A stretch of DNA of 52,892 bases from a virus: positions 1 to 52,892 of IMG/VR virus record IMGVR_UViG_3300036791_000331. One strand, written 5' to 3'. This document shows, piece by piece, positions 1-52,892 of this stretch; the first letter of the stretch is position 1; the number at the start of each line of letters is the position of its first letter. The notes below the pieces were generated by a model. That model saw nothing but the letters and a program-made list of their open reading frames with translations. It searched no databases and was not told where the DNA came from. The position numbers were made by a program, and so were the translations under genes.

Positions 1-127
1 CGTTCTCAGACCAGGACCAGGACCCCATCGTCGTCAAAGACTGGGTGCGAGCCCAGATCGGCGCGCCCGCGTTCAAGCCCAACGGCAAGGCGAACGGTCA
101 CGCCAACGGCAAGGCGAACGGTCACGC
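1..127. repeat. Terminal direct repeat, left copy (circular contig overlap)
   Basis: Bases 1-127 are identical to 52766-52892. An open reading frame crosses the join without interruption, so the sequence is best read as a circular map with a 127-base overlap. A length of 127 is a common assembler k-mer, so the repeat is probably an assembly artefact rather than physical phage ends; this last point is inference. Two tandem 24-base units (81-104 and 105-128) lie at its end and encode the NGKANGHA linker of the replication protein. Confidence 0.93.
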
Positions 128-1616
128 GCCTGCGGGCGAGATCGTGGCCAAGTATCTCTACCAGGACGCGCTCGGTGAGCCGGTCCAGCAGGTCAGCCGC
201 ACCCGCGCCAAGCAGTTTTTCCAGCAGCGCCCGGATGGTCACGGCGGCTGGGAGTGGGGCGGCATACCAACGGCCCTGAAGGTGCCCTTCCGCCTGCCCG
301 AGACCATCGAGGCCAGTGGGCTCGGCAAGACGATCTTCATCTGCGAGGGCGAGAAAGCCTGCTTGGCGCTCCACACACGCGGTTACCCGGCGACATGCTC
401 GCCCGGTGGCGCGGGCAAGTGGCCTCCGCATTTTGCACAGTGGTTCAAGGACGCCCGCGTCATCATCCTACCCGACAATGATCAGGTCGGCCTGGACCAC
501 GCCGAGAAGGTGGCCGCGAACCTGACCGGCGTGGCCGCCGAGGTGATGATCCGGCAGCTGCCCGGCCTGCCGAAGGGCGGCGATGTCTACGACTTCCTGG
601 CGGCTGGCGGAGACCCGGCGACGATAGCTGATCTCCCGGCGGGCCCACCGCCTCGCGGGCGCACCGCCGCCGAGCTTTGGAACATGAGCTTCCCGCCGAT
701 CCGCTTCGCCGTGCCGCTCTACATCGCCGAGGGTCTGACGCTGCTGGCCGGAGCGCCGAAGCGCGGCAAGTCCTGGCTGGCCCTGGACGTCTGCGTCACC
801 GTGGCCATCGGCGGCTACACGCTCGGCGACCAGCCGTGCGTGGAGGGCGACGTGCTCTACTGCGCCCTGGAGGACAGCCCCCGGCGGATGAAGGAACGGC
901 TGCGGACGTTCTGTCAGCTGGCCAAGCGACCACCCCAGCGCCTGACCATCTGGTTCGCCAACGACCTTCCTCGCCTGGGCGACGGCTGCGAAGAAGCGCT
1001 GCGGGAGTGGATCGGCTCCGTCCCCTCGCCGCGCCTGATCGTCATCGACACGTTGAACTACATCCGCCCCGAGCGCGTCCGGGACGAGGACCCCTACGCC
1101 TACGACTATCGGTGCGCGATCAGCCTTCAGCGCCTCGCCTCTGAGGTCGGGATCGCCATCGTGGTCATCCACCACACCCGCAAGTCGGTGGCCGACGACT
1201 ACCTGGAGAGCGTCAGCGGCACGAACGGTTTAACCGGCGGCTCCGATGCGGTGATCGTCCTGGAGCGCCAGAGCGACGGCGGGACGGTGTTCAAGGGTCG
1301 GGGCCGGGACATCGAAGAGTTCGAACTGGCCGCCCGGTTCGACAAGGACGAGTGCCGGTGGAAGATCGCCGGGAACGCCGACGAGACCCGGCAGTCGGAG
1401 ACCAAGCAGAAGATACTCCGGCACCTGCGCGAGGCGGGCTGGTTCCTGACCCCGGCGGAGATCGCGTCACAGACCGGCCTGCGCAAGAGCGTCGTCGATC
1501 AGCGCCTGTTCCACATGCTGAAGGCCGGTGAGGTCAGGCGCGTCGGCCGGGGCAAGTACGGCCTGCCCGAGACCGAGGTCGAGGGCGGCCGGGACCAGGG
1601 CGACGGCGATGACTGA
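1..1616 (+). CDS. Primase-helicase (TOPRIM + RepA-like AAA ATPase), C-terminal part
   Basis: This is the larger part of a replication protein whose first 55 codons lie at 52600-52764; joined in frame across the contig ends it is 593 aa. The N-terminal part has a zinc-ribbon-like RCPGPGH segment, followed by an NGKANGHA repeat linker. A TOPRIM region follows (ICEGEKACLAL, then IILPDNDQVG). The second half is a RecA/RepA-type ATPase with Walker A GAPKRGKS, a Walker B-like LIVIDTLN strand and a VVIHHTRK motif. The C-terminus resembles a winged helix (AEIASQTGLRKSVVDQRL). This layout is typical of phage and plasmid proteins that prime and unwind DNA at the fork. Its stop overlaps the next gene. 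The role is inferred from motifs. Confidence 0.9.
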   Translation, partial: FSDQDQDPIVVKDWVRAQIGAPAFKPNGKANGHANGKANGHAPAGEIVAKYLYQDALGEPVQQVSRTRAKQFFQQRPDGHGGWEWGGIPTALKVPFRLPETIEASGLGKTIFICEGEKACLALHTRGYPATCSPGGAGKWPPHFAQWFKDARVIILPDNDQVGLDHAEKVAANLTGVAAEVMIRQLPGLPKGGDVYDFLAAGGDPATIADLPAGPPPRGRTAAELWNMSFPPIRFAVPLYIAEGLTLLAGAPKRGKSWLALDVCVTVAIGGYTLGDQPCVEGDVLYCALEDSPRRMKERLRTFCQLAKRPPQRLTIWFANDLPRLGDGCEEALREWIGSVPSPRLIVIDTLNYIRPERVRDEDPYAYDYRCAISLQRLASEVGIAIVVIHHTRKSVADDYLESVSGTNGLTGGSDAVIVLERQSDGGTVFKGRGRDIEEFELAARFDKDECRWKIAGNADETRQSETKQKILRHLREAGWFLTPAEIASQTGLRKSVVDQRLFHMLKAGEVRRVGRGKYGLPETEVEGGRDQGDGDD

Positions 1617-1764
1617 CGTGTGGATCAACCCGCCACCCGAGGTGATGCCCGATGGCGACCAGGACGACGATCCCGAGGCGACCGCCGCCGACTTCTGGGT
1701 GGACGAGGCTCGCAACGAAACAGGCCGTGTGTGGCCAGGAGACGACCAGGAGGACCCGACATGA
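1609..1764 (+). CDS. Small acidic protein, unknown
   Basis: 51 aa, very acidic and rich in Asp, Glu and Pro (DGDQDDDPEATAADFW). The ATG at 1609 overlaps the end of the primase-helicase gene, and its stop overlaps the next start as ATGA, so it is probably translationally coupled. No family recognised. The acidity could fit a DNA mimic or a partner of the helicase, but nothing in the sequence proves it. Confidence 0.6.
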   Translation: MTDVWINPPPEVMPDGDQDDDPEATAADFWVDEARNETGRVWPGDDQEDPT

Positions 1765-2072
1765 CCGTTGACGCAGTGGATACCACCGAGCCCTGGCTCC
1801 CGCCGTCCTGGACCGACTACGAGCGCCGCCTGCTGATCTCCCACCTGATGGCGGGCGGGTTGATCCTGGAGGACGACAGCGGCCTCGGCTGGGCCACCGC
1901 CAGCCGGTCGCTCGGCGGCTTCCACAGCGATCTCGTGGAGCACCTGATGGAGTCCGGGTTCCGCTCCGGCGGCGAGCGCTACGGGCTCGCCGAGGTCGGC
2001 CATTTGCCCGGCCGGTTCGGTTCTGTACGACTGCCGCCGGAGCCCGAAAAAAACCTTACGGAGACCCCTTGA
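1761..2072 (+). CDS. Hypothetical protein, possible small helical DNA-binding protein
   Basis: 103 aa, started at the ATG overlapping the previous stop. The middle (DYERRLLISHLMAGG, then HSDLVEHLMESGFR) looks helical and could form a winged-helix-like fold. It is the last gene coupled to the primase-helicase, and its end runs into the YTTACG repeat cluster, so a link to replication initiation is possible. No family recognised. Confidence 0.6.
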   Translation: MTVDAVDTTEPWLPPSWTDYERRLLISHLMAGGLILEDDSGLGWATASRSLGGFHSDLVEHLMESGFRSGGERYGLAEVGHLPGRFGSVRLPPEPEKNLTETP

Positions 2073-2206
2073 AAACACCCCCCGTAAGGATGTTTCGTAA
2101 GTTTCGAAAACGTCAGTTAAACCAGAGACTTACGATGCGGTGTTCTCATCTTGTTCACGGAAACTTACGACGTTTACGACCCTATATAGAGGGGGGGTAT
2201 CGTAAA
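2055..2206. repeat. Cluster of seven YTTACG/CGTAAR motifs (iteron- or operator-like)
   Basis: CTTACG or its complement occurs at 2055-2060, 2083-2088, 2096-2101, 2129-2134 and 2164-2169; the variant TTTACG or its complement occurs at 2173-2178 and 2201-2206. Seven hits in about 150 bases of unusually AT-rich DNA (with CTATATAGA near 2182) directly downstream of the primase-helicase operon is far above chance. It may be a replication origin or binding sites for a regulator. Bases 2073-2305 hold no convincing gene: a 65-codon frame from TTG at 2069 has a non-protein-like composition. Confidence 0.6.
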
Positions 2207-2305
2207 TTTGGCCCGAATCACCTCGCCGAAGGCGGTTGGGAGAGGCGTCTATGCTCAAGGCAGTAGGCCAGATCGCCCTCGCCGCGACGGCATCCGCAGA
2301 CGATC

Positions 2306-2776
2306 ATGAGCGCGCCTGAACCCCGGATCGGCCAGACGCATCGCCGCAACTCGGCGGCGTCGGTGAATGCCATTTCGGTCTTAGCGTTGGCCGACGACAG
2401 CGCGAGGGTCATCGAGGACTCCTGTGGTGCGAATCAGGTTCGGGATGCAGTCGTCGAGTGTGGGGTGTGTCGCCTGTGCTGTCATCACCAGAAGGTCATG
2501 GTCACGGATGGCGATGATCCAGGGCGCTACGACACCGAGCAGATCGGACCCTTCCTGTTCCTCAAGCAGCGCCCGGACGGCGCGTGTGTGCATCTTGGTC
2601 CTGGCGGTTGTGGGGTCTACGCCGACCGGCCGAGGATATGCCGGGCCTTCGACTGCGGAGGCTGGTTCCGCTCGATCCCTCGCAACGAGCGGCGGCGCAT
2701 GTCCAAAGAGGACGCTACGGTGGCCGCGCTTATCAAGCGCGGCCGTGAGGTATCGGCACGTCAGGTGTTACCGTAA
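2306..2776 (+). CDS. YkgJ-like cysteine-cluster protein
   Basis: 156 aa. The cysteine pattern CGVCRLCC, then a GCGVYADRPRICRAFDC segment, is the signature of the YkgJ / CxxCxxCC zinc- or iron-chelating family. Biochemical function is not settled for most members. The ATG at 2306 was chosen, but the conserved part begins around residue 50, so the true start could be later. A second member is at 9599-10210. The gene lies alone between the repeat cluster and the regulated promoter at 2.78 kb. Confidence 0.72.
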   Translation: MSAPEPRIGQTHRRNSAASVNAISVLALADDSARVIEDSCGANQVRDAVVECGVCRLCCHHQKVMVTDGDDPGRYDTEQIGPFLFLKQRPDGACVHLGPGGCGVYADRPRICRAFDCGGWFRSIPRNERRRMSKEDATVAALIKRGREVSARQVLP

Positions 2777-2780
2777 GACC

Positions 2781-2805
2781 GAGCACAAATTTGGAGACAA
2801 AATTG
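2781..2805 (+). promoter_or_regulatory. Operator-like element A, copy 1
   Basis: GAGCACAAATTTGG at 2781-2794, followed by (A)GACAAA, matches the reverse complement of 43131-43155 at 22 of 25 positions. This copy lies just upstream of the rightward operon that begins at 2880; the other copy lies upstream of the leftward operon. A shared regulator is inferred. Confidence 0.65.
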
Positions 2806-2830
2806 CGTTCTCGGGGTTTTAATGTCAACA

Positions 2831-2848
2831 AGCGCGAACTTTCGCGCT
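2831..2848. promoter_or_regulatory. Operator-like palindrome B, copy 1
   Basis: AGCGCGAA-CT-TTCGCGCT is a perfect inverted repeat with 8-base arms. It is preceded by TGTCAAC (2823-2829). The core recurs at 50278-50291 and 50313-50326, upstream of another rightward operon. A TTTTAAT sequence at about 2817-2823 could be a -10 element; this is a weak call. Confidence 0.6.
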
Positions 2849-2879
2849 ACCCAGAGACATCGACAGGAGCACGAACCCT

Positions 2880-3224
2880 TTGCCAGACGCCCATTATCTC
2901 TCGCAGGCGAGGCGGCCACCGCCCAAGCGGCCGAACTTCATTCCGAGCACTCCCAATTATCTGACCTACAACTGGATCGACAAGGACCCGGACATGGAGT
3001 TCATCGTCGGCCTGATAGGTGAGAGCGGCTTAAGCCCCGAGGATATCGAGCAAGAGACTGAAAAGCTCGGTCACAAGGTCAGCCGGTACACCATCATGGG
3101 CTGGCTCTATAAAGCCGTAAGGCGGCCTCAGAACTTCACGATGACCATCGTAGCTCTGGCGCTCGGTTATCAGAAAACGTGGGCTCCCAGCCCGACTCAG
3201 CGTCGGAAAGGCGCCACCCAATGA
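2880..3224 (+). CDS. Small DNA-binding protein, HTH-like
   Basis: 114 aa from TTG 2880, preceded by AGGAG at 2865-2869. The segment SGLSPEDIEQETEKLG...SRYTIMGWL looks like a lambda-repressor/XRE-type helix-turn-helix. It is the first gene after operators A and B, so it is a candidate regulator of this early operon (repressor or Cro-like). The family is not certain. A later start at the ATG near 2994 would remove only the proline-rich N-terminus. Confidence 0.62.
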   Translation: MPDAHYLSQARRPPPKRPNFIPSTPNYLTYNWIDKDPDMEFIVGLIGESGLSPEDIEQETEKLGHKVSRYTIMGWLYKAVRRPQNFTMTIVALALGYQKTWAPSPTQRRKGATQ

Positions 3225-4099
3225 ACATGCTCGACCCGGCGCGCATCGCCATGTTTTTCACCCTGCCCGGCGCTGTCGAACTCGTGGAGGCGTTCTCTGC
3301 GATCCCTCCTGGCCCAGTGCGCGACAGCATCGTGGCGCACGCCCAGGCGCTGGCCGCCATCTCGGCTCCACGCCCTCAGCAGATCGACTACGGCACGTTC
3401 AACTCGTCGGTGACGATGCGGCCGTTCCAGGCCGAAGCGCCGCCTCCCGAGCCGATGATCTCCTGGCAGGGCCCGAAGCCGCCGCCGCTGCTGAACCTCG
3501 TGGCGTCGAGCGCCGAGGGCCAGATCGTCGAGCGGGCTCTGCGCGGCGAGACGCCCAAGGCTATCGCCGACAGCCTCGGGGTCAACATCGAGGTGGTCTA
3601 CAGCGTCCAGGCCAGGGCGCGCCGCGAAGGTCGGATCGAGTTCCCTGGCGACGACCGGGGCAAGAACGTCTCGAAAGCCTCGCCGCTGATGCGCAAGGTC
3701 AACGGTGTCATGGCGGCGCCAGCCAAGGGGCCGTTCTGGTTCGAGGACCCGAACAGCGCCATCTGGGACAACCCGCACCTGCTGCCGACGCGGGTGGATG
3801 TGAACCGGCGCAGCTTCGCGTTCGCCGGGCCGACGTCGACGCTGACGTTTCGGATGATGGAGTCGACGGCCAAGCGCAACGGCAAGACCTTGCGCCAGTA
3901 TGTCGCCCAACGGTGGGAAGTCGCTCAGCGTGTCCTGGCTGGTGAAGCGCCGACGCGGGTCGCCGCCAGCATGAGGCTGCCCGAGCACTTCATTTATGGG
4001 GTGCTCACCCAGGTCGGCTATACGGCCACCCAGGCGGCGTCGGATCAGCAGCGGCCTATCGTCGGCCACGCACCACCGGGAGGCGAGCGAAGGCTATGA
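3221..4099 (+). CDS. Putative double-HTH protein, unknown
   Basis: 292 aa, with ATG 3221 overlapping the previous stop. Two helix-turn-helix-like segments are visible: GETPKAIADSLGVNIEVVYS near residue 120 and GEAPTRVAASMRLPEHFIYG near residue 257. Both look like sigma-region-4/LuxR-type helices. The protein may be a transcription regulator of the early operon. No known family is assigned with confidence. Confidence 0.6.
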   Translation: MNMLDPARIAMFFTLPGAVELVEAFSAIPPGPVRDSIVAHAQALAAISAPRPQQIDYGTFNSSVTMRPFQAEAPPPEPMISWQGPKPPPLLNLVASSAEGQIVERALRGETPKAIADSLGVNIEVVYSVQARARREGRIEFPGDDRGKNVSKASPLMRKVNGVMAAPAKGPFWFEDPNSAIWDNPHLLPTRVDVNRRSFAFAGPTSTLTFRMMESTAKRNGKTLRQYVAQRWEVAQRVLAGEAPTRVAASMRLPEHFIYGVLTQVGYTATQAASDQQRPIVGHAPPGGERRL

Positions 4100-4764
4100 C
4101 CGAGGCCGCCCTGGTCGCGGCGATCCGCGATATCCCGATGCCGGATGCTATCAGGAGCCTGCCCGTTCAGGGCGGGTTCCCGGTGCCCTGGTTCGTCAGT
4201 TGGAGGCATGGCGTCGCCGACTTCCGCGTGGTCGATCTCCGCAAATTTGAACAGGCCCAGCGGCAAGGACTCTGCTGGGTTTGCGGCCGAGGTCTCGGTC
4301 GGATCAAGGCGTCGCTGATCGGGCCGATGTGCGCGATCAACCGGATCACCAGCGAGCCGCCCTCGCATCCGGTCTGCGCTCGCTACGCCGCTCGGGCCTG
4401 CCCATTCATGTCGAACCCGAGAATGCGGCGGAACGAGAAAGACCTTCCTGAAGAGCGGATCGAACCGCCGGGCGTCCACCTGGACCACAACCCCGGCGCG
4501 AGCGTGATCTGGATGAGCCTGTTCCGGTCCCGCCCGTTCGAGCCTGAGGGCGGCGGGACGCTCTTCGACCTCGGGACGCCGCACGAGGTCGAATGGTGGA
4601 TCAGGGGGCGCGAGGCGACCCGCGACGAAGCCCTGGAGGCCATCGCGCGCGGTCTGCCGAAGCTGGAGGCGGTGGCGCGTGCCGAGGGCCAGGAAGCCAT
4701 CGACGCGCTCGTGGAGGCGACCACCACGGCGATGCGTCTCCTGCCGCCGGAGCGCCGGAAATGA
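4096..4764 (+). CDS. Conserved-looking cysteine-rich phage protein
   Basis: 222 aa. CWVCGRGLG, GPMCAINR, PSHPVCARYAARACPFM and a short basic segment after it suggest a metal-binding (zinc) domain over residues 55-105; the rest is helical. I have the impression of a phage/actinobacterial protein family with the PPSHxxCAxxxAxxCPF signature, but no function is known to me. It overlaps both neighbours by four bases, indicating translational coupling. Confidence 0.65.
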   Translation: MTEAALVAAIRDIPMPDAIRSLPVQGGFPVPWFVSWRHGVADFRVVDLRKFEQAQRQGLCWVCGRGLGRIKASLIGPMCAINRITSEPPSHPVCARYAARACPFMSNPRMRRNEKDLPEERIEPPGVHLDHNPGASVIWMSLFRSRPFEPEGGGTLFDLGTPHEVEWWIRGREATRDEALEAIARGLPKLEAVARAEGQEAIDALVEATTTAMRLLPPERRK

Positions 4765-5144
4765 GCCCGCGCGGCCAACTCCTGATCGCGGCGCGGTCGC
4801 TCGCCTTCGCCAACGATATGATCAACCGGGCGGCGTCGTCCTGCCCGCCGCTTCAGAGGCACGACGGGGCGTTGCTGCATCTGGTCGTGAACACCCTCGA
4901 TGCGACCCGCCGGTTCGTCGCCGAGACCGCCGAGGAGCTTCCGGCCGATCCCGGTGAACTCCCGGAGTTCGACTTCTTAACCCGCCGCGACGCTATCGCG
5001 GCGCTGATCGAATGCGCCGACGACCTGGAGACCGAGATCGAGGCGCGGCGCAACCGGGAGCTTCCCCGGCGGATCGAACGCGACCTCGGCGTGGTGAAGC
5101 GGGCGCGCGGGGCCATCGCCTACTTTCAGGTGCCCGGATCATGA
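4761..5144 (+). CDS. Hypothetical helical protein
   Basis: 127 aa, ATG 4761 overlapping the previous stop. Predominantly helical and acidic in the middle, with a charged stretch (RRDAIAALIECADDLETEIEARR). Coupled into the early operon. No family recognised. Confidence 0.6.
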   Translation: MSPRGQLLIAARSLAFANDMINRAASSCPPLQRHDGALLHLVVNTLDATRRFVAETAEELPADPGELPEFDFLTRRDAIAALIECADDLETEIEARRNRELPRRIERDLGVVKRARGAIAYFQVPGS

Positions 5145-5392
5145 CCGGCCCGCGCGTGATCGAGCGCCTCTACGCCTGGATCGTCACCGAGGCGGACGGC
5201 GGCCAGGGCATCCCGGCGTTCGACCGGGGCGACGGGCTGATGCTGCCGATGATCGGCGCCGACAGCGAGCGGATCGAAAGCCTGCGGCCGGTGGCGATGC
5301 GGGTGGCGGGCGTCTGCCTGAAGCTGGAGCTTATCGAGTTCTCCGGGCGCGTCGTCCTGGAGACGCACGACAGCCCGGAGTTGAACTCGTGA
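5141..5392 (+). CDS. Hypothetical protein
   Basis: 83 aa, ATG 5141, overlapping both neighbours by four bases. Mixed alpha/beta composition (RPVAMRVAGVCLKLELIEFSG) that looks like a real small globular protein. No family recognised. Confidence 0.58.
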   Translation: MTGPRVIERLYAWIVTEADGGQGIPAFDRGDGLMLPMIGADSERIESLRPVAMRVAGVCLKLELIEFSGRVVLETHDSPELNS

Positions 5393-5610
5393 GCGCAAAA
5401 CTGACCGCCGAACAGACCGCGATATTGCGCGCTGCGCTGTCCGGGCTGATCGAAACCAGTCGGGAGATCATGTCGCTGCGGTACACCGACGATCCCTGCG
5501 ACCCCGACCTCGCTCTTCAGCTTGGCATGATCGCGGGCAGGGCGTCGAAGCTGTCGGACGATCTGGCGGCGCTGTTGCCGCCGGAGGCGCGTGCGGAGGT
5601 TAGGCGATGA
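5389..5610 (+). CDS. Hypothetical protein
   Basis: 73 aa, GTG start overlapping the previous stop. It resembles the product of 5918-6133: both have AL.LG(M/L)IAG near the middle and follow a similar helical pattern, so the two may be diverged paralogues. Function unknown. Confidence 0.58.
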   Translation: MSAKLTAEQTAILRAALSGLIETSREIMSLRYTDDPCDPDLALQLGMIAGRASKLSDDLAALLPPEARAEVRR

Positions 5611-5921
5611 ACGACCCGATGCTGCGCGCCGCCGTGGTGAGCGCGACCAAGAAGGCGATGGACGCCGGTTGCCTGATCGAAGTCGGGTGGCTCGGCCTGC
5701 GGCTCGCGGCGATGGACGACAACGCGCCTCAGATACAACTCGACGAGTGCAGGCAGGCGTTCTTCGCCGGGGCGCAGCATGTATTCGGCTCGATGATGGC
5801 CACCCTGGACGAGGGCGAGGAACCGACCCAGGCGGACCTGAACCGGCTCAGCCTGATCGCCGACGAACTCGATCGCTTCATCGCCGACTTCAGCCGTAAG
5901 CACGGGCTCCCGCCGCCGTGA
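5607..5921 (+). CDS. Hypothetical protein
   Basis: 104 aa, ATG 5607, coupled to both neighbours by four-base overlaps. Soluble and acidic; no family recognised. Confidence 0.58.
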   Translation: MNDPMLRAAVVSATKKAMDAGCLIEVGWLGLRLAAMDDNAPQIQLDECRQAFFAGAQHVFGSMMATLDEGEEPTQADLNRLSLIADELDRFIADFSRKHGLPPP

Positions 5922-6133
5922 GGGGCCTGTCGGTCGAGCAGGCGCGGACGCTTGAGCAGGCGCAGATTCTGCTGGAGCGCGCGGCGCGCAAGATCGTGAA
6001 GCTTCGGGGATGCACGCCGTCAATCGAGCCCGCTGTGCTGGCGCTGAAGCTCGGTCTGATCGCGGGCGAGACGACGGCGCTCGCCGATAAGTTGACCGCC
6101 ATTATCGAGGACAACTGCCGTGACCGACCATGA
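5918..6133 (+). CDS. Hypothetical protein, similar to 5389-5610 product
   Basis: 71 aa, GTG start. The segment ALKLGLIAGETTALADKLTA parallels ALQLGMIAGRASKLSDDLAA of the gene two positions upstream, pointing to a small duplication within the operon. Function unknown. Confidence 0.56.
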   Translation: MRGLSVEQARTLEQAQILLERAARKIVKLRGCTPSIEPAVLALKLGLIAGETTALADKLTAIIEDNCRDRP

Positions 6134-6353
6134 CGCCCTCTCGCTCTGGGTCGTCTGCCAGAACCCCAGCGACGCGCCGGGGATGTTCACGGTCCGGCGG
6201 CACGTCGCCTACGGGAAGCTGGCCGGGCCGACGAACGAGGTCATGGTCTGCCCGGAGATCGAACCGCTCCGCGAGGAACTCCGACGCCGAGGGCTCGTCC
6301 AAATGAGCCGCGACCCGAACGATGTCCCTGAGATCGTCGAGGTGTGGATATGA
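6120..6353 (+). CDS. Hypothetical protein
   Basis: 77 aa, GTG 6120, overlapping the previous gene by 14 bases. Beta-rich start (LSLWVVCQNPSDAPGMFTVRRHVAYG). No family recognised. Confidence 0.55.
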   Translation: MTDHDALSLWVVCQNPSDAPGMFTVRRHVAYGKLAGPTNEVMVCPEIEPLREELRRRGLVQMSRDPNDVPEIVEVWI

Positions 6354-6457
6354 ACTGGTTCATGCGGTCCTGGAGGTTGTGGCCGTACCTGGGCGCCGGG
6401 ATGCTGCTCGGCCTCGCGCCGACGCTGATCCTGGTCCTGAGCGGAAGGTGCTTCTGA
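6350..6457 (+). CDS. Tiny membrane peptide (35 aa)
   Basis: ATG 6350 to TGA 6457. One predicted membrane helix (LGAGMLLGLAPTLILVL) after a basic, Trp-rich N-terminus (MNWFMRSWRLW). Its start and stop overlap both neighbours, the same coupling used along the operon, which supports it being translated. It could be a small membrane-acting or regulatory peptide. Confidence 0.55.
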   Translation: MNWFMRSWRLWPYLGAGMLLGLAPTLILVLSGRCF

Positions 6458-6714
6458 TGCTGCGCGAGTATCCGTTCGGCCCTCACGACCACCGCAACGA
6501 CGGCGAGGCGAACCAGTCCGAGAGTTGCTACCGGCGCGGCTTCCAGCAGGGAGCGCACGCCTTCCTGGTCGCCGCCAAGGAACTGGGCTTCGAAGATGAC
6601 CGGCTGGAGCGGTGGGTCACTCTCACGCTCTGGAAGTGGCGGTTCGAGCGGTCACTGAGCAGGCGTGATCTTGCCCCGCCGCACGCCCTCGACCGCAAGA
6701 GGATGGGGATATGA
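6457..6714 (+). CDS. Hypothetical protein
   Basis: 85 aa, ATG 6457 overlapping the previous TGA. Contains YRRGFQQGAHAFLVAAKE, a helical segment of the kind seen in many phage accessory proteins. Function unknown. Confidence 0.57.
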   Translation: MLREYPFGPHDHRNDGEANQSESCYRRGFQQGAHAFLVAAKELGFEDDRLERWVTLTLWKWRFERSLSRRDLAPPHALDRKRMGI

Positions 6715-7097
6715 TCGACGAGCCATTCGACAACCCTCACCACGGCCACCAGGACGAGGCTGTGGCGGCCATGCCGCGCGAGGTGATCCTGTACCCGCAC
6801 GACTGGGGCGGAGCCGACTGGGGCGGCCCCAGCGCGACCGGGACGGCCTATCTCGGGCCGATGCACCCGGAGGACCAGGAAGGCGTCCGCTACGTTCCCG
6901 CAGCTGCGGCTGATGCGCTGGAGGCCGCCGTGGAGATCGTGATCGCCGACACCGGCCCGGTGACGCCCGTCGAGCGCGTCCGGCTGACCGAACCGGCCTA
7001 CGCACGGGCCAACATCGACAAGCTGTGGCGGATCAACAGGGCGCTGATCGTCGCGCTGAACGCTTACCACGACGCAACCAGGGAGAGTCCGCGGTGA
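6711..7097 (+). CDS. Hypothetical protein
   Basis: 128 aa, ATG 6711. An N-terminal His-rich stretch (NPHHGHQDE) and a Trp/Gly segment (HDWGGADWGGPS) precede a helical C-terminal half. No family recognised. Confidence 0.57.
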   Translation: MIDEPFDNPHHGHQDEAVAAMPREVILYPHDWGGADWGGPSATGTAYLGPMHPEDQEGVRYVPAAAADALEAAVEIVIADTGPVTPVERVRLTEPAYARANIDKLWRINRALIVALNAYHDATRESPR

Positions 7098-7357
7098 CGC
7101 TTTCGGCGCGATGGATCGACCACGAGCGCGAGCCGCAGGCGGCGGCGAACCCGGCCTTTCCGAAGGGGATCGACGTCGATGTTTCGGCCGGTCAGTCGCC
7201 GGTCTGCATCGTGACGTTGCCGTACCCGGCGCGTCGCTGCGGCATCTATCTGGTCAGCTGTGATCTCTGCGGGTTCGGCGCGGCGATCACCACGGCCGGA
7301 CGCACGGACGACCCGCGCAGCCTGACGGCGGCCTGCCTGATGAAGGGCTCGGCGTAA
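7094..7357 (+). CDS. Hypothetical protein
   Basis: 87 aa, GTG 7094. Beta-rich, with CIVTLPYPARRCGIYLVSC and CDLCGFG, perhaps a zinc-stabilised fold (three to four cysteines). No family recognised. Confidence 0.57.
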   Translation: MTLSARWIDHEREPQAAANPAFPKGIDVDVSAGQSPVCIVTLPYPARRCGIYLVSCDLCGFGAAITTAGRTDDPRSLTAACLMKGSA

Positions 7358-7376
7358 CGAAGAAGCGGAGGACGAT

Positions 7377-7790
7377 ATGTACGCAAAATTGAGGGTGAAA
7401 CTGAAGGCGCTCGCCGCCGAGGCCCGGATCATCCGGGGCGAGGAACACCGCGCCAGGAAGGGCTGGCGGCGGCTGGCCAAAAAGCAGATCGGAGCCAACG
7501 CCATGGTGGCGCTCCACGCTGAGTTCGACAGCCTGCACCGGCACCGCACCTATGACGTGCGAACCGAGAGCAGGGCGACGCTCCTGGCCTATGCGTTCCT
7601 GCGCAAACGCCCTTACGAACTGACCGAGACGGCTGGCGCCCGCAAAGCGCCCATCGACCGGGTGGCGAATATCGCGCTGCGGTTCTCGGAGGAACGAGCG
7701 CTGTCGAAGGTGATGGCCGACGTGCGGCTGTGGATGGGTCGCCTGCCTGAAGTCGAAGCGGCGGCCGCAGCTGCGGAGGCGGCGTCATGA
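7377..7790 (+). CDS. Hypothetical basic helical protein
   Basis: 137 aa, ATG 7377 with GGAGG upstream (7366-7370). The N-terminus is strongly basic and helical, suggesting nucleic-acid contact; the C-terminus is Ala-rich. No family recognised. Confidence 0.58.
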   Translation: MYAKLRVKLKALAAEARIIRGEEHRARKGWRRLAKKQIGANAMVALHAEFDSLHRHRTYDVRTESRATLLAYAFLRKRPYELTETAGARKAPIDRVANIALRFSEERALSKVMADVRLWMGRLPEVEAAAAAAEAAS

Positions 7791-7969
7791 CGGCAGACAC
7801 GAACCGCGTCGAGATCAGCTTCACCCTGCCGCCCAAGGTCGCCCACCTGATCGACCGGATGGTCGAGACCGGGCTGTGGGGCGACACCCGCGAAGAGGTC
7901 TGCATCACCCTGATCCGGGAAGGTATCCGCCGCCACTGGAAGCTGATCGAGCCGAGTCAGCCGGGGTGA
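7787..7969 (+). CDS. Small ribbon-helix-helix-like protein
   Basis: 60 aa. VEISFTLPPKVAHLIDRMVETG.WGDTREEVCITLIREGI fits the beta-strand/helix/helix pattern of CopG/MetJ-type DNA-binding proteins. It may be a local transcription regulator; no toxin partner is seen next to it. Confidence 0.65.
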   Translation: MTADTNRVEISFTLPPKVAHLIDRMVETGLWGDTREEVCITLIREGIRRHWKLIEPSQPG

Positions 7970-7972
7970 GCG

Positions 7973-8053
7973 ATGCTGGATCACCTGGAAAACATCGTTA
8001 TCGGCTTCACCTTGGGCTGGTGGGCCGTTCGCCTGTTTCATCGGTTCCGGTGA
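7973..8053 (+). CDS. Tiny membrane peptide (26 aa)
   Basis: ATG 7973 to TGA 8053; ENIVIGFTLGWWAVRLF forms a single hydrophobic helix with a basic C-terminus (HRFR). The stop overlaps the GTG start of the next gene. Too short to judge by composition alone, so moderate confidence. Confidence 0.45.
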   Translation: MLDHLENIVIGFTLGWWAVRLFHRFR

Positions 8054-8343
8054 CCGGCGTCATCGTCACTCTGGAGGCCGTCACCTTGGCTTGTCGCATC
8101 AAACTGGCCGATCCGTGGCACCCTGGCTTCGGGCGGTTCCTGGTCGACTTCGATGTCGACGCGCGCGGTGGTCGCGGCACGGATACTTGGTCGGCCGATC
8201 CTGCCCTGGCGATGGTTTTCGTCGATAGCGTGGAGGCGTGGCAGTGCTGGCGCCGACAGAGCGCGGTCCAGCCGCTGCGCGACGACGGCAAGCCGAACCG
8301 GCCGCTCACCGCCTACACCATCGAGATCGAGCCGATCCCATGA
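8050..8343 (+). CDS. Hypothetical protein
   Basis: 97 aa, GTG 8050 overlapping the stop of the tiny membrane peptide. Beta-rich with several Trp (WHPGFGRFLVDFDVD, AWQCWRRQ). No family recognised. Confidence 0.56.
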   Translation: MTGVIVTLEAVTLACRIKLADPWHPGFGRFLVDFDVDARGGRGTDTWSADPALAMVFVDSVEAWQCWRRQSAVQPLRDDGKPNRPLTAYTIEIEPIP

Positions 8344-8777
8344 TCTACGACGAAAAACCGCTCCTTGAGACGATCATTCCCGCTCAGCCGGGCACGTTTT
8401 TAATGCATTCCTGGGTCAAAGACGGAGTGTTCGATAGTTTGCGTATCCCGGTTATTGCCTGGGCGTTCGACTGTTTTCTGCGCCCGTCGCCCATTACCCT
8501 GGACGGCGTTAATGATGGGATATCTGAGGGCTACACTTCTAACTTGGTTATTCTGTTCCCGTCCGGGCATATCATTGGGCCGGTGGACCAGCATTGGTCG
8601 TGCGAGGCCGACTGGGCGAAGGAAAGGAAGGTGGAAATTGAGGAGGAGGGAGTCTTAGCGGCAGTAGAGGCGGCGGCGGCTACGGCAGTAGGGCGTCCTC
8701 CTGCCCGGACAGCGGCCGAAGCGGCAGCAGCGTATCGGGCGGCAGCGGAGGCGGCGCGGAAGGAAAGCGACGAATGA
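8340..8777 (+). CDS. Hypothetical protein with Ala-rich tail
   Basis: 145 aa, ATG 8340. The first 90 residues look globular (beta-rich); the last 45 are an Ala/Glu helix likely to be a coiled coil. The first two thirds of the gene are less GC-rich than its neighbours, a hint of separate acquisition. Function unknown. Confidence 0.56.
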   Translation: MIYDEKPLLETIIPAQPGTFLMHSWVKDGVFDSLRIPVIAWAFDCFLRPSPITLDGVNDGISEGYTSNLVILFPSGHIIGPVDQHWSCEADWAKERKVEIEEEGVLAAVEAAAATAVGRPPARTAAEAAAAYRAAAEAARKESDE

Positions 8778-9127
8778 GCGTGTTCGTCTTTGGCTCCAAC
8801 CTCGCTGGCCGCCACGGCAAGGGCGCGGCGCTCATGGCGGTGCGTAACTACGGCGCGATCTACGGCCAGGGCGTCGGGCCGCAGGGGAACAGCTATGCGA
8901 TCCCGACCAAGGACCGCTATCTCAACACGTTGCCGCTGGATCGGATCGCGCCCTATGTCGCCCGCTTCCTGGCCTATGCGCGCGGCCACGACGATACGGT
9001 GTTCGCCCTGACGCCGATAGGCTGCGGCCTCGCTGGCTACACGCCGCAAGAGATCGCGCCGATGTTCCGCGACGCGCCTGCCAACGTGATCCTACCGGCG
9101 TCGTTCGTCTGGGTCCTGGCCCGATGA
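8774..9127 (+). CDS. Macro-domain-like phage protein (A1S_2505-type)
   Basis: 117 aa. FVFGSNLAGRHGKGAAL, YAIPTKD and TPIGCGLAGY are characteristic of a small phage family related to macro (ADP-ribose-binding) domains. Macro folds bind or hydrolyse ADP-ribose derivatives, so this product may counter NAD-based or ADP-ribosylation-based host defences or modify nucleotide signalling; that role is inference. Full length for the family, coupled to both neighbours. Confidence 0.75.
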   Translation: MSVFVFGSNLAGRHGKGAALMAVRNYGAIYGQGVGPQGNSYAIPTKDRYLNTLPLDRIAPYVARFLAYARGHDDTVFALTPIGCGLAGYTPQEIAPMFRDAPANVILPASFVWVLAR

Positions 9128-9339
9128 GAGAACGCCCGCCCATGCTGCCGCTCGACGCGCTGACCCTGATCATCGGCCTGCACCTTGCCGCGCTGGATCA
9201 GGTCCACGCCGCGCTCGCCCAGCTGGCCAGGGCGCAACGCTACGTCCGCATGGCGCTGATCATGCTCACCATCTGCATGGTCGCCACCGTGGTCGCCCTG
9301 GCCGCCGTCGTTCACCTGATGTGGGGCCTGCACCGATGA
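9124..9339 (+). CDS. Small membrane protein
   Basis: 71 aa, ATG 9124. A helical N-terminal half (ALTLIIGLHLAALDQVHAALAQLA) is followed by one clear membrane helix (MALIMLTICMVATVVALAAVVHL). It could be a holin-like or inner-membrane accessory protein; no family recognised. Confidence 0.58.
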   Translation: MRERPPMLPLDALTLIIGLHLAALDQVHAALAQLARAQRYVRMALIMLTICMVATVVALAAVVHLMWGLHR

Positions 9340-9602
9340 CGCGCCTGCCCATCGATCACTGCCCCTACTGCGGGAAGCCGCACGACTCGGCGACGAACGC
9401 CGATCCTGGTCGGGACGAGCGCCCGCCGGAGCCGGGCGACGCCTCGATGTGTATCGGCTGCGGCTCGATGCTGATCTTCGACGACGACCTGAAGCTCTCG
9501 AAGCCCGATCCCGAAACGCTGCAAATTCTGCTCTCCGATGCGCGTGTCCAACAGATGATCGGCGCGTGGCTTGAGGGGAAGTTCGGAGCGAAGCCGGGAT
9601 GA
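9336..9602 (+). CDS. Zinc-ribbon protein
   Basis: 88 aa, ATG 9336. HCPYCGKPHD and CIGCGSMLIF form two CxxC knuckles about 30 residues apart, as in small zinc ribbons. The C-terminal helix may be a protein interaction region. Coupled to the YkgJ-like gene that follows. Confidence 0.64.
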   Translation: MTRLPIDHCPYCGKPHDSATNADPGRDERPPEPGDASMCIGCGSMLIFDDDLKLSKPDPETLQILLSDARVQQMIGAWLEGKFGAKPG

Positions 9603-10210
9603 CCGAACACGTCGAGATCGGCGGCCAGATGGGCTCGATGGCGCGACCCGCGCCAAGCCGCTCGTGCGCGGGCTGCGACCTGTGCTGCACGGCCGCCAGC
9701 GTCGCGGAGATAGGCAAGCCCGCCGGAGTCCGTTGCCCGTCCCTGACGGCCCTCAGAGCGCCGGGAACCAACTGCATGATCTACGAGCATCGGCCTGGGG
9801 TCTGCCGGTCGTTCATGTGCATCTGGCGGGCGTCCGACGTGGCGCTCGACGATGCGTTCTTCCCGGCCGACTGCGGCTTCTGCCTGTGGGTGAACGACCC
9901 GTTCGTGTGGCCGATGACGATCACGGTCGGCTACGACCCGAAGCGCCCGACCGCCTGGGATCGACCGCACTTCCGCGCCCGGTTCAAGGCGCTCGCCTGG
10001 GAACTCAACTGCATCGTCGCCATCGGCCAGGGCGAACTCGCCACCCACATTTTTGCGCCGTCCGGCAAGGTGTTCGCCAAGGCGAAGCGCCCGGACCTGT
10101 TCATCGACGGTGGTAAGCAGGTCGGCCTGCCGGGCAAGGAGTTCCGGGCCGGTGTGCGGCTGACGGTCGCCGAGATCGCCAAGGCGATCCTGGGCTACGC
10201 CTCACGATGA
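9599..10210 (+). CDS. YkgJ-like cysteine-cluster protein (second copy)
   Basis: 203 aa, ATG 9599. CAGCDLCCTAA at residues 22-32, then CPSL, NCMIYEHRPGVCRSFMC and ADCGFC give the full CxxCxxCC cluster of the YkgJ family. It is longer than and only distantly similar to the 2306-2776 product. The family is thought to bind zinc or an iron-sulfur cluster; a phage role is not known to me. Confidence 0.75.
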   Translation: MTEHVEIGGQMGSMARPAPSRSCAGCDLCCTAASVAEIGKPAGVRCPSLTALRAPGTNCMIYEHRPGVCRSFMCIWRASDVALDDAFFPADCGFCLWVNDPFVWPMTITVGYDPKRPTAWDRPHFRARFKALAWELNCIVAIGQGELATHIFAPSGKVFAKAKRPDLFIDGGKQVGLPGKEFRAGVRLTVAEIAKAILGYASR

Positions 10211-10626
10211 CCAGTAGACCTCCGAAGAAGGGCAAGGGCAGTTCGATCCAGGCGCGCGTGACCCAGGACGTGCGCGACGAGATCGACGCCGAGGCCGAGA
10301 GAACCGGACGTTCGGTCTCCCAGGTTGTAGAGGTCGCCATCGAGCGCGGTCGAATAGTCGCTGATCTCGGCGCGCTGCTGCGCGTGGTGGCCGACATTAT
10401 TGGCCAGGAGGACCCCAGTATGCTCTCCCACGTTCCACCATCCGAACGCCCCCGGCCGGACGGTGATCTGGCTCAGGTGAAGGTATCGCTGGACTGGAAA
10501 ACCATCACCCTGCGCTGCGACGACGAGGCGGCGCTCGGGCGCATCTTCATGTGGCTGATAGGGCAAGTCGATCTGTCGCAGAGCGGCGAAAGCGATCCGC
10601 CTTCAGCTGCCGGTCGAAATAGCTGA
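10207..10626 (+). CDS. Ribbon-helix-helix DNA-binding protein
   Basis: 139 aa. [35 protein letters not shown] at the N-terminus is a clear Arc/CopG-like fold; residues 80-115 form a second small beta-rich domain. Last gene of the 2.88-10.6 kb operon. Its final 80 bases overlap, on the opposite strand, the end of the epimerase gene, so antisense effects between the two transcripts are possible. Confidence 0.66.
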
Positions 10627-11542
10627 TCGTCTTCGGCAGGCCGTCGCTCAGCGACGTGTTCGCCGACCACTTCAGCAGCCGCTTCGCATCGGAGATATCC
10701 GGCCGCCGCTGTTTCGGATCGTCCTGCGGCAACGGGCCGTAGACGATCCTGGACCTGGAGCCGGTGAGTTCGATGATCGCCTCGGCGAGCGTGCCGATGG
10801 TGATCTCGTCCGGGTTACCGAGGTTGATCGGCCCGGTGAGCGGCTCCGGCGCGTTCATCAGTCGAACGAGGCCGTCGATGAGATCATCGACATAGCAAAA
10901 CGACCTGGTTTGATGGCCATCGCCGAACAGCGTGATCTCCTGGCCCAGCAGCGCCTGGACGATGAAGTTCGACACCACGCGCCCGTCGTTCGGGTGCATT
11001 CGAGGGCCATAGGTGTTGAATATCCTGGCGATCCTGATCCGCAGCTGGTGCTGGCGGCGATACTCGAAAAACAGCGTCTCGGCGCAGCGCTTGCCTTCGT
11101 CGTAGCAGGCGCGAGGTCCTATCGGGTTGACGTTGCCCCAGTAGTGCTCGGGCTGCGGGCTGATGGCCGGATCACCGTAGACCTCGGACGTGGACGCCTG
11201 GAGTATCTTCGCGCCGCAGCGCTTAGCGAGCCCGAGCATGTTCACCGCGCCGAGCACGCTGGTCTTGGTGGTCTGGACCGGATCGCGCTGATACTGGACC
11301 GGCGAGGCCGGGCAGGCGAGGTTGAATATCTGATCGACCTCGATGTAGAGCGGCAGGCAGATATCGTGCCGGATCACCTCGAAATTGCGGCTGTCGCGGA
11401 GGTGCTCGATGTTGCTCGGCCGCCCGGTCGAGAAGTTGTCCACGCAGATGACGTAGGCGCCGCCATAGAGCAGATGTTCGCACAGATGTGCGCCGAGAAA
11501 ACCAGCCCCGCCGGTCACCAGCACGCGGTTGTCCTGGCTCAT
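10547..11542 (-). CDS. NAD-dependent sugar epimerase/decarboxylase, UDP-glucuronate decarboxylase-like
   Basis: 331 aa from ATG 11542, which overlaps the upstream gene's stop. It is a short-chain dehydrogenase of the extended type: GGAGFLG NAD-binding loop (11-17), STSEVYG, and catalytic YDEGK (Y147, K151). The stretch from [19 protein letters not shown] to [16 protein letters not shown] closely follows UDP-xylose synthases (UXS), which convert UDP-glucuronate to UDP-xylose. Within the phage it would supply a nucleotide sugar, plausibly to the glycosyltransferase at 14474-15406. Exact product specificity cannot be fixed from motifs; a 4-epimerase is the alternative. Confidence 0.87.
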
Positions 11543-12102
11543 GCGGTCTGCCTCATGCGGCCGTGGGAACGATAGACGCGGGCGAGGTTTTCGAGCGCCG
11601 AGACCACCATCTGCGACTGCCGAACGCTCTGGGTGACGCCGGTTATCTGCTCGACGGCTTCCCGCCATGGCGGCGCGACATCCTGCTCGACGATCCCGCT
11701 GACCAGGGCGACGAGTAGCTCGCGGTCCAGCGGCCCGATGCGCGACAGGATCATCTGCACCCGCTCTCCGGCCTTCAGCATCCGATCGGTGACTACCTCG
11801 CCACCTTTGCGGCTGGTGACGTGAACATCGAGGCGCTCCGGCTTTCCATCGAGGCCGCGCCAGATCGCCCAGTCCTCGGTCAGTGCTTCCGCCGCCCTCG
11901 CCTGGGCCGCGCTGATGGTGTTGCTGTCACGCAGCTTCACGAAAGGTGAGGCTCGATAGGCGGTGACGATCCGACGCGCGCGATCCAGGCGAACCACCGC
12001 GCCCTGTGCTCGGAGTCGGCTGATCTCAGCCTCGTTCGCTGCTCGCTCGGCGCGTCGGCGGGCGATCTCCTGGGGGTCGGTCGGCTTCGTGTGCTTTCCC
12101 AT
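11539..12102 (-). CDS. DUF6456-like protein
   Basis: 187 aa from ATG 12102, with GCAGGA upstream. The second half ([58 protein letters not shown]) follows the pattern of DUF6456-type domains common in alphaproteobacteria and their phages. Function is unknown; a DNA-binding role is often assumed. It forms a leftward two-gene operon with the epimerase. An in-frame extension to 12291 exists but has poor composition. Confidence 0.66.
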
Positions 12103-12252
12103 TCCTGCGGCCTCGTGGCCTCGACTGCGGCCTTCCAGCGACGCCGGTTCGCTGCATAGTGCATCTGCCTGCGGCGCGCTTCGGTCTCGGTCATACCATC
12201 GGTTGTAGGTCAACCGCTTGCGCGCCTCCAGGTTTAGACGGATACATTCGTC

Positions 12253-12603
12253 ATGGTCGCGAAGTCGCGCGCGGACATAACCACCGATCAACCATCCCGA
12301 TGGCCCGACCGCCAGTCGTCCGAGCCGCAGCGGACGTGGTATGGATCATCACGTTGGAAGCGTAGGCGTCACGATCAGTTGTCGGCCGAACCGTTCTGCG
12401 TGATGTGCCTGGAGCAGTCCGGCGTCTACGTCATCGCCACCGTGGCTGACCATGTGAAGCCGCACCGGGGCGATGAGCGGCAGTTCTGGTTCGGTCGTCT
12501 CCAGTCGCTGTGCGTCACGCACCACAACCGTGACAAGCAACTGATCGAGCACGGTCGCCCACTGCTCGGTGTCGACGATGACGGATGGCCCATCGGTCGG
12601 TGA
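12253..12603 (+). CDS. HNH endonuclease
   Basis: 116 aa. CVMC, VADHVKPHRGD, LQSLCVTHHNRDK: the DH...N/H pattern and paired cysteines are those of HNH nucleases found next to phage terminases, where they assist packaging-linked DNA cleavage. It stands four genes upstream of the terminase. The start is uncertain because the first 40 residues are low complexity. The 150 bases before it (12103-12252) are the divergent gap to the leftward pair and hold only a small inverted repeat, CGGTTG/CAACCG at 12200-12216. Confidence 0.8.
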   Translation: MVAKSRADITTDQPSRWPDRQSSEPQRTWYGSSRWKRRRHDQLSAEPFCVMCLEQSGVYVIATVADHVKPHRGDERQFWFGRLQSLCVTHHNRDKQLIEHGRPLLGVDDDGWPIGR

Positions 12604-12754
12604 CGGCCGACCGCCGACCGACGACGACCTGGGGGACGACCGACCACTGGGGAACTACCGACCCGGGGGGTGTTCGGAACTGTGGCGGCGACGACGAATC
12701 TATCGGTGTGGTGGTCTCACGCACATTTCCGCGAAACACAGGCGGGTTTTTCAA

Positions 12755-13405
12755 ATGCCCAACGCGCAGTCATGGCCCGCTGATCACGTCGAACGACTGC
12801 CGCTCGACTCCCTCGTGCCCGACGCCCGCAACGCCCGGATGCACAGCGACGCGCAGGTGGCCCAGATCGCCGCCTCGATCCGCGAGTGGGGCTGGACCAT
12901 CCCGGTTCTGGTCGATGAGCAGGGTACGATAATCGCGGGTCACGGCCGGGTCCTGGCGGCGTTGAAGCTGGGTCTCACCGATGTGCCGGTCATGACGGCC
13001 AAGGGTTGGTCGGACAGTCAGAGGCGCGCCTACGTCATCGCCGACAACAAGCTGGCCGAGAACGCCGACTGGGACAGGTCGATGCTGCGGATCGAGTTGG
13101 AGGGTCTCACCGAGGAAGGCTTCAACCTCGATCTCGTCGGCTTCAGCGAAGTGGAGTTGACCAGCCTCTTCCTGGACCGCGAGGAAGGCGAGAACGACCC
13201 CAACGCCGAGTGGGCCGGGATGCCCGGCTTCGAGCAAGAGGCCGCAGGTTTCCACCACGTCGTCGTCCACTTTTCCGACCAGGACGGCATGGACGCCTTT
13301 GCGCAGCTGGTCGGCCAGCCCGTGACCAAGACCGTTCGATACCTGTGGTTCCCGCCCGTCGAGCCCGAGCGCGTAGCCGGAAAGGTGGCCTATGCCGCAG
13401 CCTAA
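12755..13405 (+). CDS. ParB-like protein linked to base modification
   Basis: 216 aa from ATG 12755. LDSLVPDARNARMHS, IREWGWTIPVLVDE, GTIIAGHGRVLAALKLG and YVIADNKLAENADWD form a ParB/Srx-type domain (residues 10-115). The C-terminal part (EWAGMPGFEQE, VVVHFSDQDGMDAF, WFPP) is the extension typical of phage ParB proteins found near DNA-modification genes. Such proteins may read, nick or guide modification of DNA. It overlaps the radical SAM gene by 14 bases, so the two are probably translated together. Confidence 0.83.
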   Translation: MPNAQSWPADHVERLPLDSLVPDARNARMHSDAQVAQIAASIREWGWTIPVLVDEQGTIIAGHGRVLAALKLGLTDVPVMTAKGWSDSQRRAYVIADNKLAENADWDRSMLRIELEGLTEEGFNLDLVGFSEVELTSLFLDREEGENDPNAEWAGMPGFEQEAAGFHHVVVHFSDQDGMDAFAQLVGQPVTKTVRYLWFPPVEPERVAGKVAYAAA

Positions 13406-14477
13406 CTGGGCCAAGATCATCAAATCCTGGGGGCCTGTGCCGAAGAAGGTCAAGCCGCTCGGCTCCACCTCGCCCATCGTGTGGATCGTCGAGCCGTACT
13501 TCGGCTGCAACCTGCGCTGCGGCCACTGCTGTGCTGGCCTTATTCCGAGGGCCGACGAACAGGCCATGCAGACGAAGGTCTGGTACGAGACGTTCCGCAC
13601 GCTCAACGCCGTCTCCCCCACCGTCCGCGTCGATATCGCAGGTGTGGTCGGCGAGCCGACCATGAACACCAAGCTCACCGAGTTGCTGGCCGTCGCCCGC
13701 AGGCTTGCCCCGCAGGCGCAACTCCAGATCACCACCAATGGGACGAAGCTGCTCGGCAAGCGCGGCAAGGTCAACTACAAAGCCCTGCTCGATGCTGGCG
13801 CGAACATCATCTACACCGACCAGTACGGGCCGCACGAACGCTTCGAAGCTCTGGCCGCCGCCTCGGGATATCCGTTCTACACTTACTATGACAAGCCCGC
13901 TGGCGCGCCGACGCCGTGGCAATACTACGGCCCCAACGCCAAGTTCATCTGCCTCATGGATCAGCCCGAGGATTGGCCGCAGAGCCGCTACCGGGCCAAC
14001 CTTCTGGGCAACTGGCTGGGCCATCTGGACTGGGAGGCAGGCAAGCGCTTCGGCATGAAGCCGCTCGCCGAGCCCATCGCCCGCCGCTGCAACCAGCCGT
14101 TCCAGGACGTCACCGTCTCGGCCTCGGGCGACTACCTGCTCTGTTGCCAGGACGGCATGCACAAGACGGCAGGCCGCTTCGGGAATGTGCTCGACGGGCC
14201 GGAGGGCTTCCGCCGCTTCTGGTATGGCGAAGAGATGCAGATCATCCGGCGTCGGCTGCGCCTGAAGAACCGCGCCGACACCACCGACGCCTGCGCCAAG
14301 TGCAACATCACGTTCAGCCGCTGCGATCTCAAACACTGGGAGGACCAGCAGGTGGAGCAGTTCTGGGACGGGACGTCCTGGCAGAAGATGAAGTTCGATC
14401 CGCATGTCGGCCCCTTCGACACCCCGGCGGTCGTTAAGCGAACCTCTCCTGGGCGCGTTCCTACTCTCGCCGAATGA
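13392..14477 (+). CDS. Radical SAM enzyme with SPASM-like C-terminal domain
   Basis: 361 aa. The cluster-binding motif CNLRCGHC (C39, C43, C46) follows the first strand (PIVWIVEPYFG). DIAGVVGEPTMN and ITTNGTKL are typical of the barrel. The C-terminus has RRCNQPF, YLLCCQDG and CAKCNITFSRC, the cysteine-rich SPASM-type region that holds extra iron-sulfur clusters. Such enzymes carry out radical chemistry on peptides or other large substrates. Position between ParB and glycosyltransferase genes, each overlapping, argues for a role in DNA base modification; peptide modification is the alternative. Confidence 0.88.
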   Translation: MPQPNWAKIIKSWGPVPKKVKPLGSTSPIVWIVEPYFGCNLRCGHCCAGLIPRADEQAMQTKVWYETFRTLNAVSPTVRVDIAGVVGEPTMNTKLTELLAVARRLAPQAQLQITTNGTKLLGKRGKVNYKALLDAGANIIYTDQYGPHERFEALAAASGYPFYTYYDKPAGAPTPWQYYGPNAKFICLMDQPEDWPQSRYRANLLGNWLGHLDWEAGKRFGMKPLAEPIARRCNQPFQDVTVSASGDYLLCCQDGMHKTAGRFGNVLDGPEGFRRFWYGEEMQIIRRRLRLKNRADTTDACAKCNITFSRCDLKHWEDQQVEQFWDGTSWQKMKFDPHVGPFDTPAVVKRTSPGRVPTLAE

Positions 14478-15406
14478 CATCCCCTCGCTTCAGGCCGCCG
14501 CACCCGATCTATATCCCGAGCAAGGGTCGGGCCGACTCCCGGCTAACCATGAAGGCGCTCGATGTCATGGGCGTCGACTATCTGGTCGTCGTCGAGCACC
14601 AGGAGCTTGACGCCTACGCCGCCGTCATCCCGCGCCGCCGGTTGCTGGTGCTCGATCCGGCCTACCAGCGCGACTACGACACCTGCGACAAGCTCGGCGA
14701 GGCCAAGGGCAAGGGCTCCGGCCCGGCGCGCAACTTCATCTGGGATCACGCCAAGGACGCCGGGGCCGAGTGGCACTGGACGGTGGACGACAACATCCGA
14801 GGCTTTCACCGGCTACACCAGAACTCCAAAGTGCCCGCCACCAGCCCGACGATCTTCACCGCCATGGAGGACTTCACCGCCCGCTACACCAACGTGGCGA
14901 TGGCCGGGCCGAACTACTATATGTTTGCGCCGCGCAAGAAGAAGATCCTTGTCTTTACGGCCAACACCCGGATCTACTCTTGCAATTTGATAAAGACGCC
15001 GCTGCCCTACCGTTGGCGCGGACGGTATAACGAGGACACCGACCTGTCGCTGCGGATGCTCAAGGACGGCTTCTGCACGATCCTGTTCAACGCCTTCCTG
15101 CAACAGAAGACGCCCACCCAGGTCATGAAGGGCGGCAACACCGACACGATCTACGTCGGCGGCACCGAGGCGAAGTCCAGGATGATCGCCCGCCTTCACC
15201 CGGACGTGGCGCGCGTGGTCTGGAAGTTCAGCCGCGTCCACCATGAGATCGACTATCGGCCGTTCCGCAACAACAAGCTGATCCGCCGCCCCGATCTCGT
15301 CATCCCCGAGGGCGCCGACGAATACGGCATGGCCCTGGTGCAGCTGGAGAACCGCCGTGGCCCTGACCGGACGCCCGCCGAAGCCAACCAAGCTCAAGAA
15401 GCTTGA
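14474..15406 (+). CDS. TET-associated glycosyltransferase (TAGT)-like
   Basis: 310 aa. PIYIPSKGRADSRLT (11-25), GPARNFIWDHA, HWTVDDNIRGF (DDN at 105-107, metal/sugar-nucleotide site), NTRIYSCNLI and RYNEDTDLSLRMLKDG (184-199) match the GREB1/TAGT glycosyltransferase family. Known relatives in phages sit beside TET dioxygenases and put sugars on oxidised pyrimidines in DNA. Here the neighbours are ParB and radical SAM genes instead. ATG 14474 overlaps the radical SAM stop, and the gene end overlaps the small terminase start by 50 bases. Confidence 0.85.
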   Translation: MTSPRFRPPHPIYIPSKGRADSRLTMKALDVMGVDYLVVVEHQELDAYAAVIPRRRLLVLDPAYQRDYDTCDKLGEAKGKGSGPARNFIWDHAKDAGAEWHWTVDDNIRGFHRLHQNSKVPATSPTIFTAMEDFTARYTNVAMAGPNYYMFAPRKKKILVFTANTRIYSCNLIKTPLPYRWRGRYNEDTDLSLRMLKDGFCTILFNAFLQQKTPTQVMKGGNTDTIYVGGTEAKSRMIARLHPDVARVVWKFSRVHHEIDYRPFRNNKLIRRPDLVIPEGADEYGMALVQLENRRGPDRTPAEANQAQEA

Positions 15407-15866
15407 AGGCAACCCAGGACATCGCCGCCTCAACGACAGGGAGCCGCAACCGACAGGAGCGCCGATCAAGCCGGACTTCGTGACCGGCGAGGCGTCGAAG
15501 GAGTGGGATAGACTGGTCGGCGCTATGCCTGACGGGCTCTATACCGACGCCGATGCTCCGACGCTGGCGGTCTATTGCATTGCATGGGTTCTACACCGCA
15601 ACAGCCTCGCCGTCGTCTCACGCGAGGGGATGTTCTCGACGGGGTCGATGGGACAGCGGGTGGTCAACCCGGCGCTGCTGATCCAGGCCAAGCAAGCCGA
15701 GGTGATCCTAAAGGCAGGCGACCGTCTCGGCCTGTCGCCGGTAGCCAGGACGCGGCTGGCGACGGGCGACGCGCCCGAAAGCCAAGGAAAGTTCAGCGGA
15801 CTGTTCGGCGGCGCGCAGCTACGACTGGTAACGAGCAACGAGCCGAAAGGGTCTGCGCCTTCATAG
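15357..15866 (+). CDS. terS: Terminase small subunit (P27-like)
   Basis: 169 aa from GTG 15357. GRPPKPTKLKKLEGNPGHR and ASKEWDRLVGAM...DAPTLAVYCIAW, then LGLSPVARTRL, are the hallmarks of P27-family small terminases, which recognise packaging DNA and load the motor. It starts inside the glycosyltransferase gene and is followed directly by the large subunit. Confidence 0.88.
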   Translation: MALTGRPPKPTKLKKLEGNPGHRRLNDREPQPTGAPIKPDFVTGEASKEWDRLVGAMPDGLYTDADAPTLAVYCIAWVLHRNSLAVVSREGMFSTGSMGQRVVNPALLIQAKQAEVILKAGDRLGLSPVARTRLATGDAPESQGKFSGLFGGAQLRLVTSNEPKGSAPS

Positions 15867-17371
15867 AGCAGCTGACCGTCCCCTCCGGGGTCGGTTCGGG
15901 AGAGAATATCCGTCTGCGCTCCTGGCAGCGTGAGTTCATCTTCGACGTGTATGCGCCGCAGTACGAGGACGGCGCGCGGATGGTCCGCCGCGCTGTGTTC
16001 AGCCTGGGGAGGAAGAACGGCAAGACGCTGCTCGCGGCCGCCCTGGTGCTGGTGCATCTGGTCGGGCCCGAGGCCGAGCGCAACGGCGAAATCTACAGCG
16101 CCGCGAACGACCGCGAGCAAGCCGCCCAGGTGTTCAAGATGGCCCGGCAGATGGTCGAGGCCGAGCCGGAGTTGGGTCGCCGCCTACGGGTGATCAATTC
16201 CACCAAGACCATCGTCTGCCTCGGCAACGGCAGTTTCTACCGCGCCCTGTCCGCCGAGAGCGGCACCAAGCACGGCCTGAACCCCACCTTCGTCATCTTC
16301 GACGAACTGGCCCAGGCCCGCAGCCGTGATCTCTACGATGTCCTGGACACCAGCATGGGGGCCCGCGCCGAGCCGCTGTTCCTGGCCATCTCCACCCAGA
16401 GCAACGACCCGGAGCACATCTGCTCGAAGCTGATCGACGACGGCCTGAGCGGCGAGGACCCGACCACCGTCTGTCACCTCTACGCCGCGCCCGAAGACTG
16501 CGACCTGATGGACGAGGCGGCCTGGAAAGCCGCCAACCCGGCGCTGGGGGACTTCCGTTCGCACGAAGAACTGGCGGTGCTCATGGCCAAGGCCAAGCGG
16601 CTCCCGGCCGAAGAGCCGAAGGTGAGGAACCTCTACCTCAACCAGCGCGTCAACCCGATGTCGACGCTGATCTCCCGCCGCGACTGGATGGGCTGTCGCG
16701 GAGCCTGCGACTGGATACCGGGCGAGCGCGTCTACCTGGGCCTGGACCTGAGCGCCAAGGTCGATCTCTGCGCCCTGGTCGGCATATCGGCCGATGACGG
16801 CTCGCGGGTGAAGTCCTGGTTCTGGAAGCCTGCGGACTTCCTGGAGGACCACGAGCGCCGCGACCGTGCGCCCTATCGCCTGTGGACGAACAGGGGCTGG
16901 ATCGAGGCGGTGGCCGGGCGGTCGATCCACCCTCGGGCCGTCGCCCTGAAGCTGGCCGAGATCAGCGCCGAGTATCAGGTGGTCGGCGTCGCCTACGACC
17001 GCTGGGGCATTCAGAACCTGCTGCGGGAGTTCGATGAGGTCGGCCTGGAGGCTTACCAGGACGGCGAGCCCGGAGACGGCCTGCGGCTGGTGTCCTGGGG
17101 CCAAGGCTTCCGCGATATGGGCCCGGCCATCGACGCGCTGGAGACCGCCGTCCTGCACGGCCAGCTTATCCACGACGAGAACCCGGTCCTGTCCTGGTGC
17201 ATGGGCAACGCCGTCGCCATCACCGACCCAGCCGGGAACCGAAAGCTGGACAAGAGCAAGGCGCGGTTCCGCATCGACGGCGCGGTGGCCCTGGCCATGG
17301 CGGTCGGGCTCAAGGACCGCGAACGCGAGTCAGAAGAAAAGCCCAAGGAATACCAGATGCTTGTGCTGTAA
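15584..17371 (+). CDS. terL: Terminase large subunit
   Basis: Packaging ATPase-nuclease. Conserved homology begins around 15830 (ERVCAFIEQLTV), then FSLGRKNGKTLLAAALV (Walker A), FVIFDELAQ (Walker B) and the RNase H-like nuclease with YLGLDLSAKVDL and VAYDRWGI. The reading frame is open from TTG 15575/ATG 15584, giving up to 595 aa, but this would overlap the small subunit by about 280 bases in another frame with a non-protein-like N-terminus. No ATG/GTG/TTG lies near the expected start, so an unusual start or a TerS-TerL frameshift must be considered. Confidence 0.9.
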   Translation: MGSTPQQPRRRLTRGDVLDGVDGTAGGQPGAADPGQASRGDPKGRRPSRPVAGSQDAAGDGRRARKPRKVQRTVRRRAATTGNEQRAERVCAFIEQLTVPSGVGSGENIRLRSWQREFIFDVYAPQYEDGARMVRRAVFSLGRKNGKTLLAAALVLVHLVGPEAERNGEIYSAANDREQAAQVFKMARQMVEAEPELGRRLRVINSTKTIVCLGNGSFYRALSAESGTKHGLNPTFVIFDELAQARSRDLYDVLDTSMGARAEPLFLAISTQSNDPEHICSKLIDDGLSGEDPTTVCHLYAAPEDCDLMDEAAWKAANPALGDFRSHEELAVLMAKAKRLPAEEPKVRNLYLNQRVNPMSTLISRRDWMGCRGACDWIPGERVYLGLDLSAKVDLCALVGISADDGSRVKSWFWKPADFLEDHERRDRAPYRLWTNRGWIEAVAGRSIHPRAVALKLAEISAEYQVVGVAYDRWGIQNLLREFDEVGLEAYQDGEPGDGLRLVSWGQGFRDMGPAIDALETAVLHGQLIHDENPVLSWCMGNAVAITDPAGNRKLDKSKARFRIDGAVALAMAVGLKDRERESEEKPKEYQMLVL

Positions 17372-17383
17372 GGACGCGCCCCG

Positions 17384-17545
17384 ATGCTTATTCCGCTCCT
17401 GGTCGTCGTTATTATCGTCGGCCTGCTCCTGTACCTCATACAGATACTGCCCATTGGCGCACCATTCAAGAATATCGCCTATGTGCTGGTGGTGCTGATC
17501 TGCATCATCTGGCTGCTATCCCGGTTCGGAAGCGGCCTCACCTAG
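17384..17545 (+). CDS. Small two-helix membrane protein (Thivi_2564-like)
   Basis: 53 aa, ATG 17384 to TAG 17545. Two hydrophobic helices separated by LPIGAPFKNIA, a layout I associate with the Thivi_2564 small membrane protein family. Placed between terminase and capsid genes. A holin-like role is conceivable, since no lysis cassette was found, but there is no direct evidence. Confidence 0.7.
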   Translation: MLIPLLVVVIIVGLLLYLIQILPIGAPFKNIAYVLVVLICIIWLLSRFGSGLT

Positions 17546-17565
17546 AGCCTGTGGAGGCTTTGCTC

Positions 17566-19689
17566 ATGTTTGACCGTGCTTATTCTGTCCTGGAGATCAG
17601 GCAGGTGCAGGAGGATGCCCGGATCATCGAGGGTGTCGCGTCTACACCCACGCCGGATCGGATGGGCGACGTGGTCAACCCAATGGGCGCGACGTTCGCG
17701 GTGCCGATGCCGCTGCTCTGGCAGCATGACTCCGGTCAGCCGATAGGTGAGGTCACCTTCGCCAAAGCAACCCCGAAGGGTATCCCGTTCCGCGCCCAGT
17801 TGGCCAAGCTCGCTGATCCTGGCCCGCTGAAGGATCGGCTCGACGACGCCTGGAACTCGATCAAGATCGGTCTGGTGAAGGCGGTCTCTATCGGCTTTCG
17901 CGCGACCAAGTACGCCTTCATGGACGACGGCGGCATCGACTTCCAGGAGTGGGAATGGCTGGAACTCTCCGCCGTGACCATCCCGGCCAACGCCGACGCC
18001 ACCATCACCACTATCCGCTCTCTGGATGCTCAAGCTCGGGCCGCGACAGGCCGCAGTGAGCTTGAGTCCAGCAGCAGACCCGCCCCGCGCTCGGGGACTT
18101 CCCCCAACCCCAAGCGAACGGAGGGCAAGATGCCCAGGACTACAGCCGAGCAGGTCTCGGCTTTCGAGGCCACGCGCCAAGCCAAGGCGGCGCAGATGGT
18201 CACGCTCATGGAGGGCGCCAGCGATACCGGCGCGACCCTCGATGCTGATCAGTCTCAGCAGTACGACGACCTGGAGGCCGAGGTCTCCGATATCGACCGT
18301 CACCTTGTCCGGCTGCGCTCCATGCAGCGGCTGATGGTCGCCCGCGCCACCGAAGTCGATCCCAACCCGGAGGCTGCCCCGGCGCTGCGCGGTGGCGCGG
18401 TCCCGGCGCTCAGCACCGGCCGCAGCGTGTCGATCACGGTTCCCAAGGGAACTGCCTTCACCCGCTATGCGATGGCGTTGATGGCCTCGAAAGGCGACGT
18501 CGGGCGGGCCGCCCACATGGCCAAGAACCAGACGGCTTGGCAGAACTCCACGCCCGAGGTCGCGCAGATACTGGAGGCGCAGTACGGCGGCGTGGACCTG
18601 GAGCGGGTGATGCGGGCGGCGGTGGCGCCCGGTACGGCGACCGATGCGGTATGGGCCGGTCCGCTGGTCCAGTATCAGATCATGGCCAGCGAGTTCGTCG
18701 AGCTTCTCCGCCCGGCGACGATCCTCGGGCGTATCCCCGGCCTGACCCGCGTGCCGTTCAACGTGAAAATCCCGCGCCAGACGGCCGGGGCCAGCGTCGG
18801 GTGGGTCGGTGAGGCCAAGCCGAAGCCGGTCAGCAGCCTCGCCTTCGACACCATCACCCTGCGGTGGGCCAAGGCTGCCGGGATCGTGGTGCTCAGCGAT
18901 GAGCTTGTGCGGTTCTCGAACCCGGACGCCGAGACCCTGGTCCAGAACGACCTGATCAAGACCATGGCCCAGTTCCTGGACCAGCAGTTCACCGACCCGG
19001 CGGTGGCTCCCGTGGCGAATGTTTCGCCCGGATCGATCACCAACGGCGTGCCTCCGGTCCCTTCCAGCGGCACGGACGAGGATGCTTTCAGGACCGACCT
19101 CTACACCCTGATCGCTACCTTCCTGGCCAACAACCTGAGCACGGCCGGGGCGGTGCTGCTGATGACGGAGACCCAGGCGTCAGCGATCTCGATGATGCTC
19201 ACCCCGCTTGGCATTCCGCTGTATCCTACCGTGACCTCTACCGGCGGAACCCTGCTTGGCATGACGGTGGTCACCAGCCAGAACGCCGGTCTGATCGACA
19301 CCGTGGCGTCACCCGCGACCTCCAGGATCATCATGCTGAAGGCCCCGGAGATACTGATGGCCGACGACGGCCAAGTCCTGCTCGACGCCAGCCGCGAGGC
19401 TTCGCTTCAGATGGACTCTGCTCCCGACGCGCCGCCGACCGCGACGACCGTGTTCATGTCCCTATGGCAGAACAACATGGTCGGCCTGCGCGCCGAGCGG
19501 TGGATCAACTGGGAGGCCCGCCGCCCCAACGCGGTTCAGTGGCTGAATAACACCGCCTATGGACCGCTGCTCGCGGCGACTCAGCACGGTGGGCCCACGC
19601 CGGATGGTTCGCGCCCGAAGTCCGAAAACCACGGTGGCGGCAGGCACCCGGTTGAACCGATGACGACCGGGAGCGCCCCGACGCGCTGA
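17566..19689 (+). CDS. Fused prohead protease and HK97-fold major capsid protein
   Basis: 707 aa from ATG 17566, with GGAGG at 17552-17556. Residues 1-160 are a U35-type prohead protease: EGVASTPTPDRMGD, catalytic-type H54 in LLWQHDSGQPIG and S108 in KAVSIGF. A linker and coiled coil (about 190-270, scaffold-like delta region) leads to an HK97-type capsid domain (about 300-690; VGWVGEAKPKPVSSLAFDTITL, DELVRFSNPDAE). The protease is expected to cut itself away from the capsid domain during head maturation. The last 50 residues are a low-complexity tail. Confidence 0.92.
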   Translation: MFDRAYSVLEIRQVQEDARIIEGVASTPTPDRMGDVVNPMGATFAVPMPLLWQHDSGQPIGEVTFAKATPKGIPFRAQLAKLADPGPLKDRLDDAWNSIKIGLVKAVSIGFRATKYAFMDDGGIDFQEWEWLELSAVTIPANADATITTIRSLDAQARAATGRSELESSSRPAPRSGTSPNPKRTEGKMPRTTAEQVSAFEATRQAKAAQMVTLMEGASDTGATLDADQSQQYDDLEAEVSDIDRHLVRLRSMQRLMVARATEVDPNPEAAPALRGGAVPALSTGRSVSITVPKGTAFTRYAMALMASKGDVGRAAHMAKNQTAWQNSTPEVAQILEAQYGGVDLERVMRAAVAPGTATDAVWAGPLVQYQIMASEFVELLRPATILGRIPGLTRVPFNVKIPRQTAGASVGWVGEAKPKPVSSLAFDTITLRWAKAAGIVVLSDELVRFSNPDAETLVQNDLIKTMAQFLDQQFTDPAVAPVANVSPGSITNGVPPVPSSGTDEDAFRTDLYTLIATFLANNLSTAGAVLLMTETQASAISMMLTPLGIPLYPTVTSTGGTLLGMTVVTSQNAGLIDTVASPATSRIIMLKAPEILMADDGQVLLDASREASLQMDSAPDAPPTATTVFMSLWQNNMVGLRAERWINWEARRPNAVQWLNNTAYGPLLAATQHGGPTPDGSRPKSENHGGGRHPVEPMTTGSAPTR

Positions 19690-19700
19690 TCGACGACACT

Positions 19701-19731
19701 CTCCAGGACAGCGCGTTTTGCTGTCCTGGAG
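19701..19731 (+). terminator. Perfect 12-bp stem-loop after the capsid gene
   Basis: CTCCAGGACAGC (19701-19712) pairs exactly with 19720-19731 around a 7-base loop. No U-tract follows, so it may be a partial terminator, an RNA processing site or an mRNA-stabilising hairpin protecting the capsid message. It separates the capsid gene from the PEP-CTERM gene. Confidence 0.6.
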
Positions 19732-19759
19732 CCACCTTCCAACCCCCGGAGACACCCTT

Positions 19760-20275
19760 ATGAAGTTGAGTTCGGTTTTCGCCGCCCTGGCCGCCTTCGG
19801 CTTGACTGCGGTCCTGGCGGCGGCGGCCCACGCCGCGCTGATCGTCACCGCCATCCCTGGCGGTCCATTCTCGCCCGCCAACCCGCTCGGCACGATCCCG
19901 TCGACCGATCTCTTCCAGGGCAACACCTATGACTTCACGTTCGGTATCTCCGGGACCGGATCGGTGCTGACCGAGGTTGAGGCGGCCATTGCCGGGCCGG
20001 TCTCGGAGCCCATCGACTTCAGCCTCTACTCGGGTGATCCGGGCTCGGGGACGCTGATCGGCACGTCGACGCTGATGGACGGCCCGTCGATGACGGAAAC
20101 GCTGGGCGTCGGATCGTACTTCCTCCAGGTCGACACCATCGAAGCCAACGGCGAACTCTTCGATGGCGGCCTCCAGGTCGCCAGTGTCCCGGAGCCCGCG
20201 ACATGGGCGCTGGCGCTGGTCGGCATGGCCAGCCTCGGCGGTGCGATGCGCCTGCGCCGCGTAGCGCGAGGGTGA
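19760..20275 (+). CDS. Secreted protein with PEP-CTERM sorting signal (FxDxA/PEPxxWA type)
   Basis: 171 aa from ATG 19760 (CCGGAG upstream). A signal peptide (MKLSSVFAALAAFGLTAVLA...AHA, about residues 1-26) is followed by a beta-rich domain with YDFTFGISG, FSLYSGDPG and VGSYFLQVDT. The C-terminus is VPEPATWALALVGMASLGG, then a basic RLRR tail: a textbook PEP-CTERM tripartite signal recognised by exosortase EpsH/XrtA-type systems. In bacteria such proteins go to the outer surface and are linked to exopolysaccharide. It lies between capsid and portal genes with a hairpin before it, like a moron. Phage role unknown: surface change of the host, exclusion, or head decoration. Confidence 0.88.
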   Translation: MKLSSVFAALAAFGLTAVLAAAAHAALIVTAIPGGPFSPANPLGTIPSTDLFQGNTYDFTFGISGTGSVLTEVEAAIAGPVSEPIDFSLYSGDPGSGTLIGTSTLMDGPSMTETLGVGSYFLQVDTIEANGELFDGGLQVASVPEPATWALALVGMASLGGAMRLRRVARG

Positions 20276-20279
20276 GCCA

Positions 20280-20519
20280 ATGCTCCTGATCGCCAACCGC
20301 CCTTTCACCTATCTCGGCCAACGTCTGCAGCCCGGCGACGAGTTCGAGGCGCGGGCGCGTGACGCTCGCGCCTTCCTGTCCGTCAAGATAGCGAAGGGCC
20401 TTCCGCCGAAGCCTCCGCCCCCGACGAATGAGGCGAGCGCCGCCCCTCCGCAGCGGCCTATTCCCGGCAAGCCCGCGCACTACCAGACGCGGCGGCTGAA
20501 GGCGTCAGAGGACGACTGA
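20280..20519 (+). CDS. Hypothetical head-region protein
   Basis: 79 aa, ATG 20280. A short beta-rich start (LIANRPFTYLGQRLQPGDEF) and a proline-rich, basic C-terminus. The stop overlaps the portal start (TGATG). Possibly a small virion or head-assembly protein; no family recognised. Confidence 0.6.
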   Translation: MLLIANRPFTYLGQRLQPGDEFEARARDARAFLSVKIAKGLPPKPPPPTNEASAAPPQRPIPGKPAHYQTRRLKASEDD

Positions 20520-21952
20520 TGCAAATCTTCGGCCTGGAGATCACCCGCGCCAAGGCCGCGCCCTCGTCGGCGTTGACGGGGCCGGAGAACGCCTTTGCGC
20601 CGGTCGATGGCCGGGGCGGCGGCTGGTTCCCGATCATCCGCGAGGCCAATACCGGCGACTGGCAGAAGAACATCGTCACCTCTGGGGTGAGCGTCCTTCA
20701 GTCGGTGTGGGTGTTCCGCTGCATTTCGCTGATCTCCACCGACATCGCCAAGCTGGGCATCGAACTACGCCAGGAGACCGGCGGTGTGTGGCGGGAGACC
20801 ACCTCGGCGGCGTTCTCGCCCGTGCTCACCACGCCGAACAGCTACCAGAACCGCATCCAGTTCATCGAAAACTGGGTGATCTCCAAGATGACCCGAGGCA
20901 ACGCCTACGTCCTGAAAGAGCGTGACGCGCGCAACGTGGTGGTGGCGCTGCATGTGCTTCACCCTGACCGGGTGTGGCCGCTGGTGGCCCCGGACGGCTC
21001 GGTGTTCTACCGCATCGGCCGCGATCTCCTGGCGGGCGTGGGCGAGCCTGATCCCGACTTTCCGGCGGTCCCGGCCAGCGAGATCATCCACGACCGCTGG
21101 AATTGCCTGTTCCACCCGCTCGTCGGCCTGAGCCCTATCTTCGCCTGCGGCATGGTGGCGCTCCAAAACGTCTCGATGCAGGCGGCGATGACCCGCCTGT
21201 TCCGCAACGGCGCGCGTCCCGGCGGTATCCTGACCGCGCCCGGCGCGATCTCCGACAGCACCGCCCAACGGCTCAAGGACTATTGGGAAAACAACTTCAC
21301 CGGAGAGAATGCGGGCAAGGTGGCGGTGCTCGGCGACGGCCTGACCTTCTCCAGCCTGATGATGACGGCCACCGATGCCCAGTTCATCGAACAGATGAAG
21401 CTGTCCGGGCAAACCATCGCCGCGTCGTTCGGCGTCCCGGCCTACATGATCAACCTGGAGGTCTATCCGCGCTCGGTGGCTATCGAAGCGTTGATGCAGA
21501 TGTATTATGGCCAATGCCTCCAGATACACGTCGAGAGCATCGAACTCTGCCTGCACGACGGCCTTGCGCTGCCGCCGCAGTACGACGTGAAGTTCAACCT
21601 CGATGGCCTGCTGCGCATGGATCAGGCGTCGCAGATCAAGGCCCTGGTCGAGGGCATCGGCGGCGGGCTCTACGCGCCGAACGAGGGCCGCGAAAAGCTG
21701 AGCCTGCCGCCGGTCGAGGGTGGTGAGAGCCCGTACTTGCAGCAACAGAACTACAGCCTCGCCGCGCTCGCCAAGCGCGACGCCCAGAACCCGCTCGCCA
21801 ACCCGCCCCCGGCTCCTGGCGGCGATACCGCGCCGGATGGCGGAGCCGTCGCCGAGACCACCCAGGACGAGGCCGCCAACGCCGAGCAGGCCGCAGGCAA
21901 GTCGTGGTGGAATGAGGTGCTCGCCCATGTCGACCTCTACCTTGCTGCCTGA
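20519..21952 (+). CDS. Portal protein (HK97-type)
   Basis: 477 aa from ATG 20519. VWVFRCISLISTDIAKLGIEL, RNAYVLKERDA-like stretch, LLAGVGEPDPDFPAVPASEIIHDRW, LKDYWENNFTG and FGVPAYMI follow the HK97 portal family, the dodecameric ring through which DNA enters the head. The C-terminus is a Pro/Ala-rich tail ending in a helix. It lies after the capsid gene rather than before it, an unusual order. Confidence 0.92.
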   Translation: MQIFGLEITRAKAAPSSALTGPENAFAPVDGRGGGWFPIIREANTGDWQKNIVTSGVSVLQSVWVFRCISLISTDIAKLGIELRQETGGVWRETTSAAFSPVLTTPNSYQNRIQFIENWVISKMTRGNAYVLKERDARNVVVALHVLHPDRVWPLVAPDGSVFYRIGRDLLAGVGEPDPDFPAVPASEIIHDRWNCLFHPLVGLSPIFACGMVALQNVSMQAAMTRLFRNGARPGGILTAPGAISDSTAQRLKDYWENNFTGENAGKVAVLGDGLTFSSLMMTATDAQFIEQMKLSGQTIAASFGVPAYMINLEVYPRSVAIEALMQMYYGQCLQIHVESIELCLHDGLALPPQYDVKFNLDGLLRMDQASQIKALVEGIGGGLYAPNEGREKLSLPPVEGGESPYLQQQNYSLAALAKRDAQNPLANPPPAPGGDTAPDGGAVAETTQDEAANAEQAAGKSWWNEVLAHVDLYLAA

Positions 21953-22778
21953 CCCGCGCGCCTTCGCCGATCAGCTGACGGCGCGGATGCGCGGCGCCAT
22001 CGCGCCCGTCGCTGCCCGCCTGGAGCGGATCGAAGCGCTGCCTCCCGCCCGCGATGGCCGCGACGGCCTCTCAGGCGTCCAGGGACCGGCCGGGGAGAAA
22101 GGCGAGCGGGGTGATCCTGGCCCGATGGGAACGGCCGGGAGCGACGGCCCAGAGGGCGCTATGGGCCTGATGGGGCCGATAGGTCTGACCGGCGACAAGG
22201 GTGATCCTGGCCGGGACGGGATCGACGGCGTGGACGGCGCTCCAGGCCCGCAGGGACCGGCCGGGGAGAAAGGCGAGAAGGGCGAGAAGGGCGACGCGGG
22301 CGAGCCGGGACCGGCCGGGAGCGACGGCGCGGACGGCGCTACAGGCGCGCAAGGGCCGGAGGGAGAGAAGGGCGAGAAGGGCGACGCGGGCGAGCCGGGA
22401 CCGGCCGGGAGCGACGGCTATACGCTCGACCATTTCAACGTCGAACTCGCGGCCGGTGGCCGGGTGCTGATCCTGACCCTGACCAGCGGCGACCGCGTTC
22501 AGCGCCGCGAGCTACGCACGGCGCTGATGATCTATCGGGGCGTGTTCAAGCCGGGCGACAGCTACGAGCAGGGCGACACGGTGACGTGGGCCGGATCGCT
22601 CTGGCACTGCAACGGCGCGACGCTCGAAAAGCCGGGCGACGGCGAGACCTGGACGCTGGCGGTCAAGAAAGGCCGCGACGGCAAGGACGGGGCCCACGGC
22701 GAGAGGGGCGAGCCGGGGCCGCAGGGCCGCGCCGGGCACGACCTGACCCAGATGACGCCCGAGGGAGCCCGGTACTGA
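21927..22778 (+). CDS. Collagen-like protein with carbohydrate-binding-like module
   Basis: 283 aa from ATG 21927, overlapping the portal gene by 26 bases. A helical head (residues 1-40) precedes about 40 Gly-X-Y triplets (GPAGEKGEKGEKGDAGEPG and similar), a beta module (about 165-250) with YRGVFKPGDSYEQGDTV and SLWHCNGATLEKPGDGETW resembling chitin-binding type modules, then a second short collagen stretch. Collagen-like repeats form trimeric rods in phage fibres. In the head region this could be a head or neck fibre, or a whisker. Confidence 0.85.
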   Translation: MSTSTLLPDPRAFADQLTARMRGAIAPVAARLERIEALPPARDGRDGLSGVQGPAGEKGERGDPGPMGTAGSDGPEGAMGLMGPIGLTGDKGDPGRDGIDGVDGAPGPQGPAGEKGEKGEKGDAGEPGPAGSDGADGATGAQGPEGEKGEKGDAGEPGPAGSDGYTLDHFNVELAAGGRVLILTLTSGDRVQRRELRTALMIYRGVFKPGDSYEQGDTVTWAGSLWHCNGATLEKPGDGETWTLAVKKGRDGKDGAHGERGEPGPQGRAGHDLTQMTPEGARY

Positions 22779-23299
22779 TGGCTGCGCTCGTCTCCCAGGA
22801 CCAAGCGCTGCGCCAGCTGCGGCTGGTTGAAGCCGCGCTATCCGCTGATCAGCTGGCCGACGTGATGGATAAGGCCGAGCAGGCGTCGTTCATCGTCGTC
22901 GACTACCTGAAAGCGCCGTTCATCGACGGCCCGCTGGCCATAAACCCTTACCGGAAGGCCAAGGCGGGCGCGCCGCCTGATCGGCGAGCGCCGCCTGGAC
23001 CACCGCCGAGGCCGGGCCTGCGCTGGGGCTGGTGGGGCGACAGCTGGGGCTGGGGTTGGGGCTGGAGCGAGGACGACCCCGACGCGACGCCGCCGCTGCC
23101 GCCGCTGTATCCCGTCCCGGCCTGGATGCCGTCGCCGCCACCCGCGCCCTGGACCCAGACGACGTGCCCATCGCTGGTCAAGGCCGCGATCCTGATTGTG
23201 CTCACCTCGCTCTACGACGGACGGACGCCGGATGACTCCCTACTCTCGCCCTCGGTCGTCGGGATACTCGCCCGCTTCCGCGACCCGGCGTGCGCCTAA
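22778..23299 (+). CDS. Head-tail connector-like protein with Trp/Gly insert
   Basis: 173 aa from ATG 22778. The N-terminal helices (RLVEAALSADQLADVMDKAEQASFIVVDYLK) and C-terminal helices (PSLVKAAILIVLTSLYD...PSVVGILARFRDPACA) are those of gp6-type head-tail connectors. Between them is a Pro-rich stretch and RWGWWGDSWGWGWGW, which is not part of the usual fold and may form an exposed loop. Confidence 0.8.
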   Translation: MAALVSQDQALRQLRLVEAALSADQLADVMDKAEQASFIVVDYLKAPFIDGPLAINPYRKAKAGAPPDRRAPPGPPPRPGLRWGWWGDSWGWGWGWSEDDPDATPPLPPLYPVPAWMPSPPPAPWTQTTCPSLVKAAILIVLTSLYDGRTPDDSLLSPSVVGILARFRDPACA

Positions 23300-23315
23300 G
23301 AAAACCGCGCCGCGC

Positions 23316-23483
23316 ATGTGGGTCAGGATCACCAAAGAGCGCCGCTTTCAGGTGCCCGAAGATCATCGGATCGGCATCCACTACCTGCCGGGGATGGTGA
23401 TCTCGATCAAGCGCGCCTGGGGCGAGCAGCTGATCGCCGAGGGCTACGCGGTGGAGACCAAGCGGCCGCCCAACGTCGATTGA
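23316..23483 (+). CDS. Small conserved-looking phage protein
   Basis: 55 aa from ATG 23316 (MWVRITKERRF...HYLPGMVISIKRAWGEQLIAEGYAVE). The pattern, a short beta-rich domain ending in GEQLIAxGxAVE, is common between connector genes in siphoviruses. A longer start at 23232 would overlap the connector gene by 68 bases and adds only low-complexity residues, so the shorter form is preferred. Confidence 0.68.
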   Translation: MWVRITKERRFQVPEDHRIGIHYLPGMVISIKRAWGEQLIAEGYAVETKRPPNVD

Positions 23484-23496
23484 GAGGGTCCTGGCC

Positions 23497-23853
23497 ATGC
23501 TCCAGAAACGACAGTCGGGCATCGCCGGGCTGCTGCGCGACACCGTGACCTTTCAGCAGCACGCGCTGGACGTGAATGGCGACCGGCTCGGGCCGTGGAC
23601 GGATATGTTCGATCAACCGGCGCGGGTGGTCAGCAAGACGCGCGGCGAGGCGGTGTTGCAGCAGCGGCTGGCCGGGGTTCAGCCGCTGGAGATCACCGTA
23701 CGCCTGGACCTCAACACCACCCTGCTCGACACCGACTGGCGGCTGGTCTGGCTGAACTGGCCGTTCGACATCACCGCCATCGCCACCGATGAACTGGCGG
23801 CGGTGATGACGATCCTGGCGGTGCGCGCCCGAGAAGTGGAGACCGCATCCTGA
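23497..23853 (+). CDS. Head closure / head-tail adaptor protein
   Basis: 118 aa, ATG 23497. GLLRDTVTFQQHALDVNGDRLGPWTD, ARVVSKTRGEAVLQQRLAGVQP and DWRLVWLNWPFDITAIA match the SPP1 gp16 / phage head-tail adaptor fold that closes the connector after packaging. The stop overlaps the next start. Confidence 0.85.
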   Translation: MLQKRQSGIAGLLRDTVTFQQHALDVNGDRLGPWTDMFDQPARVVSKTRGEAVLQQRLAGVQPLEITVRLDLNTTLLDTDWRLVWLNWPFDITAIATDELAAVMTILAVRAREVETAS

Positions 23854-24263
23854 TGCCCATCACCGTGAAGCTCTCCGACAGCGGCGGCCTGAACGCCCAG
23901 ATGCAGGTGCTGGTCGAACAGCAGGGCGGTCGGCTCAAGGCGGCGAACCAGAAGAACGCCGACGAATTCGCCGTCCTGGTCCGCTCGGCTGTGCCGCAGG
24001 ACGCCAACTCGCGGCATGGTCGTCACCTCGCCGGGACCATTGCCGAGACCGCGTTCGGGCCGGTCGGCGTCCAGGTGTCGATCGGTAGCGAGGCCGATCC
24101 GTACCCGGCTCACCTGGAGTTCGGCCACCGCGCCAGGAACGGCGCTCACGTCCCCGGCAAGTCGTCCTGGTATCCGGCCAAGCGGGTGATCCAGAAGCGC
24201 GCCCATGACCGCATCCTGAGGGCCCAGCGGGCGGCGATCAAAGCTGCGGCCCCGAGCGGGTGA
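23853..24263 (+). CDS. HK97 gp10-like tail completion protein
   Basis: 136 aa, ATG 23853. VRSAVPQDANSRHGRHLAGTI and AHLEFGHRARNGAHVPGKSSWYPAKRV are the characteristic core of HK97 gp10-type proteins that join tail to head. Correct position between adaptor and DUF3168-type genes. Confidence 0.86.
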   Translation: MPITVKLSDSGGLNAQMQVLVEQQGGRLKAANQKNADEFAVLVRSAVPQDANSRHGRHLAGTIAETAFGPVGVQVSIGSEADPYPAHLEFGHRARNGAHVPGKSSWYPAKRVIQKRAHDRILRAQRAAIKAAAPSG

Positions 24264-24267
24264 GACG

Positions 24268-24684
24268 ATGGCCGATCCCGCCGCCGCGTTCCACGCCGCC
24301 CAGGACGCGGCGTTGCGAGGTTCTACACCTCTCCAGGCGTTGTTCGGTGGCGTGGTGCGCCTCTATTCGGTCGTTCCAGAGAACGCCCCGCTGCCGTTCA
24401 TCCGCATAGGCGACGACCAGATCATCGAGGACAGCACCGACTGCGCCTCGGCCTCGGATATCTTCGCGGCGGTGCATGTGTGGACCAAGCCCGACCCGCC
24501 CGGCGTCCAGCTGGGCCGGGTGATCTCCGGGGTGATCCGCGACACGCTCACCACCGACCTGATCATCACCGGCTGGGACACCGTCCTGGCGCTGTTCGTC
24601 GACACCCGCCACCTGACCGATCCTGACGGCTCCAGCCATGCCGTCATGATGTTTCATTACTTCACCACAGAGGAAGGTCCCTGA
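24268..24684 (+). CDS. Tail terminator (DUF3168-like)
   Basis: 138 aa, ATG 24268. LQALFGGVVRLYSVVPENAPLPFIRIGDDQ and HVWTKPDPPGVQLGRVISGVI fit the DUF3168 family, which caps the tail tube. Normal length and position. Confidence 0.85.
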   Translation: MADPAAAFHAAQDAALRGSTPLQALFGGVVRLYSVVPENAPLPFIRIGDDQIIEDSTDCASASDIFAAVHVWTKPDPPGVQLGRVISGVIRDTLTTDLIITGWDTVLALFVDTRHLTDPDGSSHAVMMFHYFTTEEGP

Positions 24685-24685
24685 A

Positions 24686-25243
24686 ATGGCAAGCAACCCC
24701 GTTAAGTATGCCAGTGGCGTTCTGCTGCTGGTGATGGTCGGCGACGGCGGGTCGCCCGAGGTGTTCACGGCGTTCTGCACGATCAACGCCGTGCGGACTC
24801 TGGTCGGCGACACCAAGACCAACGACTTCAACATCCCGGACTGCACCGACCCGGATGCGCTCGGCTGGCTGGCCCGCGAGAAGATTTCCATTGAATACAC
24901 CGTGACCGGCCAGGGCATCCTCAACACCCCGGACGTCATCGAGTTCTCGGCATGGCTCGCCGACACCGCCTCCCGCAACTGTCAGATCATCGTGGACGTG
25001 CCGAATGCTGACGGCGGCGTGATCTTCGCCGGTCCTTTCCACCTGACGCACTTCGAACTCACGGGCGACAGGGGCACGAAGATGGAAGCGACCCTCACCC
25101 TGATCTCGGACGGCGAGATCGTGGTGACGCCGACCCTGACAGTGGCGTCGGCCGAGGAAGAGGGCAAGCCAGCCGGGAACCGCAACCGGCGCGCCCCGTC
25201 GCGCACTGCCCATACCCGCGCACATGAGACGGAGGCCGCTTGA
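24686..25243 (+). CDS. Major tail tube protein
   Basis: 185 aa, ATG 24686 with GGAAGG upstream. Phage_tail_2/TP901-like tube protein: residues 1-155 hold the beta-rich domain (DFNIPDCTDPDALGWL, SIEYTVTGQGIL, NADGGVIFAGPFHL, EATLTLISDGEIVV). The last 30 residues are a basic, disordered tail (RNRRAPSRTAHTRAHE). Confidence 0.86.
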   Translation: MASNPVKYASGVLLLVMVGDGGSPEVFTAFCTINAVRTLVGDTKTNDFNIPDCTDPDALGWLAREKISIEYTVTGQGILNTPDVIEFSAWLADTASRNCQIIVDVPNADGGVIFAGPFHLTHFELTGDRGTKMEATLTLISDGEIVVTPTLTVASAEEEGKPAGNRNRRAPSRTAHTRAHETEAA

Positions 25244-25719
25244 GCCGGGGTGGTGACGTCACCCGCCTGTGGGGAGACCAAGAGCGCAGCTTTCGGCTCG
25301 GGATCGGCGAGTGGCGGAAAATTCAGGAGACGTGCAACGCTGGCCCGGCCGAGATCGCCTCGCGCCTCTCGATGTGGGCGGCGATGCAGGCGCGGATGCC
25401 CAAGGCGTCGTTCCTCGATCTCCTGGCGGCCGGAGGGCTCGGCGCGTGGCGTGTCGATGATATCCGCGAGCCGATCTATCGGGGCCTGATCGGCGGCGGC
25501 ATGGCGCCGACTGCGGCCGGGCGGCTGATGCTCGATCTCCACGACTCGCGCCCGCTGACCGAGAACATCGCCCTGGCCCTGGAGATCGTCCTGGCCTCGC
25601 TGGTCGGCCCCGAGGATGAGCCGGTGGGGGAGCCTTTGGGGGAGGACGAGGCCCGGAACGGGAGCCCCTCCCCCGTGGAAAGCTACGCTTCGCCGACTAC
25701 TACGGAGCGGGTGCAGTGA
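25240..25719 (+). CDS. Tail assembly chaperone (gpG-like; GTA-type)
   Basis: 159 aa from TTG 25240, which overlaps the tube gene's stop. GDQERSFRLGIGEWRKIQETCNAGPAEIASRL is typical of the chaperone family seen in alphaproteobacterial gene transfer agents (DUF3356-like). It holds a T_TTG_GGG slippery heptamer at codons 132-134; a -1 slip there joins it in frame to the 25719-25868 sequence, giving a gpGT-like product of about 209 aa. Chaperones of this type coat the tape measure protein before tube assembly. Confidence 0.82.
   Translation: MSRGGDVTRLWGDQERSFRLGIGEWRKIQETCNAGPAEIASRLSMWAAMQARMPKASFLDLLAAGGLGAWRVDDIREPIYRGLIGGGMAPTAAGRLMLDLHDSRPLTENIALALEIVLASLVGPEDEPVGEPLGEDEARNGSPSPVESYASPTTTERVQ
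25635..25641 (+). promoter_or_regulatory. Programmed -1 ribosomal frameshift site
   Basis: TTTGGGG read as T_TTG_GGG in the frame of the 25240 gene fits X_XXY_YYZ. After the slip the new frame is open to TGA 25868 and passes through the ATG at 25719. GC-rich complementarity follows: GGGGGAGG (25638-25645) against 25667-25674, and GGGAG/CTCCC at 25660-25672, either of which could pause ribosomes. Confidence 0.72.
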
Positions 25720-25868
25720 TGGGCTTCACGCCTGCCGAGGTCGATGGCTGCTCCATCTGGCAGTTCCTGGCGGCCCGCGACGGCTGGATCAGGGCGAACT
25801 CGATGGATGACGACGTCGGGCCGCCGACGCCCGAGCAGCATGACGCGATGATCGCGAAGTGGACGTGA
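25719..25868 (+). CDS. Tail assembly chaperone T-domain (frameshift product tail)
   Basis: 49 codons from ATG 25719 (TGATG overlap with the previous stop), MGFTPAEVDGCSIWQFLAAR... The upstream part of the same frame back to 25641 (FADYYGAGAV before the ATG) also looks coding, so its main use is probably as the C-terminus of a frameshifted gpGT protein. Independent expression of a small GTA-type tail protein is also possible. Confidence 0.74.
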   Translation: MGFTPAEVDGCSIWQFLAARDGWIRANSMDDDVGPPTPEQHDAMIAKWT

Positions 25869-25871
25869 ACC

Positions 25872-28334
25872 ATGGCCACCGAGATAGACCGCCTCGTGGT
25901 GGTGTTCGACGCCGACTTCAAGGCGCTGTCGGCGAAGTTCGATCAGGTGGTCGCCAAGAACAAGGCCGCCAAAGCCCAGGTTGCAGAAACATGGACGGGC
26001 GAGGGCGGACTGAAGGCCATCGAAGATGCGTTCGATAGTCTCGCCGAGCACGCGGGTGCGGCGGCCGCAGATATACCAGGACTCGGGGTGGCGCTGGCCG
26101 CCCTCGGTCCGGCCGGTCTCGCAGCGGCCGCCGCGCTCGGGGCACTAATCGGAGCTTTCAGTCAGTCGAAGAAGTTTGCGGAATGGTCTGATGATCTGGT
26201 GACGACCGCCAAGGGCCTGGACCTGACCACGACCCAGGTACAGGAGTTCGATCACGTCTTCACGGCGCTGGGCATCAACATCGAGGCCGGTCGCCAGACC
26301 CTGAAGTCGCTCTCGATCGACATCGGCAACATCACGAGCGGCGTGGCCAGGGCGCAGACGGTAAAGGTGTTCACCGAGGCGCTCAAGATCAGCCCGGACG
26401 ACCTGAAGGGCTGGGGAACGCTGGAAGAGCAGCTTCCCCACGTCCTCGACGCCATGGCCAAGATGAATGGCCAGCAGCTTCAAGGTTTTGCCCAGAGATT
26501 GCACCTGGACCCTGCTGCGATTGCCACTCTGGTCGATGCGCGCGGCAAGGTGAACGACCTCGTTGACGAGGCGCACCGCTATGGGCTGGTTGTCGATGCC
26601 GACATGGTCAAGAAGGGCGCGGAATTAAACGCCCAGCTAAAGACGACCTCGCAGATCATCGACAACGACATGAAGGTCGCCTTTGCGGGACTTGCTCCGA
26701 TCATCCTGGGGGTTGCTCAAAACATCGCCTACACGACCGGGGCGCTCAACGAGTTAATTCAGAGCTTCAAAAAGCTGGATGACCGCAACACGACGGCCTT
26801 GGAGACCGAGCGTCAAAACCTGCTGAAAGGTTACGACGCTACCTTGCGTGAGTTTCCGGGCGTCCAGCCGTCCAAGAACACAGGCCAGACCAACTTTGAC
26901 TTCGGCACGCCGAGCGACCGCCTGACGGCGAGCAGCAACCGCATCGCCCAGATCGACGCGATCCTGGCTGAGCGGGCGAAAGCGGACCAGCCGCCGCCGA
27001 CTCCGCCGCCGACGACGCTGGTCCCGCCGAAGCCGAAGCCGACGAGAACCGACACCACCCAAAAGGACCTGGACGAAGCGCAGGCGGCGCAGGCCAACGC
27101 CGAGAAGGCCGAGCTTCAGGCGACGCTGGCGCTGACCACCGGGATCGACGCCCGCGCCAAGATCGAGCAGCAGATCGCCGAAAAGGAACTTGAGGCGGCG
27201 CTCGACGGACTGGAGAAAAGGCGGGCCGCCGCCGAGAACGACAAGGGCCTTCAGGGCGCGAAGCGGGCCGCCACACTCAAGTCGATCAACGACGACATCA
27301 ACGCGGCCGAGATCGCCTTGATGAACGCCGAGATCAGCAAGGAAAAGCTGGCCGCGCAACAGGATCAGGTCGCCAAGATCGAGGCGAACACCGCGCAGAT
27401 CAGCGCCGACACGGCGGCCCAGGCGGCGGCCCTCCAGGAGGGCGCGAACCACCTGACCGCGCTTGCCGCCCTCTCCGACGTCCAGGCCGAGCGGGCCACC
27501 TACGAGCGCCAAGCGCTGGCCGAAACCCAGGAACGCGACCGGGTCCTGGCCGACAACGTGGTGAAAAATGCCCAGTCTCAACTGGAGATGGCGACGGTAA
27601 CCGGCGACTTGGTCAAGATGGTCCAGGGCCTGACGGCTGTCGGTGTGGCTCAGGACGCCAGGACCGCGCTCACTCAGACGCACGCCGACCAGATCGCCGC
27701 CCAGAACAAGGCCCTTGAGGACCCGATCCAGAAGTACCAGGACAGTCTAAAAGACCTGAACACCATCATGTTGACCGATGGGGTCAATGCCGCCAAGAGT
27801 TTGGGCGATAGCCTCGCCGACGCCCTGGTCAACGCCAAGTCGTTCGGCGACGCGGTGGACAGCGTGTTCCGAAATCTGCTTCAGCAGATAATCTCGCAGA
27901 TGCTTCAACAGAGCCTGATCTCGCCTCTATTGTCGGCATTCAGGACTCTTATTCCCGGCGCCGGAATAGCCTCGGCCTCGACATTCTCCGGCGCGGCCGC
28001 CACGCTCCAGACGGCGGCCGGAGGGTCGGACTACACCAGGGGCGGGCTGACCCTGGTCGGTGAGCAGGGGCCGGAATTGGTCAACATGCCAGTTGGCGCG
28101 CAGGTGATCCCGAACGGCGCTCTGCGAAACCTCGGCATGGGCAAGCCTTCGTCGAACGGGACGACGATCAACTTCGATAACCGGGGCGCGGTGATCTGGG
28201 AGCAGGCGGCGCGGCAGATGATGAGCTACGCCGACCGGGCGGCGATGACCGCCGGGGTCGGCGCGGTTCACGTTTCGCGCGCCGCCACGCCGAATGATCT
28301 CTCGCAGATGGCCAGCCGGAGACTGGGGTCATGA
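25872..28334 (+). CDS. Tail tape measure protein
   Basis: 820 aa, ATG 25872. Ala-rich hydrophobic helices at about 60-100 and 255-290, long coiled coils (residues 380-590, Ala/Glu/Gln-rich) and a conserved C-terminal region with SLADALVNAKSFGDAVDSVFRNLLQQIISQML followed by TLVGEQGPELVNMPVGAQV, the standard end of siphovirus tape measures. The protein sets tail length and takes part in DNA ejection. Confidence 0.92.
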   Translation: MATEIDRLVVVFDADFKALSAKFDQVVAKNKAAKAQVAETWTGEGGLKAIEDAFDSLAEHAGAAAADIPGLGVALAALGPAGLAAAAALGALIGAFSQSKKFAEWSDDLVTTAKGLDLTTTQVQEFDHVFTALGINIEAGRQTLKSLSIDIGNITSGVARAQTVKVFTEALKISPDDLKGWGTLEEQLPHVLDAMAKMNGQQLQGFAQRLHLDPAAIATLVDARGKVNDLVDEAHRYGLVVDADMVKKGAELNAQLKTTSQIIDNDMKVAFAGLAPIILGVAQNIAYTTGALNELIQSFKKLDDRNTTALETERQNLLKGYDATLREFPGVQPSKNTGQTNFDFGTPSDRLTASSNRIAQIDAILAERAKADQPPPTPPPTTLVPPKPKPTRTDTTQKDLDEAQAAQANAEKAELQATLALTTGIDARAKIEQQIAEKELEAALDGLEKRRAAAENDKGLQGAKRAATLKSINDDINAAEIALMNAEISKEKLAAQQDQVAKIEANTAQISADTAAQAAALQEGANHLTALAALSDVQAERATYERQALAETQERDRVLADNVVKNAQSQLEMATVTGDLVKMVQGLTAVGVAQDARTALTQTHADQIAAQNKALEDPIQKYQDSLKDLNTIMLTDGVNAAKSLGDSLADALVNAKSFGDAVDSVFRNLLQQIISQMLQQSLISPLLSAFRTLIPGAGIASASTFSGAAATLQTAAGGSDYTRGGLTLVGEQGPELVNMPVGAQVIPNGALRNLGMGKPSSNGTTINFDNRGAVIWEQAARQMMSYADRAAMTAGVGAVHVSRAATPNDLSQMASRRLGS

Positions 28335-28897
28335 CCATTGTCCTGCCGCCGCCGCCTCGGGGCGCAGTGGTCACGCCGCGCTTGGTCAGGACCGGCGGCG
28401 ACCTGACCTCGACTCTCGGCGGCCCGACCCAGCGGATCACCCGCGTCGGCTCGCGCTATGCCTGTGACATCCAGCTGCCGCCGCTGGATGCGGACTGCGC
28501 GGCCTCCTGGCTGGCCTGTCAGCTTGAAGCCGAGGCGATGGGCTCGACCGTGAGCCTGCCCATGCCGCAGATGATCCCGGCGGCCAGGACCATGGCCTTC
28601 GTGACCGGCTCGGGGAACTCCGGCGGCAACGTGATCACCGTCGATGGCAATGAGCGCCCTCCGGTCGGGGCGTGGCTGTCGGTCAGCGTCGGCGGCCGCA
28701 GCTATCTGCATTTCGCCACTGCGCAGACAGGAACGCACGGTCTCCAGGTCGGGCCCCTCCTGCGTGTCACCTTCCCGAGCGGCACCGCCATCGAAGTCGA
28801 GACCCCGCTGCTGGAGGGCTACCTGGACGACCCGGCGTGGTCGGTCGAGTTTTTCCGCTTCGTCGGTAACAAGTTCACCATCACCGAGAGTGCGTGA
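28331..28897 (+). CDS. Distal tail protein
   Basis: 188 aa, ATG 28331, four-base overlap with the tape measure. Beta-rich; QRITRVGSRYACDIQLPPLDADCAASWLACQLEAEA resembles the distal tail/rim proteins found between tape measure and DUF2163-type genes in gene-transfer-agent-like tails. Function inferred mainly from position. Confidence 0.7.
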   Translation: MTIVLPPPPRGAVVTPRLVRTGGDLTSTLGGPTQRITRVGSRYACDIQLPPLDADCAASWLACQLEAEAMGSTVSLPMPQMIPAARTMAFVTGSGNSGGNVITVDGNERPPVGAWLSVSVGGRSYLHFATAQTGTHGLQVGPLLRVTFPSGTAIEVETPLLEGYLDDPAWSVEFFRFVGNKFTITESA

Positions 28898-29511
28898 TGC
28901 CTGACGCTGGCGGATATCTGGCCGACCAGTTCGAGCCACCTTCGCTCCTGCTGTTCGTGGCGGTCGAAATCGAGTTGGACAGTGGTTTCCTGCGCCTCAT
29001 AGACGGCTCAGGGTCGGTGTCGTTCCTCGGGCGCACCTTCACCGGCCTCGATCCCGAATTCGGCGTCCTGGCCGGGTTCGACGTGGTCACGGACGGCTTC
29101 GGGAACACCGCGCCCTCCCTGAACGTGACCATCAACCCGCCGACGTCGAGCGCCGCTGCGATCCTGGCCAGCGAGGATATGCAGGGCAAGACGGTGTCGA
29201 TCTGGCTCGGGCTCCTGACCCCTGGCGCAGGCGTGGTTCAGGACCCGCTGCTGGTGTTTTCGGGCCAAGTCGATCAAGGTGTGCTGAGCGTCGGTATCGG
29301 CTCGCGCAGTATTGCGCTGGCTTGTGTCAGCATCTGGGAACTCATGTTTGACGACAACCAAGGGGTCAGGCTGACCAATGCCTATCATCAGGCGGCGTGG
29401 CCGGGTGAGCTTGGCCTGGAGTACGTCACCGCCGTGACGCGCCAGCTTCCATGGGGCGCAGACACGCCACGTCCGCAGGTGGTCGCCGATGCGCTTACAG
29501 TCAAGCTATAA
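28897..29511 (+). CDS. Tail hub protein (DUF2163-like)
   Basis: 204 aa from ATG 28897 (a GTG at 28894 is one codon upstream). Beta-rich with SVSFLGRTFTGLDPEFGV, VTINPPTSSAAAILASEDMQGKTVSIWLG and a C-terminal FDDNQGVRLTNAYHQAAWPGE typical of baseplate hub proteins. Located between distal tail and peptidase genes, matching the GTA-like order. Confidence 0.74.
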   Translation: MPDAGGYLADQFEPPSLLLFVAVEIELDSGFLRLIDGSGSVSFLGRTFTGLDPEFGVLAGFDVVTDGFGNTAPSLNVTINPPTSSAAAILASEDMQGKTVSIWLGLLTPGAGVVQDPLLVFSGQVDQGVLSVGIGSRSIALACVSIWELMFDDNQGVRLTNAYHQAAWPGELGLEYVTAVTRQLPWGADTPRPQVVADALTVKL

Positions 29512-29953
29512 GGCCCCGCTCGTCCGCAGGGTGGAGATCGCCCAGGCCGCGCTCAACGCCTACATCGGCAAGCCCTTCGAATGGGGCAAGTACGACTGCG
29601 CCCGCCTCGGCGCGTTCGTGCTGCGTGAGGCGGGCTTCAGTCCGGGGCTGGCGAAGTTCGGCGAGTATCACTCGGACATCACCGCCAGGAAGGCGCTCCA
29701 GCGGGCCAAGGTCGGCTCCCTGGTCGAGGCTGTGGACCTGACCGGGTTGGCGCGCACGACGCCCGCAGCCTGCCTCCCGGCCGACCTGATCGCCTTCCCT
29801 GGCGAGGCGGGCTGGCAAGGGCTGGCCGTGGTCCTGGGGAACGGCCGGGTGCTCGGTTTCACCGAGTCGGTCCCGGACGGGGCCTGCTCGATCATCGCTG
29901 CGCGCCTGGAACTCGCCGTGGCCGCCTGGAGCGTCCCGCCATGGCAAAAATAG
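29489..29953 (+). CDS. Tail peptidase-like protein (DUF6950/NlpC-P60-like)
   Basis: 154 aa, ATG 29489. FEWGKYDCARLGAFVLREAGF contains the nucleophile-type Cys of the papain-like NlpC/P60 fold, but the usual His later in the chain is replaced by a VVLGNGRVLGF stretch, as in DUF6950 proteins. It could thin peptidoglycan during DNA entry or be an inactive tail structural form. Confidence 0.78.
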   Translation: MRLQSSYKAPLVRRVEIAQAALNAYIGKPFEWGKYDCARLGAFVLREAGFSPGLAKFGEYHSDITARKALQRAKVGSLVEAVDLTGLARTTPAACLPADLIAFPGEAGWQGLAVVLGNGRVLGFTESVPDGACSIIAARLELAVAAWSVPPWQK

Positions 29954-32900
29954 CCATCGCCATCGGGCTCGCGATCCTGATCGTGGTGGCCCCTCCCATC
30001 GGCGCGGCCGCGTTCGGCGTCGGCGGGAGCTTCGCGGCAGGGCTCGCGGCAGTAGGGCCTGCCTTCGGCGCGTTCATCGGCGCGGGCGCGGCCGGGATCG
30101 GGGGCGCCATCGCCGCCTGGGGCACCGTGGCCCTGTTCGCCGCGAGCGCGCTGATATCGGCCCCCAAGGTCGGGCGCGGCGCGGCCGGATCGCAGGTCAA
30201 CTTTCAGGCCGACCCCTCCGCAGGGTTTCCCTTGATGCTCGGGCGCTCGGCGACGGCGGGCAAGATCATCCACGCCAACACTGATGGCCAGGGCGACAAG
30301 AACAAGGCGCTCTACTACCTCGTCGCCCTGACCGGCGGCCCGCTGGGCAACTTCGAGAAGCTGATCGCCACGGATCAGGACTGCACCTTCGACGGCTCAG
30401 GCCGCTGCACCGCGCCAGGGACTTGGGCTGGCAAAATGTTTCTAAACGTCACGCCGGGCAATAAACCTGACGCCGTCGCTTATTATCCGGCCGGGATCAG
30501 TCAGTCTCAGTGTCCAGAGTGGACAGCTGCAAATAAACTCTCAGGGATCGCCTGCGCGTGGTGGACGATGCTCTACGACACGACGGCCTATGCCGGAGGC
30601 GTGCCGCAACCGCTGTTCGTGATCCGAGGCCCGTCAGTCTATGACCCGCGCGCCGACAGCACCTATCCGGGCGGCAGTGGGCCGCAGCGGTGGAACGATG
30701 TCACGACCTGGAGCCAGACGGGTACGGACAACCCGTTTCTGCAAGGTCTCGCATGGTGCATAGGCCGCTTCGACAACGGTAAGCTCACCCACGGTATCGG
30801 CGCGACTATCGACACTATCGATGTCGCCGCCTTCGTGGAGGGCGCCAACGTCTGTGACTATAACAACTGGACTATCGGCGGCGAGGTGCTGTCGTCCGAC
30901 AAGAAGTGGGACGTGCTGACCAGCATTCTGCAAGCTGGCGGTGGCGAGCCGATCCAGCTGGGCGGGCTCATTTCCGCATTCGTCCGCACACCGAAGGTGA
31001 TCCTGGCCACCCTGACCGGAGCCGACACCGTGGGCAATATCTCGATCACCGGGACCAAGCGCCGACGCGACCGCCTGAACCAGATCATCCCGACCTATCG
31101 CTCCGAGGCGAACAACTGGCAGCTGGTCCCGGCCGGGGCGGTGACGGTGAACGAGTATATCGGCCCGGACGGCGGGCTCAGGTCGAAAGAGGGCTCGTAC
31201 CCGCTGGTCCAGGACCCGGCGCAGGTGGCGCAGCTGGCCGCCTATGACATCCTCGATGCTCGGGAGTTCGAACCCATCGTCTTGCCGCTCGGGCCGCGCT
31301 GGCAGGGCGTCGCGCCGGGCGACTGCATCCAGATCACCGAAGACGAGTTCGGCATGGGCGAGGGCCAGCCGGTCATCATCGAGACGCGCCAGCTGGACCT
31401 CGCCGCCGGAACCGTGACGCTGACCTGTCGATCAGAGACGGCCGGGAAGCACGACTATGCTCTCGGGCGCACCCCGAACCCGCCGCCCATCCCCGGCCTC
31501 CAGCCAAGCGACCCGACCTATGTGGCCGCGCCTGATCCGGGCTCCTGGACGGCCTGGGGTGGCGTGCTCCAGGGCGCTGACGGATCGCAGGTTCCCGCCA
31601 TCGTGGTGACCGGCGCGGTGAACGACCCGAACATCAACGGGGTCATCATCGAGTATGCGCTGGAGCTTGGCACCGGGCCGCCCACCTTCGGCGACTGGGT
31701 CTCGGATATGTTCCCGGCCACGATCAGGCGCGCCGAGTTCAGGGCGGTGATCTCGGGCGCCACCTACCACGTCCAGGTGCGCTATCGCTCGGTGCGGGAT
31801 GTCGAGGGTCATCTGGTCCTGGACCTCGGGCTGGTGACCGTGGGGTCGAGCATTTCGCAGGGCGTCGCCGACATCGGCGGGCAGACTCCCGAGGAATTGC
31901 TCCAGCAGCTTGAGGATACGACCACCCTGGCGCAGAACGCCTCGGATCAGGCGGCGCAGACCGCCAGTGATCTCGTGTTCACCAACCAGAACCTGCACGA
32001 CGCCACCACACTTCCTGACGGGACGGACCTGGAAACCTACACCGTCAACAATGTAACCAGCCTGACCAACTCCAGCACTTACTCGACCACCCGGCTAGAT
32101 GCTATCGGGATCATGCGCCCGGACGGTAAGACCTTCCAGCTGTCCGACACCACGCTCTACGCTGACCCGACCAACACCTGGGGCAACTATAAGCAGAGCC
32201 TCCAGGTTTCTATCGGGAACAACACCTCCGCGATCACCACTGAACAGACCACCAGGGCCAACGCCGACAGTGCGCTCTCGACGCAGATCACCAACGTCAG
32301 TTCGACGGTTAGTGGCAACACCGCCTCGATCAACAACCTGCAAACCTCGGTCAATGGCCTGAACGCCCAGTGGGTGCTCTCGGTCTCGTCGTCGGGGCCG
32401 GGATACCAGCAGGTGGCCGGGATCAAGCTGGCGGCGAACCCGACCACCAGCAGCATCGCCTTCGTCGCCAGCCAGATCGGCTTTACCGATGGCACCACGC
32501 CAATCTTCCCGCTGGCGATAGTCGGCGGCAAAGTGATCGCGACCAACTTCCAGGCCGACGACATCAAGGCGAACACGATCACCACCAACAAGATCGTGGC
32601 GAACAATATCAGCGTCGCCAGTCGTATTCCTTGGAGCGGATCGCTATCACCTAGTGGGACTGCGCCCGGCCCGCAGATAATGTCTAGTGTGTTCAATTGT
32701 TCAGGAGGATACATAGACATCGACCTTTGGTTCAATGCCACAACATCGTCTAACCTGGAAATTGATCTAGTCTACACACTGTTTATCGACGGAGCTCAGA
32801 TCGACACCTTCGGCTGTGCTTGCCATTCTCTGAATTACGGCTCTAGCTATAATGAGGCTACATATAGTTATAAACATAAGCCAGCAGCTGGAAACCACAC

Positions 32901-33000
32901 CTATTCAGTTAACGTGTCCCAAATTACATACACAGGATCGGGTTCCGCTCTTATTAAGAGAGGCACTATGACTATTCTCGATAACAAAACACAAAGTTGA
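29941..33000 (+). CDS. Tail tip / host-specificity protein J-like
   Basis: 1019 aa, ATG 29941. A hydrophobic Gly/Ala N-terminus (residues 1-80, likely membrane-inserting), tail-tip domains (QVNFQADPSAGFPLMLGR, IIPTYRSEANNWQLVPAGAVTV, CIQITEDEFGMGEGQPVIIETRQLDL), a fibronectin-like region (520-640), coiled coil (about 650-800) and a C-terminal receptor-binding tip. From about 32620 the codons switch to AT-rich usage, so the last 125 residues were probably acquired separately. Confidence 0.88.
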   Translation: MAKIAIAIGLAILIVVAPPIGAAAFGVGGSFAAGLAAVGPAFGAFIGAGAAGIGGAIAAWGTVALFAASALISAPKVGRGAAGSQVNFQADPSAGFPLMLGRSATAGKIIHANTDGQGDKNKALYYLVALTGGPLGNFEKLIATDQDCTFDGSGRCTAPGTWAGKMFLNVTPGNKPDAVAYYPAGISQSQCPEWTAANKLSGIACAWWTMLYDTTAYAGGVPQPLFVIRGPSVYDPRADSTYPGGSGPQRWNDVTTWSQTGTDNPFLQGLAWCIGRFDNGKLTHGIGATIDTIDVAAFVEGANVCDYNNWTIGGEVLSSDKKWDVLTSILQAGGGEPIQLGGLISAFVRTPKVILATLTGADTVGNISITGTKRRRDRLNQIIPTYRSEANNWQLVPAGAVTVNEYIGPDGGLRSKEGSYPLVQDPAQVAQLAAYDILDAREFEPIVLPLGPRWQGVAPGDCIQITEDEFGMGEGQPVIIETRQLDLAAGTVTLTCRSETAGKHDYALGRTPNPPPIPGLQPSDPTYVAAPDPGSWTAWGGVLQGADGSQVPAIVVTGAVNDPNINGVIIEYALELGTGPPTFGDWVSDMFPATIRRAEFRAVISGATYHVQVRYRSVRDVEGHLVLDLGLVTVGSSISQGVADIGGQTPEELLQQLEDTTTLAQNASDQAAQTASDLVFTNQNLHDATTLPDGTDLETYTVNNVTSLTNSSTYSTTRLDAIGIMRPDGKTFQLSDTTLYADPTNTWGNYKQSLQVSIGNNTSAITTEQTTRANADSALSTQITNVSSTVSGNTASINNLQTSVNGLNAQWVLSVSSSGPGYQQVAGIKLAANPTTSSIAFVASQIGFTDGTTPIFPLAIVGGKVIATNFQADDIKANTITTNKIVANNISVASRIPWSGSLSPSGTAPGPQIMSSVFNCSGGYIDIDLWFNATTSSNLEIDLVYTLFIDGAQIDTFGCACHSLNYGSSYNEATYSYKHKPAAGNHTYSVNVSQITYTGSGSALIKRGTMTILDNKTQS

Positions 33001-33010
33001 GGGCCCAGCC

Positions 33011-33406
33011 ATGATACCCGGAGCCTTTTCTCTGAACATCTATCGCGGCGATACCCACGCCTGGAGGTTCACGCTATGGCAGGATGACGCCAGGACGGTC
33101 CCGGTTGATCTAACCAACGTGGCGGTGAAGTCCGAGATCAGGGACCGGCCCGCCGGGGCGGTGATCCAGCCGCTTGCCCTGGCGGTCACCCTGCCCAACA
33201 TCATCGACGCCACCCTGACCTCGGCGCTCACCGCGCAGCTGCCGACCTCGGGGCGCTGGGACTTGCAATTGACGGACGTGGCCGGTTGGGTCTCGACGGT
33301 CCTGGCCGGGACGGTCACTGTTCTGGGCGATGTCACCGACAGCACCGGAGAGCCTTCGGCGGCGGCGGCCCGGCGGCGACGGACCGGGCACTTCGCGGAG
33401 GCTTGA
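33011..33406 (+). CDS. Beta-rich tail-associated protein
   Basis: 131 aa, ATG 33011. LNIYRGDTHAWRFTLWQDDARTVPVDLTN...SEIRDRPAG...WDLQLTDVAGWVSTVLAGTVTVLGDVT has the shape of BppU-like or Ig-like baseplate domains found before fibre genes. Likely a fibre-attachment protein. Confidence 0.7.
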   Translation: MIPGAFSLNIYRGDTHAWRFTLWQDDARTVPVDLTNVAVKSEIRDRPAGAVIQPLALAVTLPNIIDATLTSALTAQLPTSGRWDLQLTDVAGWVSTVLAGTVTVLGDVTDSTGEPSAAAARRRRTGHFAEA

Positions 33407-33408
33407 GC

Positions 33409-36400
33409 ATGGCCGACGACCTCGACACCCAGCCTATCGAGATCATCGACGCCGACGTGCAGTTGGTCGTCGAGGTCGACGTCAACGGCCCTCCGGTCGT
33501 CCTGGTGGACGTCGAGACGCCGCAGGGCATTCCTGGCCCTCAGGGACCGCAGGGAGTGGTCGGCCCGGTCGGGCCTGTCGGACCCATCGGGCCGATGGGA
33601 GGGCTTCAGGTCATCGTCGCCTCGCACGACACGACGGGCGCCACCGACACGCCTGCGATCCTGGCGGCGCTGAACGCGGGGAAAGAGGTCGTCCTTCAAG
33701 GCGCGTACTACCTGAACGCCGGGGTCACGATCCCGCCGGGGGCGGCCATCGACGGCGGCGGCGGGTTCCTGCCCGGCCTGACCCCGGCCGGGACGATCCT
33801 CTATTTCACCAACGCCGTGCCGACCCTGGTCACGGTCGGCGGGAACGTGAGCGGCGGCCCTGGAGGGCTGCGCGGCATCTCTGTCGTGCGCCAGGGCTCA
33901 GGCGCGCCCGCAGGCTCGGTCGGCGTCTTCGTTCAGGACGCCTCCAATGCCAACGTGGTCGATGTCCTGTCGCTGAACAGCGCAATGTGCTGGGCCTTCC
34001 GGCGCGACAGCGGGGCGGCTGGCGGTATCCAGGCGACTTGCTCGCGCCTCTACAGCGGCAACCCCGGTGATGTTCACGTTCAGATCGACGGCTGGTCCGA
34101 GCTCCGCTTCAGCGACTGCACCTTTGGGTTCCCCGGCAGTGCGAGCGCAGGCAACGCCTATGTGCGCTTGACCGGGAACGGCACCGTTATCCCGTTCGAT
34201 ATTGAAATGAGCAACTGCCGCTTCAGCGGATCGCCTCCGCTCTACTTCATGCGGATGGTAAACCTCGTCGGCGCTGGCTCGATCACCGAACTTAAGCTGG
34301 ACAGATGTCACGTCGAGGGCGTCGGAACGGCGATGTTCTCCAGTGACGCGACGGTGGTCCTGATCGAGCGGTTCACGATCACCGACTGCACCCTGATCGG
34401 CACCAGTCAACCGATGTGGGCCTTGAATGCAGCGACGCAGATCATGCGCGCCAACTTCAAGGGAACCCAGTTCTTCGGCAACGACTTCAGTCTCGCGCCG
34501 ACGCCCGCCTTCGTCGCGGTCTCGATGGTCGGCAATTTCATCTTCTCGCCCGGCAACCTGACCATTCCGGCCGGGTCAACGATCACCCTGATCGGCAACA
34601 CCTGGAACGGCAACCTGACCGTCACTGGGGCCGGGAGCCTCGTCACTTGCGGGGACAACTTCACCACTGGCCAGTTAGTCAACAACGGGACCGGGACCGT
34701 GACCACGGTCGGCTTGAACGGACTGTGGTCCGGGCAGTCGGTGAACGTGATGGGGCCTGCCACCGGGAACCGGGCGTTCAACATCCTGACCGGAGTATCG
34801 CCCGGATCAGCCTCGACGCGCTGGGCGATGCTGGCCAACAACACCGCCGAGACCGGGGCCGCCGCAGGGTCGAATTTCCTGCTGGCCCGGTATGACGACA
34901 CCGGGGCTTATGTAGACAGCCCGCTGAGCATTGTCCGCAGCACCGGCAATGTCAGTATTGCCCACGGCCTGACCGTCTCCGGGGCGCTGACCGTGGCGGG
35001 GAATACCGCCCTCAACGGCGCGCTCACCGTCTCGGGCCTCTCTGCCATCAGCGGCGCGGCCGGAACGCAGCGAAACCTCGCCTTTCAGACCGCAGGATCG
35101 ACGCGCTGGCTAGTGTTCGCCAACACCACGGCCGAGAGCGGCGGCAACGTCGGCTCGGACTTCTTCATCCAGCGGTGCAACGACGCGGGCGTCGCCATCG
35201 ACAACCCCTTCGTCATCACCCGGTCAAACGGGGCGGTTGGTATCTCGACCACCCTGGCGGTCGGCGGCACTATCGCGGGCTCGGGGTTCTACATCAACGG
35301 CGCGGCTGCGACGACTCGTCAGATCACCTTCCAGACGGCCGCAGTGGCGCGGTGGCGGGTGATCGTCGATAGCTCGGCCGAGAGCGGCAACAACATAGGC
35401 TCCAATTTCTACATCCAGAGCCAGACCGACGCCGGAGCCGCGCTTACCAACGTCGTGTTCATCAACCGGGCCACCGGCTTAGTCACTATCGGCGGCGGGT
35501 CGATGCTCGTCAGCAACTCCGGCGCTGGCCCTGCGACGTTAGCCATCAGCGCCCCGGCGGGCCAACAGCGCGACCTGTTCTGGCAGACCGCCGGGTCTAC
35601 GCGGTGGGTTGCTTACTGCACCCAGACCGCCGAGGGCGGGGCCAACGCTGGGTCAGACTTCAGCGTCGGCCGCTATGACGACACCGGGGTGTTTATTAAC
35701 CCGGTCCTGACGCTTACCCGCAGCACTGGTGCGGCGTTGTTCAACAATTCCCTCCAGGTGAACGGCGGCGCGCTCTACATCAACGGCGGGGCGGCTTCGA
35801 ACCGAGGGCTTTGGTATCAGAGCAGCGGGGTCGCGCGCTGGCTGGTTGACGTCACCAACACGGCCGAGAGCGGTAGCAACGCCGGGTCAGACTTCGCGAT
35901 CTACAACTATAGCGACGCCGGGGCTTATATTAGCACGCCGCTATCGATCACCCGCAGCACTGGCCTGACCACGCTCAACTTCGGCTTGAACGTGACCGGC
36001 GCGGTGGAAATGAGCGGCGCTGTCGATGTCGTCGGTGCGTTTACTATGCACACCAGCGCCACGCTCTATGCGGGCTCACCGTTATACCTGACCGCCCCAG
36101 CCGGGACCGGCCGGGCGATCTACTTCCAGACGTCCGGGGCGACCCGCTGGACCGTGACCGCTGATGGCGCGGCCGAGAGCGGAAGTAATATCGGCACGAA
36201 CTTCGTCATCAACCGCTACAACGACGCCGGGACTTTCGTCGATCAGCCGTTCACCATCCAGCGCGCGACCGGCATGGTGACGCTGAATAACGGCCTCACC
36301 GTAAACGGATCGAACCCGGCGGTGGGAGCCGACATTTACCTCAACACCCCGACGCCGTTCGGCCGGAACCTCTGGTTTCAGACCAACGGCGTCAACCGTT

Positions 36401-37191
36401 GGGCTATCTACTGCGACAACTCGGCCGAGAGCGGTAGCAACGCCGGGTCGTTGCTACAGATCAACAACTTCTCCGATACCGGAGCTTCCCTCGGGACGCC
36501 CTTTGGCATCCATCGCGACACCGGGATGGTGTATATCAACAACGGGCTTACTCTCGCCGGTCCGACCTCCGCGCCAAACCCCGGCATCTACGACACGACG
36601 CAGTCTATCGCGACGATGGCGACCGTCACCCAGCGCGGCATGACGGCCGGGGTGCCGGTCATCCACCAGAGCGGCGCTGACGCTTACCCGGACCTGGGCT
36701 GGACCGGACGCCTGATCATGATGCAGACGGCCAATTCCATCTTCCTCCCCGGAAGCGCCGCTGGTAGTCAGGCCACCATAATTGTCACCAATACATCTTC
36801 CGGCGCAGTCGGCATTGCGGGCGCGAACCTTGGCACGTTGCAGGCTGGTGACGGTGCTATTCTTGTCGGTGACGGGGCTGGCGGCTTCCATTGCGTCGGG
36901 ATGTTTACGAAAGCGGGCCACCTGACCTCTATGCAGGCCGACGACTATGCGATCACCGAGGACGACGGCGAGGTTCACTTCACGGCCGACGCCACCGTGA
37001 CCATCCCGGATGATCTCGCCCACGTTGTCGAGGTGTCCTGCGATCCTGGCGTCACCGTGACGTTCGCCTCGAAGCGGACGCTGCGCAGCGTCCCGCGCAA
37101 CCGGGTCGGCCGCCTGTCGATGATCGGCCCGGCCGAGGCGACGCTGCGGCGCAAGGGCGAAGAGGTGTGGGTCCGGGGCGACGTCGCCTGA
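33409..37191 (+). CDS. Long tail fibre with beta-helix and seven ~80-aa repeats
   Basis: 1260 aa from ATG 33409. A short acidic N-terminus and collagen stretch (GIPGPQGPQGVVGPVGPVGP) are followed by a pectate-lyase-like beta-helix (residues 70-440). Between about 34800 and 36500 come seven repeats centred on RW...AESGSN(A/I)GSDF, each with RYNDxG and RSTGxV strands. The C-terminus is another beta-rich domain (DYAITEDDGEVHFTADATVTIPDD). Likely a receptor-binding or polysaccharide-binding fibre; the catalytic status of the helix is unknown. Confidence 0.87.
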   Translation: MADDLDTQPIEIIDADVQLVVEVDVNGPPVVLVDVETPQGIPGPQGPQGVVGPVGPVGPIGPMGGLQVIVASHDTTGATDTPAILAALNAGKEVVLQGAYYLNAGVTIPPGAAIDGGGGFLPGLTPAGTILYFTNAVPTLVTVGGNVSGGPGGLRGISVVRQGSGAPAGSVGVFVQDASNANVVDVLSLNSAMCWAFRRDSGAAGGIQATCSRLYSGNPGDVHVQIDGWSELRFSDCTFGFPGSASAGNAYVRLTGNGTVIPFDIEMSNCRFSGSPPLYFMRMVNLVGAGSITELKLDRCHVEGVGTAMFSSDATVVLIERFTITDCTLIGTSQPMWALNAATQIMRANFKGTQFFGNDFSLAPTPAFVAVSMVGNFIFSPGNLTIPAGSTITLIGNTWNGNLTVTGAGSLVTCGDNFTTGQLVNNGTGTVTTVGLNGLWSGQSVNVMGPATGNRAFNILTGVSPGSASTRWAMLANNTAETGAAAGSNFLLARYDDTGAYVDSPLSIVRSTGNVSIAHGLTVSGALTVAGNTALNGALTVSGLSAISGAAGTQRNLAFQTAGSTRWLVFANTTAESGGNVGSDFFIQRCNDAGVAIDNPFVITRSNGAVGISTTLAVGGTIAGSGFYINGAAATTRQITFQTAAVARWRVIVDSSAESGNNIGSNFYIQSQTDAGAALTNVVFINRATGLVTIGGGSMLVSNSGAGPATLAISAPAGQQRDLFWQTAGSTRWVAYCTQTAEGGANAGSDFSVGRYDDTGVFINPVLTLTRSTGAALFNNSLQVNGGALYINGGAASNRGLWYQSSGVARWLVDVTNTAESGSNAGSDFAIYNYSDAGAYISTPLSITRSTGLTTLNFGLNVTGAVEMSGAVDVVGAFTMHTSATLYAGSPLYLTAPAGTGRAIYFQTSGATRWTVTADGAAESGSNIGTNFVINRYNDAGTFVDQPFTIQRATGMVTLNNGLTVNGSNPAVGADIYLNTPTPFGRNLWFQTNGVNRWAIYCDNSAESGSNAGSLLQINNFSDTGASLGTPFGIHRDTGMVYINNGLTLAGPTSAPNPGIYDTTQSIATMATVTQRGMTAGVPVIHQSGADAYPDLGWTGRLIMMQTANSIFLPGSAAGSQATIIVTNTSSGAVGIAGANLGTLQAGDGAILVGDGAGGFHCVGMFTKAGHLTSMQADDYAITEDDGEVHFTADATVTIPDDLAHVVEVSCDPGVTVTFASKRTLRSVPRNRVGRLSMIGPAEATLRRKGEEVWVRGDVA

Positions 37192-37283
37192 TGCACGTCC
37201 ACGACGCGCTCGCCGAGTATCTGATCGGCGGCCTCGGCATGTGCGTCCTGGTGCTGATCTATCTCGCGTGGCCCCGGCGCTGA
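37191..37283 (+). CDS. Tiny membrane peptide (30 aa), end of late operon
   Basis: ATG 37191 overlaps the fibre stop (TGATG). HVHDALAEYLIGGLGMCVLVLIYLAWPRR: one membrane helix with a basic C-terminus. Last gene before the strong hairpin at 37300. A holin-like or small lysis function is conceivable but unproven. Confidence 0.55.
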   Translation: MHVHDALAEYLIGGLGMCVLVLIYLAWPRR

Positions 37284-37299
37284 GATGGCCGGAAACGAA

Positions 37300-37333
37300 A
37301 GAGCCCCCCGCGACACTGCCAGCGGGGGGCTCT
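37300..37333. terminator. Strong 12-bp hairpin ending the late operon
   Basis: AGAGCCCCCCGC (37300-37311) pairs perfectly with 37322-37333 around a 10-base loop. On the minus strand a TTTCGTTTCC run follows, so it could also stop leftward transcription. It separates the late rightward genes from the leftward block at 37.6 kb. Confidence 0.75.
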
Positions 37334-37334
37334 A

Positions 37335-37377
37335 CCGTCCCCAGCTTAAAGGGGGGCACCTTGGGGGGTGGGGACGG
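37335..37377. repeat. Second inverted repeat with clustered G-tracts
   Basis: CCGTCCCC (37335-37342) pairs with 37370-37377, and the interval carries GGGGGG (37351-37356), GGGGGG (37363-37368) and GGGG (37370-37373). Together with the G-tract of the adjacent hairpin this could fold as a G-quadruplex. Function unknown; it may reinforce termination. Confidence 0.45.
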
Positions 37378-37437
37378 CGATCCCGATATGGACCGCCGCG
37401 CGAGTCGCGCCAAGGTGTTTCGTGCTACCCGCGTCGG

Positions 37438-37620
37438 ATGGACGCGGCGATCTGCACCCGCACCGGCCAGCCGATCACCCACGACTGCCTGGGTATGCGC
37501 GGGCCCGATGGCGTGTGGACCCTCCGCTGCCCGAATTGCGCGCCCCTGGAGCCTCCAGGAGCGGCGTCCACGGTCGTTCCGTTCCCGCGCCAGGGTGGTC
37601 CTACCTCAAAGCGCCGATAG
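37438..37620 (+). CDS. Putative small zinc-binding protein
   Basis: 60 aa from ATG 37438. ICTRTGQPITHDCLGMRGPDGVWTLRCPNCAPL gives four cysteines with a terminal CPNC pair. It lies just after the terminator, so it may be weakly expressed or use its own promoter. An in-frame extension back to 37285 crosses the hairpin and is unlikely. Confidence 0.42.
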   Translation: MDAAICTRTGQPITHDCLGMRGPDGVWTLRCPNCAPLEPPGAASTVVPFPRQGGPTSKRR

Positions 37621-37644
37621 CGGCTCTACGGGCTCCCTGGCGCG

Positions 37645-37833
37645 TCAGGTGGCGAGATCGAGGTGGCTGGCGTCGGACCACGCTCGCCGTCCATCAGTCC
37701 AGGCGACCAGGATCATGCCAGCGTCGGCCTCCACCGCCACGCCAGCCTTGGAGCCGGGCGACTTCCCGACGTAGATCACCGGGACCGGGAAGCCTCCGGC
37801 CAGGGCGTCCTCGATCTCTTCGAACGTCGCCAT
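37645..37833 (-). CDS. Hypothetical protein
   Basis: 62 aa from ATG 37833, overlapping the previous gene's stop. FPVPVIYVGKSPGSKAGVAVEADAGMILVAWTDGRRAW looks like a small beta-rich domain. End of the leftward operon. No family recognised. Confidence 0.58.
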   Translation of the reverse strand: MATFEEIEDALAGGFPVPVIYVGKSPGSKAGVAVEADAGMILVAWTDGRRAWSDASHLDLAT

Positions 37834-38852
37834 CAGCGCGGCCCATGCACGACGGTGAAGTCGTGTTCGACCACGCCGAGCGAGGCGTCGCCGCGCTTGT
37901 GCCCGGCGATCCGCTTCCGCCACAGCTGCTCACCGCCGATCATCACCGGCTGCCAGCCCGGCGCTCGCGGCTCGTGGCCGAGGTGTCGATAGTGGGCCCT
38001 GACCTCGTGCAGGCGCTTGCGGTGCTCGGCGGCCTCGCGGAGCTTGCGGGTGGCGTAGGCGGCCACGTTGCGGATGCGCCTCGGCACCTGGAGCGTGGCG
38101 TGCCTGGAGGCGAGGCGCGGCTGGAGCCGACCGCCCTCGCGGACGTGCCCTGGCGCCCGAACCGGCTCGCCGGAGATCACCACCGTCTGGAGCATGGCCA
38201 GCATCGCCACCGTCACCCGCGACCAGCCGGAGAGTTCCGTGGCCATGAGTTTCAGGCCGTCGTCGCCGAGCCTCCCGGCCTTGCTGCTGGTGACGATATT
38301 CGAGCAGCGCCCGACCAGGGGTGAGACATCGGTGCCCTTGCCGTATCCCCAGATGATGCGCTGCTGGGCGTCGCTGGCCCCACGCCTTGCGTGTGGATCG
38401 GGCGGGTAGAGCACCAGCCCGACCGGCCAGATCATCACCTTGCCCATTTCCTCCCAGGACTCCTCGTCGGCGTCCTCGATGCACCAGCTGTGGAGTTCGC
38501 GCGGGTCGTCCAGGCCCGGCTGGACCAGCAGGGCGGTCCTGGCCTCGGGATCGCGGTTGGCGACATCCTTGGGATCGAGGCCGACGCCCAAGGCGACGCG
38601 CTCCTGGAGCATCACCTTGGAGCCAAACTCGATCCACATCGGCCGCTCCGGGACGACGATCTGATCCAGCATCCGGCGCATCTCGCGAGGCGAGGTGTGC
38701 GACATCTGGATCAGCAGCCTGACCGCCGCGTCGTCCAGGATCATGCGCTCGCCCTGGATCATGGCGCCGCGCAACACCTTGTCGTCCACGATGGGATCGA
38801 CGTTCCTGGGGTCGCGGAAGCGATCCGCCAGGGTGATCTTTGGAACCCTCAC
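37833..38852 (-). CDS. Large hypothetical protein, paralogue 1
   Basis: 339 aa from GTG 38852 overlapping the upstream stop. It is a paralogue of the 44963-46039 product: both share LADRFRDPRN at the start, TSPREMRRMLDQI/GTPREIRRTLDNI, WIEF, TLQVPRRIRNVAAYA, KRLHEVRAHYRHL and W-x-KRI-x6-RGD-x-LG near the end. The C-terminal VRAHYRHL...KRI...RGD pattern is one I have seen in other phage proteins of unknown role. Nucleic acid handling is possible; nothing catalytic is visible. Confidence 0.68.
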   Translation of the reverse strand: MRVPKITLADRFRDPRNVDPIVDDKVLRGAMIQGERMILDDAAVRLLIQMSHTSPREMRRMLDQIVVPERPMWIEFGSKVMLQERVALGVGLDPKDVANRDPEARTALLVQPGLDDPRELHSWCIEDADEESWEEMGKVMIWPVGLVLYPPDPHARRGASDAQQRIIWGYGKGTDVSPLVGRCSNIVTSSKAGRLGDDGLKLMATELSGWSRVTVAMLAMLQTVVISGEPVRAPGHVREGGRLQPRLASRHATLQVPRRIRNVAAYATRKLREAAEHRKRLHEVRAHYRHLGHEPRAPGWQPVMIGGEQLWRKRIAGHKRGDASLGVVEHDFTVVHGPR

Positions 38853-39103
38853 GGAGCCTCGTCCTTGAACGGGTTGGGCGGCGCGCCGTCGAGCATCATG
38901 GCGTATGCCCAGGTCTGCCGGTAGGCGCACCGCTCATCCGCGCACCGCCAGCCCTCTGGTGTGGCGACCAGGGGCGGCGTCGCCGTGCCGGGGTGGTCGT
39001 TCCCGCAGGTAAACTCGTGGACCCAGCCGCAGGCCTGCCACTCGTTCAGCGCCGCGACCTGCTCAGGCGTCCAGGGCGCGCGGGTGAGGCCGTCGCCGCT
39101 CAA
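38849..39103 (-). CDS. Hypothetical protein with CGNDHPG motif
   Basis: 84 aa from TTG 39103, well supported by GGGAGG six bases upstream. ACGWVHEFTCGNDHPG and GWRCADERCAYRQTWAY give four cysteines, likely a zinc ribbon. Coupled to both neighbours by four-base overlaps. Confidence 0.6.
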   Translation of the reverse strand: MSGDGLTRAPWTPEQVAALNEWQACGWVHEFTCGNDHPGTATPPLVATPEGWRCADERCAYRQTWAYAMMLDGAPPNPFKDEAP

Positions 39104-39261
39104 GCCTGCCTCCCTTCGATGCGGTCCATCTTGGCGTCGCACCGCGCGCAGATCGGGACGTGGCCCAAGATCGGGTGCGGTCGTTCTGTCGTGGCCTCGT
39201 TCTCGCAGAGCAGGAACCACTCGCAGCAGCGCGGCTGCTGGTCAGGGGCGCGGGCGCTCAA
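39100..39261 (-). CDS. Small zinc-ribbon protein (53 aa)
   Basis: TTG 39261 to TGA 39100. PRCCEWFLLCENEATTE and GHVPICARCDAKMDRI contain CC, C and CxxC ligands arranged like a treble-clef zinc ribbon. The start overlaps the stop of the upstream gene and the end overlaps the next TTG, the same coupling seen elsewhere in this operon. Confidence 0.6.
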   Translation of the reverse strand: MSARAPDQQPRCCEWFLLCENEATTERPHPILGHVPICARCDAKMDRIEGRQA

Positions 39262-39467
39262 GCGTCGGCCTCCGGGAGCGGTGGGCGGCCGTAGGCGTGG
39301 AGCGCGAGGTTCCAGGCGTACAGGCCCAACTGCTGGAGGGTCAGGCCCTCGTGCTCGGCCAGGGCCTTGAGGATCGCCTTCCCGGCCGGGGTCACGCGCG
39401 TCGAGACATCGACGGAGAGTTTGGCCGCAGGCAGCGGCTTCGGGACGATGGAGGTGGTGGCGGACAT
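39258..39467 (-). CDS. Small HTH/ribbon-helix-helix-like protein
   Basis: 69 aa from ATG 39467, with AAGGA upstream. LSVDVSTRVTPAGKAILKALAEHEGLTLQQLGLYAWNLALHAY looks like a beta strand followed by two helices, as in CopG-like regulators. Possibly controls its own operon. Confidence 0.58.
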   Translation of the reverse strand: MSATTSIVPKPLPAAKLSVDVSTRVTPAGKAILKALAEHEGLTLQQLGLYAWNLALHAYGRPPLPEADA

Positions 39468-39540
39468 TCGGAGTTCCTTTCTGGGTTCAAAATTGCCCGT
39501 AACCCTGCCCGCCGCGAGCGACAAGCAGGGCTGGGGAGAG

Positions 39541-39816
39541 TCAGCGGCGGATCATCTGGTCCCGGATGCGGGCGACCTCCCGGTCGCGGGCGGAGTCGCC
39601 GAGCAGGGGGACGGGAATGGCGGGCCGAGGCTGCCCCTCCCGCTCCGGCTGGGCGGTCGATGACCAGATCAGCGCGCCAATCCAGCCGAGGACGGTCCAG
39701 CCGAGAGTGAGGTTGAGCAGGCCGATCCCGACCGCGTTGGGATGTCGTCGGCAGACCGCGACGATGGTGGGGAGGAAGTAAGCGGCAATAAGTAGAATTT
39801 CGCCAACGATCAGCAT
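39541..39816 (-). CDS. Superinfection-immunity-like membrane protein
   Basis: 91 aa, ATG 39816. Two membrane helices (LIVGEILLIAAYFLPTIVAV and GLLNLTLGWTVLGWIGALIW) joined by CRRHPNAVGIG match the superinfection immunity (T4 Imm-type) family, which blocks DNA entry of a second phage at the inner membrane. The C-terminus is a charged cytoplasmic tail. In a prophage it would protect the lysogen. Confidence 0.82.
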   Translation of the reverse strand: MLIVGEILLIAAYFLPTIVAVCRRHPNAVGIGLLNLTLGWTVLGWIGALIWSSTAQPEREGQPRPAIPVPLLGDSARDREVARIRDQMIRR

Positions 39817-39818
39817 GG

Positions 39819-40151
39819 TTAATACTCGTTCGGTAAGAGGATGACGTTATCGGTGAACCACAGAGTCACGCCGGGCTCTGGGAAGTCGGTGAAGTCGAGT
39901 TTGAAGGTGTTGATGACGCCGCCGTCACCGTCGTCGATGGTGATGGTCAGCTTGGCCACGTCCAGGGTCCACACCTGGAACGGCTCGCCGAGGGTCGGGC
40001 CTTCGGTCGCGATCTTGTCCAGGAGCCAGTAGGCTCCGGCCGTCTCCGCGACGTAGCGGGCTCCATCGGTGTACGTCACGAGGCGGGAGAGCGGGTGGCG
40101 CCACCACGTCGAGGTGCCGCCGCTGAAGCCGGACAGGTCCAGGGCGGCCAT
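39819..40151 (-). CDS. DUF6876-like protein
   Basis: 110 aa, ATG 40151. YTDGARYVAETAGAYWLLDKIA, FQVWTLDVAKLTITIDDGDG and LDFTDFPEPGVTLWFTDNVILLPNEY follow the DUF6876 pattern, a family common on mobile elements. Function unknown. It overlaps the upstream gene's stop by one base. Confidence 0.78.
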   Translation of the reverse strand: MAALDLSGFSGGTSTWWRHPLSRLVTYTDGARYVAETAGAYWLLDKIATEGPTLGEPFQVWTLDVAKLTITIDDGDGGVINTFKLDFTDFPEPGVTLWFTDNVILLPNEY

Positions 40152-40336
40152 CAGGCGGCGTCCAGCTTGAAAGCGCCGACGCGGTTGCCGTTCTCGTCGT
40201 ACATGCCGCCGCCCATATCGCCGTTGGTCAGGTGGTCGATGGCCTCGCCTACGATGCGGGCGATCTCGCGGACGCGCTCAAGGTGTGTCTCGCCGAAGGC
40301 GGCGTTGTCGCAGGCGATCTCTAGCCTGAATTTCAT
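40151..40336 (-). CDS. Hypothetical protein
   Basis: 61 aa from ATG 40336 (GGAG nine bases upstream). FRLEIACDNAAFGETHLERVREIARIVGEAI then NGDMGGGMYDENGNRVGAF: an amphipathic helix and a Gly/Asn-rich turn. A longer start at 40351 is possible. This segment recalls proteins found near DUF6876 on plasmids and phages. Confidence 0.62.
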   Translation of the reverse strand: MKFRLEIACDNAAFGETHLERVREIARIVGEAIDHLTNGDMGGGMYDENGNRVGAFKLDAA

Positions 40337-40355
40337 CGGGTCATTCTCCATGTTC

Positions 40356-40414
40356 GGGGAGCGGAAGCGCTCCCCACGCACTCGGCCTGGACACGCGATG
40401 CGCTCCAGGCCGAG
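40356..40414. terminator. Two tandem perfect hairpins in a gene gap
   Basis: GGGGAGCG (40356-40363) pairs with 40368-40375 around a GAAG tetraloop; CTCGGCCTGGA (40381-40391) pairs with 40404-40414. They split the leftward block into two transcription units, as a terminator pair or structured leader RNA. The rest of 40415-40499 shows no gene on the minus strand. Confidence 0.62.
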
Positions 40415-40499
40415 GCGGGTCGTCCGCAGTTGGGAAGGGGTCAGGCCATGCGCCTCGCCGAGATCGTCCAGGACAGCGCCGAGGCGTTCACGGCGCTGG

Positions 40500-40862
40500 T
40501 TACCCTGGCCGCCCAGGTGACCGTGCTCCTGGCGCTACGTCGGGATCGTCCGCAGGCTCGAAGCAGAGATCGAAGCCGTAGTACGGCTCAGCCAGCTTCC
40601 CGGTCCGATGGGTGATGGCCATCGAGATCGGGATCGCCCAGTCGTGCGGCCCGGCCTCCCAGATCACGCACCAGGAGGTCTCGCCTGCGAAGTGACGGCG
40701 CTCGCCGGGCTTGCGGATCGAGACCTCGATGACGTGGTCCTGGCCCTCGGCGACGGCGAGGTCGACCAGGACAGCGTAGACGGCCTGGGCCATCTCTTCG
40801 GCCTTCATCTGGCCGTTCAGGACAGGCCGTAGCCGGTCCCAGATATCGTCGGTGGTGATCAT
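40500..40862 (-). CDS. Hypothetical protein
   Basis: 120 aa from ATG 40862, overlapping the upstream stop. TDDIWDRLRPVLNGQMKAEEMAQAVYAVLVDLA, then VIEVSIRKPGERRHFAGETSWCVIWEAGPHDWAIPISM: an alpha/beta protein. The C-terminal end overlaps an unlikely frame on the other strand. No family recognised. Confidence 0.6.
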   Translation of the reverse strand: MITTDDIWDRLRPVLNGQMKAEEMAQAVYAVLVDLAVAEGQDHVIEVSIRKPGERRHFAGETSWCVIWEAGPHDWAIPISMAITHRTGKLAEPYYGFDLCFEPADDPDVAPGARSPGRPG

Positions 40863-41227
40863 TCCGGGAGTTCCTCGAAGTCCTGGTTGGTGATGTCCGA
40901 CAGCCAGTCCGGCCGCTCCAGGTCGATCTTGGGGCAGTCGATCTCGTTGCCCAGATCGTCGGCCACCGACCGCAGCTGGTCCTTCCATTCCGAGAACTCT
41001 GAGCCCTTCTCGCCCTCCTGCCAGCGCTCGGACTTCCCGTCGTAGAACTCCTCGGCGACGTTGGCCTCGTCCTCCATCAGTTCGGCGGCTTCCCGGCGCT
41101 TCTCGTCGATCTGGTCGAACAGCGGGCCGAGGCCCTCCAGGAGGGTGTCAGCCTCCCGGTAGAGAGCCTCGATGTCTCGGCCCAGCCCGACAAGCTGGAT
41201 GCTGACCTTCCGGTCGATGCGCTTCAT
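40859..41227 (-). CDS. Hypothetical coiled-coil protein
   Basis: 122 aa, ATG 41227. Strongly helical and acidic, with a predicted coiled coil from about residue 15 to 95. No family recognised; in this position it may be a partner of the larger protein two genes upstream. Confidence 0.6.
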   Translation of the reverse strand: MKRIDRKVSIQLVGLGRDIEALYREADTLLEGLGPLFDQIDEKRREAAELMEDEANVAEEFYDGKSERWQEGEKGSEFSEWKDQLRSVADDLGNEIDCPKIDLERPDWLSDITNQDFEELPE

Positions 41228-41499
41228 TGATCGTTCTCCTGGTTGCAGTGGTCACAGTCGGGGTCGGTGCAGGGGCCGATGTCGGCCCGGCGGAGTTCGG
41301 CCTGGATCGCCTTCCAGTTCGGCGCGGCGTCGTCGATCCAGACCGCGAGGTTGTGGAGGCCGTGGGCCCGGAACACCGAGCGCGGAGCCTCGATGTCGGC
41401 GTGGACGTGCCAGGGAGCCCCGAGGCTCGGGACGGGGCGCTCGATGGTGAGCGCGATCCCCTGCTCGGCGCACCACGCTTCGACCTTGGCGCGGCTCAC
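41224..41499 (-). CDS. Hypothetical protein with C-terminal Cys cluster
   Basis: 91 aa from GTG 41499, overlapping the upstream stop. HVHADIEAPRSVFRAHGLHNLAVWIDDAAPNWKAIQAELRR then GPCTDPDCDHC, a CxxxxxCxxC end that may bind metal. No family recognised. Confidence 0.6.
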   Translation of the reverse strand: MSRAKVEAWCAEQGIALTIERPVPSLGAPWHVHADIEAPRSVFRAHGLHNLAVWIDDAAPNWKAIQAELRRADIGPCTDPDCDHCNQENDQ

Positions 41500-42155
41500 T
41501 GGGCGTCCTCCTTGATGGCGCCTTCGCGGACCAGCTGGTCGTAGGCGGCGGCGATGATCGAGAACGCGGTGCGCTCGCCCCGGAGATACCAGTCGAGGCG
41601 GACCCAGACGGTGCCGCCGTGGTTGGCGCAGAACACCCGGTTGACGCTGACCGGGAGCCCACCGAGCCTGCGGCCCATGTCGAGCGTGTCCTGGTACGTC
41701 CTGGCGTGGCGCGTCTGGAGGGCGGCCTCGGCCTCGGCCGATATCCTGGCCTCGGCCAGCAGCGGGTGATCGGTTCTGGGCGGCCTGGGGTCGACCACGG
41801 CGGCCTTGATCGCGTCCCGGAGTTCCAGGAGGTTGGCGGCCTGCTCGACGAAGGCGGGGAAGGCCCCGAACAGCGCGCCGTGCTTGCCGGGCCGCCACTG
41901 GTGAAGCTCCATTGGAATGCCCCAGTAGAGTTCCTCGAACGGCGCTTTGCGGACGCCGTCAGCGTCGGCCGGGAAGTTGGCCAGGATCAGGTCGCAGAGC
42001 GCCCTGCGGGCGGTCTCGTAGGCGCGGCTGGTCCAGCCGAGCGCCTCTTTCCTGCGGGCCTCGGAAGCGAAGCCCGCCTCCAGGAGTCTGATGGCCTGGG
42101 CGGAGAACTTCACGACGGCCTCGGCCGGGGTCGGGGTGATACGGGTTACGGTCAT
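41496..42155 (-). CDS. Hypothetical protein
   Basis: 219 aa, ATG 42155. Helical over most of its length; KFSAQAIRLLEAGFASEARRKEALGWTSRAYETARRALCDL, YWGIPMELHQWRPGKHGALFGAF. No family recognised; its C-terminus (ANHGGTVWVRLDWYLRGERTAF) is beta-rich. Confidence 0.6.
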   Translation of the reverse strand: MTVTRITPTPAEAVVKFSAQAIRLLEAGFASEARRKEALGWTSRAYETARRALCDLILANFPADADGVRKAPFEELYWGIPMELHQWRPGKHGALFGAFPAFVEQAANLLELRDAIKAAVVDPRPPRTDHPLLAEARISAEAEAALQTRHARTYQDTLDMGRRLGGLPVSVNRVFCANHGGTVWVRLDWYLRGERTAFSIIAAAYDQLVREGAIKEDAQ

Positions 42156-42194
42156 GGGAGTGATCAGGGTCTTTCGTTCGGGTTGGGTTGGGGG

Positions 42195-42542
42195 TCAGTC
42201 GGTCAGGAGTTCGTAGATCGAGTCCTTGACCACGACGGTCTCACCGTCGCGGCAGGCGGCCTCGGCGACGGCCATGGCGGCTTCCTGGGTCGGGTGGTGC
42301 GACACGCTGCGGTGGTCGATGAACACGTCCCAGGTGATCTCGCGGGGGCCGTCCCAGGTGGTGAGCCGGAAGCGGCCGACCTCGATGCAGCGGAGCTTGC
42401 GGACGTACTCGCCCGCCAGCGCCTTCTTGATCAGCGAGGACGCCTGGGCCTTGGTGCAGCGGTCCGGCAGCGTGTCGCCGGTCAGGCTGCGGAAATAGCT
42501 CCACTGCTTGGCCGACGCGCCGTAGATCGAATTGCGCGCCAT
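42195..42542 (-). CDS. Hypothetical protein
   Basis: 115 aa, ATG 42542, overlapping the upstream stop by one base. AKQWSYFRSLTGDTLPDRCTKAQASSLIKKALAG suggests a small helical DNA-binding-like N-terminus (a shared segment in several phage proteins), followed by a beta-rich half. Function unknown. Confidence 0.6.
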   Translation of the reverse strand: MARNSIYGASAKQWSYFRSLTGDTLPDRCTKAQASSLIKKALAGEYVRKLRCIEVGRFRLTTWDGPREITWDVFIDHRSVSHHPTQEAAMAVAEAACRDGETVVVKDSIYELLTD

Positions 42543-42865
42543 CAGAAGTTCACCTCGTAGAGGCGCTTGCCGAAGTGGACGCGGCTGCGCAGTACCTTGT
42601 CACGGCACAGCTTCGTCAGGATCGGCTTCAGTTGGCCGTCCTCGATGGACAGGCCGTGGATGGCCTTGGCGATAGCCTCGATGCGGTCGACGGGCAGGGC
42701 CGCCTGCCACATCGCCTTGAACACCGGGGCGACCACCTGGAACTCGTGGTTCCACTCGTGGGCGGCGCGCCACGTCTCGATCAGTTCGTGCGTCCTGGCC
42801 TCGTCGGCAGGGCGGGTTTTGAAGTCGGTAGTGGTAGTCATAGTCAAGGTTCCGGTTGTGGTCAT
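42542..42865 (-). CDS. Hypothetical protein
   Basis: 107 aa from ATG 42865 (a second ATG at 42841 is equally possible). LIETWRAAHEWNHEFQVVAPVFKAMWQAALPVDRIEAIAKAIHG is helical; the C-terminus (DKVLRSRVHFGKRLYEVNF) resembles a small winged helix. No family recognised. Confidence 0.57.
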   Translation of the reverse strand: MTTTGTLTMTTTTDFKTRPADEARTHELIETWRAAHEWNHEFQVVAPVFKAMWQAALPVDRIEAIAKAIHGLSIEDGQLKPILTKLCRDKVLRSRVHFGKRLYEVNF

Positions 42866-42873
42866 GGTTAAGG

Positions 42874-43065
42874 TTAGAGATCGCGAATGCGTTTGATGAG
42901 GTCGCCGCCGAAGTGGGCGGCGATGTGCCGGTCGAACTCACGTTTGCGGCTCAGCTTTTCCTCGCGAGGCAGGGCATTCCAGGCCGCTTTGCGCTCCACC
43001 TCGGCAGCGTCCCGAGCTTCGCGGGCAGCGCGAAGGCGGGCTTTCTTGGCTTCCAGTTCGGTCAT
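42874..43065 (-). CDS. Small basic coiled-coil protein
   Basis: 63 aa, ATG 43065. Very rich in Arg, Lys, Glu and Ala (KARLRAAREARDAAEVERKAAWNALPREEK), a single long helix. First gene of the leftward block that runs to 37.6 kb, just downstream of the 43.1 kb promoter region. Confidence 0.55.
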   Translation of the reverse strand: MTELEAKKARLRAAREARDAAEVERKAAWNALPREEKLSRKREFDRHIAAHFGGDLIKRIRDL

Positions 43066-43114
43066 TTTCGTCAGGTCTCTCCGTCCCGGCTACACCATGC
43101 AGCCGGGGATCACT

Positions 43115-43155
43115 CTTTATAATGCGGGCACAGATTTGTCCCCAAATTTGTGCTC
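43115..43155 (-). promoter_or_regulatory. Leftward promoter with operator-like element A, copy 2
   Basis: Read on the minus strand: GAGCACAAATTTGGGGAC at 43155-43138, with TTGGGG as a poor -35 and TTATAA 17 bases on as the -10, directly before the leftward operon. The first 25 bases (43155-43131) match operator copy 1 (2781-2805) at 22 positions. A shared repressor would block this promoter by covering the -35. Confidence 0.62.
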
Positions 43156-43555
43156 ATATCTGCGCTGTCAGTTGAGGCTAATTGGCGCACCCCGCCCGCC
43201 TGCGGAACGGGCTAAGCTGCCCGCTCGGGGCCTGGGACACATTGTCTCAGGCGCGCTCGGGTGGGTCCGGGCGTGTCACCGCCCCAACGAAACGGGAATG
43301 TTCGTGCAGGGTGTCACCGCTGCGTTTTGGGCCAACTGTTTGCGGAGTGAAAACAAGCGGGTAGCGGGTTGAGGCATTTGAACGTCAACATCTTGTTACC
43401 ACTGTCTCTAGGTGGTTCTGCGTGTGTCTATGTGTTCCACAACCCGAATAGCTTCAATCGGTTAGCTTTACAAAACGTGTCTGCGCGTCTCTCCCTGTTT
43501 CTCCACGTTTCACGCAATTGTGCGTGCAAAAGTGTCACCACGAGAGAACTCAGAT
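43156..43555. other. 400-base gene-free region before the integrase; candidate attP
   Basis: No convincing gene. It holds three direct GTGTCACC repeats (43273-43280, 43311-43318, 43532-43539), the first two extended to GTGTCACCGC, and an imperfect palindrome CCTGGGACA-cat-TGTCTCAGG at 43231-43251. The sequence becomes AT-rich after 43370. Direct repeats beside an integrase gene fit arm-type integrase sites, but no core tRNA sequence is recognised. Confidence 0.45.
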
Positions 43556-44905
43556 ATGTCCAAACCCCTCGACCCACTCGCCCTGGCGAGAGCCGTCAAG
43601 CGTTGCCAGAAGCTCGGGAAGGAAGGCCGCTTCCCGGCCGGTCCTGGCCTATCCCTGGTCGTCACCGCAGCCGGGCGCGCCCGGTTCGTCCACCGCTATC
43701 CGTGGTGCGGCAAATACGAGAGCCTCTGGCTCGACGGCTGCTACCCGCGTGACGTGACCCTGGCCGAGGCCCGGCGTCAGTGCGAGGCGCACCGGGAACT
43801 CCTGGACCAGCGCATCAGCCCCAAGAGCGAGCGCCGCGACGGCGGTCTCGGCGCGAACCCGACCCTCGCCGAGTACGCGCGTCACCACTTCAAGATGCTG
43901 GCCACGCCGAAGGATATCCGCCTCGGCCCGGAGCGGTCGGAATGGCTCCGCGACATGACCATCCACGTCGGGGCCTTGGCGAGCACGCCCATCGACAACA
44001 TCGTGCGCACGCAGATCGTGGCGGCGTTGGCCGGACGGTGGGTGGACATGACCCCGACGCCTTCGGGCAAGCGTATCCTGATGCGGTTGAAGAACGTCCT
44101 GGCGCACCGGCACGACAACGCCCGCCCGGACGATGAGCACTGGCAGAACCCGGCCAGCCTCAAGGCGATGTGCAACCTGCTCGGGAAGCGCCCGCATCGC
44201 CGCACGTCGCGCCCGAGCCTGTCCTGGATCGATCTGCCCACGTTCATGACGGCGCTCCGGGCGGTGGAGTTGATGTCCGCCCGCGCCCTGGAGTGGGTGA
44301 TCCTGACCGGCTCTCGCTCGGCCGAGACGACCGGCGCGCGGTGGGGCGAGATCAACTGGCGGAGCCGGACCTGGACGATCCCGCCCGAGCGGCTCAAGAC
44401 CGAGCAGAACAAGGGCTCGCACGGCCAGCCGTTCGTCATCCCGCTGTCCCTGGCCATGGTGCAGCTGCTGCGGCGCACGGCCAAGCACCGCCGCGATCTC
44501 GCGCCGAACGACCTGATCTTTCCGAGCGGGGCGAGTATCCGGCCGAAGGAATACGGCGGCAACGCACTGCTGTTCCTGGCCCAGGACATCGCGCCTGGGA
44601 TCACGGTCCATGGCTTCCGGGCGAGCTTGGTGGCCTGGGGCGCAGGCACGGCCCACCGCGACCGCGACCCGTTCGCCCTGGACCTGATGGACAGGGTGAT
44701 CGGCCACCAGATCGGCTCCCGGCACGGTCAGGCGACGGCGCTCTCGGGCGCCATCATCAACTACGCCCACGACGCCGGGGGCGATCTCTACCTGCCCCGG
44801 CGCAAGGCGGTGATGCGGGAGTGGAGCGCCTACCTGGGCGGCCGGACCCACTCGCCGAAGCGCGGGCCTGCGCGGGCTCCGGCGGTCCTGGCGCTGGCCG
44901 CATAG
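43556..44905 (+). CDS. int: Tyrosine integrase (P4-like)
   Basis: 449 aa from ATG 43556. N-terminal arm-binding domain (about 1-100), a core-binding helical domain (105-215) and a catalytic domain with R254 in TGSRSAE, H352-x-x-R355 (HGFR), H384 in VIGHQIG and the likely nucleophile Y403 in INYAHD. All residues of the tyrosine recombinase active site appear present. It would join phage and host DNA at att sites; paired with the excisionase-like gene at 46323-46526. No gene follows it on this strand. Confidence 0.9.
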   Translation: MSKPLDPLALARAVKRCQKLGKEGRFPAGPGLSLVVTAAGRARFVHRYPWCGKYESLWLDGCYPRDVTLAEARRQCEAHRELLDQRISPKSERRDGGLGANPTLAEYARHHFKMLATPKDIRLGPERSEWLRDMTIHVGALASTPIDNIVRTQIVAALAGRWVDMTPTPSGKRILMRLKNVLAHRHDNARPDDEHWQNPASLKAMCNLLGKRPHRRTSRPSLSWIDLPTFMTALRAVELMSARALEWVILTGSRSAETTGARWGEINWRSRTWTIPPERLKTEQNKGSHGQPFVIPLSLAMVQLLRRTAKHRRDLAPNDLIFPSGASIRPKEYGGNALLFLAQDIAPGITVHGFRASLVAWGAGTAHRDRDPFALDLMDRVIGHQIGSRHGQATALSGAIINYAHDAGGDLYLPRRKAVMREWSAYLGGRTHSPKRGPARAPAVLALAA

Positions 44906-44962
44906 GGAGCCTCGTAGGGGCCTGGAGCGGCTTCGCGCTACTCTAGGCCCAGCGCCCGAGCG

Positions 44963-46039
44963 TCAGGGCTCAGGCGCGTCATCGGGCCGCTCCAGGCCGT
45001 AGCCGAGGCGGGTCGGGAGGCTCGGTTGCTTAGAGTCCGCGTCAGGCCCGTGAACGACCGTGAAGTCGTGTTCGATCACGCCCAGCGCCGGATCACCGCG
45101 CAGATGGCTGTCGATCCGCTTCCTCCACATCATCTGCCCTTCGATGATCACCGGCATCCAACCGGGCGGGCGCGGCTGGAAGGCGAGGTGTCGATAGTGG
45201 GCCCGAACCTCATGGAGACGCTTCCCAGTGGCCGTTTCTGCCAGCTTCCGTCGAGCATAGGCGGCGACGTTGCGAATGCGGCGAGGAACCTGGAGCGTGA
45301 GGGGGCAGATGGTGAGGCGTGGCCGCATCCGGCCGCCGACTAGCACATGGCCGGGCGGCCGCTCTTCCTGGCCTACCGTCGCGACTGTCTGGAGCATCGC
45401 AAGCATCCCGACTACGATGTTCGCCCAGCCAGATAATCCATCGACGAAGGGTCCGTATCCGAGGGGAGATGATTCGAGGGGGACAGTGTAATTGTCCTCT
45501 ATTAAAAATGCACGACCCTTCAGGCATGAAACGTCTTTCGTCGTGTTAAGAAACCCCCAAATATATTGATGTCCCGGATCGTAGTCGAGGCATGATGTAG
45601 ATAATAGTCCAGGTGGCCGAATATCGACGCCAATGGGCCACATAACTACATTACCTAACTGCTTACGACGCTCTTCATCGACTACTTCCTCAACGCACCA
45701 CGCATCCATTATCAGTGAATTTTCAGGGTCTGGCCTAATCAGCATTCCTAACCGGCCACGTCCACTTGATATAACTAATCTTTCACCATCTTTTCCTATC
45801 GGAATAAATGGAAATTCAATCCAGATCGCTCGCGTTACAAAGTCGATATTATCGAGAGTTCGTCGTATTTCTCGCGGCGTGCCGGTAGCCAGTTGACAGC
45901 CGAGGCGCAGAGCGTCTTCGTCCAGGACGAGGCGGTCAGCCTGTAAGACCGCCCTGCGGAAGCCTGGGTTATCAAATGCCGGGTTGATGTTACGCGGGTC
46001 GCGGAGCCTCTCGGCCAAGGTCGGGGCGAGCGGTCCCAT
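44963..46039 (-). CDS. Large hypothetical protein, paralogue 2, with AT-rich middle
   Basis: 358 aa from ATG 46039, overlapping the upstream stop (TAATG). Its start (LAERLRDPRNINP) and end (TLQVPRRIRNVAAYA, KRLHEVRAHYRHL, KRI...RGDPALG) match the 37833-38852 product. The middle, encoded at about 45480-45890, is markedly AT-rich while both flanks have the GC-rich codon use of the phage, suggesting a swapped segment. Role unknown. Confidence 0.68.
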   Translation of the reverse strand: MGPLAPTLAERLRDPRNINPAFDNPGFRRAVLQADRLVLDEDALRLGCQLATGTPREIRRTLDNIDFVTRAIWIEFPFIPIGKDGERLVISSGRGRLGMLIRPDPENSLIMDAWCVEEVVDEERRKQLGNVVMWPIGVDIRPPGLLSTSCLDYDPGHQYIWGFLNTTKDVSCLKGRAFLIEDNYTVPLESSPLGYGPFVDGLSGWANIVVGMLAMLQTVATVGQEERPPGHVLVGGRMRPRLTICPLTLQVPRRIRNVAAYARRKLAETATGKRLHEVRAHYRHLAFQPRPPGWMPVIIEGQMMWRKRIDSHLRGDPALGVIEHDFTVVHGPDADSKQPSLPTRLGYGLERPDDAPEP

Positions 46040-46323
46040 TAGTGGATCGTCTCTGACGGCGGCGCCATCCCGGCCATCTGCGAGATCACCGTCTCGTAGG
46101 CGCGAAAGGGCACGCCCCGCAGCGTCGCCGGATACTCCCGCAGGCTCTCGGCGGCGAAGTCCCAGATATCGACGCAGTTGGTCTCGACCTCGTAGATGGT
46201 CACGTTGCAGCGGTGCTGGATGATCCACTCGCGCGCTGTCCTGGTCGCCCCGATAGGGTCCTCGTCGACCGCGATCAGCCGCTGCCGGTCTACGTCCACC
46301 ACTTGGAAATAGCGCGTGGCCAT
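46039..46323 (-). CDS. Hypothetical protein
   Basis: 94 aa, ATG 46323. TRYFQVVDVDRQRLIAVDEDPIGATRTAREWIIQHRCNVTIYEV: alternating strands and helices. Coupled to both neighbours. No family recognised. Confidence 0.58.
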   Translation of the reverse strand: MATRYFQVVDVDRQRLIAVDEDPIGATRTAREWIIQHRCNVTIYEVETNCVDIWDFAAESLREYPATLRGVPFRAYETVISQMAGMAPPSETIH

Positions 46324-46526
46324 CAGCTTTCCTCCTTCGCCGCCGGAGCGATAGCTCCGATCAGCCGCTCCAGTTCGTGGCGCTGCACGACCGTCCGCGC
46401 CCCGATCTTCGACAACCGCAGGTTCCCGCGTCTCACCTGTCGATAGAAGGTAGACCGGCAGATACCGAGCATGGCGAGAGCCTCGGGCACCGAATAGACC
46501 ATCGGAAAGTCTGCCGGGTTACTCAT
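46323..46526 (-). CDS. Excisionase-like helix-turn-helix protein
   Basis: 67 aa from ATG 46526 (ATG 46541 is an alternative). VYSVPEALAMLGICRSTFYRQVRRGNLRLSKIGARTVVQRHELERLIGAI is a MerR-like winged HTH of the excisionase (Xis/AlpA) type. It could direct the integrase to excise the prophage or act as a transcription factor. Confidence 0.76.
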   Translation of the reverse strand: MSNPADFPMVYSVPEALAMLGICRSTFYRQVRRGNLRLSKIGARTVVQRHELERLIGAIAPAAKEES

Positions 46527-46540
46527 CACGGACACTCCCA

Positions 46541-46933
46541 TTAGCTACGCGGTACGCGCCAAATAACGTCGTGATCGGCCCCGAACTTGTAGATCGCGTC
46601 CAGGAGCCGGGCGAATTCTTTCACCCGCAGAGCGCTGGACGACGTGTTGAGGTTGACGAACCCCTTGCCGTTGAGCGCCGGGACCATCAGCGCGCCTCGG
46701 TCCATGTCGGCCAGGAACAGCTGTTTCCACTGGTCCGGGCTCAGGCTCTGGCCATGCCACTGCACCTGCTCCGAAATGTCGGTGAGCGCGGGCCACATGG
46801 CCGCGTTCTGCGTCACCGTGCGCTTGTCCGGGCTGGCGAACGTCACCAGCGTGCCCGGATCGGCGTTCCAGGCCCAGGTCGCGGCGGTGTGCCGCGCCCG
46901 GTCGGTGACGAGCCTTATCGACGCCTGGGCCAT
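46541..46933 (-). CDS. ninB: NinB-like recombination protein
   Basis: 130 aa, ATG 46933. KRTVTQNAAMWPALTDISEQVQWHGQSLSPDQWKQLFLADM and KEFARLLDAIYKFGADHDVIW match NinB (lambda Orf) proteins, which help recombination by loading or aiding single-strand annealing. Consistent with the ERF and YqaJ genes just upstream. Full length. Confidence 0.85.
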   Translation of the reverse strand: MAQASIRLVTDRARHTAATWAWNADPGTLVTFASPDKRTVTQNAAMWPALTDISEQVQWHGQSLSPDQWKQLFLADMDRGALMVPALNGKGFVNLNTSSSALRVKEFARLLDAIYKFGADHDVIWRVPRS

Positions 46934-47434
46934 TCATCGGCCCGACCCGGTGATCATCAGCGGCCGGGGCATCCCGCCCAGGCGATAGGCTTCGTCGATC
47001 TGGCGCTTGACGCTCTCGCCCACGGTGGCCCCGTCAGGCATCATCGTGGAGGCCAGGAACTCGTCTTCGACCGTGGTGACGCCCGCCTCTACGGCCTCCA
47101 GCTTGGCGCGCACCATCAGCGCCAGGACGCGCCAGCGCTGGCGGCACGCCTGCAACCAGTGCTTGTCGATCTCGCTGTCGGCCCGCCGGAATGTCATGCT
47201 GCCCCGTCGATATTCGGTGAATGCCGGTTGCTCGCGCTCGGGCATGGTCAGGTTCAGGCGGATGTGGCGGCTGGCCATCCGGAAGAAGATCGACACCTTC
47301 ACGCCGTCCTCGGCGTAGCCGAAGCCATCGGCCTTGTAGCTGCGCAGGGTGCGCTCGATCTCGGCCCGCGAACTCTCGGTGCTGACCTTGGTCTCGGCGG
47401 CGTAGGCGCGGCGCTCGCGCTCGCGGTTAGCCAT
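46934..47434 (-). CDS. Hypothetical protein in recombination module
   Basis: 166 aa from ATG 47434. SRAEIERTLRSYKADGFGYAEDGVKVSIFFRMASRHIRLNLTMPE and a helical C-terminal half. It lies between NinB and YqaJ. The pattern recalls phage proteins next to annealing enzymes, but I do not recognise a named family. Confidence 0.66.
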   Translation of the reverse strand: MANRERERRAYAAETKVSTESSRAEIERTLRSYKADGFGYAEDGVKVSIFFRMASRHIRLNLTMPEREQPAFTEYRRGSMTFRRADSEIDKHWLQACRQRWRVLALMVRAKLEAVEAGVTTVEDEFLASTMMPDGATVGESVKRQIDEAYRLGGMPRPLMITGSGR

Positions 47435-47675
47435 AGCGGCACGGCTCCGGGTCGGGTGCGATCCCACCCCAGTCCCACTCCAGCATCAGGTAGGTGATCG
47501 CCTCGGCCTCTTCGTCGGGGCAGCAGCGACGGCGGTCGGGCGGCGGAACCCATTCCCACCGGTTCGTGTACCGCCAGCCGTGCTGCTGGAGATAGTTGAT
47601 CGCGGCGATGTCGCCGTTGCCGTTGAAGTCGAGAGCGCACCACTTGGCGTGGAGTTCGGGAGGGCCGCTAGGCAT
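47427..47675 (-). CDS. Hypothetical protein
   Basis: 82 aa from ATG 47675. ALDFNGNGDIAAINYLQQHGWRYTNRWEWVPPPDRRRCCPDEEAEAITYLMLEWDWGG: a small alpha/beta protein with a CC pair. Overlaps its neighbours by eight bases each. No family recognised. Confidence 0.6.
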   Translation of the reverse strand: MPSGPPELHAKWCALDFNGNGDIAAINYLQQHGWRYTNRWEWVPPPDRRRCCPDEEAEAITYLMLEWDWGGIAPDPEPCRYG

Positions 47676-48312
47676 ATTCCGCCTCCATCGCAGGGGTGGG
47701 CCCATAGAGCTTCGTGAGGCGCGCCACGCGCTCGGCGATGTCGTCCAGGAAGGCGGACACCTCCACCTCCAGTTCCAGGATCACCGACGTGTTGCGCAGG
47801 ACCCGGCAGACGTGCAGCCGCATCGACTCCGGGAGGCGCGGGTCGAACGAGGCGTAGTCGCACCACAGGCGGCCCGAGCAGGCCATCTGCCACTGCATCT
47901 GGGCGAGGTGCTCGGTCGCGGGCGGCATGCCGAGCAGGGTGGCGATGTGGGTGGCAGTGTTCGGACACTTGATCTCGATCAGGCCATCGGCCTCGACGTA
48001 GCCGTCCGGGCTGGCGCCGCTCCAGGCGATCTCGGGATGGTCGACGAATTCGGCCTCCACGACCTCGACGTTGAACTGGTCCTGGTAGCAGGCCCGCGCC
48101 TCGTCCTCGTGGTCGATCCCCCACTGCATCGGGCCGCTGACGTAATTCTCGCCCGGCCGCCCGGTGACGCGCTCAGCGATCAGGTCGGCGGCGTAGTTCG
48201 CCCGGAGCGCCGAGACGCCGGTCTTGGTCTTGGCGATGACGTGGCTGACCCTGGAGGCCGTGACCTTGCCCAGGCGCTGGGCGTACCACTGCGGGGTGCG
48301 CTGGAGGATCAT
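47668..48312 (-). CDS. YqaJ-type recombination exonuclease
   Basis: 214 aa, ATG 48312. RTPQWYAQRLGKVTASRVSHVI, the WGIDHEDEAR Glu, SPDGYVEADGLIEIKCPNT (D-x-EIK catalytic core) and HLAQMQWQMACSG are those of YqaJ/lambda Exo-type nucleases. They chew one strand from double-strand ends for the annealing protein (here ERF at 49443-50132). Together they form a Red-like recombination system. Confidence 0.9.
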   Translation of the reverse strand: MILQRTPQWYAQRLGKVTASRVSHVIAKTKTGVSALRANYAADLIAERVTGRPGENYVSGPMQWGIDHEDEARACYQDQFNVEVVEAEFVDHPEIAWSGASPDGYVEADGLIEIKCPNTATHIATLLGMPPATEHLAQMQWQMACSGRLWCDYASFDPRLPESMRLHVCRVLRNTSVILELEVEVSAFLDDIAERVARLTKLYGPTPAMEAEYA

Positions 48313-49274
48313 AGCAGAGCCTCCCGTTCGGCGAGGTCCTCTCGATCCGTGGTATTCAACGAGCGCCTGTTGGAGGACCGGCCATTCCTAAAGGTCGTAC
48401 CGGCGATCCTGACCCCGAATGCTGCGCCAACTCGAATAGTCGTGAGTTCACGATCTTCAAAAAAGGCGTTCCAGGCCAGGGAGGCGGCCATAGCGCCAGT
48501 ATGCCCGGTTCGTTCGAACATATGCTCACTAACCCAGGTTAGAAATGTGTGGCGCGGGTCGCCCTTATATAAACCGTCATTGTCACCAATGCCCTTCCAG
48601 AACTTGTAGGCGGTCGGGTATTGCTGCTCCAGTGTTATGAGCGCCACCGCCAACACCTGAGCCGAGTTTAGGCGACGCTTTACTTTCGCCGGGGCGCTTT
48701 TGATGATCGTCTCGTAGAGATGAGCCGTGGCCCAATGTGGTTCGGCGAAACTCAGACGAACGTCATCGTCCCGGAACGCGACCGGGTCGAGTAGGTGGTG
48801 CGGCAGATCAAACTTGAAGTGGATGAGCACGCCCGCCCGCCACACTTCCCGAGTCATGGTCCGTGATAAGTTGTATTGCTCGGCGAGCCCGAGCGCATTG
48901 ATCATTTCGGCCAGGGAGCGTGGACGGCCAGCGCGGTCGAAATGGGTGTAGGCCACATGGAGTCCGTCCCGATCCGCTACGGGGCGGATCATCACCTGGA
49001 AGGCGGCGGCGATCCCGCTGGCCTCCACACCGGCCAGACGATGCTGGCCGTCCAGGAGGTGGAGTTGACCGTCCAGCAGGCCGAACCAGATTTGCCGATC
49101 GGGCTCGAAGTCGCCGCGTTCCAGCAAAGCTACCCAGAGCGCGGTGTCCTGTTGGGTGCGCCGCCGTTGGCGCATATAGACACGCTCGTTGAGAATGCGG
49201 CGGGCCAGTTCGGCGTCGATCACCATCCGGCCGACGTGGATGATCGTTTCGAGCGGCGGGTGTTCCGACATCAT
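48309..49274 (-). CDS. DGQHR-domain (ParB-like) protein
   Basis: 321 aa from ATG 49274 (GGAAGGGG upstream). FGLLDGQLHLLDGQHRLAGVEASG is the DGQHR signature of a ParB-like nuclease-fold family seen with DNA-modification and DNA-repair systems. The first half is GC-rich; the part encoded at 48310-48880 is AT-rich. Located between the ERF-linked small gene and YqaJ. It may sense or process DNA ends, by family analogy only. Confidence 0.78.
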   Translation of the reverse strand: MMSEHPPLETIIHVGRMVIDAELARRILNERVYMRQRRRTQQDTALWVALLERGDFEPDRQIWFGLLDGQLHLLDGQHRLAGVEASGIAAAFQVMIRPVADRDGLHVAYTHFDRAGRPRSLAEMINALGLAEQYNLSRTMTREVWRAGVLIHFKFDLPHHLLDPVAFRDDDVRLSFAEPHWATAHLYETIIKSAPAKVKRRLNSAQVLAVALITLEQQYPTAYKFWKGIGDNDGLYKGDPRHTFLTWVSEHMFERTGHTGAMAASLAWNAFFEDRELTTIRVGAAFGVRIAGTTFRNGRSSNRRSLNTTDREDLAEREALL

Positions 49275-49456
49275 TCCGACCCCTTCCACTGAAGCTGTTG
49301 GGGCCTACAGATCATCAACTCGCCGCTGTCGCTTTCCAGGACCACGCGGTCATGGCCCGCCTGGGTCAGGAACAGACTCACGATCCGGCCCTCAAACTCG
49401 AAGGCTGCGCCATCCGGTGAAACCCTGAGGCCGATGGTCAATTCATCCGGGGCCAT
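49271..49456 (-). CDS. Hypothetical protein
   Basis: 61 aa, ATG 49456 with AGGAGA upstream. TIGLRVSPDGAAFEFEGRIVSLFLTQAGHDRVVLESDSGELMICRPQQLQ is a small beta-rich, SH3-like sequence. Coupled to the DGQHR gene. Function unknown. Confidence 0.62.
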   Translation of the reverse strand: MAPDELTIGLRVSPDGAAFEFEGRIVSLFLTQAGHDRVVLESDSGELMICRPQQLQWKGSE

Positions 49457-50132
49457 GCTGATCTCCTGGCGCTGAGAACTCCGTCACGCGGCGGTTGTAG
49501 AGCGCCTCGATGCGCTCCGATGTCTTGGGCTGTTCGGCGGCTAGTTCGGCGCGGAGCCCTTTGGCGAGGTTCCAGGCCCGACCCAGGTCGGTCTCGTTCT
49601 TCACGTCCCGCAGGGTGGTCTCCAGATTGTTGACCCTGGCGCCGAGGGTGGGTCGCTTCGGCGGCTCCGCTGGGGGCAGCGGCGGCTTGGCGTTCTTGCC
49701 GCGCCCGACAGAGCCCTCACCGTCGTCGTCCTCGCCTGCGGGCGTGACCGTGAACAGCGACTGGAGCGCCTGTCGCCGGGCATAGGTGAGCGCCGAGCCC
49801 ACGCCCTGAGCGTCGGCGCGGGTAACGGGTATCTTGTGGGTCGCGCGCAGCCACTGGCCGCTGGTGTGGAGCAGGATGGTCACCACCTGGACCAAGTTCG
49901 GCGGCGCGGTGGTGGCGGGCTGGAGCACCGAGAAGCCGTTGTCGTTCATCGCCGGTAGAATGGCCTCGGCGATCTCGTTCAGGCTGGCGTAGCGGCTCTC
50001 AAAATGGATGTTGGCGGCGTCCTTCTGGACCTTGGCGATGGCCTTCTGCGCGGCTGGCAACGCTTTCGCCAGTTCGTCGATCTCGGCGCTGGTCTCGATG
50101 TCGGCGTCCGGGTGAATTTCTATCTTGGCCAT
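49443..50132 (-). CDS. erf: ERF-family single-strand annealing protein
   Basis: 229 aa from ATG 50132. QKDAANIHFESRYASLNEIAEAILPAMNDNGFSVLQ and GSALTYARRQALQSLFTV are the core of the ERF family (P22 Erf). It anneals complementary single strands during phage recombination and genome circularisation. The C-terminal half is a Pro-rich linker and helices. First gene of the leftward recombination operon. Confidence 0.88.
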   Translation of the reverse strand: MAKIEIHPDADIETSAEIDELAKALPAAQKAIAKVQKDAANIHFESRYASLNEIAEAILPAMNDNGFSVLQPATTAPPNLVQVVTILLHTSGQWLRATHKIPVTRADAQGVGSALTYARRQALQSLFTVTPAGEDDDGEGSVGRGKNAKPPLPPAEPPKRPTLGARVNNLETTLRDVKNETDLGRAWNLAKGLRAELAAEQPKTSERIEALYNRRVTEFSAPGDQHGPG

Positions 50133-50363
50133 AGAGTCGCGACACCTTCCCGCCATAAACGGCAACAGCATTCAGGCGGTATATGACTCTATTCGAGTCC
50201 CGCTGTGTTCGCCGGTGTGTCTCGGTGTGTCTCCGTGTGCCACGGATGTCACCGTTGATGACCGTCGTTATTCAAGACGCGAACATTCGCGCCGCTCCTG
50301 GTCTGTTGTCAACGCGAACTTTCGCTTGATGGATGCCTATCGATAGCGCTACCCATATCGCCC
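50133..50363. promoter_or_regulatory. Divergent control region with operator palindromes B, copies 2 and 3
   Basis: CGCGAA-CA-TTCGCG (50278-50291) and CGCGAA-CT-TTCGCT (50313-50326) recur 35 bases apart; the same core is at 2833-2846. TTGTCAAC (50306-50313) precedes the second copy, as TGTCAAC does at 2823, and may be a -35. GACTC-TATTC-GAGTC (50185-50199) and three GTGTGT(C) repeats (50213-50237) lie on the side of the leftward ERF operon. No gene is seen here. Confidence 0.6.
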
Positions 50364-50657
50364 ATGGAAGCCATCACCCTCGGCCTGGAGCGCGTCGCCG
50401 CGATGGAGCGCATCGTCGGTTGCGCCCGCCTCGCGGCGGAGGCCGGACTGCCGGAGTCGACCGTCCGCTCGTTCCGCGAGCGCGGCTGGGTCCTGAAGTC
50501 CCTCCCCAACTGCGAGAAGCTGATCGCCGCCGCCGAACGCCTGGAGCGCGGCCAATTCACCGCCAAGGAAGAGGTCCGCTTGGCCGAGGAAACATGGAAC
50601 GGCCTGAAGAGGCGCGGCCGCCGGTTGGAGAAGTCGGCGAACGCGGCTGAGGGCTGA
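50364..50657 (+). CDS. Small HTH regulator (Cro/repressor-like)
   Basis: 97 aa, ATG 50364. MERIVGCARLAAEAGLPESTVRSFRERGWVLKSLPNCEKLIAAAERLE forms a clear helix-turn-helix pattern; the C-terminal half is a charged helix. It follows two copies of palindrome B, so it is a leading candidate for the protein that binds them, either as an early repressor or Cro-like factor. Confidence 0.7.
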   Translation: MEAITLGLERVAAMERIVGCARLAAEAGLPESTVRSFRERGWVLKSLPNCEKLIAAAERLERGQFTAKEEVRLAEETWNGLKRRGRRLEKSANAAEG

Positions 50658-50661
50658 TGCA

Positions 50662-51168
50662 GTGCGTGTCGTGGGCATCGATCCTGGCGCGGCCGGTGCT
50701 CTGGCTTTCCTGACTCTCGAAAACGACCTGCCGGTTCACCTGGAGTGCTGGGACATGCCCACGCTGCGGGTCGGCAAGCGCAGCCACCTGGACGCCTACG
50801 GCCTCGCCCGCCGCATCGACGCGACCCAGAAGGACGGGGAGCTTGCAGTGGCGATCTTCGAACAGGGCGGCGTGCGCCCGCAGAACGGGCGGGTCGGTGC
50901 GGCGACGTTCTGGCTCGGCCTCGGCGAGGTTCGTGGCATCTTCGCGGCCAACTTCATCCCCATCGAGACAGTCTCGTCCGGGGTCTGGAAGCGCAACCTG
51001 CGGGTGGTCGGCGACAAGGACGCCAGCCGCATCCGGGCCTCGGCGATGTTCCCGCGCTGGTCGGACCAGTGGGCGCGGGCGAAGGATCATGGGAGAGCCG
51101 AGGCAGCGTTGATCGCGCTCTATGGCGCCCGCCAGCTGTCCGTCCAGCATCTGCTCGAAGCGGGTTAA
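50662..51168 (+). CDS. RuvC-like Holliday junction resolvase
   Basis: 168 aa from GTG 50662. GIDPGAAGALAFL (first Asp), AIFEQGG (Glu) and AKDHGRAEAALIALYG (C-terminal acidic end with Asp/Glu) outline the RuvC/RNase H-like fold used by phage resolvases. It would cut recombination intermediates before packaging. Coupled loosely to the next gene. Confidence 0.82.
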   Translation: MRVVGIDPGAAGALAFLTLENDLPVHLECWDMPTLRVGKRSHLDAYGLARRIDATQKDGELAVAIFEQGGVRPQNGRVGAATFWLGLGEVRGIFAANFIPIETVSSGVWKRNLRVVGDKDASRIRASAMFPRWSDQWARAKDHGRAEAALIALYGARQLSVQHLLEAG

Positions 51169-51172
51169 GCAA

Positions 51173-51562
51173 ATGGACGTCAATTTCAACCGAGACAACA
51201 AATTCGACTTGCAGCTGAGCCAAGCTATCATCGATGAGAGGCGGCTGGCTGAAATATTCTGCGCGTCCAGGTTGGAAAAGATCGAGCTTAAATCCGAGAC
51301 ATTTCAGTGGGAGCAGACGGGCAATATCGCTATCGAGTATGAGCAGAACGGACGACCAAGCGGGATAGCTGTCACTGAGGCTGACTACTGGGTGCATGAA
51401 TTAAAACGAGATGGCGAGACGCTCGTTTATCTCATGTTTCCGACGTCCAGGCTCAAAGACCTCGCGCGCGAAGCATTTCGGCAGAAGCGTTTCCGCACAG
51501 GCGCGGGAGATGGCGGGCTCTTCAGCGTTGTGCTGCTTAGGCTGCGGGACATTCTGCGATGA
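51173..51562 (+). CDS. Putative PD-(D/E)XK-type nuclease
   Basis: 129 aa from ATG 51173. FDLQLSQAIIDERRLAEIF, IELKSETFQWEQTGNIAIEYEQNGRPSGIAVTEADYW contains an E-x-K pair after a strand and a TGNIAIE motif, as in small phage nucleases of this superfamily. The gene is clearly more AT-rich than its neighbours, a sign of horizontal acquisition. Its end overlaps the methyltransferase start. Confidence 0.66.
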   Translation: MDVNFNRDNKFDLQLSQAIIDERRLAEIFCASRLEKIELKSETFQWEQTGNIAIEYEQNGRPSGIAVTEADYWVHELKRDGETLVYLMFPTSRLKDLAREAFRQKRFRTGAGDGGLFSVVLLRLRDILR

Positions 51563-52584
51563 CAACCGATCTTACAATCGTCAACCGCGAGAATCACCTT
51601 CAGACCGTCCCGGCGGCGCTCAAGGCCCTGGCGGCGATGCGGATTGAGCTCGAAAGCGCCAAGACATACGCTGACATCCACAAGGCTATCGATACCGCCA
51701 AGGCGATCAAGCTACTGTGGAGCGACGTCGAGGTCGTCAAGGTCGAGGCCGAAGATACCATCCTGGCGGCGACTGTGCGGATCGGCGAGGAATTGAAGCG
51801 CATCCCGAAAGCGTCGGGCGGCAATTCAAATCTCCCAAGGTTGGGAGATTTGGGCCGCGAGGCGACCGGACTGCCGAGCACGATGCGCTCGCGCCACATG
51901 GCCCTCGCTGAGCACAAGGCCGACATCGCGGCCGCCTCCGAGAGGCTACGCGCGCAGGGCAAGGATGCGACGCCGAACGCAGTCGTGCGCGAGTTAACCC
52001 AAGGCGACAAAAAGCAGAGACGAGCAACGCGCGAGCGCGACTTGGGTCAGCGCCAGCGCCAGCTGCCCGCTGATCAGCGATATGGCGTGATCTACGCCGA
52101 CCCGCCCTGGTCGTTCACGCCCTACAGCACCGAGACCGGCATGGATCGGGCGGCCGACAACCACTACCCGACGATGACGGTCGAGGCGATTGCGGCGCTT
52201 CCGGTCCCGGCCGCCGAGGACGCTGTCCTGTTTCTGTGGGCGACGGTCCCGATGCTTCCCGAGGCGCTCGCCGTCATGGCGGCTTGGGGTTTCGCCTATA
52301 AGTCCCACTTCGTATGGGTGAAGGATAAGGTAGGCACGGGTTACTGGAGCCGCAATCGGCATGAACTATTGCTGATCGGCACGCGAGGCTCGGTTCCTGC
52401 GCCTGCGCCCGGCGACCAGTATGAGTCGGTGATCTCTGCGGCGCGGGGCGAACACAGCGCCAAACCTTTCGCCTTTCGTGAAATGATAGACGACCTCTTT
52501 CCAACCTTGCCGCGCATCGAGCTCTTTGCTCGGGGTGAGAGCTATGTCGGCTGGGATGCTTGGGGGAACGAGGCTGGCGGTTGA
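51559..52584 (+). CDS. MT-A70 family adenine methyltransferase
   Basis: 341 aa, ATG 51559. The C-terminal half has VIYADPPWSF (catalytic DPPW at 181-184), PTMTVEAIAALPV, LFLWATVP, YKSHFVWVKDK and HELLLIGTRG, the features of MT-A70 N6-adenine methyltransferases. The N-terminal 170 residues are helical with a likely DNA-contact region. Phage methylation of this kind commonly protects DNA from restriction. Precedes the primase-helicase, 15 bases apart. Confidence 0.88.
   Translation: MTTDLTIVNRENHLQTVPAALKALAAMRIELESAKTYADIHKAIDTAKAIKLLWSDVEVVKVEAEDTILAATVRIGEELKRIPKASGGNSNLPRLGDLGREATGLPSTMRSRHMALAEHKADIAAASERLRAQGKDATPNAVVRELTQGDKKQRRATRERDLGQRQRQLPADQRYGVIYADPPWSFTPYSTETGMDRAADNHYPTMTVEAIAALPVPAAEDAVLFLWATVPMLPEALAVMAAWGFAYKSHFVWVKDKVGTGYWSRNRHELLLIGTRGSVPAPAPGDQYESVISAARGEHSAKPFAFREMIDDLFPTLPRIELFARGESYVGWDAWGNEAGG
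51827..51852. repeat. Perfect 12-bp inverted repeat inside the methyltransferase gene
   Basis: CAAATCTCCCAA (51827-51838) and its exact complement (51841-51852) flank GG. It is AT-rich within a GC-rich gene and encodes SNLPRLGDLG. It could be a protein-binding site or a strong mRNA hairpin regulating translation of the methyltransferase domain. Confidence 0.65.
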
Positions 52585-52599
52585 GCGGGGAGACGGGCC

Positions 52600-52892
52600 A
52601 TGCAACTCGTCATTGAAGATGTCTGCGCGGCTCTCCACGGAAAGATCACCCACGACGACAAGGGCCGCCGGGTTATCCGCTGCCCTGGTCCTGGCCATTC
52701 CCGCAATGATCTCTCGCTCTCGGTCTGGGTGTCCGACGACGAGCCGGACGGGTTCGGCGTCTACTCGTTCTCAGACCAGGACCAGGACCCCATCGTCGTC
52801 AAAGACTGGGTGCGAGCCCAGATCGGCGCGCCCGCGTTCAAGCCCAACGGCAAGGCGAACGGTCACGCCAACGGCAAGGCGAACGGTCACGC
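52600..52892 (+). CDS. Primase-helicase, N-terminal part (continues at base 1)
   Basis: ATG 52600, preceded by GGGGAG (52587-52592). The frame reads MQLVIEDVCAALHGKITHDD... then IRCPGPGHSRNDLSLSVWV (zinc-ribbon-like primase start), and passes into the terminal repeat in frame with bases 3-1616. It directly follows the methyltransferase gene. Confidence 0.9.
   Translation, partial: MQLVIEDVCAALHGKITHDDKGRRVIRCPGPGHSRNDLSLSVWVSDDEPDGFGVYSFSDQDQDPIVVKDWVRAQIGAPAFKPNGKANGHANGKANGH
52766..52892. repeat. Terminal direct repeat, right copy
   Basis: Identical to bases 1-127; see the left copy. Removing one copy leaves 52,765 bp as the circular map length. Confidence 0.93.

What the first reader, a model, noticed from the sequence alone, without database searches (positions are those of the whole stretch)
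12755..15406. ParB - radical SAM/SPASM - TAGT glycosyltransferase cassette: a possible new DNA base modification system
Three overlapping genes, read with the terminase genes, encode a ParB-like protein, a radical SAM enzyme with a SPASM-type tail and a TET-associated-type glycosyltransferase. A UDP-glucuronate decarboxylase-like gene lies about 2 kb away (10547-11542), which would give UDP-xylose. TAGT relatives normally work after TET oxidises 5-methylcytosine, yet I find no TET dioxygenase, C5-cytosine methyltransferase or hydroxymethyl-pyrimidine synthase. Radical SAM chemistry may create the attachment point instead, giving a pentose-bearing base. Peptide modification by the radical SAM enzyme is the rival reading.
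Basis: partly seen in the sequence, partly recalled or inferred. Interest (0 to 1): 0.87.

Follow-up and report, generated by a model that had tools for sequence, protein, structure and literature searches.

The report
TET-free phage DNA-glycosylation cassette with radical SAM
A complete temperate-phage genome carries a tightly packed gene set that most likely attaches an unusual sugar to the phage's own DNA and reworks that sugar with a radical enzyme, without any of the enzymes known to prepare DNA bases for this; the same gene set recurs in many unrelated phages.

Summary
ParB-like (12755-13405), radical SAM (13392-14477) and TAGT glycosyltransferase (14474-15406) genes overlap end to end and run into the terminase genes. 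A UDP-glucuronate decarboxylase (UXS) gene lies at 10547-11542. The contig is circularly complete (127-bp terminal repeat) and has no TET, C5-methyltransferase or thymidylate-synthase-type hydroxymethylase.

The interpretation needs changing. TAGT without TET is the rule in this subfamily. Its constant partner is an undescribed ~60-residue domain (here 'MPEF') at the C-terminus of the ParB-like protein: 79 of 79 loci found by MPEF alone carry TAGT, and the two are fused in several phages. The radical SAM enzyme is an optional plug-in scattered over the TAGT tree. All 13 records over 27 kb with this enzyme also carry TAGT. It shares its slot with epimerases, methyltransferases and glycosyltransferases. 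It has a one-cluster 'Twitch' tail, and its nearest fold is BtrN, a radical SAM alcohol dehydrogenase of aminoglycoside synthesis.

Best reading: ParB/MPEF takes TAGT to phage DNA, TAGT adds a sugar (perhaps xylose), and the radical SAM enzyme oxidises or epimerises that sugar. It probably does not make the attachment point, which stays unknown. No activity is shown for any part.

The parts
12755..13405 (+). ParB-like protein (216 aa): N-terminal ParB domain (aa 12-92) plus C-terminal MPEF domain
   Evidence: Pfam ParB_N 2.2e-5; PHROG 620 ParB-like 4.1e-50
13199..13378 (+). MPEF domain (WxxMPxF...FxxLxxQxxTxxTKxxWxP), C-terminal part of the ParB-like protein; constant partner of TAGT, no Pfam model
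   Evidence: Alignment A2; 79 of 79 MPEF-found loci carry TAGT within 4 kb; fused to the TAGT N-terminus in 7 loci and in L229
13392..14477 (+). Radical SAM enzyme with a Twitch-type (truncated SPASM) tail (361 aa)
   Evidence: Pfam; CX3CX2C at residues 39/43/46 and auxiliary Cys 233, 251, 252, 301, 304, 311; closest fold BtrN, Foldseek E 6e-11
13506..13529 (+). Radical SAM [4Fe-4S] motif C39-NLR-C43-GH-C46
   Evidence: Invariant in 15 homologues
14088..14324 (+). Twitch auxiliary-cluster region, Cys 233 to Cys 311
   Evidence: aligns with the BtrN auxiliary-cluster region
14474..15406 (+). TAGT-family (PF20691) GT-A glycosyltransferase (310 aa)
   Evidence: Pfam 1.9e-46; PHROG 842 1.2e-47; DDN 105-107, RWRGRYNEDT 180-189 and GGN 220-222 motifs mostly at or above 95% in 83 homologues
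10547..11542 (-). UDP-glucuronate decarboxylase (UDP-xylose synthase, UXS), candidate donor-sugar enzyme
   Evidence: 4gll human UXS1 E 1.4e-118 with [13 protein letters not shown] and QTR motifs kept; 64%-identical UXS in the L142 record
15357..15866 (+). Terminase small subunit, overlapping the end of TAGT; same transcription direction
   Evidence: Terminase_4 9.1e-16
15575..17371 (+). Terminase large subunit (ORF; true start is probably internal)
   Evidence: TerL_nuclease 8.2e-34, TerL_ATPase 6.6e-24

Best explanation
The cassette is a TET-independent DNA-glycosylation module. The ParB-like protein, through its C-terminal MPEF domain, acts as the subunit that brings the TAGT glycosyltransferase to phage DNA during replication or packaging. 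TAGT transfers a sugar from a nucleotide-sugar to a base; a pentose is plausible because the phage encodes UDP-xylose synthase. The Twitch radical SAM enzyme then oxidises or epimerises a carbon of that sugar, on the donor or once on DNA, in the manner of BtrN, and so diversifies the modification against restriction and glycan-specific defences. Shown: the genes, families, operon, gene-order conservation, the constant MPEF-TAGT pairing, and the absence of TET, C5-MTase and hydroxymethylase from a complete genome. Inferred: DNA as target, sugar as radical SAM substrate, xylose as donor. Unknown: which base and which atom carries the sugar.
For: MPEF is a dedicated TAGT partner: 79 of 79 loci; of 178 TAGT loci, 132 have MPEF adjacent, 29 with one gene between, 7 fused, 10 without detected MPEF, eight of these cut near the contig end. 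The cassette sits with terminase (window, L082) or inside DNA-replication modules (DnaB, sliding clamp, UDG, DNA polymerase) in L131, L143, L097/L136 by reading of the ORFs; TAGT of henriette lies between clamp loader and dUTPase/DNA polymerase, T6 TAGT next to replication genes. The PF20691 member of T6 acts on phage DNA (PMC13216743, PMC13390438) and scores above the Pfam cut-off. All 13 rSAM records over 27 kb carry TAGT. rSAM presence needs 10 changes for 11 positives on the TAGT tree (shuffled mean 10.6; at least 4 forced): a repeatedly exchanged accessory. Other genes in the slot are glycosyltransferases, SAM methyltransferases, an SDR epimerase and an unrelated radical SAM. Nearest folds: BtrN 6e-11, SuiB, DesII, SpeY, three of the four being sugar or cyclitol enzymes. 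SDR epimerase genes: 4 of 10 rSAM+TAGT records against 1 of 27 TAGT-only (Fisher p 0.014), two of the four being UXS.
Against: No chemistry or DNA analysis exists for any member close to this one. The window TAGT has no BLASTP similarity to T6 TAGT beyond a 43-residue scrap, and T6 TAGT adds glucose to a sugar, not to a base. No enzyme that would make a hydroxylated acceptor base was found, so the acceptor is unexplained. Twitch and SPASM enzymes also act on peptides (SkfB is Twitch and peptide-acting, PMC6231123), and that paper warns that function is hard to predict from similarity here; SuiB is the second-ranked fold. UXS is on the opposite strand outside the operon and is absent from most rSAM-TAGT records. 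The epimerase enrichment rests on small numbers, and the 4/10 split was counted after seeing the data.
Confidence: 0.5

Rival explanations
1. The radical SAM enzyme acts on the DNA base and creates the attachment point that TAGT glycosylates, replacing TET.
For: No TET, C5-MTase or hydroxymethylase in this complete genome; rSAM records over 27 kb always carry TAGT; the cassette is a tight operon.
Against: Most TET-free TAGT records have no radical SAM gene at all, so TAGT works without it. The 306-kb phage has this radical SAM together with TET and MPEF-TAGT. Slot-mates are sugar enzymes. Fold nearest to BtrN.
Confidence: 0.15
2. TAGT glycosylates a protein (virion protein, terminase or the ParB/MPEF protein) and the radical SAM enzyme modifies a peptide; DNA is not the target.
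For: The cassette abuts terminase; MPEF carries an almost invariant Trp and Trp-x-Pro and could be an acceptor; SPASM/Twitch enzymes often act on peptides (PMC6231123); SuiB is the second fold hit.
Against: The PF20691 member of T6 acts on DNA (PMC13216743, PMC13390438); many loci are in replication modules and not with virion genes; the radical SAM Cys motif starts at residue 39, leaving no room for the N-terminal peptide-binding (RRE) domain described for sactisynthases; MPEF partners include ParB, a DNA-binding fold.
Confidence: 0.17
3. DNA glycosylation is right, but UXS and the radical SAM gene are unrelated to TAGT (hitch-hiking metabolic genes, or genes acting on host surface glycans).
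For: UXS is on the opposite strand and outside the operon; most TAGT phages lack both.
Against: rSAM next to TAGT in about ten separate loci in several gene orders, and in L160 an unrelated radical SAM lies between ParB/MPEF and TAGT; a second UXS in another rSAM-TAGT phage.
Confidence: 0.13

Closest known systems
T2/T6 beta-glucosyl-HMC alpha-glucosyltransferase (TAGT, PF20691)
   Same: Same Pfam family and GT-A fold class; a phage enzyme that adds sugar to phage DNA (PMC13216743, PMC13390438; T6 protein scores 37 bits)
   Different: T6 TAGT adds a second glucose to glucosyl-hmC; its ORF has no MPEF domain; the window phage has no hydroxymethylase; sequences are not alignable by BLASTP
TET/JBP-TAGT hypermodification operons of phages (Iyer et al. 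2013 and Burke et al. 2021, from memory; neither paper is held here)
   Same: TAGT glycosyltransferase in a phage, predicted complex base modification
   Different: No TET and no C5-MTase in this complete genome; TET in 1 of 47 records of this TAGT/rSAM set
RB69/Mosigvirus arabinosyl-cytosine and Shewanella phage Thanatos pentosyl-cytosine
   Same: A pentose attached to a base of phage DNA with phage-encoded sugar-nucleotide enzymes (PMC13390438, PMC12838424)
   Different: Those phages encode thymidylate-synthase-superfamily enzymes that make, or are thought to make, the modified nucleotide; absent here. No radical SAM or ParB/MPEF is described for them in the passages read
BtrN / SpeY Twitch radical SAM dehydrogenases
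   Same: Best Foldseek match (BtrN 6e-11, TM 0.75 on the target); same arrangement of auxiliary-cluster cysteines in the profile alignment
   Different: Sequence identity about 19%; phage-borne; substrate unknown
GT of Aeromonas phage Aeh1 predicted to modify an unknown base (Aeh1ORF087c, citing Iyer et al. 2013, in PMC8056088)
   Same: Aeh1 carries a MPEF-TAGT fusion of the same subfamily (about 48% identity to the window TAGT); that it is the same gene as Aeh1ORF087c is likely, not checked
   Different: No radical SAM is annotated within 5 kb of it; the base is unknown there too

Membership tests
TAGT glycosyltransferase (PF20691) | Match above the curated Pfam cut-off over the whole domain | tested here: met
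   159 bits against 27.5, profile 2-205 of 205
TAGT glycosyltransferase (PF20691) | Conserved GT-A DXD-like and ED motifs | tested here: met
   D105 D106 N107 and E187 D188 T189 at or above 95% in 83 homologues
TAGT glycosyltransferase (PF20691) | Transfers sugar to DNA | not testable with these tools
   Shown only for remote T2/T6 members (PMC13216743, PMC13390438)
TET/JBP-dependent cytosine hypermodification | TET/JBP dioxygenase in the genome | tested here: not met
   PF12851 absent from the complete window genome; the same search rang in G045
TET/JBP-dependent cytosine hypermodification | Co-occurring C5-cytosine methyltransferase | tested here: not met
   PF00145 absent
T-even/RB69-type pathway (modified dCMP incorporated, then glycosylated) | Thymidylate-synthase-superfamily hydroxymethylase or hydroxylase | tested here: not met
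   PF00303 absent
SPASM radical SAM | Seven-Cys motif CX9-15GX4C-gap-CX2CX5CX3C-gap-C (PMC6231123) | tested here: not met
   C233-X12-G246-X4-C251, C301-X2-C304-X6-C311; the later CX3C and last Cys are missing
Twitch radical SAM (BtrN-like) | Radical SAM CX3CX2C plus ligands for one auxiliary cluster, BtrN-like fold | tested here: met
   the cluster itself and the activity are not testable here
RiPP maturase | N-terminal RRE peptide-binding domain | tested here: not met
   Radical SAM motif begins at residue 39; no N-terminal domain
RiPP maturase | Precursor peptide gene nearby | not tested
   No systematic small-ORF search was made
ParB partition protein | ParB_N domain | tested here: inconclusive
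   24.8 bits, cut-off 26.3, but PHROG ParB-like 4e-50
ParB partition protein | Partner ParA and parS sites | not tested
   No ParA was seen among the ORFs scanned with Pfam; parS was not searched
UDP-glucuronate decarboxylase (UXS) | Closest to UXS with catalytic motifs intact | tested here: met
   4gll E 1.4e-118; [13 protein letters not shown] and QTR present

The most novel reading that the evidence does not exclude
A DNA hypermodification route with no hydroxylated precursor: MPEF-TAGT attaches a pentose directly to an unmodified base in DNA, and a BtrN-like radical SAM enzyme oxidises or epimerises the sugar there, giving a nucleoside not seen before. Radical SAM sugar chemistry on DNA would be a new kind of reaction.
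Probability: 0.22. Interest if true: 0.92.

Novelty: new variant of a known kind. Interest (0 to 1): 0.74.

Why it matters
A 2026 survey counted 288 of 753 phage genomes with TAGT but neither T4-type glucosyltransferase and called them potential novel transferases (PMC13216743). This work gives that group a testable anatomy: a dedicated undescribed adaptor domain, fixed gene order at replication or packaging genes, and a swappable sugar-tailoring slot that includes radical SAM enzymes. If right, phages diversify DNA sugars as bacteria diversify antibiotic sugars, and unprimed DNA glycosylation exists. Cultured phages with the same MPEF-TAGT (Aeromonas phage Aeh1, Vibrio phages 1.076.O and 1.124.O) make the base and acceptor question directly answerable.

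Tried and rejected
TET hidden in relatives: rejected, 1 of 47 records and then 0 of 12. Hydroxymethylase or C5-MTase as hidden primer: PF00303 only in Aeh1 and henriette, annotated thymidylate synthase; PF00145 in 3 of 43 and 1 of 12 records. Pfam scans of the larger window ORFs found no oxygenase; ORFs not scanned remain possible. MPEF structure: AlphaFold on the isolated domain gave pTM 0.44, too weak for a fold search. Named phages with this radical SAM: none in 50,697 records. Cellular relatives: one close match, a Desulfosporosinus MAG contig that looks like the viral contig of L136. Papers describing ParB, radical SAM and glycosyltransferase together in DNA modification: none among those held; Iyer 2013 and Burke 2021 are not held, so the claim that this combination is undescribed is not proven.
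Full report
OBSERVATION. The three genes exist as described. ParB-like 12755-13405, radical SAM 13392-14477 and TAGT 14474-15406 overlap by 14 and 4 nt and run into the terminase genes. Pfam gives TAGT 1.9e-46, Radical_SAM 6.8e-9 with SPASM 4.1e-7, and ParB_N 2.2e-5 just below its cut-off, with strong PHROG ParB matches. The gene at 10547-11542 on the minus strand is a UDP-glucuronate decarboxylase (human UXS1 4gll, 1.4e-118, catalytic motifs kept). The window is a whole virus record. Its first and last 127 bases are identical and a primase/helicase reading frame runs through the joint, so absence arguments apply to a complete genome. It has no TET, no thymidylate-synthase-type enzyme and no C5-MTase. 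It has an integrase (43520-44905) and an MT-A70 adenine methyltransferase (51559-52584).

TAGT WITHOUT TET IS NORMAL HERE. A scan with the window TAGT gave 80 viral loci. Tet_JBP was found in 1 of 47 records searched, a 306-kb phage, and in 0 of 12 further radical SAM records. PF00303 was absent from all small phages tested and present in Aeromonas phage Aeh1 and Vibrio phage henriette, where it is annotated thymidylate synthase. PF00145 was found in 3 of 43 and 1 of 12 records. The premise that TAGT normally needs TET therefore does not hold for this subfamily.

A CONSTANT PARTNER. What goes with TAGT is the C-terminal part of the ParB-like protein, a domain of about 60 residues (WxxMPxF ... 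FxxLxxQxxTxxTKxxWxP) that I call MPEF. In one group only an 80-residue stand-alone MPEF precedes TAGT. In Vibrio phages 1.076.O and 1.124.O, Aeh1 and others it is fused to the N-terminus of TAGT. A scan with MPEF alone gave 79 new loci, and all 79 carry TAGT within 4 kb. Among 178 TAGT loci, 132 have MPEF adjacent, 29 with one gene between, 7 fused and 10 without detected MPEF; eight of these are cut near the contig end, L132 has a divergent fusion visible by eye, and L141 has none. Fusion plus constant linkage argues for one complex in which MPEF couples ParB and TAGT. Caveat: the 79 are among the best 80 of 433 confirmed MPEF matches.

THE RADICAL SAM GENE IS A PLUG-IN. Profile scans found about 15 distinct viral loci of this radical SAM family and one bacterial MAG contig that looks like the viral contig of L136. 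All 13 records over 27 kb carry TAGT, within about 2.5 kb in most and elsewhere in the genome in L144 and the 306-kb phage. Gene orders differ: ParB-rSAM-TAGT, MPEF-TAGT-rSAM, rSAM-MPEF/TAGT, rSAM-ParB-TAGT. On a tree of 102 TAGTs, 11 radical SAM positives need 10 changes (shuffled mean 10.6, at least 4 forced by well-supported branches), so the gene has been gained or lost many times. Unrelated radical SAM genes occupy the same setting in L160, L079 and L141. Other genes in or beside the slot are Gly_transf_sug glycosyltransferases (L016, and weakly L062), SAM methyltransferases (L041, L213), an SDR epimerase (L020), a cytidylyltransferase-like gene (L065) and a GT9-like gene (L011). These are mostly sugar-tailoring functions, and no radical SAM match was found in most TET-free TAGT records. 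The radical SAM enzyme therefore cannot be the general maker of the attachment point.

WHAT KIND OF RADICAL SAM. The auxiliary cysteines are C233-X12-G-X4-C251, C252, C301-X2-C304, C311, nearly invariant in 15 homologues. The SPASM motif is CX9-15GX4C-gap-CX2CX5CX3C-gap-C (PMC6231123); the last two positions are missing, as in Twitch domains. A profile search ranks BtrN just after an archaeal lipid synthase and aligns both BtrN halves. An AlphaFold model (pLDDT 80) has BtrN as its best Foldseek match (6e-11), followed by SuiB, DesII and SpeY. BtrN, DesII and SpeY act on sugars or cyclitols and SuiB on a peptide (established knowledge). There is no N-terminal peptide-binding domain. PMC6231123 warns that function is difficult to predict from similarity in this group, so sugar oxidation is an inference.

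DONOR SUGAR. SDR epimerase genes occur in 4 of 10 radical SAM+TAGT records against 1 of 27 TAGT-only ones (Fisher p 0.014, counted after the fact). The L142 record encodes a UXS 64% identical to the window's. UDP-xylose is thus a reasonable donor, consistent with known pentose modifications of phage cytosine (PMC13390438, PMC12838424), but neither UXS lies inside an operon with TAGT.

TARGET. T2/T6 TAGT adds glucose to glucosyl-hmC in DNA (PMC13216743, PMC13390438). T6 TAGT matches PF20691 above cut-off but has almost no BLASTP similarity to the window enzyme. Placement supports DNA: terminase neighbours in the window and L082; helicase, sliding clamp, UDG or DNA polymerase neighbours in L131, L143 and L097/L136, recognised by eye from ORF translations; clamp loader and dUTPase neighbours in henriette. 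PMC8056088 lists an Aeh1 glycosyltransferase as presumed to modify an unknown base. I put DNA as target at about 0.75. The acceptor atom is unknown: no priming enzyme was found, so either TAGT uses an unmodified base or the primer is made by an unrecognised or host enzyme.

VERDICT. A real, recurrent, modular phage cassette, best read as TET-independent DNA glycosylation with radical SAM sugar tailoring. It differs from every DNA-glycosylation route known to me in lacking a hydroxylated-base step and in using ParB/MPEF and a Twitch radical SAM enzyme. It is a new variant of a known kind; if the unprimed reading is right it would be close to categorically new.

Noticed in passing
window 1-127 and 52766-52892: Exact 127-bp terminal repeat with a helicase gene reading through the joint: the record is a complete circular assembly, probably of a temperate phage (integrase 43520-44905).
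   Followed up: yes
window 51559-52584: MT-A70-type adenine methyltransferase matching PHROG 21315, a family that the cassette's ParB-like protein also matches, which suggests a ParB-like N-terminus.
   Followed up: no
window 19718-20275: Secreted-looking protein with a PEP-CTERM sorting signal downstream of the head genes, unusual in a phage genome.
   Followed up: no
window 21720-22778: Collagen-like triple-helix repeat protein after the portal gene, with a weak carbohydrate-binding module match.
   Followed up: no
window 2306-2776 and 9599-10210: Two CxxCxxCC (putative zinc/iron-chelating) proteins; the second match is weak.
   Followed up: no
L141 1315-2712; L160 665-1705; L079 10857-11822: Radical SAM genes of other subfamilies in or beside the ParB/MPEF-TAGT slot: different radical enzymes recruited to the same place.
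   Followed up: partly
record of L185 (G064, 364 kb): Jumbo phage with TAGT, nine radical SAM matches (several clustered near 336-350 kb) and three SDR epimerases.
   Followed up: no
record of L084 (G045, 306 kb; L229, L230): Jumbo phage with MPEF-TAGT fusion, TET/JBP and the same radical SAM family, the last next to a glycosyltransferase-like ORF.
   Followed up: partly
L065, L067, L076: Cytidylyltransferase-like (TagD-type) gene directly upstream of ParB/MPEF-TAGT, suggesting another activated substrate.
   Followed up: no
record of L143 (G056), 18.6-20.0 kb; L236: A second radical SAM (cobalamin-type by eye) next to an SDR epimerase and glycosyltransferase-like genes, away from the TAGT cassette.
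   Followed up: no
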